Assembly: GCA_027061805.1 (NCBI GenBank)
Contig: JAMOWA010000034.1
Location: 1 to 45,601 of the forward strand
DNA from: Thermoanaerobaculia bacterium
Lineage (GTDB): Bacteria > Acidobacteriota > Thermoanaerobaculia > Thermoanaerobaculales > Sulfomarinibacteraceae
DNA length: 45,601 nt
Reading direction: 5' to 3'
The first letter of the stretch is position 1, and each line of letters begins with the position of its first letter. The notes under the pieces were generated by a model. It saw only the letters and a program-made list of their open reading frames with translations, made no database searches and was not told the origin of the DNA. The position numbers and the translations under genes were made by a program. Of this stretch, positions 1 through 45,601 are shown piece after piece.

Positions 1-74
1 CCGCCGCCGACCACCGCCGCCGACCACCGCCGCCGACCACCGCCGCCGACCACCGCCGCCGACCACCGCCGCCG
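1..74. repeat. 13-bp tandem repeat, about 5.7 units
   Basis: The unit CCGCCGCCGACCA is repeated five times without error, followed by a partial sixth copy that ends at the terminator poly-A (T on the minus strand). The array starts at or before the window edge, so its full length is unknown. A similar GCCGCCGACCACCG stretch recurs near 2430 inside the first repeat island. No coding role is evident. Confidence 0.9.
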
Positions 75-103
75 AAAAAAACGCCCGGCCTTCCGGCCGG
101 GCG
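75..103 (-). terminator. Rho-independent terminator of sucCD
   Basis: On the minus strand a perfect 9-bp stem CGCCCGGCC / GGCCGGGCG with a GGAA tetraloop is followed at once by seven T residues. It lies 26 bases after the sucD stop codon, as expected for an intrinsic terminator ending the sucC-sucD transcript. Confidence 0.92.
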
Positions 104-129
104 TGGTGTGTGTCGTCCGGAGACCGCCG

Positions 130-1014
<885 letters not shown>

Positions 1015-1023
1015 GACGCCCCC

Positions 1024-2187
1024 CTACTTCCCGGCCACGGCGGCCACGATCTTCTCGGCCCCGTCCGCCATGCCGTCGCCCACGATCAGGTTCAGCCCGG
1101 ACTCGGCCAGGAGCCTGCGGCCCTCGTCCACGTTGGTGCCCTCGAGCCGGACCACGAGGGGGACCTTGACGCCCACCTCCTTCGCCGCCTCGATGACGCC
1201 GCGGGCGATCATGTCGCAGCGGACGATCCCGCCGAAGATGTTGATGAGCACGCCCTCCACGTTGGGGTCGGAGAGCAGGATGCGGAAGGCAGCCGCCACG
1301 CGCTCCTGGGAGGCGCCGCCGCCAACGTCCAGGAAGTTGGCCGGCTCGCCGCCGTAGAACTTGATGATGTCCATGGTGGCCATGGCAAGGCCCGCGCCGT
1401 TGACCATGCAGCCGATGTTGCCGTCGAGCTTGATGTAGTTGAGGTCGTACCTGGACGCCTCCACCTCCAGGGGCTCCTCCTCGTCCAGGTCGCGGAGCTC
1501 CAGGATGTCCTTGTGGCGGAACATGGCGTTGTCGTCGAAGTTCATCTTGGCGTCCAGCGCGATCACCCGCCCGTCGGTGGTGGTCACCAGCGGGTTGATC
1601 TCGGCCAGGGACGCGTCGGTGTCGGCGTAGGCCTTCGCCAGCAGGGTCATGAACTTCACCCCGGCCTTGAAGGCGTCGCCCTCGAGCCCGAGCCCGAAGG
1701 CCAGCTTGCGGGCCATGAAGGGCATGAGGCCCACGTCGGGGTCGAAGGGGGCCTTGAGGATGGCGTCGGGGTTCTCCGCGGCCACCTCCTCGATCTCCAT
1801 GCCGCCGAACTTCGAGGCCATCATCACGGGGTAGCCCTGGGAGCGGTCAAGAACGATGCCCAGGTAGAGCTCCCGGTCGATGGGGAGCGCCTCCTCGACG
1901 TACACCTTCCGGACGAGCTTGCCCTCGGCGCCGGTCTGCTTCGTGATCAGCCGCATGCCGAGGATCTGTCGCGCGGCCTCCACGGCCTCGTCGGGGTTGG
2001 ACACGAGCCTGACGCCGCCCGCCTTGCCGCGGCCGCCGGCGTGGACCTGCGCCTTGACCACCACACGCCCGCCCAGCTCCTGGGCGGCGGCCCTGGCAGC
2101 CTCCGGCTCGGTGACCAGGATGCCGCGGGGGATGGCCACCCCGTAGCGGGCCAGGATCTCCTTGGCCTGGTATTCGTGGACCTTCAT
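1024..2187 (-). CDS. sucC: Succinyl-CoA ligase, beta subunit
   Basis: Encodes 387 residues beginning [17 protein letters not shown], the canonical N-terminus. An upstream in-frame ATG would add 12 residues, but AAGGAGGC sits just before the MKVHEYQ codon, so that start is chosen. An N-terminal ATP-grasp domain ([14 protein letters not shown] near residue 45) is followed by the C-terminal domain with [10 protein letters not shown] and GTNVDEG that contacts the alpha subunit. The beta subunit binds nucleotide and the succinate/CoA site for the TCA-cycle step. It is the first gene of the sucCD operon, with a -35/-10 promoter about 50 bases upstream. Confidence 0.97.
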
Positions 2188-2235
2188 GATGCCTCCTTGA
2201 CGTTGGACCCCCGCCGCGGGCACGGGAGTGCCGGT

Positions 2236-2264
2236 ATTGTGTACCTTCCCGAATCCTGTGTAAA
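2236..2264 (-). promoter_or_regulatory. Sigma-70-type promoter of sucCD
   Basis: Reading the minus strand, TTTACA (2264-2259) is followed after exactly 17 bases by CACAAT (2241-2236). The predicted start of transcription is near 2229, giving a leader of about 40 bases before the sucC start with its AAGGAGG site. Confidence 0.75.
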
Positions 2265-2323
2265 GAGAACCGGTTGGTCAGACGTTCAGGGGGGGGGAGT
2301 GCGGGGGTGCGGCACCCGGCCGC

Positions 2324-2405
2324 CCGCCCGTGCGAGGTGCGACGGTCGACTGCCCGGCCGGGGGAGCAGGGGAGCTGGGGCAGGGGTGCAGGGGCGAGAG
2401 GGAGA
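2324..2405 (+). repeat. Direct repeat flanking the first four-helix-bundle island, copy A
   Basis: Positions 2324-2381 match 3299-3356 with a single mismatch in 58 bases (T at 2346, G at 3321). The match resumes after a 14-base insertion present only here and runs on through CGAGAGGGAGAA. The two copies are 975 bases apart and bracket the four-helix-bundle gene at 2705-3055. This is the outer end of the first repeat island, which begins shortly after the sucC promoter. Confidence 0.8.
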
Positions 2406-2504
2406 ACCCCGTCCCGGTTCGCCGCTGGCCGCCGCCGACCACCGCACCCCGCCGCCGTTCACCGCCGCCGCTCCCCGCCACGGCCCACCCGGTCCCGGCC
2501 GCCG

Positions 2505-2690
2505 GAACCGGGGACACGGACGCGGACAGGGTCAGGGACGGGGCCAGGGTCAGGGACACCGACACCCAGCCGGTCATGGACACCGGTGCGGCCGCGGACA
2601 GGGTCAGGGGCAGGGTCACCGACACGGACACAGCCACGGTCGGGGTCACGGACCGGGTCGGGGCCAACGCCGGCGACGGGGTCCATGCCC
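2505..2690. repeat. Degenerate hexamer array 1 (GGNCNN-like)
   Basis: Low-complexity run built from six-base words such as GGGTCA, GGACAC, GGTCAC and GGACGC. It has almost no stop codons in several frames, which creates long spurious ORFs with Gly-His, Arg-Gly or Asp-Thr patterns. It lies immediately 3' of the four-helix-bundle gene (2705-3055, minus strand). The same kind of array recurs at 3398-3660, 44614-44925 and 45455-45601, always next to the same gene family. Confidence 0.8.
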
Positions 2691-2704
2691 GGGCCCACCC
2701 CCCG

Positions 2705-3055
2705 TCACCCCCTCTGGATCATCCGCCAGAGCATAGCGCGGACGTCATCGAGAAGAGCGAGGGCGCGCCGGGTGCGGGCCGGGTCCACGGAGCAGGATGC
2801 CAGGAGGAGCCGGAGATGGATGTCCAGCTCCTTGGCAGAGCCGTAGGCCACACGCCAGTGGTAGGCCCGATCCCTCCCGGAGCGCCCATCCCCTTCGGCG
2901 ATGTTGGCGGGAACCGACGCGGCGGCCCGGACCACCTGGTCGGCCAGTGGCCGTAGCGGCGCCTTCACCGTGGCGGCGAGTGCGATGGCGATCCCGGCAG
3001 CCTCGAGCGCCTTGGCCAGGGCCGGGGGTCGTGACTGGTGGAGCGCGTGGGGCAT
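2705..3055 (-). CDS. Four-helix-bundle protein, 23S rRNA IVP / S23-Avd family, copy 1
   Basis: A 116-residue all-helical protein. The central block LADQVVRAAASVPANIAEG followed by GRSGRD, YHWRVAYGSAKELD and a C-terminal LLDDVRAMLWRMI is the hallmark of the IVP/S23 family. These small basic four-helix bundles were first seen in spirochaete 23S rRNA insertions and are related to the Avd accessory protein of diversity-generating retroelements. The molecular role of most members is unknown. The ATG at 3055 is chosen because GGGAGGAAACC precedes it; an upstream ATG seven codons earlier (MNEREET) is also conserved in copy 2. About 16 of 116 residues differ from copy 2 (44923-45273). The gene sits inside a repeat island with no other gene. 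Confidence 0.88.
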   Translation of the reverse strand: MPHALHQSRPPALAKALEAAGIAIALAATVKAPLRPLADQVVRAAASVPANIAEGDGRSGRDRAYHWRVAYGSAKELDIHLRLLLASCSVDPARTRRALALLDDVRAMLWRMIQRG

Positions 3056-3206
3056 GGTTTCCTCCCGTTCGTTCATGGATCCCCGAAAGCCCCCGGGCCG
3101 CACGGCGTCAGGGGTCGCGCAGCGACCGGCCGCAGGCCGGCGTGCCCTTGACGCCGGGCGGGTCCGGGGGCCATGTCCCCACTCCAGGAACGAACGGGAG
3201 GAAACC
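3056..3206 (-). promoter_or_regulatory. Structured leader of four-helix-bundle gene copy 1: SD-containing inverted repeat enclosing two hairpins
   Basis: Positions 3056-3074 and 3188-3206 are a perfect 19-bp inverted repeat. On the minus-strand RNA the gene-proximal arm is GAACGAACGGGAGGAAACC, which contains the Shine-Dalgarno site directly before the start codon. The distal arm is its exact complement, with UUUCCUCCC. Between the arms lie two adjacent 6-bp hairpins with GCA loops: 3113-3127 (GGTCGC/GCGACC) and 3126-3140 (CCGGCC/GGCCGG), sharing two bases. The same arrangement precedes copy 2 (45274-45424). Pairing of the arms would hide the ribosome-binding site; that regulatory reading is an inference. 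Confidence 0.7.
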
Positions 3207-3298
3207 CGCCTCGCGCGGAGACGGGAGCGGCCCTGGTTCTGACCGGGCCAGGGACAGGGTCACGGACAGGCGAGCAGAGGAGTGCGACGCCCGCCCAC

Positions 3299-3366
3299 CC
3301 GCCCGTGCGAGGTGCGACGGGCGACTGCCCGGCCGGGGGAGCAGGGGAGCTGGGGCGAGAGGGAGA
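3299..3366 (+). repeat. Direct repeat flanking the first four-helix-bundle island, copy B
   Basis: Partner of 2324-2405: 57 of the first 58 bases are identical, then the 14-base insertion is absent and CGAGAGGGAGAA follows directly. Downstream, GCCGCCGGAACCGGGGACA is also shared with the sequence before hexamer array 1. The whole left part of the island therefore looks duplicated, without a second copy of the gene. Confidence 0.8.
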
Positions 3367-3397
3367 AGGGCGCGTCCGTACGCTGCCGCCGGAACCG

Positions 3398-3660
3398 GGG
3401 ACAGGGACACGGCCGCGGACAGGGACGGGGCCAGGGACGGGGTCAGGGTCAGGGACACGGTCACGGTCGCGTTCACCGGCACTCACCCGGTCACGGACAC
3501 GGACACGGACGCGGTCAGGGTCGGGGTCAGGGTCGGGGTCAGGGACGGGGTAACGGTCGGGGACACGGTCACGGTCGCGTTCACCGACACTCACCCGGTC
3601 ACGGACGCGGACACGGTCACGGTCACGGACGCGGTCAGGGTCGGCGACGGGGTCCATGGC
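3398..3660. repeat. Degenerate hexamer array 2 with telomere-like GGGTCR runs
   Basis: Long array of six-base words (GGACAG, GGGTCA, GGTCGG, GGACAC, GGTCAC, GTTCACC). The stretch 3521-3553 has repeated G3-G4 runs separated by two to three bases, giving plausible G-quadruplex potential on the plus strand. An internal subrepeat, GGTCACGGTCGCGTTCACC followed by GGCACT or GACACTCACCCGGTCACGGAC, occurs twice (near 3459 and 3567). No gene is present; ORFs through it are compositional artefacts. Confidence 0.8.
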
Positions 3661-3944
3661 CGGGCCCTTCTCCGGGATCCGGCGGCCGGGTCCGTGCTCT
3701 CGCACGGCCCCGCCGTCCTCCTCCGGCGAGGCCGGGCGGTGAGGTTGCCGGAAGGGGCTCCGGCCTCGCCGGAGTGCGGGCGGGCCGCCTCCCTCGATGG
3801 CGGGCCGCTTCTCCGGGTGTTCTTCCCGTGCGGAGCCCGGTACGGCGTTTCCCTCGTGTTCCGATCTGGATGGCGTCACGGGAAACGCCGTACCCGGCAC
3901 GCGCCGCCGAGCGCGACCTTTTCCGGGTGGGTGGGGGTAGCACG
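3661..3944. other. Non-coding stretch with a 14-bp inverted repeat
   Basis: No convincing gene. Positions 3840-3853 (GTACGGCGTTTCCC) and 3880-3893 are a perfect 14-bp inverted repeat with a 26-base spacer, and both outer sides carry CCCGG. The segment beginning CCCTTCTCCGGGATCC near 3664 resembles the segment near 15962 next to another heptamer-ended repeat, indicating shared ancestry of the two islands. Confidence 0.6.
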
Positions 3945-4100
3945 AACACGGGCAGGGACAGGGTCACACGGACGGGCACACCAGGCCGACCGCTCCACCC
4001 GGTGAAGAAGCGAAGACAACAGGTGATCTCCGCTTCAGCTGGGAGTGCCTCTTTCGTTTCACGTTTCACCTTTCACGTTTCACGAACGGGCGGGTGGGTG
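3945..4100 (-). repeat. Heptamer-ended dispersed repeat, copy 1
   Basis: Read on the minus strand, this has a C-rich outer flank (CCACCCACCCGCCC), then GTTC and four heptamers of the type GTGAAAC (one GTGAAAG). These are followed by GAAAGAGGCACTCCCAGCTGAAG and a region ending in hexamer words (GTGTGACCCTGTCCC). It matches 7815-7985 over about 150 bases, including ACACGGACGGGCACACCAGG, and more distantly 15850-15960. It is the right-hand end of the first four-helix-bundle island. Positions 4101-4305 after it hold no recognisable feature beyond C/G-rich repeats. Confidence 0.82.
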
Positions 4101-4305
4101 GCCGTCGCACGGGTGGGCGGGAGGCCGGCGCACCTCGCACGGCCGGCCGGGTGCCGCACGATCCTCGCCGGGGAGGTCGGCTTCACCCCTCACCTCTTCA
4201 CTCTTCACTCCCCGGCCGCCCTCCCGCTTGCCCGCCGGGCCGCGCCCCTGGTACGGTCGAGGGAGCCACACGGCAACAGGGCCCGGGCGGGCCCGGGAGG
4301 CGAGC

Positions 4306-5133
4306 ATGACGGCGTTCTTCGACACGGCGGGGGAGCCGCGGAGGGTCACCCACGGGTGCGCCACCTTCGAGCTGCCCATCCTCTACTTCCGGGACGACCT
4401 GTTCCTGCTCTTCTACACGGTGAACGCGGAGCGGGCCAGGGCGGCCATGCCCTCGGAGAACCTGCACCCGGTGGTGCTCCCCGGGGGGCGGGCGCTCCTG
4501 GCGGTGGGGGCCTTCAACTACATCGACACCTCCATCGGTCCCTACGGCGAGGTGGCGGTGGTGCTGCCGGCGGTGCACGGGCGGAAGCCGCTGTGCGGGG
4601 TAATGCCCGCGCTCAAGGAGGGAGACTACCCGGACTTCGGCCTGGTGGTGCTCCACCTGCCCGTGACGCGGCAGGTGGCCCGGGACGCGGGACGCGGCGT
4701 GTGGGGCTACACCAAGTTCGTGGCGGACATGGATTTCGCCATCACACCGGAGCACCTGGAGTGCGCGATGGAGGAGGATGGGAGGCACATCCTCACCATG
4801 CGGGTCCCCCGTCGCGGGATCTTCCGGAAGGACCGCCGGCCTCTGGTGACCTACTCGGTGAAGGAGGGACGGCTGATGCGTACGGTGATTCCCGCCACGG
4901 GTTCCTTCCGCATGGCGCTCAGGCCCTCCGACGCGGTGCTCGAGCTGGGCGACCACCCCCTGGCGGACACCATCCGCGAGCTGGAGCCCTCGCCGCGGCC
5001 GCTGCTGAGCCGCTACTACGTGGAGCGCGCGGCCATCCTGCCCGAGGGCGAGGTGATCGAGGAGGGGGTGCGCCCGCTGGAGGGCCACCGGGGCCGGGAC
5101 GGCGACGGCCGCCACGAGGTGCGGTACCGGTGA
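4306..5133 (+). CDS. Acetoacetate decarboxylase family protein
   Basis: Encodes 275 residues from an ATG preceded by GGGAGGCG; a longer frame upstream runs through repeat DNA and is rejected. The fold signature is GVWGYTKFVADMDF near residue 140, matching the EVWG-x-x-K segment where acetoacetate decarboxylases form a Schiff base on lysine. In the classical decarboxylase two lysines are adjacent (PKK), whereas here the sequence is T-K-F, so the partner that lowers the catalytic pKa is missing. The reaction may therefore differ (decarboxylase, aldolase-dehydratase or cyclase chemistry are all known in the superfamily). The stop overlaps the start of the flavin-reductase-like gene by four bases (GTGA), so the two are co-translated. 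Confidence 0.82.
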   Translation: MTAFFDTAGEPRRVTHGCATFELPILYFRDDLFLLFYTVNAERARAAMPSENLHPVVLPGGRALLAVGAFNYIDTSIGPYGEVAVVLPAVHGRKPLCGVMPALKEGDYPDFGLVVLHLPVTRQVARDAGRGVWGYTKFVADMDFAITPEHLECAMEEDGRHILTMRVPRRGIFRKDRRPLVTYSVKEGRLMRTVIPATGSFRMALRPSDAVLELGDHPLADTIRELEPSPRPLLSRYYVERAAILPEGEVIEEGVRPLEGHRGRDGDGRHEVRYR

Positions 5134-5603
5134 GCGGGGAGGACCCCGGCCGGGAGCTGCTTCGCCTCGTTCCCCACGGGCTCTACCTGGTGGGGGTCGC
5201 GGCCGGGGAGGAGCGGTACCTCTACACGGCCTCGTGGCTGACCCAGGCCTCCTTCGAGCCACGGCTGATCGTCACGGCCGTGCGCCGCGAGCACCGGGGG
5301 CACCGGCTCATCCGCGAGGCGGGGGCCTTTTCGGTGTGCTTTCTGGGCCGGGAGCAGCAGGAGCTGGCCCACCACGGTTTCACCGCCGGTGGCGACCGCC
5401 TTGCGGGCCTCGCCTGGAAGGCCTGCCCGGAGACCGGGGCGCCCGTGGTCCTGGATTGCCTGGGCTACCTGGGCTGCCGGGTGCGGGGCTGGCTCGAGGG
5501 TGGCGACCACGACCTGGTGCTCGCGGAGGTGGTGGCGGCGGAGCGCTTCCGGGAGGGCGAGCTGCTCACCGTGGCGGACACGCCCTGGAGCTACGCGGGG
5601 TAG
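5130..5603 (+). CDS. Flavin reductase-like FMN-binding domain protein
   Basis: Encodes 157 residues starting with GTG at 5130, overlapping the previous gene by four bases. It resembles the flavin-reductase-like split-barrel family: an N-terminal strand GLYLVGVAAGEERYLYTASWLTQ, then a central FSVCFLGREQQELA and WKACPETGAPVVLDCLGYLGCRV. That domain binds FMN and typically reduces flavin with NAD(P)H or serves as an electron-transfer partner. The tight coupling suggests it acts with the acetoacetate-decarboxylase-like protein, but no pathway can be named. The stop lies 27 bases before a terminal-inverted-repeat element. Confidence 0.82.
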   Translation: MSGEDPGRELLRLVPHGLYLVGVAAGEERYLYTASWLTQASFEPRLIVTAVRREHRGHRLIREAGAFSVCFLGREQQELAHHGFTAGGDRLAGLAWKACPETGAPVVLDCLGYLGCRVRGWLEGGDHDLVLAEVVAAERFREGELLTVADTPWSYAG

Positions 5604-5616
5604 AGCATCCCCCGCC

Positions 5617-5860
5617 CGCCCGCCCGCCCGTTCGTGAAACGTGAAAGGTGAGCCTGTTGCAAGAGTCCTGGATCGAGGTGGATTCCTGCGGTATCGGCCC
5701 CCACCCACCCGGGAGAATGAACCACGGATTCCACGGATCTATCGGATTACGAAGAAGATAGAAAAATTCTGGATTTACGTTCGATTTCAAGCCAAGCCGA
5801 AAGGCATGACCCTCAGAGAGTCTTGCAAGCGGCTCACGTTTCACGAACAGGTGGGTGGCG
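5617..5860. mobile_element. MITE-like element with heptamer terminal inverted repeats
   Basis: The left end 5630-5667 reads GTTCGTGAAAC, GTGAAAG, GTGAGCC, TGTTGCAAGAGTC. The right end, 5848 back to 5818, reads GTTCGTGAAAC, GTGAGCC, GCTTGCAAGACTC. The arms are inverted and nearly identical apart from one extra heptamer on the left. Outside each arm is the C-rich flank seen at other copies (5612-5629 and 5849-5860). The 150-base interior is clearly AT-richer than its surroundings and contains ACCACGGATTCCACGGAT. It has no gene of its own and no transposase, so it would be non-autonomous. Confidence 0.75.
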
Positions 5861-5907
5861 CGCGGAGGGGCACAGGGTTCTCTCCCAACCGCTGCCGCTG
5901 TGCACGA

Positions 5908-7623
5908 TCACCTGGGCCGGGTGGAGAAGACCGTCAGCTCGCCGGCGTAGACGGTGAAGGGCCGGGTCTCGGCGGCGATCCGGCCGGCGGTGTCCCGCCA
6001 GCGGTAGCGGTACCGCCCCTCGGGAAGCCGGACCAGGAGGCAGCCCGCCTCCGGGGCCCCGCAGAGCCCTCCCCGTCCCGGACTCAGGAAGAGGTCCCCC
6101 ATCTCCACGCCATCGAGCACCGGACTCCCCCTCAGCTCCCACCCGTCGTCCCGGCCCCGGCGGACTCCCGGCGCCACGGCCAGGCCCGCCGGAGTGGCCT
6201 CCAGGCACTCCAGCTCCCCCTCGTCTTCGGCTCCCACCTCCGCGAAGGCCACGGACAGGTCCCGGTCCGCCGGCAGGGCGAGGATCCCGAGCTCTCCCGG
6301 CGGGAGGTTCTCGAAGACGAAGCCACCCTCCCCGTCGGTGGTGGTCCTCAGACTGAAGCCCTGGTGGCGGACGGGCCGGAGGGCCACCACGGCACCCCCG
6401 GGGGAGTATCCTTCCGGAACCCGGAGGCACCCCGACAGGCTCCGACCGGGGTGGAGGACCAGCGGCGCCATGGTGCCCGCTGGAGGTGCCGTCACGACCC
6501 CCGTCACCCCCACGGTCCCGTGGCGGGCGAGGACCGTCAGGGGCCGGTCCCCCGGTACGGGGCACCGCCATGAGCCGTCCTCCCGCGCCTGCGCCGTGCA
6601 GCCCACGCTCCTGCCCGCGTCCGAGACGTGCACCGTGGCCCCGGGAACGGGCGACCCCGCCGGATCCACCACCATACCCTCGAGCCAGGCGGTTTCCATC
6701 TCGAGCTCCACGGGCTCCTCATCCTCCCCGTCTCCCGGATCCACCACGCCCACCGGAAGTGCCGCGGTCCAGCCCTCGCCCGCGAGGTCCACCGTCACCA
6801 GCTGGGGCCGGGCCGCGGCCACCTCCGCCCGGAAGGCCACGGTCTCCCCATCGGGACCCGCCGGCTGGATCCTGGCCATGACGGCACCTGCATATCCCGG
6901 TTCGTGCAGGACCACCCCGGTGAGCTCCCCGACCCCTGGATGAGGGCCCCGGATCGTCCCCCGGAGGAGAACCGTTCCCACGGGCAGATCGAAGCGGTCG
7001 AAGCTCCCGGGTGCCACCACGGCCAGGGCCGGCAGCCCCACGCTCCCGCCCCGGGAATCCCACAGCTCGAAGGCGTACACTCCCGCTCCCAGGTCCTCCC
7101 AGCGGAGGACCCCGTCCGGCCCTGGATGCCGCCGCCACAGCCGTGCCGCGGCCGGACCGTCCCCCAGGGGCCGGAAGCCCTCTCCCGGAACCCACACACG
7201 GGGTTCACCGGTCCAGCGGGTGGCTTCCTCCGCCCTCGGCGTCTCGAGCGCCAGCTCCACGGTGCCCGCGGGCTCCAGCGCGATGGTGAGCGGGCCGGGA
7301 CCGCCGTCCGCAGCCGCCGGGACCTCCACCAGCGCCGTGGCCATCCGCGGCGCGCGGACCACCAGCACGGCACCAGCTTCCCAGGGAAGGTCGAGACCGA
7401 AGCGCCCGTCCTCCCCCGTCCGGGCCACCACGCCCTCCGGCTCCAGGAGAGCCACCGTGGCGCCCTCCACAGGCGCTCCCGATGCGGCCTCCACCACCCT
7501 CCCGCGGACCACCTGCCGGTCCATCCCTGTGTCCGGTGCAACCTGGAACCCTCGGGTCTCAACCACCAGGACCGAGAACTGCACCAGGCAACCCAGGAAA
7601 ACCATCGACGAAATGCGCCTCAC
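5908..7623 (-). CDS. Secreted protein with repeated carboxypeptidase-regulatory-like domains
   Basis: Encodes 571 residues from GTG at 7623 preceded by AAGGAG. The N-terminus MRRISSMVFLGCLVQFSVLVV is a signal peptide. Three beta-sandwich repeats of the carboxypeptidase-regulatory-like type are visible: VRGRVVEAASGAPVEGATVAL with TGEDGRFGL (about residues 40-85), LEGMVVDPAGSPVPGATVHV (about 310) and GCLRVPEGYSPGGAVVALRP with TTDGEGGFVFENLPPGEL (about 400-450). Such domains decorate extracellular enzymes and TonB-linked receptors. No enzymatic domain is recognised, so the role is unknown but extracytoplasmic. A -10-like TAGAAT lies about 30 bases upstream on the minus strand. The gene stands alone between two repeat elements. 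Confidence 0.75.
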   Translation of the reverse strand: MRRISSMVFLGCLVQFSVLVVETRGFQVAPDTGMDRQVVRGRVVEAASGAPVEGATVALLEPEGVVARTGEDGRFGLDLPWEAGAVLVVRAPRMATALVEVPAAADGGPGPLTIALEPAGTVELALETPRAEEATRWTGEPRVWVPGEGFRPLGDGPAAARLWRRHPGPDGVLRWEDLGAGVYAFELWDSRGGSVGLPALAVVAPGSFDRFDLPVGTVLLRGTIRGPHPGVGELTGVVLHEPGYAGAVMARIQPAGPDGETVAFRAEVAAARPQLVTVDLAGEGWTAALPVGVVDPGDGEDEEPVELEMETAWLEGMVVDPAGSPVPGATVHVSDAGRSVGCTAQAREDGSWRCPVPGDRPLTVLARHGTVGVTGVVTAPPAGTMAPLVLHPGRSLSGCLRVPEGYSPGGAVVALRPVRHQGFSLRTTTDGEGGFVFENLPPGELGILALPADRDLSVAFAEVGAEDEGELECLEATPAGLAVAPGVRRGRDDGWELRGSPVLDGVEMGDLFLSPGRGGLCGAPEAGCLLVRLPEGRYRYRWRDTAGRIAAETRPFTVYAGELTVFSTRPR

Positions 7624-7799
7624 CGGCCTTTCTCCTTTCCACGACCGGATTCTACACCTACCAAGGAGGAGTCCCTCCGAGCTGTGCGGGCCCCGTCGCC
7701 GACCGTAGGCTTCCGGTCGACAAATGGCCCCGGAACAATCCCGCTACCGCAGCTGCCGCTCACCGTGCACGCTGCACAGTCGCCCCCGGGCCAGGGCGA

Positions 7800-7985
7800 G
7801 GATGTACGACACGGACACGGGCAGCGACACGGACACGGGCAGGGACAGGGTCACACGGACGGGCACACCAGGCCGACCGCCCAACCCGGTGAAGAAGCAA
7901 AGACGAAGACGAACCCCACTTCAGCTGGAAGTGCCTCTTTCGTTTCACGTTTCACGTTTCACGTTTCACGAACAGACGGGTGGGC
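7800..7985 (-). repeat. Heptamer-ended dispersed repeat, copy 3, overlapping the hypF 3' end
   Basis: On the minus strand: C-rich flank CCCGCCCACCCGTCT, GTTC, four GTGAAAC heptamers, GAAAGAGGCACTTCCAGCTGAAG, then a region shared with 3945-4100 and hexamer words GTGTCCGTGTC at the far end. The terminus reaches into hypF: the last codons of hypF and its TGA come from this sequence. The rest of the 7624-7799 gap holds the upstream region of the secreted protein and no other gene that I can support. Confidence 0.82.
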
Positions 7986-10314
7986 GGGGGCCCTCCTCAC
8001 CTCGCTGCTCCCACTGCCCGCCGCGGGAGAGCTCGAGGCCGGCGAGGACGGCCTGGCCGTAGGCGAGGCCCCCATCGCCCGGTGGCAGCGCGGTGGGGCG
8101 GAGCACGCTGAGGCCGGCGGCCTCGAGGCCGCGGGTGATGCCCGCGAGCAGCAGGCGGTTGGCGAAGACGCCGCCCCCCAGGGCCACGGTGTCCACGTCC
8201 CGCGGGAGCACGGCCAGGCTCAGCTCCACGGCCAGGCGGCAGAAGGTCTCGTGGAAGCCCCGCGCCACCCCGGGCACGCTCTCCCCGGCGAGCAGGCGGC
8301 GGGCGGCCTCCGCGAGGAGCCGCGAGGAGGGGAGGCTGCGGCCCTCCAGGGAGGGTTCCGGCCAGGGTTCACAGGGGGGGGCGGCGGCAGCGGCCGACTC
8401 CAGGGCCACGGCGGCCTCGCCCTCCCAGCGGTTCTCGCCCACAAGGCCCAGCAGGGCGCCGCAGGCCTCGAAGACGCGGCCCGCGCCCGAGGCCAGGGGC
8501 CAGTCGGGGCGCTGGCCCAGCTTCAGCACGCAGGGCAGTACCCGGGCCGCCACGAGCTCCGCCAGGGGCAGGCGCGGGACGAGCTCGCCGGCGCCGGCCC
8601 TCTCCAGGGCGGCCAGGGCCACGCGCCAGGGCTGGCGCACGGCCTGCTCGCCCCCGATGAGCGGCAGGGGCTCCAGGCCCCCGGCCCGGGACCAGTGGAG
8701 GCCGCCCTCCACCAGGAGCCACTCGCCGCCCCAGGCCGTGCCGTCGGGGCCGAGGCCCGTGCCGTCCAGCGCGATGGCCAGGGCCCGCTTCCCCGGTGCC
8801 GGGAAGGCGCCGTGCTCGGCCAGGGTGGCCGCGGCGTGGGCCAGGTGGTGCTGGAGGCCGTGGACCGTGCCCCCCCGGGCCGCCGCCAGCTCCCCGGCCA
8901 GCCAGCTGCTGGCGTGGTCGGGGTGGAGGTCGGCGGCCAGGTGTCGGGCCTCCACCTCCAGGAAGGCCTCGAGCCCCGAGGCCACCTCGGCCAGGAAGTC
9001 CCGGGCGGCCTGGCTGTCCAGGTCGCCCACGTGCTGGGAGGGCCAGGCCCGGTCCCCCACGGCCAGGCAGGACGTGGCCTGGAGGTGGGCGCCCAGGGCC
9101 AGGACGGGCTCCGGCAGGGCCTCGGGCAGGGGCAGGGGCTCGGGGACCCAGCCCCGGGAGCGGCGCAGCAGCACGGGGCCCGCGGGCGTGGTGCGGACCA
9201 CCGAGTCGTCCACCCGGCGGGCGATGTCCCGGTCGTGGAGGAGGAAGGCGTCGGCCAGGCCGCCCAGGCGGACCAGGGCCTCGCGGTTGCCGGTGGCGAT
9301 GGGCTCGTCGGAGAGGTTGCCCGAGGTCATGACGAGGACCGGGGGCGCCCCCGCCCGGAAGAGCTCCACGTGGAGGGGGGTGGTGGGCAGCATCACGCCC
9401 AGGTCCCCCACGGTGGGGGCCACCCCGGGGGCCACCGCTGCATCCGGACGGCGGGGGGCCAGCACGATGGGAGAGCGGGGGGACAGCAGCAGGGCCTCGG
9501 CCCCGCCGTCCAGCTCCACCAGCGAGCGGGCGGTCGCGAGCTCCGGCACCATGAGGGCCAGGGGCTTGGAGGGCCGGCGCTTGCGCCGCCGGAGCTCCTC
9601 AACGGGGCCCGGCTCGTCGGCCCGGCAGGCCAGCTGGAAGCCGCCCAGGCCCTTGAGGGCCACGATGGCGCCTCCGGCGAGGAGCTCCGCCGCCCGCCGG
9701 AGAGCCGCCTCGCCCGTGGCCAGCTCGCGCCCCTCCGGGTCCGCGAGCCAGAGGCGCGGGCCGCAGGCGGGGCAGCAGACCGGCTCGGTGTGGAAGCGGC
9801 GGTCGCCGGGGTCCGTGTACTCCCGGCGGCAGTCCGGGCAGAGGGGGAAGCAGGCCATGGTGGTGCGCTCGCGGTCCCAGGGCAGGGAGCGCACCAGGGA
9901 GAAGCGGGGGCCGCAGGAGGCACAGCCGGTGAAGGGGTAGTGGTGGCGGCGGTCGCCGGGGTCCTCCATCTCGCGGCGGCAGTCCGGGCAGAGGGCCGCG
10001 TCCGGGGGGACCAGGGCGCCGCGGCGCTCCCCCCGCCCGCTCTCGCGGACCTCGAAGCCCTGCCCGCCGGCGGGTTCCAGCTCGCGGGTCTCCACGGCGT
10101 CCAGCCGGGCCAGGGGGGGCGGCTCCTCCCGGAGCCGCCGGAGGAAGGACTCCACGGCTTCGGGTTCTCCCTCCAACTCCATGATCAGGCCGTCGGGGCC
10201 GTTGAGCACCCAGCCGGCGAGGCCCAGTGAGGTGGCGGTCCGGTACACCCAGGGGCGGAAGCCGACGCCCTGGACGGCGCCGCGGCAGTGCAGCCTGCGG
10301 CGGACCCGGCTCAT
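7966..10314 (-). CDS. hypF: Carbamoyltransferase HypF, [NiFe]-hydrogenase maturation
   Basis: Encodes 782 residues, normal for HypF, which converts carbamoyl phosphate to a carbamoyl adenylate and loads it on HypE as the source of the hydrogenase CN ligands. Domains: an N-terminal acylphosphatase (VQGVGFRPWV near residue 15); two zinc-finger blocks with paired CPDC and CASC / CPAC motifs (about 105-190); a YrdC-like domain (ALKGLGGFQLACRAD, about 215-400); and a Kae1-like domain with HHLAHAAATLAEH and LGGGVFANR. The ATG at 10314 overlaps the hypB stop. The final residues (RPPVCS) are encoded by an inserted heptamer repeat, so the original C-terminus has probably been replaced. Confidence 0.96.
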   Translation of the reverse strand: MSRVRRRLHCRGAVQGVGFRPWVYRTATSLGLAGWVLNGPDGLIMELEGEPEAVESFLRRLREEPPPLARLDAVETRELEPAGGQGFEVRESGRGERRGALVPPDAALCPDCRREMEDPGDRRHHYPFTGCASCGPRFSLVRSLPWDRERTTMACFPLCPDCRREYTDPGDRRFHTEPVCCPACGPRLWLADPEGRELATGEAALRRAAELLAGGAIVALKGLGGFQLACRADEPGPVEELRRRKRRPSKPLALMVPELATARSLVELDGGAEALLLSPRSPIVLAPRRPDAAVAPGVAPTVGDLGVMLPTTPLHVELFRAGAPPVLVMTSGNLSDEPIATGNREALVRLGGLADAFLLHDRDIARRVDDSVVRTTPAGPVLLRRSRGWVPEPLPLPEALPEPVLALGAHLQATSCLAVGDRAWPSQHVGDLDSQAARDFLAEVASGLEAFLEVEARHLAADLHPDHASSWLAGELAAARGGTVHGLQHHLAHAAATLAEHGAFPAPGKRALAIALDGTGLGPDGTAWGGEWLLVEGGLHWSRAGGLEPLPLIGGEQAVRQPWRVALAALERAGAGELVPRLPLAELVAARVLPCVLKLGQRPDWPLASGAGRVFEACGALLGLVGENRWEGEAAVALESAAAAAPPCEPWPEPSLEGRSLPSSRLLAEAARRLLAGESVPGVARGFHETFCRLAVELSLAVLPRDVDTVALGGGVFANRLLLAGITRGLEAAGLSVLRPTALPPGDGGLAYGQAVLAGLELSRGGQWEQRGEEGPRPPVCS

Positions 10315-10988
10315 GCCCCGGCGGCGCGCTTGGCCGCCAGGCGTTCCTCCAGCAGGGCGCACCAGGCGTCCAGGCCCTCGCCGGAGGTCGCGGAGGTCAC
10401 CAGGAAGGTGCCCCGGGGGTTGAGGGTCCCCACCTGCTCCCGCACGGCGTCCAGGTCGAAGGGGAGGTGGGGCAGGAGGTCGGCCTTGGTGACCACGGTG
10501 ACCTCGGCCCGGGAGAAGATGCCCGGGTACTTGAAGGGCTTGTCGTCGCCCTCGGTGACCGAGAGCAGGGCCACCTTGAAGTCCTCGCCCAGGTCGTAGG
10601 AGGTGGGGCAGATCAGGTTGCCCACGTTCTCGATGAAGAGGATGTCCAGCTCGCCGAAATCCGCGGCCTCGAGGTTCTTCTGGACGAGCCGGGCCTCCAG
10701 GTGGCAGGCCCCGCCCGTGAGGATCTGGTGGGCCGGAACGCCCAGGGCCCGGATGCGGTCGGCGTCCCGCTCGGTGGCCACGTCGCCCTCGAGCACGGCC
10801 AGCCGGAAGCGGTCCTTCAGCCGGGCCACGGTGGCCTCCAGCAGGGTGGTCTTGCCCGAGCCCGGGGAGGAGATCAGGTTGAGCACGAGGGTCCCCGTTC
10901 CCCTCCATGCCTCGCGGAGCCGGGCGGCGTGCCGCCGGTTGATCTCCAGGGCGTTGCGCTGGACCCTGACCACCTTGGATTCACCCAT
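10311..10988 (-). CDS. hypB: Hydrogenase nickel incorporation GTPase HypB
   Basis: Encodes 225 residues from an ATG (MGESKVVRVQ). The P-loop is SSPGSGKTTLLE. The metal-site segment TGGACHLEA, the switch-region FIENVGNLICP and VTKADLLPHL identify HypB, the GTPase that works with HypA to deliver nickel to the hydrogenase large subunit. The histidine-rich nickel-storage N-terminus found in some HypB proteins is absent. The start overlaps the end of hypA by eight bases and the stop overlaps hypF (ATGA), so hypABF are translationally coupled. Confidence 0.96.
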   Translation of the reverse strand: MGESKVVRVQRNALEINRRHAARLREAWRGTGTLVLNLISSPGSGKTTLLEATVARLKDRFRLAVLEGDVATERDADRIRALGVPAHQILTGGACHLEARLVQKNLEAADFGELDILFIENVGNLICPTSYDLGEDFKVALLSVTEGDDKPFKYPGIFSRAEVTVVTKADLLPHLPFDLDAVREQVGTLNPRGTFLVTSATSGEGLDAWCALLEERLAAKRAAGA

Positions 10989-11352
10989 CCGTGTCCTCCC
11001 CGTCGGGCTCGATGAATGCGAGCTCCAGCACGTCCAGCTCCTCACCGCCCTCCACCGCGAGCGGCATGCCGCAGTCCGGGCAGAGGCGGAGCCAGCTGCC
11101 CTCGGCCCGCGGCTTGTCGGCGCGGCACCCGGCGCAGTATTGCCGGGCGGGCCGCCAGAGGATCCGGATCTCCGATCCCTCGTCGGGGCTCCCGGCCACC
11201 GCCGCCTCCCAGGCGCTCTCCAGGAGATCGGGCTCCACGGCGGTGAGCTCACCCACCGCCACCGTCACCCGCTCGATGCGGGCCCCGGGGTGTGGGGCCA
11301 TGGCCTCGCGGCAGGTGCGGTGGATCTCCAGGGCGATGCCGAGCTCGTGCAT
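10981..11352 (-). CDS. hypA: Hydrogenase nickel-insertion protein HypA
   Basis: Encodes 123 residues starting MHELGIALEI, the MHE nickel-binding N-terminus of the family. The zinc site is CAGC followed by CPDC (about residues 73-92). HypA passes nickel to the hydrogenase precursor together with HypB. It is the first gene of hypA-hypB-hypF; hypC, hypD, hypE and the hydrogenase itself are not in this window. The start codon lies eight bases after a perfect TATAAT, with no purine-rich ribosome-binding site between them, so the mRNA is probably leaderless or nearly so. Confidence 0.95.
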   Translation of the reverse strand: MHELGIALEIHRTCREAMAPHPGARIERVTVAVGELTAVEPDLLESAWEAAVAGSPDEGSEIRILWRPARQYCAGCRADKPRAEGSWLRLCPDCGMPLAVEGGEELDVLELAFIEPDGEDTDG

Positions 11353-11360
11353 GGAGGGGT

Positions 11361-11366
11361 ATTATA
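11361..11366 (-). promoter_or_regulatory. -10 element of hypABF
   Basis: Perfect TATAAT on the minus strand. The eight bases ACCCCTCC separate it from the hypA ATG, so transcription should begin at or within a couple of bases of the start codon. No good -35 is visible upstream, where the sequence is a C-rich run. Confidence 0.6.
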
Positions 11367-11432
11367 GCCGTGTGGGGGGGGGCGGGTGGGGCCGGTGGTG
11401 GTCCCGTCCTGCTCGAGAAGGAGGTAGGGGCC

Positions 11433-12938
11433 GTGGCAGACACTCGTCGCCTGATCCTCACCGGGGCCTCCGGTTTCCTGGGGCGCCACCTGCTGGCCAA
11501 CCTCAAGGAGAGCTGGAGGATCTTCGGTCTCGCCCGGCGCTCCCAGGTTCGCTGCGGTGCGCCCTTCCACCCCAACATCTCCTGGTTCCAGGTGGACATC
11601 GGGGACCGGGAGCGCCTGGGCCGGGTGTTCCGGCGGATCCGGGAGGCCGGCGGCGCGGACTACCTGATCCACCTGGCGGCCCACTACGACTTCACGGGCG
11701 AGGACGATCCCGAGTACTGGCGCACCAACGTGGACGGCCTCCGCAACGTCCTCGAGGAGAGCCGCGGCCTCGGGCTGAAGCGCTTCGTCTTCGCGAGCTC
11801 GGTGGCGGCGTGCAGCTTCCCCCCGCCGGGGGGTGCGGTGACCGAGGACTCCCCTCCCGACGGGGAGCACATCTACGCCGTGACCAAGCGGATCGGCGAG
11901 CAGATGCTGGGGGAGTACGAGGCGGAGGTCCCCTCGTGCATCGTCCGCTTCGCGGCGCTGTTCTCGGACTGGTGCGAGTACGCCCCGCTCTACCAGTTCT
12001 TCAACACCTGGCTCTCCAGCGCGTGGAACTCCAGGATCCTCGCGGGGCGGGGGTGCTCCTCGATCCCCTACCTCCACGTCCGTGACGCCGCCGTCTTCCT
12101 GCGCCGCCTCCTGGAGCAGGCGGAGGAGGTCGGGAACCGCCAGGTGCTCGTGTGCAGCACCGACGGGGCCGTCCGCCACAGGGACCTCTTCCGGGAGGCC
12201 ACCCTGGAGTTCTTCGGCGAGGAGCGGAAGCCGCTGATGCTGCCGCGTTCCATCTGCCGCTTCGGCGTCTGGTCCAGGGACCTCATGGGGCGGATCCTGG
12301 GCAACCGGCCCTTCGAGAGGCCGTGGATGGTCCGGTACATCGACCGCGAGCTGGTGGTGGACAGCAGCAGGACCAGGGAGCTCCTGGACTGGGCCCCCCG
12401 GGAGCGGCTGGAGATCCTCCGGCGGATGCCGTTCCTCATGGAGAACCTCAAGGTGGAGCCCGTGGAGTGGCACCGGAGGAACCGTGCCGCCATGAAGCAG
12501 GTGGACGTGCGGTCCAACCTCCTCGTCTACAAGCTGCTGGAGAAGTACCAGGACCAGATCCGGGAGCAGATGAACGAGCTCCTGGCGGGCTCGTGGGCCG
12601 CCCGCAACCTGCCGAGCTACCACAGGGAGCCTGCCGACACCCTGGGGTGGCGCCACACCGTGGCGCTCCGGCACCTGATGAACGCCGTGCGGACCGGCGA
12701 GCGTTCCATCTTCATGAGCTACTGCCGGGACCTGGCCGAGCGCCGCAAGGCCCAGGGGCTTCCCGCGAGGGAGGTGTGCAACGCCCTCGAGGCCCTCCAC
12801 CAGGTCTGCCTGACCCTGATCCTCCAGGATCCCGAGGCCGAGGGGCTCGACCATGCCATCCACGACTACGTGACCATGACCTACCGGTTCGGGTGCGACC
12901 AGGTGCAGGACGTGTACGACGGCAGCCTGGTCTCGTGA
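11433..12938 (+). CDS. Extended SDR (NAD-dependent epimerase/dehydratase) fused to a C-terminal RsbRD-like helical domain
   Basis: Encodes 501 residues from GTG at 11433, preceded by GAAGGAGG. Residues 1 to about 330 are an extended short-chain dehydrogenase/reductase: the nucleotide-binding GASGFLGRHL at the N-terminus, LIHLAAHYDF, SSVAAC and the catalytic YAVTK (tyrosine and lysine four apart). The C-terminal 130 residues or so, from LLEKYQDQIREQMN, are helical with LRHLMNAVRTGE, YCRDLAERRKAQG and VCNALEALHQVC. This pattern resembles the N-terminal input domain of RsbRD-type and related regulators. Such a fusion of a sugar-nucleotide or lipid-type oxidoreductase with a regulatory helical domain is unusual; substrate and signal are unknown. 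It is divergent from hypA and probably monocistronic. Confidence 0.72.
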   Translation: MADTRRLILTGASGFLGRHLLANLKESWRIFGLARRSQVRCGAPFHPNISWFQVDIGDRERLGRVFRRIREAGGADYLIHLAAHYDFTGEDDPEYWRTNVDGLRNVLEESRGLGLKRFVFASSVAACSFPPPGGAVTEDSPPDGEHIYAVTKRIGEQMLGEYEAEVPSCIVRFAALFSDWCEYAPLYQFFNTWLSSAWNSRILAGRGCSSIPYLHVRDAAVFLRRLLEQAEEVGNRQVLVCSTDGAVRHRDLFREATLEFFGEERKPLMLPRSICRFGVWSRDLMGRILGNRPFERPWMVRYIDRELVVDSSRTRELLDWAPRERLEILRRMPFLMENLKVEPVEWHRRNRAAMKQVDVRSNLLVYKLLEKYQDQIREQMNELLAGSWAARNLPSYHREPADTLGWRHTVALRHLMNAVRTGERSIFMSYCRDLAERRKAQGLPAREVCNALEALHQVCLTLILQDPEAEGLDHAIHDYVTMTYRFGCDQVQDVYDGSLVS

Positions 12939-13011
12939 GGGAGGGTGAGGGGGAGAGGACGCGAGGGAGTGAGGACGTTCCCCGGCCGGGGGGTGGGTCT
13001 GCCGTGGTGAT

Positions 13012-13587
13012 TCAGCTGGGCGAGGCGGAGCCCAGGTCCACGATGGTCCCCGGGTCCACGCCGATGGAGGCGAGCGCGGCGTTCCACCGCTCGGGGAAGG
13101 GCGTCTCGAAGATGATCCGGTGGCTGGCCGGTGCCACGAGCCAGGAGTTCTCCTCGATCTCACGCTCGAGCTGGCCGGGGGCCCAGCCCGAGTACCCCAG
13201 GACCAGGTGGTAGCGGGCCTGGATCCGGCCCCGGGTCAGCGCCAGGAGCACGTCGGTGCTGCCCGAGATGCCGATGTCGTCGGCCACGGGGAGCAGGTCC
13301 TCGTCGTCGAGCAGGTCCGGCCGGTCCGAGATCACGAAACCGTGGGTGGGTTCCACGGGCCCGCCGCCCAGCACCTCGGGGAAGGGGCCGCCGGAGGGGT
13401 CCTCGCCGAGGTCCTGGAGCACGGTGCGCATGTCCACCTCCAGGGGACGGTTGATCACCAGCCCGAAGGCCCCCTCCTCGCGGGAGTGGACTCCCAGGAG
13501 GACCACCGTGTGCCAGAAGTTGGGGTCCGCCAGGTTGGGCATGGCGATGAGCAGCTGCCCCGCGAAGACCGTGGATTCCGTGTTCAC
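13012..13587 (-). CDS. YqgE/AlgH family protein
   Basis: Encodes 191 residues. The N-terminus GQLLIAMPNLADPNFWHTVVLL, then GAFGLVINRPL, LGGGPVEPTHGFVI and the C-terminal GYSGWAPGQLEREIEENSW are the conserved blocks of the YqgE/AlgH family (DUF179). It is a single-domain cytoplasmic protein of unclear function, linked to alginate regulation in pseudomonads. The GTG start sits exactly six bases after TAGGAT on the minus strand with no ribosome-binding site, consistent with a leaderless mRNA. The 204-base gap upstream (13588-13791) shows nothing I can support as a gene. Confidence 0.93.
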   Translation of the reverse strand: MNTESTVFAGQLLIAMPNLADPNFWHTVVLLGVHSREEGAFGLVINRPLEVDMRTVLQDLGEDPSGGPFPEVLGGGPVEPTHGFVISDRPDLLDDEDLLPVADDIGISGSTDVLLALTRGRIQARYHLVLGYSGWAPGQLEREIEENSWLVAPASHRIIFETPFPERWNAALASIGVDPGTIVDLGSASPS

Positions 13588-13791
13588 CCGATCATCCTAC
13601 CCCATCCGGGGAGGCGGGTCCGGTGGGCCGGGCCGTGAACGGTCACTCCCAGGGGGGGTGTCCTCGAGGTGACCCGCGAGGTCCGCATGATGTTGTGCTC
13701 GGTCCACATGGTCGGAGGCTCCCTTCAACCGCGAGGCTGCTTCACGTCGAGGATGCACCCGGGTGGCGGCCGGGAAGAGGCACGACCGGTC

Positions 13792-14733
13792 TCAGGGGCG
13801 GGACATCTCGATCATCCGGAGGGTCGCGTGGGGCTGGTCCGGTCCCCCGGAGGGCGTGCCCTCCGGAACGCCGAATTCCAGCGCCACGATGGTGCCGGGG
13901 AAGTCCCACCGGAGGATCATGGTGCCCTCGGAGACGGGCGTGGTGGCAGCGGGGGCGCCGAGCGCCACCATGGCCTCGGCGGCCGTGGCGCCAGGGTGCA
14001 GCCCCCGGGTCGTGGTGAGGGCGTAGGGAGTGTAGCGCTCCACGTGGTCCACGTGGACGACCACGCCCGCCAGCCTGTCCTCGCCGTCGAAGCGCAGGGC
14101 CCAGAGGATCATGGGCCCCGCCCGTGCCGTGAGCACGTCGCTCCCGGTACCCGGGGCCGTCATGCCCAGGGCCCCGGCCACGGTGGAGCGCGGGTCGCCC
14201 AGCCGGGCCCCGGAGAAGACGCCATGCTCGAGGTCGATCTCCAGGGGCTTCCGGTGCCGTTCGAGGATGGCCCGGACCTCCGGATCGCCGAGAAAGCTCC
14301 GCTCGCCCGGGAGGGTCACCGCGAGGTACAGGTCCCGGGCGCCCGAGGCGAGGATGCCGTCGAAGATCGCCAGGGCCTCCTTGCGGCGCCCCGTGACCCA
14401 GGCCACCGCCTCCAGGTAGAGGGCCACCTCCACGCGGCGCGGCTGGATGCGGGCCGCCTCCACCAGGTGGTCCCACGCGTCGGGATACCGCCCCACGTGG
14501 AACAGTGCCCGTCCCAGCTCGGCCTCCACCTCGAAACGGGCCTCATCCGGGAGCTCCTGTCGCGCGAGCGGCTCCAGGAGGGAGACCGCCTGGACGTAGC
14601 GATGGCTCCGAGAGAGCTCCGAAGCCTTCCGGACCGCCTCCCTCCAGTCCGGAGCGTCCTGGCCGGCGGCGGACCTGCACAGGCTCAGCAGTGCCAGCAC
14701 CGTGGTGACGAGGGCCTTCCCGGGTCGTTCCAT
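13792..14733 (-). CDS. Secreted tetratricopeptide-like protein of unknown function
   Basis: Encodes 313 residues from ATG at 14733. MERPGKALVTTVLALLSLCRSAAG is a cleavable signal peptide. Helical repeat units follow (VQAVSLLEPLARQELPDEAR, LGRALFHVGRYPDAWDHLVE, LYLEAVAWVTGRRKEALAIF), in a TPR-like arrangement up to about residue 150. The C-terminal half is mainly beta (residues 165-313, with LGDPRSTVAGALG and GATAAEAMVALGAPAATT). This resembles the pattern in proteins that test a signal against a scaled threshold, but I recognise no named family. The start is six bases after TACCTT preceded by TGC, an extended -10 arrangement. It is divergent from the SseB-like gene at 14849. Confidence 0.7.
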   Translation of the reverse strand: MERPGKALVTTVLALLSLCRSAAGQDAPDWREAVRKASELSRSHRYVQAVSLLEPLARQELPDEARFEVEAELGRALFHVGRYPDAWDHLVEAARIQPRRVEVALYLEAVAWVTGRRKEALAIFDGILASGARDLYLAVTLPGERSFLGDPEVRAILERHRKPLEIDLEHGVFSGARLGDPRSTVAGALGMTAPGTGSDVLTARAGPMILWALRFDGEDRLAGVVVHVDHVERYTPYALTTTRGLHPGATAAEAMVALGAPAATTPVSEGTMILRWDFPGTIVALEFGVPEGTPSGGPDQPHATLRMIEMSRP

Positions 14734-14848
14734 GCCTCGAAGGTAGCATGGCACGCGTGTGTTTCGGTGTTTCCCGTCACGGTGCGGCGGGGATCTCGGA
14801 GGTGTTCCGGTGGAGTACCATGGCCGCATGGTGGGAGAAGGATCCGGA

Positions 14849-15265
14849 ATGTTGAGAATGGCGGTTCCCGGGCGGTGTCGGCTGGACCGGGAGACCGAGG
14901 AGAAGCTGCGGGTGGCGCTCGGGGACTGTCCGGACCTGGCCTTCGCCCACCTGGCCGAGGTGGAGGTGGAGGGGCACGAGCCGAACCTGGTCCTCTTCGT
15001 GTGGGTGGTGGCACCCGCGCTGCGGTCCATTCGCTCTGCCCTGAACGCGGTGTGCCGCCTGGTGGCGCGGACGCTTCCCCCGGACCGCTTCCTGGACGTG
15101 GTGCTCCTCAACCCGGCCCCGGACATCCTGGAGGAGGTGGAGAGGGTGGGGTGCCTCCTGGTGGAGCGGAACCCGGAGGAACGTGCACAGGCGCTCCGGG
15201 CGCTGGCCGCAGGCGCCTCCGAGCCGTCTCCTCCCGCGGGCAGCCCCTGGTGGTGGCCGTTCTGA
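14849..15265 (+). CDS. SseB C-terminal-domain-like protein A
   Basis: Encodes 138 residues from ATG at 14849, preceded by GGAGAAGG; in-frame ATGs at 14759 and 14828 lack such a site. The body CRLDRETEEKLRVAL, DLAFAHLAEVEVEGHEP and LPPDRFLDVVLLNPAP, with a tail of VGCLLVERNPEER, matches the layout of the SseB C-terminal domain (helix, strand hairpin, helix, strand with leucine-proline-aspartate). The function of this domain is not established. A second protein of the same type is encoded convergently 41 bases downstream. Confidence 0.6.
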   Translation: MLRMAVPGRCRLDRETEEKLRVALGDCPDLAFAHLAEVEVEGHEPNLVLFVWVVAPALRSIRSALNAVCRLVARTLPPDRFLDVVLLNPAPDILEEVERVGCLLVERNPEERAQALRALAAGASEPSPPAGSPWWWPF

Positions 15266-15306
15266 GTGAACCCTCCCGAAGCGTCGGGATCCCGGGGTGA
15301 GCGGCG

Positions 15307-15723
15307 TCAGCGCCTCTTCTTCTTCTGGCGCTCCTCCCACTCTGCGGAGCGGAGGTAGACGGGCTCGACGGTCTGGAGGCAGAAGCCGGAGATCAGCGCG
15401 GAGGCCCCGAAGCGGTAGACGTTGATGGACAGCTCCGGCGGGAGGAGCATCTGGATCTCATCCACGATCCTGAGGAACTCCTCCGACTTGTCCGAGAAGA
15501 AGCCGCCCTTCAGGGCCAGCACCAGGGCCACGTGCTCGTCCTGGTACTTCGGCTGGATGCCGAAGACGTAGATCGCCTCGATCTGCCTCTCACCGTGTGC
15601 AAACTCCTGAAGGCGCTTGAGAAAGCTCTCTGAAACCTCTCCAGGTTCGAACTGCCTCAGCTTCACGTGCGTCCCCGAGTGGATTCTCACTTCGTCCACG
15701 ATGTCCTCCGGTGCTGACTCCAT
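15307..15723 (-). CDS. SseB C-terminal-domain-like protein B
   Basis: Encodes 138 residues from MESAPEDIVDEV. The motifs LRQFEPGEVSESFLKRL, EAIYVFGIQPKYQDEHVALVLAL, MLLPPELSINVYRFG and TVEPVYLR fit the SseB C-terminal domain better than its convergent neighbour does. The tail is very basic (EERQKKKRR). The function is unknown; it is probably cytoplasmic as there is no signal sequence. A TAGG directly precedes the ATG on the minus strand. The region upstream carries a heptamer-ended repeat. Confidence 0.65.
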   Translation of the reverse strand: MESAPEDIVDEVRIHSGTHVKLRQFEPGEVSESFLKRLQEFAHGERQIEAIYVFGIQPKYQDEHVALVLALKGGFFSDKSEEFLRIVDEIQMLLPPELSINVYRFGASALISGFCLQTVEPVYLRSAEWEERQKKKRR

Positions 15724-15849
15724 CCTACCGTCACACCGTCGGCGGGTCCAGTGGGGCGGGGAACGGCGTCCTGATGCGGGGCGTGGCGGCAGGGGTCGGG
15801 GACGGCGACGGAGAGCGGCGACGCCTGCCGGTCGTGTCTGTGGGTGCTA

Positions 15850-16015
15850 CGCCCGCCCACCCACCCGTTCGTGAAACGTGAAACGTGAAACGTGAAACGA
15901 ATGAAGAGCTCCCAGCTGAAGCGGAGCGTATCTTCCGTCTTTACTTCCACACTGTGATCCGGCCCCTTCTCCGGGTTCCCGCAGCCGGGCTCGTGTGGTT
16001 GCGCGGTTTCGCCGA
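15850..16015 (+). repeat. Heptamer-ended dispersed repeat, copy 4
   Basis: On the plus strand: C-rich flank CGCCCACCCACCC, GTTC, four GTGAAAC heptamers starting at 15872, then GAATGAAGAGCTCCCAGCTGAAG and a diverged region TCTTCCGTCTTTACTTCC that aligns with TCTTCGCTTCTTCACCGGG of the other copies. It continues into CCCTTCTCCGGGTTCCCGCAGCCGGG, similar to the segment at 3664. The rest of the 15724-16269 gap is GC-rich with a few hexamer words and no supported gene. Confidence 0.8.
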
Positions 16016-16269
16016 CACCATCGGATCCCTGGCCGGGCACGTGGGTACCCTGCTCGGCGGGGCTGGGGGCGGGCGCTGAAGCACCCGCCTGAACGGGGTT
16101 CTTCCCGGGGTGTAGGCGCGTCCTTCAGGGCGCGCCCCCCGCTTCATCCGGATGCTGAAGCGCACCGGGCCGAGGTGTTCTCCCCCTATGCCCCTGCGCC
16201 CCTGCCCACCCGTGTGGGAGGGGGCCGCCCTCCGCTGTTGCCCTCTCCCGGTGATACCATTGGGACATC

Positions 16270-17028
16270 GTGGAGAGCCCCGGGGTGACCCAGACCGTCG
16301 TGATCGTTTCCGCCCACGCCTTCGAGGCCCGGGCCGCCGCCAGCGTGGGCCGGGGTGTGCAGCGGGAGCCCTGGGGTCCGTGGATGCTCTACAGGGGCGA
16401 GATGTGGGACATGCCGCTGGCGGTGATCCGGGCGGGACCGGGCAAGGTGGCGGCGGCCGCCGCGGCGCAGGCGGCGATCCAGTACCTGGACCCGGCGGTT
16501 CTCGTGAGCTTCGGCACGGCCGGGAGCCCGGACTCCGAGGTGGAGATCGGGTCGGTGGTGGTGGCCCGGGAGGTGGTGGACGTGGCGCTTCTGGGGCTCC
16601 GGGATCTGCCGGTGTCCGTCCCGGTCCGGCATCATCCGGCGTCCGGCCTCGTTGAGGAGCTCCTTGAGGTTCCCGGGACGAGACCCGCCACCGTGGTGTG
16701 CTGGGAGGGGCACGTGACCTCGCCGCTGCACCAGCCCCCGGTGGACGAGGTGGACGGGGATGTGCTGGCCGTGGACTGGGAGAGTGCGGGGGTGGCGGGC
16801 GTGGCCAGGATGTGGTCGATTCCGTGGGTGGCGGTCAAGACCATCTCCGACCATGGGGAGCCGGACCGCCTGAAGCGCCTTGCGGCGGTGGCCCGGCGGC
16901 CCCTACAATGGAGCGCCGAGGTGGTTCGCCGCGGGTGTGACCGGTGGACGGGCGATGCTGCCACGACGCAGGAGGTGGAGGCACCATCGGGAGGTTCTGG
17001 TGAAGATCGAGCAGACGCAGGAGGGTGA
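16270..17028 (+). CDS. MTA/SAH nucleosidase-like phosphorylase-superfamily protein
   Basis: Encodes 252 residues from GTG at 16270; a second GTG at 16285 is possible. It has the purine/uridine phosphorylase superfamily layout. An N-terminal AHAFEARAA places the glutamate that activates water in 5'-methylthioadenosine/S-adenosylhomocysteine nucleosidases. IRAGPGKVAAAAA and VSFGTAGSP are the ribose/phosphate-loop region, DWESAGVAGVA holds the ribose-binding glutamate, and VKTISDHGE carries the aspartate that protonates the purine leaving group. The likely role is salvage of methylthioadenosine or related nucleosides. The 3' end overlaps the STAS gene by 29 bases in another frame. TACCAT lies nine bases before the start. 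Confidence 0.75.
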   Translation: MESPGVTQTVVIVSAHAFEARAAASVGRGVQREPWGPWMLYRGEMWDMPLAVIRAGPGKVAAAAAAQAAIQYLDPAVLVSFGTAGSPDSEVEIGSVVVAREVVDVALLGLRDLPVSVPVRHHPASGLVEELLEVPGTRPATVVCWEGHVTSPLHQPPVDEVDGDVLAVDWESAGVAGVARMWSIPWVAVKTISDHGEPDRLKRLAAVARRPLQWSAEVVRRGCDRWTGDAATTQEVEAPSGGSGEDRADAGG

Positions 17029-17341
17029 TGTCACGGTGGTGGGTATCGAGGGCGTCATCCAGCTGGGTGAGTCGGCGCGCAGGCTTTCGAAGTATCTCCA
17101 GGGGCTGCTGGACGGTGGTGCCGAGAAGGTGATCCTGGATCTGTCGCAGATCGACTACGTGGACTCCACGGGTCTGGGGGAATTGGTGGGCTACCTGCAG
17201 CGTTTCTCGGAGCAGGGCCGGCGGCTGGTGCTGCTCAACCCCAGGACGCGGATCCTCAACCTGCTCAAGCTCACGCGTCTCGACGAGGTGTTCCCCATCT
17301 TCGAGGACCGTGCCGGGGCCATGGAGGCCCTGGGAGGGTAG
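17000..17341 (+). CDS. STAS-domain anti-sigma-factor antagonist
   Basis: Encodes 113 residues from GTG at 17000, preceded by GGGAGG; the longer upstream frame is rejected because the STAS fold starts here. Motifs: VVGIEGVIQLGESARRL, VILDLSQIDYVDSTGLGELV with the serine that is phosphorylated by a cognate kinase (residue about 55), and LLNPRTRILNLLKLTRLDEVF. It would bind an anti-sigma factor or serine kinase in a partner-switching pathway. No kinase or phosphatase partner is adjacent. A -10-like TACAAT lies about 90 bases upstream, inside the previous gene. Confidence 0.92.
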   Translation: MKIEQTQEGDVTVVGIEGVIQLGESARRLSKYLQGLLDGGAEKVILDLSQIDYVDSTGLGELVGYLQRFSEQGRRLVLLNPRTRILNLLKLTRLDEVFPIFEDRAGAMEALGG

Positions 17342-17369
17342 GGACCGGCCGGGGGATCCGGCCACGAAA

Positions 17370-17393
17370 GACCCCGGCCGTCCGGCCGGGGTC
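17370..17393 (-). terminator. Hairpin between the STAS gene and tRNA-Leu, likely a shared terminator
   Basis: An 11-bp inverted repeat GACCCCGGCCG / CGGCCGGGGTC with a two-base centre. On the minus strand it is followed by TTTCG and lies 15 bases after the tRNA 3' end, so it best serves tRNA-Leu. On the plus strand it may also end the STAS message, but no T-run follows. Confidence 0.65.
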
Positions 17394-17405
17394 ATGATCG
17401 TCGGA

Positions 17406-17494
<89 letters not shown>

Positions 17495-17506
17495 ACGCGC
17501 CCGGGA

Positions 17507-17534
17507 ATACTAGCACCGCCGCCGGTCGTGTCAA
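17507..17534 (-). promoter_or_regulatory. Promoter of tRNA-Leu
   Basis: On the minus strand TTGACA (17534-17529), a 16-base spacer and TAGTAT (17512-17507). Transcription would begin about 17500, a few bases before the mature tRNA 5' end at 17494. This is the best -35/-10 match in the window. Confidence 0.82.
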
Positions 17535-17566
17535 GGCCCCGGAGCCATGGAGTTTGTGAGGTCGAG

Positions 17567-19831
17567 GTGAAGGACGGGAAAAAGAGACGGCAACCGAGAA
17601 GGTCCGGTGGGCGACGGGACCGTGGGGGCGGCGGGTCCGGCCCCACCCCCGCGGCCGTGGAAGCGGTGGTCCGCGAGCGCCGGACCCGAGGGGTCACCCT
17701 GGGCCAGCTGGTGAACCATTTCGCGGCGGGGACCGGCCGGGACCGCGGCGAGCTGCGCCACGCCCTGCGCCCCATTCTCCGGGCCCTGGAAAGCTCGGGG
17801 AAGATCGTCACGGGCCGCGGGAAGCGGTACTTCGCGCCGGAGTTCTCGGACCTGGTCACCGGGAGGCTCTCCATCGTCCGCAACGGCCTGGCCGTGGTGC
17901 GGCCCACGGGGGGGGGCGAGCAGATCATGGTGGGCAAGGCGGGGCTCCGGGGCGCCATCGACGGGGACCTCGTGCTGGTCCGCCGTGAGCGGCCCCGCCA
18001 GAGGGCCCGCTCGGCGGGCGTGGCCGAGGGCGTCGTCGTGAAGATCCTGGAGCGCCCCCGCCGGCAGGTGGTGGGGCGGTGGGTGGCGGGCCGTGAGCGG
18101 CCCCATGTGAGGCCCCTCAGCCGCAAGCTGGCCTTTCCGATCCTCCCCTCCGGCGGTGTGCCCTCGCCGCCTCCGCGGGACGGCGAGCTGGTGGTGGTGG
18201 AGCTGGAGAGGGGACCGGAGCGCGGGCACCACGCCCAGGGGCGGCTGGTGGAGGTCCTGGGCATGCTGGGCGAGCCCTTTGTGGAGGACCGTGCGGTGCT
18301 CCGGCTCCACGGGATCCCCGAGGACTTCCCCCCGGGGGCCCTCGAGGAGGCGGCCGGGTTGCCGGAGACCCCCTCGGCGGAGGAGATGGTGGACCGCTGG
18401 GACCTCCGGGACAGGCCGGCCATCACCATCGACGGCGAGACGGCCAGGGACTTCGACGATGCCGTGAGCGCCCGCAGGGGCGAGGGCGGCGACGTGATCG
18501 TCGAGGTCCACATCGCCGACGTGAGTCACTACGTCCGGCCTGGGACGGAGCTTGACGGCGCCGCGCGGGAGCGGGGCACCAGCGTGTACCTCCCCGGCCG
18601 GTGCGTGCCCATGCTGCCCGAGACGCTCTCCAACGGCCTCTGCTCCCTTGTGGAGGGGGTGGACCGCCTCACCTTCTCGGTGGTGTTCACCGTGGCACCC
18701 GACGGCACGGTCCGGGGTGGCGAGGCCCGGCCGTCGGTGATCCGGTCCCGCCGCCGCTGCACCTACCGGGAGGTGGCGGGATGGCTCGAGGAACCGCCGG
18801 AGCGGTGGCCCCGGGAGACCGCGCCCTTCGCTCCGTCGCTCCAGCTCCTCGCCGAGGCCGCGTCACGGCTGGGGGCCCGCCGCAGGGAGCGGGGGAGCCT
18901 GGACTTCGACCTGGCCGAGCCCGAGATGATCCTGGACCCCGAGGGCCGGGTGATCTCCATCCAGCCCGGGGCCCGGAACCGGGCCCACCGCCTCATCGAG
19001 GAGCTCATGGTGGCCGCCAACGAGTGTGTGGCCCGCATCCTCATGGAGGCGGACCAGCCCGCCATCTTCCGGGTGCACGACACGCCGGCCCCCGAGAAGG
19101 TGGACGAGCTCCGGACCCTGGTCCGGGAGCTGGGACTCCGCTTCCCCGCGGGCGAGGGGCCCCTGAAGCCCTCCGCGCTCCAGAGCCTCCTGGACCAGGC
19201 TGCGGGCACCGGGCACGAACGGCTGGTCTCCATGCTGGTGCTCCGGACCCTGGCCCGGGCGCTCTACAGCCCGGAGCCCCGGGGCCACTTCGCCCTGGCC
19301 ACCGGGACCTACCTCCACTTCACGAGCCCCATCCGCCGCTACCCGGACCTGGTGGTGCACCGCATGCTCCGGCGCCTGCTGGCGGAGGGCGGGCCCGTGG
19401 AGGGCGAGGAGCGCCTGGAGCTCGAGGCGGACCTGGAGCGGGTGGCCACGAACTGCTCGCTGACCGAGCGGCGTGCCGAGGACGCGGAGCGGGACGCGCT
19501 CCACTGGAAGAAGGTCCTGTTCCTCAAGGACCGGGAGGGGGAGGTCTTCTCCGGCCACATCGGCGGCGTGACGGCCTTCGGCCTCTTCGTGCAGCTCGAC
19601 GGGATCTTCGTGGACGGGCTGGTGCACATCTCGGAGCTCGCCGACGACTACTACGTCCACGACGAGGCGCGGCACACCCTCACGGGGGAGCGGTCGGGGC
19701 GGGTGTGGCGCCTGGGCGACGCCATCACGGTGAGGCTGCTCCGCGTGAACCTGGACGCCATGCAGCTGGAGCTCACGCCGGTGGACGTGGTGCCGGACCG
19801 CCGGCGTCCGAAGCGCCGTCCCCGGCGCTGA
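17567..19831 (+). CDS. rnr: Ribonuclease R
   Basis: Encodes 754 residues from GTG at 17567 (KDGKKRRQPRRSGG); the open frame upstream crosses the tRNA and is not used. Layout: a basic N-terminus, a winged-helix region (VTLGQLVNHFAAG), cold-shock domains (LVTGRLSIVRNGLAVV), and the RNB catalytic domain with DGETARDFDDAVSA, whose aspartates bind the catalytic magnesium. HIADVSHYV, FTSPIRRYPDL and a C-terminal S1 domain (FSGHIGGVTAFGLFVQLDGIFVDG) follow. It is a processive 3'-to-5' exoribonuclease of RNA decay and rRNA quality control. The basic lysine-rich tail common in RNase R is reduced to RRRPKRRPRR. The 3' end overlaps the convergent glycosyltransferase gene by 59 bases. Confidence 0.95.
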   Translation: MKDGKKRRQPRRSGGRRDRGGGGSGPTPAAVEAVVRERRTRGVTLGQLVNHFAAGTGRDRGELRHALRPILRALESSGKIVTGRGKRYFAPEFSDLVTGRLSIVRNGLAVVRPTGGGEQIMVGKAGLRGAIDGDLVLVRRERPRQRARSAGVAEGVVVKILERPRRQVVGRWVAGRERPHVRPLSRKLAFPILPSGGVPSPPPRDGELVVVELERGPERGHHAQGRLVEVLGMLGEPFVEDRAVLRLHGIPEDFPPGALEEAAGLPETPSAEEMVDRWDLRDRPAITIDGETARDFDDAVSARRGEGGDVIVEVHIADVSHYVRPGTELDGAARERGTSVYLPGRCVPMLPETLSNGLCSLVEGVDRLTFSVVFTVAPDGTVRGGEARPSVIRSRRRCTYREVAGWLEEPPERWPRETAPFAPSLQLLAEAASRLGARRRERGSLDFDLAEPEMILDPEGRVISIQPGARNRAHRLIEELMVAANECVARILMEADQPAIFRVHDTPAPEKVDELRTLVRELGLRFPAGEGPLKPSALQSLLDQAAGTGHERLVSMLVLRTLARALYSPEPRGHFALATGTYLHFTSPIRRYPDLVVHRMLRRLLAEGGPVEGEERLELEADLERVATNCSLTERRAEDAERDALHWKKVLFLKDREGEVFSGHIGGVTAFGLFVQLDGIFVDGLVHISELADDYYVHDEARHTLTGERSGRVWRLGDAITVRLLRVNLDAMQLELTPVDVVPDRRRPKRRPRR

Positions 19832-21404
19832 GCCGTCCCGTCCCGTCGCCGGTGGTCCTGGCGAGGATGGCCTCCACGTCGTCCAGCCGCGTGGCCACCA
19901 CGGCGAAGTTGAAGGCGAACAGCGAGGGCCACAGCCGCGCGAGGCCGGCGTGGATCCGCTCGGCCAGCCTCAGAACGGGGTTCGGGGAGATCATGTCGGT
20001 GAGGGGCGGGGGGAAGCCCACCACGCGCTCCACGCGGAACCCCGAGTGCCGGAGCAGCCGCACGAAGCTGGACACGGTGAACAGCCGCACGTGGGTCATG
20101 TCCAGCACGCCGCGCTTGCCGTAGTTGAACTGGCCCAGGAGCAGGGAGAGGCGGATGGGGAGGTAGGCCACGTTGGCGGTGCTCACCAGGAGCCGCCCGC
20201 CGGGGCGCATGGCCCGGAACACCTCGGCCATGAAGGTCTCGGGCGACGTGATGTGCTCGGCCACGTCCAGGGCCAGGCAGAGGTCGAAGGGTCTCCCGGG
20301 GAGCGCCTCCGCGAAGGGCTCCTCCAGGTCGAGCCCCAGGGCCTCGGCACGGCCCGCGCGGTCCGGGGGCGACCGGTCCACCGCCACGTGGCGGGGGACC
20401 CGCTCCGCCAGGTGGCGGCTGAGGTCGCCCCGGTTGGCGCCCAGCTCCAGGGAGGCGGCGACCCCCTCGAGCTCCAGGTTGGACAGCACCCACTGGTGGA
20501 GCGAGTACGGGCTCCTCTTGAAGGTGTAGACCTCGTCCCCGAACAGGGCGATGTCGAAGTTGGGCTTGTAGAAGATCCCCAGCCGGACGAGACGGGACAG
20601 CAGCAGGGAGCGGAGGAACTGCCAGGAGTAGCGGAGCCCCGGCACATGGCAGACCTCGTCGCCGTAGTGGGTGGGGATGGAGACCTCCACGAAGCGCCAG
20701 CCCGCCAGGACGCCCTGGGCGATGATCTCGCCGTCGAAGTGGAAGTCGTCGCTGTTGGCCTGGAAGGGGACCCGGGCCAGGGCGCCGAGCCTGTAGGCCC
20801 GGTAGCCCGTGTGGAACTCGGAGAAGTCCGTGCCGAGGATCCGGTTTCCCAGCCCGGTGAGCACCCGGTTGCCCACCCACTTGTGGAGCGGCATGCCACC
20901 CGAGATGGCGCCCCGGGGCCGGAGCATCCGCGAGGCGAGCACGGCGTCGGCGTCCCCGGCCGCGGCGGCCAGCACCCGGGGCAGGTACTCCGGGGCGTAC
21001 TGGCCGTCGCCGTGGAGCAGGACCACCCAGTCGAAGCCCCGCTCCAGGCAGTAGAGGTACCCCAGCTTCTGGTTGCCGCCGTAGCCCCTGTTGAACGGGG
21101 TCCTGAAGGTCCTGATGGGGGCGCGGGGATGCTCCCGGGCCACGGCCCGGGCCACCTCCCAGGTGCCGTCGGAGGAGCTGTCGTCGATGATCACCACCTC
21201 GGCCAGGCGCTCCAGCAGGTCGGCCGGGATGCGGTCCACCACCGCCGACAGGTGCCGCTCCGCGTTGTACGCCACGATGAACAGGGCGACCCTCTTCGTC
21301 TCGCACAGCTCGATCGCCGCGGCCCGCTCGGCGTCGGTGATCTCGCGCCGGGCGAGCTCGGCGATGCGCGCGAGGCGCGGGTGTGCGGGCGTGATGAGGT
21401 TCAT
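19773..21404 (-). CDS. Family-2 glycosyltransferase fused to a class I methyltransferase domain
   Basis: Encodes 543 residues from ATG at 21404. Residues 35 to about 270 are a GT2 domain: ALFIVAYNAERHL, VVIIDDSSSDGTWEVA, NRGYGGNQKLGY and LLHGDGQYAPEYL, as in dolichyl/polyprenyl-phosphate sugar transferases. Residues from about 330 on are an SAM-dependent methyltransferase: SLELGANRGDLSRHLA (SAM loop), DLCLALDVAEHITSPETFM and MRPGGRLLVSTANVAYL. The C-terminal ILARTTGDGTG tail is low-complexity. It probably makes and modifies a lipid-linked or surface sugar, together with the membrane protein and UbiA-type enzyme that start divergently next to it. The start lacks a clear ribosome-binding site. 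Confidence 0.88.
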   Translation of the reverse strand: MNLITPAHPRLARIAELARREITDAERAAAIELCETKRVALFIVAYNAERHLSAVVDRIPADLLERLAEVVIIDDSSSDGTWEVARAVAREHPRAPIRTFRTPFNRGYGGNQKLGYLYCLERGFDWVVLLHGDGQYAPEYLPRVLAAAAGDADAVLASRMLRPRGAISGGMPLHKWVGNRVLTGLGNRILGTDFSEFHTGYRAYRLGALARVPFQANSDDFHFDGEIIAQGVLAGWRFVEVSIPTHYGDEVCHVPGLRYSWQFLRSLLLSRLVRLGIFYKPNFDIALFGDEVYTFKRSPYSLHQWVLSNLELEGVAASLELGANRGDLSRHLAERVPRHVAVDRSPPDRAGRAEALGLDLEEPFAEALPGRPFDLCLALDVAEHITSPETFMAEVFRAMRPGGRLLVSTANVAYLPIRLSLLLGQFNYGKRGVLDMTHVRLFTVSSFVRLLRHSGFRVERVVGFPPPLTDMISPNPVLRLAERIHAGLARLWPSLFAFNFAVVATRLDDVEAILARTTGDGTGRLSAGDGASDAGGPAPRPPA

Positions 21405-21454
21405 GGTGCAAGGATCCCGTGCCGGGCTCCGCCGGGCGGGAGGCGGCACCCCCG

Positions 21455-23011
21455 ATGGTATCATCGCAGCCGAGCGTGGAACCGCACTCCCATCCCTTCC
21501 GGAAGGTCCTTCTCCTGCTGGGCCTTGCCGCCCTCGAGCTGGTGCTCCTGGGCTCCGTGTGGCCCCGGTTCTGCTCGCCCAACGAGTGCTCCCGGATCTT
21601 CGCGGCCCACGCCATGGTGACCCGGGGGACGTGGTCCGTGGACGTGGAGGTGGCCCGGTACGGGTTCGTGGACGACCTGGCGCGGGCGGACGGCCACCTC
21701 TACTCCAACAAGGCGCCCGGCCTCATCTGGGCGGCGGTCCCCGTGGTGGCGCTCGTCCGCCTGGTCCACCCCGGGGCGAGCCTCGCCACGGAGCTCGTGG
21801 CGGCCCGGCTGGTCCTGGTGTCGGGCGCTGCGCTGGCCGGCGCCCTGGTCCTGGCCCTGTGGGCGGGCCGTGGCCGGGAGCGTGCGGTGGGTCCGCACGG
21901 TGCCGTGTTCGTCCTGCTCTTCGCCTCGCCCTTCGCGGTCTACGCGGGAACCTTCTTCAGCCATGCCTGGACCGGCTCGCTGATGCTCGTGGCCGCGTGG
22001 CTCCTGGTGGGGCGCCCGGAGGACTCGTTCTGGACCGGCGTCCTCGGTGGAGCGCTCATGGGCCTGGCCGTGGTCTCGGAGTACCCCGCGGCGCTGGTGG
22101 CGGTCCCCCTCGGGATCGCCGCCGGGGGGCTCGCGGTCCGGCGGTACGCCGCCATGGCGGCGGGCGCGGCGCTTCCCCTGGGCGGGCTGGCGCTCTACAA
22201 CCTGGCCTGTTTCGGCGGACCCCTGAGGCTGGCCAGCCGCTTCGAGGCGCTCCCGAGGTACGGGGAGCTCGCCCGGGATCCCACCTTCGGCTTCACCCTG
22301 CCCACGATGGAGGGCCTGGTGGGCCTGACGGTCTCACCACTCGCCGGTCTCTTCCTCTTCGCCCCGGTGCTGCTTCCGGCCCTGGCGGTTCCGGTGCTGG
22401 CGTGGCGGCGGGGGGACCGGAGGCTCGCCGTGGTCCTCGGTGCTGCGGCATGGCTCGTTCCGCTGGTCATGTCCGGCTACCGCGAGTGGGCCGGGGGCAC
22501 CGCCTTCGGTCCGCGCTACCTGGTGCTGACCGTACCCCTGCTGGTGGTGGGGCTCGCGATGACGGGGGTCGGCGGGCGGTGGCGGGTCTGGCTGGCCGGG
22601 GCGGGCCTGGCCTCCGCCGCGGTGGCCCTCCTGGGCCGGCTGACCCCGCCCTTCGCCATCGACGGCCCGTGGTGGGCCTCCACGCTCCGGGGCTGGACGC
22701 TCCCCGCGCTGCGCGACGGGCTGTGGAACCCGCCCTTCGGAGCCTCTTCCCCGGTGTGGATCCTCTCGGCGCTGGCCGTGGTGGCCGCGGTGTGGGTCGT
22801 GGCCGCATGGCTGGGCCTGGGGGAGGGGCCGGACCCCGCCGTGGGGTGGCCGGCCGCGCTGGTGCTGGCGGTGGCCCTCCTGGCCGTGCAGTTCGGCTCG
22901 GGCAGGGTGGTGGAGCGCCAGGAGAGGTGGCTGGAGCGTGTGGCTCCGGTGTTCCGTGTGACCGTGGGAACCGGAGGGGAGGGCCGCCGGCCCGCGCCCC
23001 CGGTACAATGA
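21455..23011 (+). CDS. Polytopic membrane protein, probable glycosyltransferase or glycan-assembly protein
   Basis: Encodes about 518 residues if the ATG at 21455 is used; GTG at 21476 is an alternative because TATCAT at 21459-21464 would make a promoter just before it. A first membrane helix (VLLLLGLAALELVLLGSVW) is followed by a periplasmic loop with FVDDLARADGHLYSNKAPGL. Roughly ten more hydrophobic segments follow to the C-terminus. The overall shape, with an N-terminal loop before many helices, resembles GT-C or ArnT/PMT-type proteins that use polyprenyl-phosphate sugars. No catalytic motif is certain. It is four bases ahead of the UbiA-family gene, with which it likely works. Confidence 0.7.
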   Translation: MVSSQPSVEPHSHPFRKVLLLLGLAALELVLLGSVWPRFCSPNECSRIFAAHAMVTRGTWSVDVEVARYGFVDDLARADGHLYSNKAPGLIWAAVPVVALVRLVHPGASLATELVAARLVLVSGAALAGALVLALWAGRGRERAVGPHGAVFVLLFASPFAVYAGTFFSHAWTGSLMLVAAWLLVGRPEDSFWTGVLGGALMGLAVVSEYPAALVAVPLGIAAGGLAVRRYAAMAAGAALPLGGLALYNLACFGGPLRLASRFEALPRYGELARDPTFGFTLPTMEGLVGLTVSPLAGLFLFAPVLLPALAVPVLAWRRGDRRLAVVLGAAAWLVPLVMSGYREWAGGTAFGPRYLVLTVPLLVVGLAMTGVGGRWRVWLAGAGLASAAVALLGRLTPPFAIDGPWWASTLRGWTLPALRDGLWNPPFGASSPVWILSALAVVAAVWVVAAWLGLGEGPDPAVGWPAALVLAVALLAVQFGSGRVVERQERWLERVAPVFRVTVGTGGEGRRPAPPVQ

Positions 23012-23015
23012 CGGG

Positions 23016-23897
23016 GTGAAGCGACGCACCCTCGCCGTGATCCAGAGCCTGCGCCCCGAGCAGTGGCTGAAGAACGGGTTCGTCTTCGTCCCCCTGGTCT
23101 TCGCCAGGAGCGTCACGTCCCTCCATGCCTGGGAAAGGGCCGTGCTGGCGGCGGCCGCCTTCTGCGCACTGGCCTCGGCCACCTACCTCGTGAACGACGT
23201 CCGGGACCGGGAGGCCGACCGCCAGCACCCGCTCAAGCGGGAGCGGCCGGTGGCCTCGGGTGCCGTCCCCGTGGGTGCGGCACTGGGGATCGCCACGATC
23301 CTGGTGGGCGTGGGTGCGGTGATCTCGTGGGTCCTGGGACCGCGCTTCCTCATGGTGTCGGGCCTCTACCTGGGGCTCACGCTCCTGTACTCCGCCGTGC
23401 TCAAGGAGCTCGTATTCGTGGACGTGCTGGTGGTGGCCATGGGGTTCGTCCTCCGGGTGGTGGGAGGGGCGGTGGCCGTGTCGGTGCCGGTCTCCCACTG
23501 GCTGCTGCTCTGCGCCTTCCTGCTGGCGCTGTACCTGGCGCTGGGCAAGCGGCGGGCCGAGCTGGTCCTCCTGGGGGCCGAGGCGGGAGACCACCGGGCG
23601 GTGCTGGGCCACTACACCCTGCCCATGGTGGACCAGGCCATCTCGGTGGTGCTCGGCGCCACCGTGGTGGCCTACTCGCTGTACACGGTGGCCCCGGACA
23701 CCGTGGCCAAGGTGGGCTCGGCGAACCTGATGGCCACAGTCCCCATCGTGCTGTACGGGCTCTTCCGCTACCTCTACCTCCTGCACCGCCACGAGCTGGG
23801 CGGCAGCCCGACGCGGGCCCTGCTGAGCGACCGGCCGCTGCTCGTCTGTGTGGGGGTGTGGCTCGTGACCGCCGCCCTGGTCATCGGGCTGGGTTGA
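23016..23897 (+). CDS. UbiA-family prenyltransferase, decaprenyl-phosphate phosphoribosyltransferase-like
   Basis: Encodes 293 residues from GTG at 23016. SLRPEQWLKNGFVFVPLVFA at the N-terminus is characteristic of the DPPR-synthase branch of the UbiA superfamily, which attaches phosphoribose to a polyprenyl phosphate. NDVRDREADRQHP is the first aspartate-rich magnesium/prenyl-diphosphate motif. The rest is a multi-helix membrane protein (YLGLTLLYSAVLKE, VLVVAMGFVLRVVGGA). With its neighbours it suggests synthesis of a ribose- or arabinose-containing surface polymer. TACAAT ends six bases before the GTG and no ribosome-binding site is present, so the gene may have its own leaderless promoter. 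The 3' end overlaps the convergent permease gene by 17 bases. Confidence 0.82.
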   Translation: MKRRTLAVIQSLRPEQWLKNGFVFVPLVFARSVTSLHAWERAVLAAAAFCALASATYLVNDVRDREADRQHPLKRERPVASGAVPVGAALGIATILVGVGAVISWVLGPRFLMVSGLYLGLTLLYSAVLKELVFVDVLVVAMGFVLRVVGGAVAVSVPVSHWLLLCAFLLALYLALGKRRAELVLLGAEAGDHRAVLGHYTLPMVDQAISVVLGATVVAYSLYTVAPDTVAKVGSANLMATVPIVLYGLFRYLYLLHRHELGGSPTRALLSDRPLLVCVGVWLVTAALVIGLG

Positions 23898-24852
23898 CCG
23901 AACCCTCCCGGACCAGCTGGTGGAGCCCGTCGCCCACCAGGGCCAGGCAGATCACCAGCCCCGTGATGGCCAGACCCGGGAAGGTGGCGAGCCACCAGCC
24001 GTCCATGAGGACCTTGTGGCCCTGGGCCACCAGCGAGCCCCATGTGGGGATGGAGGGGGGGATCCCCAACCCCAGGTAGGACAGCGTGGCCTCCGCCAGC
24101 ACCAGGTCCCCCATCCTGAGGGCGGCGTCCTGGGCCACGGGCCCCGTCAGGTGGGGCAGGTAGTGGAGGCGCCAGATGCGGTGCCAGGGGCTCCCCGCCG
24201 CCACCGAGGCCACCACGAAGGGGCGCGCCCTCAGGGAGAGCACCTGGCCCCGCACGAGCCGGGCCAGGCCCATCCACGAGGTGGCCCCCAGGACCGCCAC
24301 CAGGAGAGGGGGGGAGGGCCTGAAGACCGCCACGGCCAGGATCAGCAGGAACAGGATGGGGAAGGCCATGAGAGCGTCCACGGCCCGCATGAGGACCGCG
24401 TCGAGCCACCGGCTCCCCGAACCGGCCAGGAGGCCGACCCCCACGCCCAGGAACACGGCGAGGCCCAGGGCTGTGGCCGCCACGGCCAGCGAGATCCTGC
24501 CGCCCTCGAGGAGCTCCACCAGGAGGTCCCTGCCGTACCGGTCGCTGCCCAGCCAGAAGGTGTGGCGGGATCGCCGGACCACCGTGTCCGCGGGCACCTC
24601 CACCCGGGGCGTGGGGCCGCCTCCCGCCACCAGGAGGCCGTCACGCTGCTCCATCCCGGCCGCCACGAGGGCCCTGCCGTCGGCGAGGACCGCCACCTCC
24701 ACACGCGTACCCGGGGGAAGGAGCGCCGAGCGCGCGGGGTCCGTACCCGGGAGGGTGGGCAGGAGCCAGGGCCCCGCCACGCAGGCCGCGGTCATCAGGA
24801 CGACCCCGGCGAGGCCGGCCTTCAGGCGCGGGGGAAGGGGGGCGGTGTCCAT
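23881..24852 (-). CDS. Oligopeptide/nickel-type ABC transporter permease, DppC/OppC-like
   Basis: Encodes 323 residues. The first helix GLAGVVLMTAACVAGPWLL is followed by an unusually long extracytoplasmic stretch of about 70 residues rich in valine and arginine. After it come HTFWLGSDRYGRDLL (the usual HWLGTDxxGRD motif) and the five-helix permease core with the EAA loop PWHRIWRLHYLPHL. The C-terminus YLGLGIPPSIPTWGSLVAQG is canonical. The start overlaps the last base of the DppB-like gene. With the solute-binding protein upstream it forms a three-gene importer lacking ATPases in this window. Confidence 0.9.
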   Translation of the reverse strand: MDTAPLPPRLKAGLAGVVLMTAACVAGPWLLPTLPGTDPARSALLPPGTRVEVAVLADGRALVAAGMEQRDGLLVAGGGPTPRVEVPADTVVRRSRHTFWLGSDRYGRDLLVELLEGGRISLAVAATALGLAVFLGVGVGLLAGSGSRWLDAVLMRAVDALMAFPILFLLILAVAVFRPSPPLLVAVLGATSWMGLARLVRGQVLSLRARPFVVASVAAGSPWHRIWRLHYLPHLTGPVAQDAALRMGDLVLAEATLSYLGLGIPPSIPTWGSLVAQGHKVLMDGWWLATFPGLAITGLVICLALVGDGLHQLVREGSVNPAR

Positions 24853-25817
24853 CACCAGCTCCTGGCGCGGGGGTCCACGATGGCGTAGAGGATGTCGGCC
24901 AGCAGGTTGCCCACGATGACGGCCACGGCGCCCAGGAGGGTGACGGCCAGGATCACCGGGATGTCCCGCGCCCATGCGGCGGTCCACATGACCCGGCCCA
25001 TGCCGGGCCAGGCGAAGATCACCTCGATGACCAGCGAGCCGGAGACGAGGAACGGCAGGGAGAGCCCCAGGATCGTCACCAGGGGCAGCAGTGCGGGGCG
25101 GAGGGCGTGGATCCACAGGATCCGCCAGGGCGGGATCCCCCGTGCCCTGGCGGCCAGGAGGAAGCGCGAGTCCCGGACGTCCAGGAGCGAGGCGCGCAGG
25201 TAGCGGGCCGTGGAGGCGGCCCCCGCCAGCCCCAGGATCCCCGCCGGCAGGACGAGGTGCCGCAGGAGGTCGGCCAGACGCGCCGCGGGGGGCAGCGAGG
25301 CGGCGTCCAGCGAGTGGAGGTGGGACGCCGGGAGCCAGCCGAGCTTCAGGGAGAAGACCAGGATGGCCAGGCCCGCCAGCCAGAAGGCGGGCATGCCGTA
25401 GAGGCCGAGGCTCAGCACCGTGGTCACCCGGTCGAACCAGCTCCGGTGGCGTGCCACGGCCAGCACGGCCAGCCCGATCCCCAGGAGGAGGTCCAGCAGC
25501 AGCGCCGAGCCGGTGAGCAGGAGGGTGGGCGGGAGGGCCCGGACCACCACCGTGCGCACCGGCTGGCGGTAGAGGAAGGAGACCCCCAGGTCGCCCCGGG
25601 CGATCCCCCCCAGCCACCTGACATACTGGACGTGGAGGGGGAGGTCCAGGCCGAAGTGCTGGCGCATCACCTCGCGCTCGTGGGGGCCGAGGCGGGGGTT
25701 GTCCAGCAGGTCCACCGTGGAGCCGGGAACGGCGTGGACCACCACGAAGGTCAGCGTCACCACCAGCCACAGGACCGGAATGGCGGTCAGCAGCCGGCGG
25801 AGGGCGAATCGCAGCAC
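24852..25817 (-). CDS. Oligopeptide/nickel-type ABC transporter permease, DppB/OppB-like
   Basis: Encodes 321 residues if GTG at 25817 is used (VLRFALRRLLTAIPVL, the classical N-terminus); an ATG at 25856 would add 13 residues. Motifs: RQHFGLDLPLHVQYVRWLGGIARGDLG (typical of the family), the membrane core LYGMPAFWLAGLAI, and the EAA loop ARGIPPWRILWIHALRPALLPLV near the C-terminus. It pairs with the DppC-like permease to form the translocation channel in the inner membrane. It lies between the lipoprotein solute-binding gene and the DppC-like gene, transcribed together. Confidence 0.9.
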   Translation of the reverse strand: MLRFALRRLLTAIPVLWLVVTLTFVVVHAVPGSTVDLLDNPRLGPHEREVMRQHFGLDLPLHVQYVRWLGGIARGDLGVSFLYRQPVRTVVVRALPPTLLLTGSALLLDLLLGIGLAVLAVARHRSWFDRVTTVLSLGLYGMPAFWLAGLAILVFSLKLGWLPASHLHSLDAASLPPAARLADLLRHLVLPAGILGLAGAASTARYLRASLLDVRDSRFLLAARARGIPPWRILWIHALRPALLPLVTILGLSLPFLVSGSLVIEVIFAWPGMGRVMWTAAWARDIPVILAVTLLGAVAVIVGNLLADILYAIVDPRARSW

Positions 25818-25862
25818 GGGCTCACCCCGAAGGCCGGCGGGCCGGGCCGGTGGCATGCGGCA

Positions 25863-27509
25863 TCAGCTCGGGTCGTCCCACACCCACCACTCGTCCACGT
25901 TGAAGTAGGGGGTCGCATCGTTGATGACAGCGCCGCGGACCCTGGTGTTCAGCCCGTCCAGCCGCTCCCCCTCGTAGAGGAAGGTGTAGGGCTGGTCCCG
26001 GACGATCAGGGCCTGGATCCTGTCCAGCACGGGCTTCTGGGCCTCGATGGTGGAGAGCCGGCCAACCCGCGCCAGGAGGCGGTCCACCTGGGGGTTGGAG
26101 TACCCCACGTAGTTCATGGTGGGTTCGCCGGGCGGTGCGGAGTGCCAGATGGGGGCCAGGTCCACCTGCGTGGCCTCGCGCCAGGCGCTCACGTAGGCCT
26201 CGAACTCCCCCCGCTGGAGCCTGGAGATGAGCGCGCCCCACTCGATGAACCGCGGCCGGGCCTCGATCCCCACGCGGGCCAGCTGGTCCCGGATGAGCAG
26301 GCAGATGTCCTCCCGGACCTGGTTGCCCGCGTTGGTGAGGAGCTCGAAGCGGAACGGTCTCCCGTTCCGGTCCAGGATGCCGTCGCCGTCCCGGTCGCGC
26401 CACCCGGCCTGCTCCAGGAGGCGGCGGGCCTCCCCGGGATCGTGGGGCAGCGGCTCGAGCTCGTGGTTGAAGGCCCACATGGTGGAGAGCACGGGCCCGA
26501 CACCCAGCCGCCCGAACCCGCGGAGCACCGTGTCCAGCAGGGTGGTCCGGTCGATGGCGAGGGTCAGGGCCCTGCGGACCCTGCGGTCCCGGAAGAGCGG
26601 GTTCCGGTTGTTCCAGCCCACGTAGCCGTAGGACCGGTCGGAGAACACGATCAGCTCGAGGCGGGGGTGCTGCCGGACGTGCTCGGCCTCGATGGGGGGG
26701 ATGCCCTCCATGAGGTCGATGGAGCCCGTCTTGAGCTGGGTGATCAGGTTGGACTGGTCGGGGAGGACCCGCCACACGATCCGGTCCAGGCGGGGGTGTC
26801 CCTTCCGCCAGTGGCGGGGGTTCCTCTCGAAGATGATCTGCTGCTGGGGTTCGTGTGAGGCGTGGACGAAGGGGCCGGCGCTGAGGATGTGACGGGACCA
26901 GTCCACACGTTCCCAGGTCTCGAACGGGATCCCCTCCCAGGCGTGGGCGGGGACGATGGGGCCGTCGTTGGCGTCCATGAGCTGGTAGGGGTAGGCGAAA
27001 TGGTAGGTGAAGCGGACCGTCCGGTCGTCCAGGGCGGTGACCGAGGCGATCCGCTCCTGGAGCTCGCTCCCTCCCCATCCCAGGACGGGCGAGATCCGGG
27101 CCTTCCACGAGAAGACCACGTCGCGCGCGGTCACCGGCACGCCGTCGCTCCAGACGGCCCCGGGGCGGAGCCTGAAGGTCAGCTGGAGGCGGTCGGGACT
27201 GAACTCCCACGACTCCGCCAGGTTGGGCGTGAAGCTCGGCGGGTGATCCCGGTAGTCCACCTGCTCCACGGCAAGGGTGGGGTAGAGGAGCGCGAGGATG
27301 TCCTCGGCGGTGGAGGTGGACACCAGGAAGGGGTTCCAGTTGTCCACGTCGGTGAGGATGCCCACCACCACGGTGCCGCCGGAGCGTGGGCCGGAGACGG
27401 CCGCGGTGGGCACGGGGGTGAGGGCGGGAGGGGGTGCGGGCCGGCCGCCGCACGCCGCCAGCAGCAGGAGGATCGGTACCAGCAGGTGTCGTCTCACAGC
27501 GGTTCCCAT
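25863..27509 (-). CDS. Solute-binding lipoprotein of a peptide/nickel-type ABC importer (SBP_bac_5 family)
   Basis: Encodes 548 residues from ATG at 27509, preceded by GAGAGGAG. MGTAVRRHLLVPILLLLAAC is a lipoprotein signal with the lipobox cysteine at about residue 20. The mature part shows the family-5 binding-protein order: GTVVVGILTDVDNWNPFL, LAESWEFSPDRLQLTFRLRPGAVWSDG, DVVFSWKA, and later NRNPLFRDRRVRRALTLAID. It is the periplasmic receptor for two adjacent permeases. The ligand cannot be told from sequence alone (peptide, opine, nickel chelate and others are possible). The ATPase genes must lie elsewhere. Confidence 0.93.
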   Translation of the reverse strand: MGTAVRRHLLVPILLLLAACGGRPAPPPALTPVPTAAVSGPRSGGTVVVGILTDVDNWNPFLVSTSTAEDILALLYPTLAVEQVDYRDHPPSFTPNLAESWEFSPDRLQLTFRLRPGAVWSDGVPVTARDVVFSWKARISPVLGWGGSELQERIASVTALDDRTVRFTYHFAYPYQLMDANDGPIVPAHAWEGIPFETWERVDWSRHILSAGPFVHASHEPQQQIIFERNPRHWRKGHPRLDRIVWRVLPDQSNLITQLKTGSIDLMEGIPPIEAEHVRQHPRLELIVFSDRSYGYVGWNNRNPLFRDRRVRRALTLAIDRTTLLDTVLRGFGRLGVGPVLSTMWAFNHELEPLPHDPGEARRLLEQAGWRDRDGDGILDRNGRPFRFELLTNAGNQVREDICLLIRDQLARVGIEARPRFIEWGALISRLQRGEFEAYVSAWREATQVDLAPIWHSAPPGEPTMNYVGYSNPQVDRLLARVGRLSTIEAQKPVLDRIQALIVRDQPYTFLYEGERLDGLNTRVRGAVINDATPYFNVDEWWVWDDPS

Positions 27510-27571
27510 ACGTGCTCCTCTCCGCATCGTAACGGGGAACCACGGCGGCGTCCAACGGGGCCGGTCCGGGG

Positions 27572-27577
27572 TACAAT
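27572..27577 (+). promoter_or_regulatory. -10 element upstream of purH
   Basis: TACAAT preceded by GGGG; expected start of transcription near 27584, giving a short leader to the ATG at 27610 with TGGAGG upstream of it. No clear -35. The divergent binding-protein gene starts at 27509. Confidence 0.5.
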
Positions 27578-27609
27578 CCGCCGGACAGGGTGGTACGGTG
27601 GAGGCTTCC

Positions 27610-29151
27610 ATGGGCATGGATCGAACGGCGCTGATCTCGGTATCGGACAAGAGGGGCCTCGAGCTGCTGGGGCCGGGGCTGGTGGAGATGGGCTGGACCC
27701 TGCTCTCCACGGGGGGGACCGCCCGGGCCCTGAGGGAGGCCGGGTGCCCTGTCACGGACGTGGGGGAGCACACGGGCTTTCCGGAGATCCTGGACGGCCG
27801 TGTGAAGACGCTGCACCCGAAGGTGTTCGCGGGGATCCTGGCGGCCCCCTCGGAGGACCACGAACGCCAGATCGCGGAGCTGGGCATCCCCCGCATCGGC
27901 CTGGTGGTGGTGAACCTCTACCCCTTCAGGGAGACGGCGGACCGGCAGGGCGTGACGCTCGACGAGGCGGTGGAGCAGATCGACATCGGCGGCCCCAGCC
28001 TGCTCCGGGCGGCGGCCAAGAACCACGCCAGGGTCACCGTGGTGGTGGATGCCGAGGACTACGGGACGGTCCTCGAGGCCCTGAGGGCGGGCGGACCGGA
28101 CGGGGAGCTCCGGCGGCGTCTGGCGCTCAGGGCCTTCCGCCACACGGCGGCCTACGACGCGGCCATCTCCGCCCGGCTTCCCGAGCTGGCCGGCCTCGGG
28201 GCCTCGGAGGCGGCCGCGGCCGCGGAGCGCCTGCTCCGGGCCGAGGAGGTCCCGCTCCGCTACGGCGAGAACCCGCACCAGTGGGGCCTCCTGGCCCGCG
28301 TGCCGGGCGAGGCCGGGCTCGCGTGGTCCCGCCAGATCCAGGGGAAGGAGCTCTCCTACAACAACCTGGGGGACACCAGCGGCGCCTGGCGCCTGGTCTG
28401 GGATCTTCCCGCCGACGGTGTGGTGGTGGTGAAGCACGCCAACCCCTGCGGCGTCGGGCTGGATGCGGACATGAGGGAGGCCTTCCTCAAGGCGCGGGCC
28501 ACGGACCCCCTCTCCGCCTTCGGCGGGGTCATCGCGGCGAACCGGCCCGTGGGCAGGGAGTTCGCCGAGGCCGTGGTGGAGCAGTTCGCCGAGGTGGTGG
28601 TGGCCCCGGCCGTGGACGGCGCCGCGCGGGAGGTCTTCGCGGCGAAGAAGAACCTTCGCGTCCTGGAGTGCCCGGGACCCTCCGGTGCCGGGACCGTGCT
28701 CCGGAGCGTGGACGGCGGGTTCCTGCTGCAGGAGGCGGACCTGGGATGGGACGGCGAGGAACGGAAGGTGGTCACCCGGCGGGCGCCGTCGGAGGCGGAG
28801 GCCGCGGCCCTGGAGCTGGCCTGGAGGGTGGTCAAGCACGTGGGCTCCAACGCCATCGTGGTGGGCGTGGGTGACCGGATCCTCGGCATCGGGGCCGGCC
28901 AGATGAGCCGGGTGGACGCCGCGAAGATCGCCGTGGCCAAGGCCCGGGAGATGGGCCACGACCTCCAGGGGAGCGTGGCGGCCTCGGATGCCTTCTTCCC
29001 GTTCCCCGACGGCATCGAGTCCCTGGCCGATGCCGGGGTCCGTGCCGTCATTCAGCCCGGCGGATCCATCCGCGACCCGAAGGTCATCGAGGCCGCGGAC
29101 GGGCTGGGCGTGGCCATGGTCTTCACGGGCCGCCGGCATTTCCGGCACTGA
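27610..29151 (+). CDS. purH: Bifunctional AICAR transformylase / IMP cyclohydrolase
   Basis: Encodes 513 residues, standard for PurH, which carries out the last two steps of de novo IMP synthesis. The N-terminal cyclohydrolase (residues 1-190) has TALISVSDKRGL, LLSTGGTARAL, GRVKTLHPKV and VVVNLYPF. The C-terminal transformylase has RYGENPHQ, QGKELSYNNL, VVKHANPCGVG with the folate-linked histidine-proline region, and GQMSRVDAAKIA with ASDAFFPFPDGIE. ATG at 27610 is chosen for the TGGAGG spacing, though a second ATG lies two codons later. purC is encoded about 8 kb away on the other strand, so the purine genes are scattered. Confidence 0.97.
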   Translation: MGMDRTALISVSDKRGLELLGPGLVEMGWTLLSTGGTARALREAGCPVTDVGEHTGFPEILDGRVKTLHPKVFAGILAAPSEDHERQIAELGIPRIGLVVVNLYPFRETADRQGVTLDEAVEQIDIGGPSLLRAAAKNHARVTVVVDAEDYGTVLEALRAGGPDGELRRRLALRAFRHTAAYDAAISARLPELAGLGASEAAAAAERLLRAEEVPLRYGENPHQWGLLARVPGEAGLAWSRQIQGKELSYNNLGDTSGAWRLVWDLPADGVVVVKHANPCGVGLDADMREAFLKARATDPLSAFGGVIAANRPVGREFAEAVVEQFAEVVVAPAVDGAAREVFAAKKNLRVLECPGPSGAGTVLRSVDGGFLLQEADLGWDGEERKVVTRRAPSEAEAAALELAWRVVKHVGSNAIVVGVGDRILGIGAGQMSRVDAAKIAVAKAREMGHDLQGSVAASDAFFPFPDGIESLADAGVRAVIQPGGSIRDPKVIEAADGLGVAMVFTGRRHFRH

Positions 29152-29222
29152 CCGGACGGGGCGATGGGGTGCGGGTGCGCCCGGCCGGGTGATCCCGGTG
29201 TCTCTCCACGTCTGCCCGGTGG

Positions 29223-29228
29223 TAGAAT
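29223..29228 (+). promoter_or_regulatory. -10 element upstream of the 29256 gene
   Basis: TAGAAT in GGTAGAATCGG, 27 bases before the ATG. Transcription near 29235 would leave a 20-base leader containing GAAGGGA. No -35 recognised. Confidence 0.45.
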
Positions 29229-29255
29229 CGGTACAACAGAACGAAGGGACCGGAC

Positions 29256-29690
29256 ATGAGCGTGACCTCCGGAGGGGACGAAGGGAAGCAGGAAGAGCGA
29301 CTCGACCGCGTGGTGCTGCGGTACCGTGACGGCCGGGTCATCCCCTGCCGTCTCGCGGAGGGGTTCACACCCGGAAACGAGGTCGTGGAGGCACTGCTGG
29401 ACGACGGGACCCGCGCCTCGGTGCCGCTCGAGGAGCTGAAGGCCGTGTTCTTCCTCAAGGATCCCCGGCGGCGGAGAGTCGAGATGGAGCTGGATCTGGA
29501 CCACGAGGCGGAGGGGCCCGGGGCACGGGCCCGGGTGGAGTTCACCGACGGCGAGATCATCCACGGCCGGGTGGAGCAGTACTCCATCGCCGACAGGGGC
29601 TTCTTCCTCTATCCCGCCGCGCGGGAATCCAACAACGAGAAGATCTTCGTGGTGGCCTCCGCGCTGACCTCGCTGGTCATCGAGGGCTGA
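29256..29690 (+). CDS. Conserved hypothetical protein, small beta-rich protein
   Basis: Encodes 144 residues from ATG at 29256 preceded by GAAGGGA. It contains two similar strand-rich halves: VVLRYRDGRVIPCRLAEGF with LEELKAVFFLKDP, and ARVEFTDGEIIHGRVEQYS with RGFFLYPA. The order suggests two short Sm- or PilZ-like barrels, and the pattern recurs as an uncharacterised family in some soil and thermal bacteria. No catalytic residues can be proposed. It is five bases ahead of the LolA-like gene and probably in the same transcript as that gene and the polyprenyl synthetase. Confidence 0.7.
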   Translation: MSVTSGGDEGKQEERLDRVVLRYRDGRVIPCRLAEGFTPGNEVVEALLDDGTRASVPLEELKAVFFLKDPRRRRVEMELDLDHEAEGPGARARVEFTDGEIIHGRVEQYSIADRGFFLYPAARESNNEKIFVVASALTSLVIEG

Positions 29691-29695
29691 TCGCC

Positions 29696-30376
29696 GTGCG
29701 AATCGCGTCTGGCCGGGGGTGGCAGGCCGCCGTTGTCGCAGCGCTCCTCATCGCGGCCTCGGGTGCTTCGCTCCTTCTGGCGGCGGAGAAGGACCAGGAG
29801 GCCCTCGATACCCTGGCGGCGCTGGCCCGGCGGCTGAGGGCCGAGAAGGTCTGGACGGCCGCCTACCGCCAGGAGTACATCCCCGTTGGCATGACGCGGG
29901 GGGACACCGACCGTGGTGTGGTGTGGCTGGCGTGGCCCGACCGTGCCCTCTTCGCCACGGGCGAGCCCGCCCGCAGGTTCATGGGCCTCGAGGGGCGCAT
30001 GGTCCGCCTGGTGGACCTGGAGATGGAGACCTGCGAGGAGCACCGGCTGACCGACGAGGAGTGGGAGCGCATCCCCCTGGTGGCCGTCCTCGATCCGGCG
30101 GCGGCGCTGAAGAGGTTCCGGATCATCCTGGAGTCGGCCGGCCACCTGGTCCTGGTGCCGCGTGCTCCGGGGGGGATCGCCCGGGCCGAGGTGGTCCTCG
30201 GCGAGGGCGGGATGCCGGCCATGGTGATGGTCACCGACATCCAGGGGACGGTGAACCGCCTCGAGTTCGAGGGGTGGGCCGGGGCCGGGGCGGTCCCCGG
30301 CGGAAGCTGGCTTCCCGGGCCACCACCCTCCGTGACCTGCCGGTCTTCAGATGACAGGGTGGACGATCCGCGTTAG
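29696..30376 (+). CDS. LolA-like outer-membrane lipoprotein carrier family protein
   Basis: Encodes 226 residues from GTG at 29696. The signal peptide is GRGWQAAVVAALLIAASGASLLLAA. The mature part matches the LolA-type half-barrel pattern: TLAALARRLRAEKVWTAAYRQEY, GVVWLAWPDRALF, MVRLVDLEMETCEEHRLTDEEW, LKRFRIILESAG, IARAEVVLGEG and VNRLEFEGW at the expected end. LolA carries lipoproteins across the periplasm; whether this is the genuine carrier or a paralogue is unclear because no LolB or LolCDE is nearby. The last 35 residues (proline- and serine-rich) are outside the fold. Confidence 0.68.
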   Translation: MRIASGRGWQAAVVAALLIAASGASLLLAAEKDQEALDTLAALARRLRAEKVWTAAYRQEYIPVGMTRGDTDRGVVWLAWPDRALFATGEPARRFMGLEGRMVRLVDLEMETCEEHRLTDEEWERIPLVAVLDPAAALKRFRIILESAGHLVLVPRAPGGIARAEVVLGEGGMPAMVMVTDIQGTVNRLEFEGWAGAGAVPGGSWLPGPPPSVTCRSSDDRVDDPR

Positions 30377-30385
30377 ACTGCGCTG

Positions 30386-31393
30386 GTGGCCGGAAACGTC
30401 TACTCGATTCGTCAGCTCCATGAGATTCGCGAGGTCTTCGGAAGCATCAGGCCCCGGCTCGAGCAGGTGGAGGGGTTTCTCGCACGGGAGATGGACGAGG
30501 CCCTGCCCATGGTGGGGAAGGTGGCGGGGTACGTTCTCGGGAGCGGCGGCAAGCGGATCCGCCCCTCCCTGGTCCTCCTGATCAGCCGTATCCTCGGGTA
30601 CACGGGCGAGCGGGACATCCGGTACGGTGCCGTGGTGGAGCTCATCCACACCGCGACCCTCATCCACGACGACATCATCGACCAGTCCGATCTCAGGCGA
30701 GGCAAGCCCACGGCCAACCGCAAGTGGGGGAACCAGGCCACCGTCCTGGTGGGGGACTGGCTCTACACGCGGACCATGGACCTCTGCCTGGAGCTGGGGG
30801 ACGTGGAGGTCATGAGGGTGCTCACCTCGGCCACGCTCCAGATGACGGAGGGCGAGATCCTGGCCGACCGGGTCAGGGGCCAGCTCGACGTGGACGAGGA
30901 CGTCTACATGGACATCACCCGTAGGAAGACCGCGGAGCTCTTCGCGGCGGCCTGCTCCATCCCCGCACTCTTCCAGCCGTCCACCCTCCACCTGACCGAC
31001 ACCCTGGCCGGGTTCGGCCGCAACCTCGGGCTGTGCTTCCAGCTCATCGACGACGTCCTGGACTACACCTCGTCCCGCGGGGAGCTGGGCAAGCCGGTGA
31101 TGGCGGACCTCAGGGAGGGAAGGGTCACCCTTCCCATGATCCTGCTCCTGCCCGGGCTGGGGCCCGCCCAGCGGCAACAGATCGCCGAGGTGGTGAGGAC
31201 CGGTGTCTTCGAGTCCATCTCGGAGGAGGAGGTGTTGCAGATGGTGGCCACCTCCGGCGTTCTGGACGAGGTGCGCGCCCGGGCGGCGGAGTTCGCCCGA
31301 CGGGCCGACGAGCTCGGTGGACAGCTCCCCGGGGGCCGGGAGCGGCAGTCCCTCCTCAGGGCGGCGGCGCTGCTCCTCGACCGGCGGAGCTGA
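30386..31393 (+). CDS. Polyprenyl (all-trans) diphosphate synthase
   Basis: Encodes 335 residues from GTG at 30386. The first aspartate-rich motif is LIHDDIIDQSDLRRGKPT and the second is FQLIDDVLDYTSS, with GSGGKRIRPSLVLL and GEILADRVRGQ in the right places. The length and the absence of bulky residues just before the first motif favour a long-chain product such as octaprenyl or heptaprenyl diphosphate, used for the quinone side chain or a lipid carrier. Exact chain length is an inference. TAGACT ends six bases before the start with no ribosome-binding site. Its product could feed the UbiA-type enzyme encoded at 23016. Confidence 0.92.
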   Translation: MAGNVYSIRQLHEIREVFGSIRPRLEQVEGFLAREMDEALPMVGKVAGYVLGSGGKRIRPSLVLLISRILGYTGERDIRYGAVVELIHTATLIHDDIIDQSDLRRGKPTANRKWGNQATVLVGDWLYTRTMDLCLELGDVEVMRVLTSATLQMTEGEILADRVRGQLDVDEDVYMDITRRKTAELFAAACSIPALFQPSTLHLTDTLAGFGRNLGLCFQLIDDVLDYTSSRGELGKPVMADLREGRVTLPMILLLPGLGPAQRQQIAEVVRTGVFESISEEEVLQMVATSGVLDEVRARAAEFARRADELGGQLPGGRERQSLLRAAALLLDRRS

Positions 31394-31416
31394 ACACCGC
31401 CCGGGACGGGGCACCC

Positions 31417-32394
31417 GTGCAGCCCGCCGAGCTCGCGGCCATGCTCAGGAGCTGGTTCCCTCCCCGCCGCCGGTGGGGCCTCGGCGTGCTCGGGGCGACG
31501 GCGGCCACCATTGCCCTGCTGCTGGTGCTCCGTGGAATCTACCGGCAGGAGCTGTACCATTTCACGGGGTCGGCCCAGTGGCTGTGGGTGAGCGGCGAGC
31601 TCAGGGAACCCCGTCCCACGGCGGGGCTCTTCTTCGTGAAGGTCACACTGCACGCCAGGCCACTGGAGGGCGTGGCCAAGGTGTGCGGCGACCGCGCCTA
31701 CGTGCTGTGGATCAACGGCCAGCCCGTCATGTCGGGGAGGAACCGGCCCGGCTTTCACCTGGACGTGGTTCCGGTGACCGATCTGCTGGGGGGCGGCGAC
31801 AACCTCATCGCGGTGGAGACGCGGAGCCCCACGTCGGTGGGCGGGCTGCTGTTCTCCCTGGACCTGGTCCCCTCGGGGGCCGGCCGGCGGGCCGGCGATC
31901 CCAGGGGGAAGAACGTCGTGGTCAGCGGGCCGCACTGGAGGGTGACCGGCCGGTGGTCCAGCGGGTTCCCCGATGTCCTCCCGTCATCCGGGGCGCGTCC
32001 CTGGATCTGGGGCAGGCCGCCCGACCACCCCTGGGGGTACCCCACGGCCATCCGCCACAAGGAGCCCCTGGCACAGGCCATGTCCGGCGAGCCCGTCGTC
32101 CTGGGTCCGGAGGTGTTCGTCCGTGGCAGGGACGGTGTCTGGCGGTGCACCCTCGCCGAGTCGTTCGGGGGCGTGGTCTGGCTCCACGGCCGGCTGTCCC
32201 GGGAGGGTGGGCTGGAGCTCCGCATCCGCTGGGAACAGGGCGACGAGGGGCCGTTCCTCCCCGTCGTGCCCCTCGAAGGCCAGGAGAGCTACCTGGTGGC
32301 GGGACGCCTGCGCGGGAGGATCGTGGAGATCCGGTGTGCGGGGCGGCCTCCCGAGCTCAGCCTGGTTCCCACCGAGGACACCGTCCTGCCGTGA
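31417..32394 (+). CDS. Membrane-anchored protein with galactose-binding-like beta-sandwich
   Basis: Encodes about 325 residues from GTG at 31417; ATG at 31441 is an alternative. One transmembrane segment (WGLGVLGATAATIALLLVLRG) anchors the protein, with most of it outside. The extracytoplasmic part has GLFFVKVTLHARPLEG, DRAYVLWINGQPVMSG, FHLDVVPVTDLLGGGDNLIAVE and GGLLFSLDLV. This resembles the N-terminal sugar-binding sandwich of bacterial alpha-L-rhamnosidases and GH2-type enzymes. No hydrolase active site is evident in the C-terminal half. It follows the polyprenyl synthase by 23 bases, perhaps in the same transcript. Confidence 0.6.
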   Translation: MQPAELAAMLRSWFPPRRRWGLGVLGATAATIALLLVLRGIYRQELYHFTGSAQWLWVSGELREPRPTAGLFFVKVTLHARPLEGVAKVCGDRAYVLWINGQPVMSGRNRPGFHLDVVPVTDLLGGGDNLIAVETRSPTSVGGLLFSLDLVPSGAGRRAGDPRGKNVVVSGPHWRVTGRWSSGFPDVLPSSGARPWIWGRPPDHPWGYPTAIRHKEPLAQAMSGEPVVLGPEVFVRGRDGVWRCTLAESFGGVVWLHGRLSREGGLELRIRWEQGDEGPFLPVVPLEGQESYLVAGRLRGRIVEIRCAGRPPELSLVPTEDTVLP

Positions 32395-32409
32395 GCCCCG
32401 GTTCCGGGT

Positions 32410-32745
32410 TCACGCAAGCCGCTTGAGGAGCTGCTCCTGGGCCTGCTGCGCGCGGTGGACGTGGCGGTCGGAGGTGTCGTACCCGCCCAGGATGATCACC
32501 CGGCGGTAGCACTCGAGCGCCTTCTCCTCGTCTCCGTGGCAGAAGCGGTGGAGGTGGCCCTTCATCAGCCAGGCCTCGAGGTTCCTGGGGTCCACCTCGA
32601 GAATCCGGTCAAGGAAGATGTCGGCAGCGGCCCACCGTTCCTCGGAGATTGCCCTGGCCGCGTGACGGCGGTACACGCCGATCAGGCTCGAGGAACCCGC
32701 GTCGTGTGATCCGAAAACGTCACGAATCTTTTCAAAAGTATTCAT
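32410..32745 (-). CDS. Small TPR-containing protein
   Basis: Encodes 111 residues from MNTFEKIRDVF (ATG at 32745); 13 further residues are possible upstream but would overlap the promoter. One clear TPR unit, AADIFLDRILEVDPRNLEAWLMKGHLHRF, is followed by a second, EEKALECYRRVIILGG. No signal peptide, so probably cytoplasmic. It may act as an adaptor; no partner is evident. Confidence 0.75.
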   Translation of the reverse strand: MNTFEKIRDVFGSHDAGSSSLIGVYRRHAARAISEERWAAADIFLDRILEVDPRNLEAWLMKGHLHRFCHGDEEKALECYRRVIILGGYDTSDRHVHRAQQAQEQLLKRLA

Positions 32746-32755
32746 TCTGACTCTC

Positions 32756-32784
32756 ATTGTCATTGACGATCGGGATGTTGTCAA
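32756..32784 (-). promoter_or_regulatory. Promoter of the small TPR gene
   Basis: On the minus strand TTGACA (32784-32779), 17-base spacer, GACAAT (32761-32756), ten bases before the ATG. It sits in an unusually AT-rich pocket. The following 32785-32950 is a 166-base intergenic region without further features. Confidence 0.65.
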
Positions 32785-32950
32785 GTTTTGTGGTATCCCG
32801 ATGAAGGAAGCGCACCGGTTTCTTCCTGGACAATGGACCGGGAAACGGTGGGCGGCTCGAGGGGGAAGTGCCCCCCCGAAGCACCGGCGATGTCACACGA
32901 TTTTCCCGTCTGCATGTCAGGAGAAATGCACGGAAATCGCGAGGAACGCC

Positions 32951-33784
32951 TCAGTGCATGGCGTGGAGCCGTGTGTCGTGGAGCATTCTTTCCTCGAACT
33001 CCACCGACCGCACCATGTCCAGGACCACGTCGTCGATCCGTCCCCGTTCCACATCCCGGAGGTAGGTCCGGACACCCGCCGTGTCGGGCTCCCTCCGGAG
33101 GAGTCCGTGGTACAGGGAGGTCAGGATTTCGGAGGCGGTCATGCTCCGTCTCCTCTTCAGGAATTCCGGGCTGTGGACCATGGCCCGGACCTGGGAATCC
33201 AGGCGTCCCCGCTGGATTTCCGCCGTGGCGGCGTCCCAGCCCACCCGGTCGGGCTCGCGTCCCAGGAGGGCGAGGTAGAGCGCCCGCGCGACGTGGCGGG
33301 CCTGCTCCCATTCGTACCCCGTCCGAGCCCGGGACCGGACCTCGAAGACGAGGGCTCTTTCGAGGTTGAGGTTCCCGGGAACCCACAGGATGGCCCTGCA
33401 CCGGCCCCGCCGGGGTCCGGCGGAGATCCTGTAGCGGCCGTCGTCCATCTCCTTCACCGTCAGCCGGTCCTCGCACTCGCGGTCCAGGTCGAGGCCCAGG
33501 AGAAGCCGTTCCCGGGGGAAGCTCCAGCCGAACTGATCCTCGGCACGGACCTCGAGCTCCACGCGTTCCCCCACGGGGATCTCGAGGGCCCGTCCCGGCC
33601 GGAGGTCCCTCCAGTTCCGGCCGTCGCGGCTCCAGCGGACCTCGAGGTCACACGCCACGGGGCGCCGCCACCCGTCCATGCAGGTCTGGGCCCCAGCGGT
33701 GCGGGCCGGCGGGACGGTCATCAGGATGGCAACCGCCGCCACCAGGGCTGCGGGCAGGAAACGGACAGAATCTGAATACTTCAT
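32951..33784 (-). CDS. Secreted DUF4214-domain protein
   Basis: Encodes 277 residues. The signal peptide is FLPAALVAAVAILMTVPPARTAGA. The first half is beta-rich (DLEVRWSRDGRNWRDLRPG). The C-terminal 110 residues contain two DUF4214-like units: ALYLALLGREPDRVGWDAAT ... QVRAMVHSPEF and SLYHGLLRREPDTAGVRTYL ... DMVRSVEFEE, with the conserved YxxxLxREPD pattern. DUF4214 repeats occur in secreted and S-layer-type proteins; the role is unknown. The ATG overlaps the stop of the PPK2 gene (ATGA), so it is translationally coupled as the last gene of ACBP-PPK2-DUF4214. Confidence 0.82.
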   Translation of the reverse strand: MKYSDSVRFLPAALVAAVAILMTVPPARTAGAQTCMDGWRRPVACDLEVRWSRDGRNWRDLRPGRALEIPVGERVELEVRAEDQFGWSFPRERLLLGLDLDRECEDRLTVKEMDDGRYRISAGPRRGRCRAILWVPGNLNLERALVFEVRSRARTGYEWEQARHVARALYLALLGREPDRVGWDAATAEIQRGRLDSQVRAMVHSPEFLKRRRSMTASEILTSLYHGLLRREPDTAGVRTYLRDVERGRIDDVVLDMVRSVEFEERMLHDTRLHAMH

Positions 33785-34590
33785 TCCACCACGATCCCTT
33801 CAAGGTCTTCGGACGGTTCAGGGTACTTCATGCCCAGCGAGGCGAGGGTGTCCCGCACCACGGTGGCCACCACGAGGTTCCGGTACCACTTCCGGTCGGA
33901 GGGGACCACGTACCACGGGGCATGGCGGGTGCTGGTCCTGGCGAGGGCCTCGGCGTAGGCCTCGCGGTACAGGGGCCACAATTTCCGTTCCGAGAGGTCA
34001 GCGCTGGAGAACTTCCAGTTCTTGGAGGGGTTGTCCAGGCGAGCCTGGAGGCGGGCCTTCTGCTCCTCCTTGCTGATGTTGAGGAAGAACTTCAGGATGG
34101 TGACACCCTCGTCGGCCAGCATCCGCTCGAACTCCACGATGTGCCGGTACCGCTTCCTCCACCGGTCCTCGGGGATCAGCCCGTGGACCCGGACCACCAG
34201 GACGTCCTCGTAGTGGCTGCGGTTGAAGATCCCGATCTCGCCCCTGCCCGGCACGGCGGGATGGATCCGCCAGAGGTAGTCGTGGTCGAGCTCGATGGGG
34301 GTGGGCACCTTGAAGCTGGTGACCCGGACCCCCTGCGGGTTCATGGGGCCGAACACGTGGCGGATGGTGCCGTCCTTGCCGGCGGTGTCCATGCCCTGGA
34401 GCACCACCAGCAGCCGGTGCTCGTGCTGGGCCCACAGGACGCGCTGGAGCTCCACGAGCTCCTCCGTCAGGGTGCGGAGGGCCTTGAGGCCCTTCTTCTT
34501 GCCCCCCCGGGAGGTCCCGGTGTCACGGGGGTCGAAGGCATCGAGGTCGAGGCCGGAACGGGATCGGACGCGGAACCGGTTGGTGTCCAT
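33781..34590 (-). CDS. Polyphosphate kinase 2 family protein
   Basis: Encodes 269 residues from ATG at 34590 preceded by GAGGAG. VLQGMDTAGKDGTIRHVFGPM is the Walker A region, FNRSHYEDVLVVRVHGL the Walker B region and RYRHIVEFERMLADEGVTILKFFL the lid and following strand. NWKFSSADLSERKLWPLY is the C-terminal signature of the polyphosphate:nucleotide phosphotransferase subfamily. It transfers phosphate between polyphosphate and nucleoside mono- or diphosphates; the preferred substrate (AMP or ADP/GDP) cannot be set by eye. It lies 38 bases downstream of the ACBP gene and overlaps the DUF4214 gene. Confidence 0.93.
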   Translation of the reverse strand: MDTNRFRVRSRSGLDLDAFDPRDTGTSRGGKKKGLKALRTLTEELVELQRVLWAQHEHRLLVVLQGMDTAGKDGTIRHVFGPMNPQGVRVTSFKVPTPIELDHDYLWRIHPAVPGRGEIGIFNRSHYEDVLVVRVHGLIPEDRWRKRYRHIVEFERMLADEGVTILKFFLNISKEEQKARLQARLDNPSKNWKFSSADLSERKLWPLYREAYAEALARTSTRHAPWYVVPSDRKWYRNLVVATVVRDTLASLGMKYPEPSEDLEGIVVE

Positions 34591-34628
34591 GGGTGCTCCT
34601 CGGGGGCGGAGGGTCGAGGAGGCCGGAA

Positions 34629-34886
34629 TCAGGCGCCGCCGGCGAGGCGGTCCACCAGGTCCACGTAGGCCCGCATGGCCTCCTCCGGCGACATCCCCTT
34701 CTTCTCGGACCACGCGTCGAACTTGGCCCGGCCCACCGGATCGAACATGCCGGGGCGCGTGCCGGAGGCGTCGCCGGCCGTGGCCTGCTTGTAGAGGGCG
34801 TAGAGCTCCAGGAGCGTCTCGTTGGACTGGTCTCCCAGCGCCTTCACCCGCTCGGAGGCGGATCGGAACTGTTCCTCGAGGTTCAT
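34629..34886 (-). CDS. Acyl-CoA-binding protein
   Basis: Encodes 85 residues from ATG at 34886, preceded by GGAGGAAG. LEEQFRSASERVKAL, LLELYALYKQATAGD, RPGMFDPVGRAKFDAWSEKKG and MSPEEAMRAYVDLV form the four-helix acyl-CoA-binding fold, with the conserved YxxYKQAT and KWDAW-like (KFDAW) residues that hold the CoA and acyl chain. Such proteins buffer long-chain acyl-CoA in the cytoplasm and are uncommon but known in bacteria. It heads a three-gene operon with PPK2 and the DUF4214 protein, a combination that has no obvious pathway. Confidence 0.93.
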   Translation of the reverse strand: MNLEEQFRSASERVKALGDQSNETLLELYALYKQATAGDASGTRPGMFDPVGRAKFDAWSEKKGMSPEEAMRAYVDLVDRLAGGA

Positions 34887-34922
34887 CGCTTCCTCCAGTC
34901 GGTCCGGACCCATTGTAGCCGG

Positions 34923-35075
34923 TCAGGGCAGCCGGACCGGAGGGAACGCCTTGACGTGGCGCATCATCAGGTCATCAGGGAGATGTCCGGGACCTTGATC
35001 TTTCCCATCATGAACGCCACCTGGGAGCTGTCCCGTCCTGTCTCGATGCCCACGTGGGTGGCGGTCTTCATCCGG
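34923..35075 (-). pseudogene. Decayed SCP2 (sterol carrier protein 2)-like C-terminal remnant
   Basis: In one frame the minus strand reads IETGRDSSQVAFMMGKIKVP then DISLM, and in a second frame LMMRHVKAFPPVRLP to a stop. Joined, these resemble the C-terminal strand-helix of SCP2-domain proteins, where an AFMxGKIKVxGD segment is typical. The two frames are separated by an imperfect 8-base tandem duplication (ATCATCAG GTCATCAG at 34963-34978) whose removal would restore one frame. No N-terminal domain can be recognised in the 200 bases upstream. The lipid-binding theme fits the ACBP gene next to it. Confidence 0.35.
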
Positions 35076-35291
35076 GGTGGAACCGCTTCCCGGCCGCCGC
35101 GAGATCCACCAGGGCCGGGGCGATGCGGCTCCGGTGAGCAGGCTCGCGACCGCGGAGCGGCCCGGATCGTGGGCGGTGAGGTCGGTGAACTCGGCGCCGG
35201 ACCGGCAGAAGGGCGCCCGGAAGCCGGGCCTTCGTGACAGAACGACCCGGAGGTGGCCGTCGCCCTCCGCCGCCGCTTCCTGGCCGGCACG

Positions 35292-35318
35292 AAAAACGCG
35301 CCGCCCGGAGGCGGCGCG
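35292..35318 (-). terminator. Rho-independent terminator of the rpsT-purC-EF-G-like operon
   Basis: On the minus strand CGCGCCGCC / GGCGGCGCG, a perfect 9-bp stem with TCCG loop, is followed by TTTTT. It lies about 33 bases after the EF-G-like stop codon. The remaining 35076-35291 stretch is GC-rich and holds no supported gene. Confidence 0.9.
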
Positions 35319-35350
35319 CTGGATGCTCCGTCGATGGGATGGGGTCCCGC

Positions 35351-37444
35351 TCAGTCTTCCTCTTCGTCCTCGCCCTTCTGGGAGGCGGCGATGATCTTCT
35401 CCTGGAGCTGCTTGGGCACCTCGTCGTAGTGGCTGAACTCCATGTGGTAGTCGGCGCGGCCGCCGGTGATGGAGCGCAGGGTGGGGGAGTAGGTGAGCAT
35501 CTCCGCCAGGGGCACCAGGGCGTGGATGATCGTCGTGCCGTCCTCGCTGTCCATGCCCTGGACCCGGCCGCGGCGGGAGTTGAGGTCGCCCATGACGTCG
35601 CCCATGAACTCCTCGGGCGTGAAGACGTCCACCTTCATGATGGGCTCGAGCAGGGTGGGCTTGCACCTGGCCGCACACTCCTTGAAGGCCTTGCGGCCCG
35701 CGATCTTGAAGGCCATCTCCGAGGAGTCCACGGCGTGCTCCTTGCCGTCGAGCAGGGTGACGCGGAAGTCGGCCAGCGGGTAGCCCGCCAGCACGCCCTT
35801 CTCTGCGGCCTCCTGGATGCCCTTGTCCACGGCGGGACGGTAGCCCTGGGAGATGGCACCGCCGAAGATCTTGTCCACGAACTCGTAGCCGGAACCCCGG
35901 GGCAGGGGCTCCATCCGGATCTTGCACTCGGCGAACTGGCCGGCCCCACCGGTCTGCTTCTTGTGGCGCGTGGTGACCTCGGCCGAGGCTGTGATGGTCT
36001 CCCGGTAGGGGACCTTGGGCGGGTGCAGGATCACGTCCACCTTGTAGCGCCGCTTCAGGCGGCCCACCACCACCTCCACGTGGAGCTGGCCGGCGCCGGA
36101 GATGAGCATCTCCTTGGTCTGGGGATCACGACCCACCGTGATGGTGGGGTCCTCGTCCTTGATGCGGACCAGGGCGGCGGAGAGCTTGTCCTCGTCACCC
36201 TTGGACCTGGGCTCCAGGGCGAAGCTGATGGCCGGCTCGGGGATGGGCACGGCGGGAATGATCACCTTGCGCGAGGGATCGCACAGGGTGTCGCCGGTGC
36301 GGGTCTCCTTCAGCTTGGGCACGGCGCCGATGTCACCGGGGGCGAGCTCGGCCACCTGGTGGAGCTCCTTGCCCTGCATGACGGCCAGCCCTCCGAGGCG
36401 CTCGTTGGCATCCCGGACCGGGTTGTAGACCGTGGTATCGGACTTCAGGGAGCCGGTGAACAGGCGCAACAGCGTGATCCGGCCGGCGTAGGGGTCGGAG
36501 AAGGTCTTGAACACGTAGGCGGCCGCGGGCTCGTCCGCGTTCACGGGGAGCTCCAGGTCCTCGCCCTCCGGCGTCTTCGCCGCCACGGGGCGCCAGTCGG
36601 GCGCCGGAACGAGATCCACCAGGGCATCCATGAGGGGCTGGACGCCCATGTTCTTGCCGGCGGCCATGGCGAAGACGGGGAAGAGCGCCCGGTTGCGGAT
36701 GGCGGCGGCCAGGCCCTTGCGGAAGGTCTCGTCGTCCAGCTCTCCCGCCTCCAGGTAGGCCTCCATGAGCTCCTCGTCCTGCTCGGCGACCATCTCCATG
36801 AGGGCCTCGCGGGCGGCGGCCACGGCGTCGGCCATGTCCCCGGGAACCTCGCCCTGCTGGACCTCCGCGGACTCGTCGCCCGACCAGGTCCATGCGGTCC
36901 CCGTGATGAGGTCCACCACGCCGGTGAACGACGACTCCTCGCCGATGGGAAGCTGGACGGGGGTCACCTCGCGGCCCATCTTCTTCTGGAGCGCCTCGAG
37001 CGTCCTCTCGAAGGAGGCGCGGTCGCGGTCCATCAGGTTGATGGCGAAGAGGACGGGCAGCTCGTACTCGGCCGCCTTCTTCCACATCTTCTCGGTCTGG
37101 ACCTCGATGCCGCCCACCGCCGAGACCATGAGGAGGGCGGTGTCCGACACGCGCAGCCCCTGGGTGGCCTCGGTGGTGAAGATGCTGTAGCCGGGGGTGT
37201 CGATGAGGTTGACCTTCACCTCGCGGTGCTCGAAGTGGGCCAGCGCCGTGTTGATGGTGATCTTCCGCTCGATCTCGTCCTCGTCGAAGTCCGTGATCGT
37301 GTGGCCATCGTCCACCTTGGCGAAGCGGTTCACGGTGTGGCTGTCGAAGAGCAGGGCGGACACGAGGGTGGTCTTCCCCGTGTCCGAGTGTCCCACCACG
37401 GCCACGTTCCGGATCCTGTCGGTGCTGTAGGTCGGTTCGCTCAT
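35351..37444 (-). CDS. EF-G-like GTPase (EF-G paralogue)
   Basis: Encodes 697 residues with full EF-G domain order: G domain (VVGHSDTGKTTL, IERKITI, DTPGYSIF), domain II, domain III, domain IV (VDKIFGGAISQGYRPAVDKGIQ) and domain V ending MTYSP-like then HYDEVPKQLQEKII. Compared with housekeeping EF-G several G-motifs are altered: GHSDTGK for GHIDAGK, ERKITI for ERGITI, DTPGY for DTPGH, and the G4 motif is NLMD where NKMD is expected. The histidine after DTPG that triggers GTP hydrolysis in EF-G/EF-Tu is replaced by tyrosine. It is therefore a divergent paralogue, perhaps specialised or GTPase-impaired. It is the third gene of the rpsT operon and ends at a strong terminator. Confidence 0.88.
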   Translation of the reverse strand: MSEPTYSTDRIRNVAVVGHSDTGKTTLVSALLFDSHTVNRFAKVDDGHTITDFDEDEIERKITINTALAHFEHREVKVNLIDTPGYSIFTTEATQGLRVSDTALLMVSAVGGIEVQTEKMWKKAAEYELPVLFAINLMDRDRASFERTLEALQKKMGREVTPVQLPIGEESSFTGVVDLITGTAWTWSGDESAEVQQGEVPGDMADAVAAAREALMEMVAEQDEELMEAYLEAGELDDETFRKGLAAAIRNRALFPVFAMAAGKNMGVQPLMDALVDLVPAPDWRPVAAKTPEGEDLELPVNADEPAAAYVFKTFSDPYAGRITLLRLFTGSLKSDTTVYNPVRDANERLGGLAVMQGKELHQVAELAPGDIGAVPKLKETRTGDTLCDPSRKVIIPAVPIPEPAISFALEPRSKGDEDKLSAALVRIKDEDPTITVGRDPQTKEMLISGAGQLHVEVVVGRLKRRYKVDVILHPPKVPYRETITASAEVTTRHKKQTGGAGQFAECKIRMEPLPRGSGYEFVDKIFGGAISQGYRPAVDKGIQEAAEKGVLAGYPLADFRVTLLDGKEHAVDSSEMAFKIAGRKAFKECAARCKPTLLEPIMKVDVFTPEEFMGDVMGDLNSRRGRVQGMDSEDGTTIIHALVPLAEMLTYSPTLRSITGGRADYHMEFSHYDEVPKQLQEKIIAASQKGEDEEED

Positions 37445-37475
37445 GGGGTGTTCTCCTCCTGGATGATCTCTGGCG

Positions 37476-38402
37476 TCATGTGCGGGGTGGACCGGATCCG
37501 TCCTGGCTGCCGAGCTGCAGCTCCTCCCCCGTGAGGAGGCGGTGGGCCTCCAGGTAGCGTTCCAGCGTCCCGCGGACGACCTCGGGTGGCAGCTCGGGTG
37601 CCGGGGGTTCCTTGTTCCAGCCGCTGGCCTCGAGCCAGTCCCGGACGTACTGCTTGTCGAAGGAGCGCTGGGATCTGCCGGGCTCGTAGTCGTCGGCGGG
37701 CCAGAAGCGGGACGAGTCGGGTGTCAGGGCCTCGTCCATCCAGACGATGGCGCCCGACTCGTCGAACCCGAACTCGAACTTGGTGTCCGCGATGATGACG
37801 CCCCGCCCGGCGGCCCTGCTGGCGGCCTCCGAGTAGAGCATGAGGGTCAGCTCCCGCAGCCGTCCGGCCACCTCGCCGCCGACGATCTCCACCATCCTGT
37901 CGAAGGAGATGTTCTCGTCGTGCCCGGTGGTGGCCTTGGTGGCCGGGGTGAAGATGGGCTCCGGAAGCCGTTCCGATTCCCTGAGGCCCTCCGGCAGCCG
38001 GATACCGCAGACCGCGCCGGTATCCCGGTACTCCTTCCAGCCGGACCCCGCGAGGTACCCCCGGGCCACGCACTCCACCGGGATGGGGCGGAGCCTGCGA
38101 ACCAGCACGCTGCGGCCCTCGAGCTCCGGGTGGCTGCGGAAGGGCTCCGGGAACTCCTCCAGCCGCGTGGCGAGGAGGTGGTTCGGCACGACGGAGGCGA
38201 AGTGGCGGAACCAGAAGTTCGACAGCTGGGTCAGCACGACGCCCCGTCCCGGGATGCCGGGGCTCAGCACGCAGTCGAAGGCGCTGATCCGGTCCGTCGC
38301 GACCAGGATCAGGGCATCTCGGCTGGCGTAGATGTCACGGACCTTGCCGCGACTCACCAGCTGTTCCCCGGGTATGCTGGTGGTCAGCAGGGCCTGCACC
38401 AT
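37476..38402 (-). CDS. purC: Phosphoribosylaminoimidazole-succinocarboxamide synthase
   Basis: Encodes 308 residues, the longer (yeast-like) form of SAICAR synthase. LVSRGKVRDIYAS at the N-terminus and ILVATDRISAFDCVL are the nucleotide-binding region. VPIECVARGYLAGSGW-type residues (IPVECVARGYLAGSGW) contact CAIR. IADTKFEFG and DEALTPDSSRFW are the C-terminal catalytic signature. It ligates CAIR and aspartate with ATP in purine synthesis. It starts three bases after rpsT, so the two are coupled. Confidence 0.97.
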   Translation of the reverse strand: MVQALLTTSIPGEQLVSRGKVRDIYASRDALILVATDRISAFDCVLSPGIPGRGVVLTQLSNFWFRHFASVVPNHLLATRLEEFPEPFRSHPELEGRSVLVRRLRPIPVECVARGYLAGSGWKEYRDTGAVCGIRLPEGLRESERLPEPIFTPATKATTGHDENISFDRMVEIVGGEVAGRLRELTLMLYSEAASRAAGRGVIIADTKFEFGFDESGAIVWMDEALTPDSSRFWPADDYEPGRSQRSFDKQYVRDWLEASGWNKEPPAPELPPEVVRGTLERYLEAHRLLTGEELQLGSQDGSGPPRT

Positions 38403-38405
38403 TCC

Positions 38406-38696
38406 CTAGGCTTCCGTGCCGGTGAGGACCGCGTTGGCCTGCCGCGACAGGCGGGACTTGTACCGGGCCGCCGTGTTCCGGTGGATGACGCCCTTGCGCC
38501 ACGCCACGTCGATCACCGAGAGCGTCTCCGGCAGGAGGGTCCTGACCGCACCGGCGTCCCTGTCGTCGATGGCCCGGCGCATCTTCCGCATCTGGTGACG
38601 GACCCGCGTTCGTACCGCCCTGTTCCGCATCCGCCGTTCCAGCGACTGGCGATGGCGCTTGCGCGCCTGTTTCTTCGTTCCCTTGATCGTTGACAT
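38406..38696 (-). CDS. rpsT: 30S ribosomal protein S20
   Basis: Encodes 96 very basic residues. TKKQARKRHRQSLERRMRNRAVRTRVR and the end KGVIHRNTAARYKSRLSRQ are the S20 signature. It binds 16S rRNA in the small subunit body. AAGGAGAG precedes the ATG. First gene of rpsT-purC-EF-G-like; no clear promoter is visible in the 44-base gap to cpoB, so readthrough from the pal-cpoB transcript is possible. Confidence 0.96.
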   Translation of the reverse strand: MSTIKGTKKQARKRHRQSLERRMRNRAVRTRVRHQMRKMRRAIDDRDAGAVRTLLPETLSVIDVAWRKGVIHRNTAARYKSRLSRQANAVLTGTEA

Positions 38697-38740
38697 TCGT
38701 GCTCTCTCCTTGAATCAGATGGTCCCGGCGGGACTGGTCT

Positions 38741-39574
38741 TCAGCGAATCGTGATCCCCAGCGACCGGAGCTTCTCCCGTGCGAGGTCCGCCTCCGGGGT
38801 TCCCGGATGCTCGTAGACCACGTACTGGAGGTTGACCACACCCTGCCCCTGATCGCCCATCTTCAGGGCGACGAGCCCCTTCTTGAGCTGGGCGGCAGCG
38901 GCCTTGTCGCTGGTCGGGTACTTCTCCAGGAGAGCGGAGAACGCATCGAGCGCCTCCTTCTCCTGACCGAGCGCATCATAGCACTCTCCGACCCAGTATT
39001 GGGCATTGTCCGTGAGATCGGTGTCCGGGAAGCGCCTGATGTACTCCTGGAACCCGTTGAGGGCCAGCTGGTAGTTGCCCCCCATGTAGTCCCGGTAGGC
39101 ACTCTGGTACAGGGCTTCGGGGGTGTCTGCCAGGGTGGGGGCGGCGGCCGGCCGGGTTTCCCCGGAGGGCGTGCTCGCCGCGGTCCCATCCGGGGATGCA
39201 CCGGCGGCCTCGGTGCCGGTGGTCGTGGTCACCGGGGGGATCACCGCGGCTGCGGGTCCCACGGAGGCCAGCTCCTGGGACAGCCGGTCCATCCTGCGGC
39301 TGGCCACCTCCAGGGAGGCCCTCAAGGCGTCCACCTCCTGCTCGAGCCTCTCGATGCGGACGGAAAGCTCCGCGTTGGCCTGTGCGAGCTTCTGGTTCTC
39401 CTCCTGCAGGGACCGCTTCAGGGGGGCCAGGTCGCTCTGCTCCACGGTGATGGTCTTGAGCTGTCGTACCTCGCGCTGGACATCGGTCACCTCGCGATGG
39501 AGCAGGGCGATGTCCTCGGTGGAGGAGCAGGCGAGGGCCGGGACGATGAGGGCTGCAATCCAGATTCTGCGCAC
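38741..39574 (-). CDS. cpoB: Tol-Pal system protein CpoB (YbgF) homologue
   Basis: Encodes 277 residues from GTG at 39574, preceded by GGAGGCG. The N-terminus is a lipoprotein-like signal (IWIAALIVPALACSS). A coiled coil follows (LHREVTDVQREVRQLK, NAELSVRIERLEQEVDAL), then a threonine/alanine-rich linker. The C-terminal TPR domain starts at EALYQSAYRDYMGGNYQLALNGF and continues YWVGECYDALGQEKEALDAF. CpoB links cell-wall synthesis with outer-membrane constriction through the Tol-Pal complex in the periplasm. The cysteine in the signal suggests lipidation, unlike the soluble enterobacterial protein. It follows pal by eleven bases. Confidence 0.93.
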   Translation of the reverse strand: MRRIWIAALIVPALACSSTEDIALLHREVTDVQREVRQLKTITVEQSDLAPLKRSLQEENQKLAQANAELSVRIERLEQEVDALRASLEVASRRMDRLSQELASVGPAAAVIPPVTTTTGTEAAGASPDGTAASTPSGETRPAAAPTLADTPEALYQSAYRDYMGGNYQLALNGFQEYIRRFPDTDLTDNAQYWVGECYDALGQEKEALDAFSALLEKYPTSDKAAAAQLKKGLVALKMGDQGQGVVNLQYVVYEHPGTPEADLAREKLRSLGITIR

Positions 39575-39585
39575 GGATCGCCTCC

Positions 39586-40161
39586 TCAGCGCGCGGTGAT
39601 GACAAAGTGGGCGCGGCGGTTCAGCCGCCACGCGGACTCGTCATGCCCCAGTGCGAAGGGCCGCTCCTCGCCGTAGCTGATGGTCCCGATCCGGTCGGCG
39701 GAGACCCCGAGGAAGACGAGATAGTTGCGGACGGCGTTGGCGCGCCGCTCACCCAGGGCGAGGTTGTACTCCCGGGTATTGCGCTCGTCGCAGTGCCCCT
39801 CCACCAGGATCTTCACCGTGGGGTGCTTCTGGAGCCAGGCCGCGTTCTCCGCCAGGGCCGCCCGTGCCTCCGGCTTGAGGTCGTAACGATCGGTATCGAA
39901 GAAGACATCCTTGAGGTACCCGCGGCGGTTGAGCTCCTGGATATCCTCGGGAAGCTCCTCCGTCACCTCGACGGAGGGCACCGGCTCGGTGACGGGCTCC
40001 GTCACCGTCTCCTCGGGAAGGGGTGCAGGTGTGGGCGTGGCCACACTCTGTGTCACCTGCTCCTGCCCGGGTGCGGTCTTCCCGGTGCTCGAGCAGCCGG
40101 GGATCACCAGGGCGACAACCGCCAGGACGAGAGCCAGACGAGAGATGGCGTTGGTTCTCAT
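39586..40161 (-). CDS. pal: Peptidoglycan-associated outer-membrane lipoprotein Pal
   Basis: Encodes 191 residues. MRTNAISRLALVLAVVALVIPGCSS is a lipoprotein signal with the cysteine at residue 23. After a proline/threonine/glutamate linker comes an OmpA-like peptidoglycan-binding domain: DVFFDTDRYDLKPEARAAL, ILVEGHCDERNTREYNLALGERRA, and YGEERP. These are the Pal signature, with the aspartate and arginine that hold meso-diaminopimelate. It is transcribed first in pal-cpoB from the promoter at 40184-40212. TolQRAB genes are not in the window. Confidence 0.95.
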   Translation of the reverse strand: MRTNAISRLALVLAVVALVIPGCSSTGKTAPGQEQVTQSVATPTPAPLPEETVTEPVTEPVPSVEVTEELPEDIQELNRRGYLKDVFFDTDRYDLKPEARAALAENAAWLQKHPTVKILVEGHCDERNTREYNLALGERRANAVRNYLVFLGVSADRIGTISYGEERPFALGHDESAWRLNRRAHFVITAR

Positions 40162-40183
40162 GCTCCGCCTCCTTGGACCGACA

Positions 40184-40212
40184 ACTCTAGCAGCGATTCA
40201 AGTGATTGACAA
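40184..40212 (-). promoter_or_regulatory. Promoter of pal-cpoB
   Basis: Minus strand TTGTCA (40212-40207), a 17-base spacer and TAGAGT (40189-40184). The predicted start near 40177 leaves a 15-base leader with AAGGAGGCGG before the pal ATG. Confidence 0.72.
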
Positions 40213-40234
40213 GCAAGGAACAGAGGGTGCCCGG

Positions 40235-40828
40235 TCAGGCGTCGGGCCGTTCCCCGGGAGAGGGGGGGAGGCCGCCGTCGGGACGGTCCAGGATCCCGCG
40301 GCGATGGAGCTTGGCCAGATGGTCATACACCACGATCGAGCCGGCCACCGCCACGTTCAGACAGGGCACGAGACCCCACTGGGGGATCTGGACCACGAGG
40401 TCCGCCTCGTCGAGGAGATCCCGGGGAATCCCTCCGAGCTCGGCTCCCAGCAGGAAGCAGGGGTCGGGCGGGTAGTCGGCCTCGAAGAGGTTCACCGCAC
40501 CGGGTGACAGCTCCACCGCGACGAGGGTGTGCCCCCTGCTGCGGACGTGATGGAGGAAGGCACCGGTCTCGGCGGGGAGGTGGGTCACGGTGGTGTAGAG
40601 GTCGGCGGTCCGGGCGGCTTCCCGGTTCCACTCCCGTTCGCCCACGAGGATGACCTCACGGACCGCGGCCGCGTGGGCCGTGCGGACGAGGCTTCCCACG
40701 TTGTGGGCCTTGGAGATGTTCCACGCGGCCAGGGCCACGGGGCGCAAGCCCCTGCGGTAGGCTGCCCTGCGCCGCGCCCTTCGTGCGGCTCTCCGGGCGT
40801 CGGCCCATCGTTGACGGGGATCGTCCAT
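40235..40828 (-). CDS. TrmH/SpoU-family RNA 2'-O-methyltransferase
   Basis: Encodes 197 residues. After a very basic N-terminal helix (ARRAARRARRRAAYRRG) comes VALAAWNISKAHNVGSLVRTAHA, the SpoU motif 1 arginine-asparagine region. FLLGAELGGIPRDLL is motif 2 and VVQIPQWGLVPCLNVAVAGSIVVYDH is motif 3, which forms the trefoil-knot SAM site. It is a ribose methylase of tRNA or rRNA; the exact target nucleotide cannot be assigned. It is divergent from the sensor gene at 40941, with 112 bases between. Confidence 0.9.
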   Translation of the reverse strand: MDDPRQRWADARRAARRARRRAAYRRGLRPVALAAWNISKAHNVGSLVRTAHAAAVREVILVGEREWNREAARTADLYTTVTHLPAETGAFLHHVRSRGHTLVAVELSPGAVNLFEADYPPDPCFLLGAELGGIPRDLLDEADLVVQIPQWGLVPCLNVAVAGSIVVYDHLAKLHRRGILDRPDGGLPPSPGERPDA

Positions 40829-40922
40829 GATGTCGGTTCCTTCCAGTGGTCCACCCGAGACTGGAGCCCTCGTACCTCGGCGAGCCGATTATTCCACAGG
40901 AAAGGGCGACGGGTGTGAACGG

Positions 40923-40928
40923 TATAAT
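40923..40928 (+). promoter_or_regulatory. -10 element of the multi-GAF/PAS sensor gene
   Basis: Perfect TATAAT, 12 bases before the chosen ATG at 40941. Transcription near 40935 would leave a leader of only five or six bases, with no ribosome-binding site. Confidence 0.6.
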
Positions 40929-40940
40929 GGGTACCTGCTC

Positions 40941-43900
40941 ATGCGAGAGGATCATCCGTCGAACCGTTCCAGCGAGAAGCTTATGGCGATCCTGGGCGAC
41001 CTCGGAGCCGAGGTCATGAGGGCCGACGATCTGGAGACCGTCCTCAGGGGAGCGGTGGAACGGCTGCTGGGGATCCTCCCCGTCAGCGGGGTGGGTGCCG
41101 TGGTGGATGGGCCCTGGCATGGGGAGGAACCTCTTGTGGTGGTCTCGGGCCGGCTGGCAGAGGAGACCGCCCTGGAGGCCCACCGGAGCTCGGATCCCGA
41201 GGAGCATTCCGGCGTTGCTTTCTCCGTGTCCTCCGGAGAGGGGGAGCAGTTCCTCTGGGCGGTTCCCCTGAGAACCGAGGCGGGCATCCTGGGAAGTCTC
41301 GTGCTGGCCCTTCCGGGCCCCATGGACGAGGCCGATCCCTCGGTACAGCTGGCAGCCGCGGTGGCCGGAGTCGTGGCCACGGGCCTCCACCTGAGGTTCG
41401 GTGCCGGTCAGGTGCCCGGCTCGACGGGGACGCGCCGTCTCGTCCTGGACACCATGTCCGACCCGTCCCTTCTCCTGGACTCGGAGGGAAATATCCTGGA
41501 CGTGTCCACACCCGTTGCACGGATCCTCCACCGGGAGCACGACGAGCTCGTGGGTACCAACCTCCTGGCGCTCATGGATCCCGACGACCGTGAGATCGTG
41601 GCGGGGCTCCTGGCGGGGCACGGGGCCGTCGACGAGACCTTCGAGGTTCCCTTCGGCATCGTCACGCCCGGAGGGGGACGGCGGCGGTTCCACCTCCACG
41701 CCAGGTGGACCCGCGGGGAGGTGTGGCTGGGCGTGTTGCGGGACTACACCCGCCATGCGGCCCGGGACCGGAGCCGCAGGGTCCTGCTGGACCATGTGCC
41801 GCGGATCGCGGTGGCCCGGACACCGGAGGAGCTCTGGGAGCAGCTGTGGGTCGCCCTGGGGGAGCTGCTGCCCAATGCCCACGGCATCCGCGTCTACCGC
41901 GGCCTTCATGCGGCCCTCAGGATGGTATGGGCCAGCGATCTTCCGCCGGGGGATCAGGATCTCGTCTTCACCCTCAGGGGCTGGGGTGCGCGGTTCATCA
42001 GCATGCTTGGCGAGTCCGTTGGAATGGACGCTGCGGTGGCGGCGTTCGGGCGATCCGCCGAGGAGGTTCGCGGCCGGATCATGAGGTTCTTTGCAGGACG
42101 TGGGAACCCGATCATCCTGGATGACCCGGACCGCCAGCTGGCGGCCTTCCTGTCGCCGGAGGAGCTCGAGAAGATCCGGAGACACAGGAATTTCAAGGGA
42201 GAACGGTTCGGGGAGATCCTCTGCCCCGTGATCGTCGACGGCAATCTCGACCTCCTGGTGGTCATCCTCGGGAAGACCGGGAGGCCGGTCTTTTCCTGGG
42301 ACGAGGCCGCTGACGCCTGGCAGCTGGTGAACCTTGCCAGGGAGGTCGCGGTGCGGCTGGAGGCTGCCGCCACCATCGAGGGGCACTACGCCATGGTCCG
42401 TTCCTTCCGCAACGCCATGCGCCGGGTCAGCGTTGTCACCCGCATCGAGGAGCTCTTCGAGGCCGTGGGACATGCCGCGCTGGACAGTACCGGGGCAACG
42501 GGCATGGGTGTGGTTGCCCGTGTCGATGGTGAGGAGGCGGAGCTGGAGCTGGTGTGGGGGCTGGGTCTCGCGGAGCCGGTTCCCCGGCGACTGGTCACCA
42601 TGGTGGATGCGCTGGAGCGGCGCCAGGTGTTCACCTCGGAGCCGGTGTTCTTTCCCAGCGTCGGAGCCGACGAGCTCCTGGCAGAGCTGGCGGTGGATCT
42701 GCCGGGGGTGGAGGGGATGGCGGTCGCTCCACTCATCGTGCGGGGCAGCTTCCTGGGCGCCATGGTGCTCGTCTGGGCCGCACCGCAGCGGTTCCCTCCC
42801 GATGAGCGGGTCCAGATGGAGTTCCTCGCGGGGGAGCTCGGTCTCGCACTGTCCAACCATTTTCTGTACCGGGCCGTGGAGGGGTCCAGGACCGAGCTGA
42901 AGAGGATCGTCGAGGCGGTGGACGAGGGCATCCTGTCACTGGACAGGGGCGGGAGGGTCCGTTTTCTCAACGGCAGGGCAGCCGAGCTCCTCGGTATCCG
43001 TGATACCACCCCGGAGGGAAGACCGCTCCTGGATCTCGTGAACCTGGATGTGGGAGAGGAGCTGCTCCCCATGCTGGGCGAGATCCTCGAGGGAAAGCAG
43101 CTCGGCGGACGTACGATCCGGCGGGGCCAGCGGCTGATCCAGGTCCGGGTGTGGATCGATCCGGGGGGCCAGGAGGGCGGGTGGACCTGTGTGCTGACCC
43201 TGGGCGAGATGACGGCCGAGGAGGAGCGGCGACTGCGGATGGAGGAGTTCGTGCTCCACACCGAGGACGGCATCCTCCAGCTCGGGATGGATGGGCGGGT
43301 GCTGGAGGCCAATCCTGCGGCCCTCAGATTCCTGCGTGCCCTCGGTCTCGAGGAGGCCGGTGACGGGTTCCGGTGGCTTCCCTGGAGCGAGGATGCTCTC
43401 AGGGTGCTCCAGGAAGGCGAGCCGGTCTGGATCCCCGGAGACCGGATCCTCGGGTCCGGGGTGCGGCTGTACTGGGAGGCAGAGATCGTTCCCCTCAGTG
43501 GGGCCCGGGAACCTTCGGTTCTCGTGATGATCCACGATCTGACGGTGGACAGGGCCCTGGAGAGGCTCAGGGATGATCTCGCCGAGGCCCGGCGTGTGGC
43601 CGGGCGCCTGAGTCGGGTGGTCGAGAGGCTCAGGGAGGCGGGGACCTCGCAGGAGGACCTTGCCACGGCGGTGATGATGCACTGTTCCCTTGTGGGCGAC
43701 GTGACAGAACAGTCGGGGAGGGAAGGCAGGGCCCTCGGGGCGATACGCCAGGCAACGGCCAATGCTGCGGAGGCCATGGGGAGCTTCAGGAGGCTTCTCG
43801 GTGAGCTGGAGGAGGAGATCGAGCACCTGGTCAACGTTCTTCCCCAGCGTTCGGGAGATGAGCGGGGTGAGGCCTGGATCCTGGGTGATCGTCCCCAGAG

Positions 43901-44210
43901 GCGCAACGCGCTCACCGCACGGCTCCGGATGCTGGGCTGGATGCCGCGCAGTCTGTCTCCGGCGGAGCTGGAGGACTACCTCCGGCGGGGGGAGCCCCAC
44001 CTGGTGGTCATCGATGTGGCATCACTCAACCGTGCAGTGGAGCTCTACGGTGCTCTCCGCGAGCTCCTGCCCGGGGTCGGCATCCTCATGATCCTCGCCA
44101 TGGGTGGTGGTCTGGAGGGCGGGGCCCTGTCGGAGGACCCGAAGGTGTGTGTGGTGGATGCCATTCCGGACGACACCGAACTGGAGGCACTGCTGGAGGG
44201 CCTCGCCTGA
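40941..44210 (+). CDS. Large cytoplasmic multi-GAF/PAS sensor with a receiver-like C-terminus
   Basis: Encodes 1089 residues. Predicted order: GAF 1 (about 25-155), PAS 1 (165-280, MSDPSLLLDSEGNILDVSTP), GAF 2 (290-490), GAF 3 (500-650, FEAVGHAALDSTGATGMGVV), PAS 2 (660-765, AVDEGILSLDRGGRVRFLNG) and PAS 3 (780-895, LHTEDGILQLGMDGRVLEANP). A helical linker follows (895-980), then a receiver-like domain (985-1089, RRGEPHLVVIDVASLNRAVEL) with one candidate aspartate. No histidine-kinase, GGDEF, EAL or DNA-binding domain is recognised, and there is no membrane helix. It probably integrates signals and passes them by protein contact. The ATG at 40941 is chosen because the TATAAT promoter lies inside the longer open frame. 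Confidence 0.8.
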   Translation: MREDHPSNRSSEKLMAILGDLGAEVMRADDLETVLRGAVERLLGILPVSGVGAVVDGPWHGEEPLVVVSGRLAEETALEAHRSSDPEEHSGVAFSVSSGEGEQFLWAVPLRTEAGILGSLVLALPGPMDEADPSVQLAAAVAGVVATGLHLRFGAGQVPGSTGTRRLVLDTMSDPSLLLDSEGNILDVSTPVARILHREHDELVGTNLLALMDPDDREIVAGLLAGHGAVDETFEVPFGIVTPGGGRRRFHLHARWTRGEVWLGVLRDYTRHAARDRSRRVLLDHVPRIAVARTPEELWEQLWVALGELLPNAHGIRVYRGLHAALRMVWASDLPPGDQDLVFTLRGWGARFISMLGESVGMDAAVAAFGRSAEEVRGRIMRFFAGRGNPIILDDPDRQLAAFLSPEELEKIRRHRNFKGERFGEILCPVIVDGNLDLLVVILGKTGRPVFSWDEAADAWQLVNLAREVAVRLEAAATIEGHYAMVRSFRNAMRRVSVVTRIEELFEAVGHAALDSTGATGMGVVARVDGEEAELELVWGLGLAEPVPRRLVTMVDALERRQVFTSEPVFFPSVGADELLAELAVDLPGVEGMAVAPLIVRGSFLGAMVLVWAAPQRFPPDERVQMEFLAGELGLALSNHFLYRAVEGSRTELKRIVEAVDEGILSLDRGGRVRFLNGRAAELLGIRDTTPEGRPLLDLVNLDVGEELLPMLGEILEGKQLGGRTIRRGQRLIQVRVWIDPGGQEGGWTCVLTLGEMTAEEERRLRMEEFVLHTEDGILQLGMDGRVLEANPAALRFLRALGLEEAGDGFRWLPWSEDALRVLQEGEPVWIPGDRILGSGVRLYWEAEIVPLSGAREPSVLVMIHDLTVDRALERLRDDLAEARRVAGRLSRVVERLREAGTSQEDLATAVMMHCSLVGDVTEQSGREGRALGAIRQATANAAEAMGSFRRLLGELEEEIEHLVNVLPQRSGDERGEAWILGDRPQRRNALTARLRMLGWMPRSLSPAELEDYLRRGEPHLVVIDVASLNRAVELYGALRELLPGVGILMILAMGGGLEGGALSEDPKVCVVDAIPDDTELEALLEGLA

Positions 44211-44214
44211 CATA

Positions 44215-44241
44215 CGAAATCCCGCTCGGAGCGGGATTTCG
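44215..44241 (+). terminator. Terminator-like hairpin after the sensor gene
   Basis: Perfect 12-bp stem CGAAATCCCGCT / AGCGGGATTTCG with a CGG loop, five bases after the stop codon. No T-run follows on the plus strand, so efficiency is uncertain. Confidence 0.6.
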
Positions 44242-44420
44242 TGGTGGCGGATGCCCGCCCGGACCCTTGCAGTGGTTCACGCGGCTGCGAGGTCCGTCCA
44301 ACGCCCGCGGCCCCCTGGGGGACACTGCCAATATCGGTCCCGGTGGTCCCGGTGTCAAGGTTCCGTCATGGTGGGATTGCAGGGGATGCCCTCGCCGGTG
44401 TCCGTGTCGGCGCCACCCCC

Positions 44421-44480
44421 CGCCCGCCCGTTCGTGAAACGTGAAAGGTGAAAGGTGAAACGAAAGAGGGCGCAGGGGAT
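44421..44480 (+). repeat. Heptamer-ended dispersed repeat, copy 5, left end of the second four-helix-bundle island
   Basis: C-rich flank (CCCCGCCCGCCC), GTTC, then GTGAAAC, GTGAAAG, GTGAAAG, GTGAAAC from 44434, followed by GAAAGAGGGCGCAGG. The sequence diverges from other copies after CGAAAGAGG. To its right (44481-44613) is GC-rich non-coding DNA with a CTGCTCCCCTGCTCCCCAGC segment that is the reverse complement of the GGGAGCAGGGGAGCTGGGG part of the 2324/3299 repeats. Between the terminator and this repeat (44242-44420) I see no gene. Confidence 0.8.
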
Positions 44481-44613
44481 GTGCGAGCCTGGAGCCCCGC
44501 TCGCGAGGGAGTGAAGATGTCCCCCACCCGGCCGGAGAAGGTTCCGTGCCGGGTCAGGGTTCGTGCCTGCGCCCCCTCGCCCCTGCTCCCCTGCTCCCCA
44601 GCCCCTCTGCTTC

Positions 44614-44925
44614 TGTGACGGTGTCCGTGCCTGTGACCGTGCCGGGGACCGTGTCAGGGTCATGGTCGGGGACGGCGGCGGCATCGGCGCCGGCGGACGG
44701 CGACCGCGAACGGCGGCCGCGGCAGGGTCCGTGTCCGTGTCCATGCCGGTGACCGCGACCGTGTCGGTGACAGGGTCAGGGACAGAACCGGGGTCAGGGA
44801 CAGGGTCTGGGCCAGGGCCACGGTCAGGGTCGGGGTCGGCGACAGGGAGCGGCGTCAGGGTCCGTGGCCGTGACAGTGACCGTGTCCGCGTCCGTGTCCG
44901 GGTCACGGCCAGAGCCGGGGCCTCA
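44614..44925. repeat. Degenerate hexamer array 3, includes a 91-bp perfect direct repeat (44749-44839)
   Basis: Six-base words GTGTCC, GTGACC, CGTGTC switching part way to GGGTCA, GGGACA, GGTCGG. Positions 44749-44839 are identical to 45511-45601 over all 91 bases, and the match may continue past the window end. The array abuts the 3' end of the second four-helix-bundle gene. All long ORFs through it are compositional. Confidence 0.85.
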
Positions 44926-45273
44926 CCCCCTCTGGATCATCCGCCACAGCATGGCGCGGACCTCGTCGAGGAGCGTCAGGGCTCGCTGCGTACGTACCGC
45001 ATCCACGGAACCAGACGCGAGGAGGAGCCGGAGGTGGACGTCCAGCTCCTTCGCCGAGCCGTACGCCACCCGCCAGTGGTAGCACCGGTCCTTCCCGGAG
45101 CGGCCCTCCCCCTCGGCGATGTTGGCGGGAACCGACGCGGCGGCCCGCACCACCTGGTCGGCCAACGCTCTGAACGGCGCCTTCACCGCAGCGGCCAGGG
45201 CGATGGCGGTCCCGGCGGCCTCGAGGGCCTTCGCCAGGGCCGGGGGCCTCGATCCGTGGAGCGCGTGGAGCAT
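44923..45273 (-). CDS. Four-helix-bundle protein, 23S rRNA IVP / S23-Avd family, copy 2
   Basis: Encodes 116 residues, about 86% identical to copy 1 by direct comparison (about 16 differences, no gaps). It keeps the entire SVPANIAEG core and the RAMLWRMIQRG end. Changes are conservative or in loops. The ATG at 45273 follows GGGAGGAAACC; the upstream ATG (MNEREET) is conserved too. It is bracketed by perfect 91-base direct repeats. Conservation of the reading frame despite surrounding low-complexity DNA suggests selection for protein function, which is unknown. Confidence 0.88.
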   Translation of the reverse strand: MLHALHGSRPPALAKALEAAGTAIALAAAVKAPFRALADQVVRAAASVPANIAEGEGRSGKDRCYHWRVAYGSAKELDVHLRLLLASGSVDAVRTQRALTLLDEVRAMLWRMIQRG

Positions 45274-45424
45274 GGTTTCCTCCCGTTCGTTCATGACGCC
45301 CCCCAGGCCCCCGGGCCGCCCGGAGTCAGGGGTCGCGCAGCGACCGGCCGCAGGCCGGCGTGCCCTTGACACCGGGCGGATCCGGGGGCTACATCCCCAT
45401 CACAGGAACGAAGGGGAGGAAACC
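45274..45424 (-). promoter_or_regulatory. Structured leader of four-helix-bundle gene copy 2: SD-containing inverted repeat with two hairpins
   Basis: Arms at 45274-45292 and 45406-45424 are complementary at 18 of 19 positions, and the gene-proximal arm again holds the GGGAGGAAA ribosome-binding site. The double hairpin lies at 45331-45345 and 45344-45358 with GCA loops, identical to copy 1. Arm-to-arm distance matches copy 1 exactly (132 bases). Conservation of distance and structure supports a functional leader or element end. Confidence 0.7.
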
Positions 45425-45454
45425 GGACGCGCGCGAACACGGGAGAGGCCGGAA

Positions 45455-45601
45455 CGGTGGCGGTGTCGGGGTCCGTGTCAGTGACCGTGTCGGTGTCCGT
45501 GTCCGTGCCAGTGACCGCGACCGTGTCGGTGACAGGGTCAGGGACAGAACCGGGGTCAGGGACAGGGTCTGGGCCAGGGCCACGGTCAGGGTCGGGGTCG
45601 G
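45455..45601. repeat. Degenerate hexamer array 4 with the second copy of the 91-bp direct repeat, cut by the window end
   Basis: GTGTCC/GTGACC words switch to GGGTCA/GGGACA words; 45511-45601 is identical to 44749-44839. The G-runs at 45534-45601 give G-quadruplex potential on the plus strand. The array continues beyond the window. Confidence 0.85.

What the first reader, a model, noticed from the sequence alone, without database searches (positions are those of the whole stretch)
3056..3206. Conserved leader can sequester the ribosome-binding site of a four-helix-bundle gene
Seen: a perfect 19-bp inverted repeat (3056-3074 with 3188-3206) in which the inner arm is the gene's own Shine-Dalgarno region and the outer arm is its complement. 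Two abutting GCA-loop hairpins (3113-3140) lie between the arms. Copy 2 at 45274-45424 has the same arms (18 of 19 pairs), the same hairpins and identical arm spacing. Inference: the mRNA leader folds so that translation is off by default, and binding of the four-helix-bundle protein or another factor to the hairpins could switch it. IVP/Avd-family proteins are basic and Avd binds nucleic acid, so autoregulation is plausible.
Basis: partly seen in the sequence, partly recalled or inferred. Interest (0 to 1): 0.78.

Follow-up and report, generated by a model that had tools for sequence, protein, structure and literature searches.

The report
Dispersed gene cassette with self-folding leader
A small four-helix-bundle gene, repeated more than twenty times in this Acidobacteria-type genome, carries a ~150-base leader whose outer end is the mirror complement of the gene's own start site, so a message that runs in from outside the repeat should fold up and not be translated, much as some jumping genes silence themselves.

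Summary
It is not a pair but a family: 22 leader+gene cassettes in this genome, and the leader in 16 of 20 genomes of the taxonomic family (MAGs labelled Thermoanaerobaculales/Holophagae, Acidobacteriota). Across 48 leaders the arms differ between lineages and change together; GGAG of the Shine-Dalgarno is invariant. Predicted SD accessibility is 0.05 in full-length transcripts and 0.50 without the outer arm. The outer arm is the 5' edge of a dispersed repeat; four relatives lack the whole block at this site, and gene-less derivatives exist. I favour fold-back silencing of read-through transcripts, as known for IS10/IS50, over a protein-operated switch: the GCA hairpins proposed as binding site are not conserved and can be deleted. 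Not shown: transcription start, translation, means of spread. The dyad shows no strand preference, so a DNA-level role (element end) remains a serious rival or companion. New variant of a known kind of control, on an undescribed cassette.

The parts
2705..3055 (-). Four-helix-bundle (IVP/S23p-like) gene, copy 1, from the second ATG (116 aa)
   Evidence: PF05635 50.5 bits (cut-off 33.8), TIGR02436 57.1 bits (cut-off 24)
3056..3074 (-). Inner arm: start region with SD GGAGG (3061-3065), directly upstream of ATG 3053-3055
   Evidence: Perfect complement of 3188-3206; GGAG invariant in 68 of 68 homologues
3074..3076 (-). Conserved upstream in-frame ATG (7 codons before the second)
   Evidence: ATG or GTG in 68 of 68 homologues that carry the two-start arrangement
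3089..3172 (-). Central stem of the leader, with the near-invariant GTCA/TGAC pairs at its core
   Evidence: Covarying helix 2 of alignment A1
3113..3140 (-). Two abutting GCA-loop hairpins (subtype A only)
   Evidence: Sequence; not conserved in other subtypes
3188..3206 (-). Outer arm = 5' edge of the repeated cassette
   Evidence: homology between cassettes ends here
3398..3654 (.). Hexamer tandem array (GGTCAC/GGACAG-like) upstream of the cassette
   Evidence: TRF; lag-6 periodicity upstream of 24 of 57 cassettes, 0 of 190 controls
2518..2557 (.). Hexamer-based (18-bp unit) tandem repeat between the gene and sucC
   Evidence: TRF
44923..45273 (-). Four-helix-bundle gene, copy 2 (116 aa)
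   Evidence: PF05635 57.9 bits, TIGR02436 63.7 bits
45274..45292 (-). Inner arm, copy 2
45331..45358 (-). Two GCA-loop hairpins, copy 2, identical to copy 1
45406..45424 (-). Outer arm, copy 2 (one mismatch)
45457..45599 (.). Hexamer tandem arrays upstream of copy 2, at the contig end
   Evidence: TRF

Best explanation
The leader is the 5' end of a dispersed, apparently mobile ~0.5-kb cassette that carries one gene, an IVP/S23p-like four-helix-bundle protein. Shown: the outer arm, at the very edge of the repeat, is complementary to the start region, and this complementarity is maintained by coordinated change across many lineages. Inferred: a transcript that enters from outside contains both arms, folds into a long rod, hides SD and start codon in a 19-25-bp stem and is not translated; a transcript that begins inside the outer arm lacks the blocking strand and is translatable. 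That is fold-back silencing of read-through transcription, as in IS10/IS50, which keeps a multicopy element quiet wherever it lands. The same palindrome may also serve as a cis-acting DNA end for spread.
For: Arms pair in homologues with different sequences: 95.4% of cells paired in A1, 62 compensatory cells against 21.8 +/- 3.7 shuffled, covariation 0.201 against 0.080. On the protein tree, independent co-changes 4 of 4 at position -15 and 4 of 6 at -13, none opposite at any position shown. SD hybridisation -10.5 kcal/mol against -4.5 shuffled, GGAG 68/68. SD unpaired probability 0.05 with the outer arm, 0.50 without it. Cassette homology begins at the outer arm and ends at about the stop codon. 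22 cassettes in this genome, leader in 16 of 20 family genomes, copies largely cluster by genome, dN/dS 0.13-0.40. Four relatives keep the neighbour gene 139-402 bp upstream of sucC where this genome has ~2.97 kb. Gene-deleted derivatives with one shared junction at three sites. RBS-burying 5'-UTRs control IS transposases, e.g. ISPpu9 (PMC8450116).
Against: No transcription start is known and no sigma-70-like promoter was found in 2600-4100 (only the E. coli-type consensus was scanned), so the ON transcript is hypothetical. The gene is not a transposase. No strand preference: G.U 45 against A.C 48 cells; sense fold lower in 30, antisense in 28, whereas RNase P from the same genomes folds better on its own strand in 19 of 19. 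In subtype C (L010, L012) and R1_Bin loci (L056-L058) the arm covers the start codon or early codons rather than a GGAGG SD.
Confidence: 0.5

Rival explanations
1. DNA-level function: the palindrome is the recognised end of a mobile element (folded single strand or cruciform), and the overlap with the start region follows from compactness.
For: No sense-strand preference; palindrome kept in gene-less derivatives; leader edge = element edge; a related stem lies beside IS3-like transposase genes in two other genomes; two Y1 transposase genes in this genome.
Against: GGAG and both ATGs are conserved and the arm ends at the start codon in most loci, which a pure DNA end does not require; no target duplication, terminal repeat pair or dedicated transposase found.
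Confidence: 0.27
2. Autoregulated switch: the four-helix-bundle protein, or another ligand, binds the leader and opens or locks it.
For: IVP/Avd relatives are basic and Avd acts with RNA (general knowledge); core GTCAAGG is strongly conserved.
Against: The proposed hairpins vary and can be absent (L016); the fold is extremely stable; leaders persist without the gene beside them; the wider IVP family lacks such leaders, 0 of 20.
Confidence: 0.1
3. The leader is a stand-alone structured RNA, cut out of the transcript (for example by RNase III), that works as partner of the protein, as in DGRs or 23S rRNA intervening sequences.
For: IVS elements pair a long terminal stem with an S23p gene and are excised by RNase III (PMC4990558); conserved core motif.
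Against: No sense-strand preference; no reverse transcriptase in this genome; RNase III cleavage in the arm would remove the SD (inference).
Confidence: 0.08
4. Neutral palindrome correction: replication template switching keeps imperfect palindromes matched, so the co-changes need no function.
For: Copy L067 is mirrored even into codons 2-4; equal G.U and A.C cells.
Against: Internal loops between the stems are not mirrored: longest complementary run 2.60 against 2.70 for shuffled partners; the outer arm drifts just beyond the stem core while the inner arm stays fixed.
Confidence: 0.05

Closest known systems
Fold-back inhibition of IS10/IS50 transposase (general knowledge: Davis, Simons and Kleckner 1985; Krebs and Reznikoff 1986)
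   Same: Element-edge sequence complementary to the start region, so that outside transcripts would be silenced
   Different: Here the gene is a four-helix-bundle protein, the stem is longer (19-25 bp within a ~150-nt rod), and no internal promoter or transposase is known
ISPpu9 tnp 5'-UTR (PMC8450116)
   Same: Multicopy element whose mRNA leader buries the RBS; partial copies exist elsewhere in the genome
   Different: IS110-type transposase; proposed to be opened by an antisense sRNA; different structure
23S rRNA intervening sequences with S23p gene (PMC4990558)
   Same: Same protein family; small selfish cassette with a long inverted-repeat stem
   Different: The IVS stem encloses the gene and sits in rRNA; here the stem lies upstream of the gene and the cassette is intergenic
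Diversity-generating retroelement Avd
   Same: Related four-helix-bundle fold next to a structured region
   Different: No reverse transcriptase in this genome; no template or variable repeat sought or seen
REP/MITE-type palindromic repeats
   Same: Dispersed intergenic palindromes with gene-less derivatives
   Different: Carries a conserved gene; palindrome includes a translation start

Membership tests
IVP/S23p four-helix-bundle proteins (PF05635, TIGR02436) | Profile score above curated cut-off | tested here: met
   50.5 and 57.9 bits (cut-off 33.8); 57.1 and 63.7 bits (cut-off 24); PDB 2gsc E 7e-7
RBS-sequestering mRNA leader | Conserved pairing of SD/start with compensatory changes | tested here: met
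   accessibility
RBS-sequestering mRNA leader | Measured effect on translation | not testable with these tools
   No expression data
Fold-back inhibition (IS10/IS50 type) | Blocking arm at the element edge | tested here: met
   Homology among cassettes starts at the outer arm
Fold-back inhibition (IS10/IS50 type) | Element promoter between the arms | tested here: inconclusive
   No sigma-70 consensus hit; other promoter types not covered
Insertion sequence | Encodes a transposase | tested here: not met
   Only ORF is PF05635
Insertion sequence | Target-site duplication / terminal inverted repeats | tested here: inconclusive
   None obvious by eye in aligned flanks; flanks are tandem repeats
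Diversity-generating retroelement | Reverse transcriptase in the genome | tested here: not met
   PF00078: no match in the 97%-complete genome
23S rRNA intervening sequence | Lies inside a 23S rRNA gene | tested here: not met
   No rRNA family in the window; copy 1 lies upstream of sucCD
Known Rfam family | Covariance-model match | tested here: not met
   None, even at E<=5

The most novel reading that the evidence does not exclude
A compact self-spreading element of about 0.5 kb made only of a palindrome and an IVP/Avd-like four-helix-bundle gene, which inserts among short tandem repeats and spreads without a transposase or reverse transcriptase of its own, the four-helix-bundle protein being the active or recruiting part.
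Probability: 0.2. Interest if true: 0.85.

Novelty: new variant of a known kind. Interest (0 to 1): 0.6.

Why it matters
IVP/S23p proteins are widespread and their role, including in rRNA intervening sequences, has remained unclear. A lineage in which the gene has multiplied (over twenty copies in this genome), with the same self-silencing palindrome, gives a tractable system to ask whether these proteins take part in the spread of their own genes. It also extends fold-back translational silencing, known from IS transposases, to a different protein family, with strong comparative evidence.

Tried and rejected
Rfam at gathering and at E<=5: nothing. DGR/retron: no RVT_1 in the genome. General IVP-family leader: 20 IVP genes from other taxa show no inverted repeat at the start clearly above shuffled background. 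G.U excess as an RNA-strand signal: the G.U fraction did not separate strands even for RNase P, so only the fold-energy comparison and the G.U versus A.C count are used, with caution. Shine-Dalgarno for the first ATG: barely above shuffled. Sigma-70 promoter in the leader: none. Literature: no paper found on this cassette; the IS10 fold-back work itself was not found in the library and is cited from memory.

Full report
Observation. The inverted repeat is exactly as described: 3188-3206 is the perfect reverse complement of 3056-3074, copy 2 has 18 of 19 pairs, both with 113 nt between the arms. The 19-bp helix compares with 7.2 on average and at most 11 in 300 dinucleotide shuffles; copy 2's longest uninterrupted run is only 11 because of its mismatch. 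Both leaders fold far better than shuffles (z -4.8 and -3.6).

Gene. Both ORFs are IVP/S23p-like four-helix-bundle proteins (PDB 2gsc). Two in-frame ATGs 21 nt apart are conserved. The second has an invariant GGAG Shine-Dalgarno (GGAGG in 64 of 68; mean hybridisation -10.5 kcal/mol, shuffled -4.5), the first only a weak one. In the own-genome subtypes A and B the first ATG lies at or beyond the end of the paired arm and is nevertheless conserved, so it may be a second start; this is unresolved.

A family, not a pair. The genome has 25 PF05635 matches; 22 are cassettes with this leader or its remains (one, L008, has a broken frame), in three subtypes whose arms differ: GGTTTCCTCCCGTTCGTTC, GGTCACCTCCGGGTCGTTC and CTCGTGGTGTCCAT. 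Further leaders are cut by contig ends or have lost the gene. Relatives come from MAGs labelled Thermoanaerobaculales or Holophagae. With a covariance model the leader is found in 17 of 37 genomes of the order: 16 of 20 in the same family and one of 17 in a second family (the one-hit match in G006 is the IS3-linked stem described below). In a spread of 297 phylum genomes only this genome, one relative and one distant genome match.

Covariation. In alignment A1 (MAFFT, 19 leaders of this genome) 95.4% of cells pair, 13 pairs change on both sides, 62 compensatory cells against 21.8 +/- 3.7 in shuffles, and sliding the partner destroys the signal. The structure was derived from the same alignment, which favours it over slid versions. 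Over 48 arm pairs from many genomes, mapped on a protein tree, partners change together (4 of 4 supported independent pairs at -15, 4 of 6 at -13, 2 of 4 at -4) and never oppositely in the output I could read (part of it was cut; single columns do not reach significance alone).

What the fold does. In 55 leaders the SD is unpaired with probability 0.05 in the full transcript and 0.50 when the outer arm is left out. So the outer arm is the blocking strand. Since the outer arm is also where homology between cassettes begins, transcripts from outside always carry it. This is the logic of fold-back inhibition in IS10/IS50 (general knowledge) and resembles the RBS-burying leader of ISPpu9 (PMC8450116).

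Against a hairpin-operated switch. The two GCA hairpins belong to subtype A; subtype B and other lineages have other apical parts, and L016 lacks 63 nt of the apex while arms and gene remain.

Evidence for spread. Copies are dispersed and largely cluster by genome, and the protein is under purifying selection (dN/dS 0.13-0.40; the own-genome value mixes subtypes). Upstream of sucC, four relatives have the conserved neighbour (window 5152-5597) at 139-402 bp, while here ~2.97 kb intervene, containing the cassette and tandem repeats. The insert is a block of repeats, not a clean single cassette, so this shows lineage-specific gain of the block, not a transposition footprint. Three gene-less copies share one deletion junction at three places with different upstream flanks; their downstream flanks are partly similar, so segmental duplication is not excluded. 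ALJrbin.24 has a truncated copy in tandem with a full one.

RNA or DNA. The stems show no preference for the mRNA strand: G.U 45 and A.C 48 cells (on a structure-fitted alignment), fold energies even (30 against 28), while RNase P RNAs favour their own strand 19 of 19. A near-perfect dyad tends to be symmetric, so this does not exclude an RNA role, but it leaves a DNA role open. The internal loops are not mirrored, which speaks against simple palindrome correction; L067 is an exception. A stem with the same core lies beside IS3-like transposase frames in two other genomes, a lead towards a mobile-element origin.

Conclusion. Structure and conservation are shown; silencing of read-through transcripts is the best-supported inference (0.5); a DNA end function is the main rival (0.27) and may coexist.

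Noticed in passing
2518-2557, 3398-3654, 44615-44860, 45457-45599; other loci: Short tandem arrays (6-, 12- or 13-bp units, different from genome to genome, e.g. CAGCGG in Prado016) abut or lie near the cassette's outer arm: lag-6 identity above 0.5 upstream of 24 of 57 cassettes and downstream of 12 of 54, against 0 of 190 control pieces. Cause unknown.
   Followed up: partly
1-75: The contig starts with a 13-bp tandem array (CCGCCGCCGACCA), the type that precedes some subtype-B leaders elsewhere; many cassettes lie at contig ends, so the assembly probably breaks at them and the copy number is a lower bound.
   Followed up: partly
L128:1501-1630, L164:1501-1633: A stem with the same core (GGCGTCAAGG...CCTTGAC) lies beside IS3-like transposase reading frames in two other genomes.
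   Followed up: partly
L106, L107, L108: Gene-less derivatives: leader joined to the gene's 3' end with the same junction ATCCCCCACCCACCCGGTGAAG at three sites.
   Followed up: yes
L067:1-200: Leader copy at a contig start whose outer half mirrors the inner half even into codons 2-4: template-switch product, head-to-head copy or assembly artefact.
   Followed up: no
4048-4101, 7934-7991, 15853-15904, 44416-44469: Separate dispersed repeat with CGTTTCA/GTGAAAC heptamers, in both orientations.
   Followed up: no
130-2223: Cassette 1 lies upstream of and in the same direction as the succinyl-CoA ligase genes sucC and sucD; an effect on their transcription is possible.
   Followed up: no
3074-3076 (minus strand): Second conserved in-frame ATG (GTG in two homologues) 21 nt upstream of the SD-led start; purpose unclear.
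   Followed up: partly
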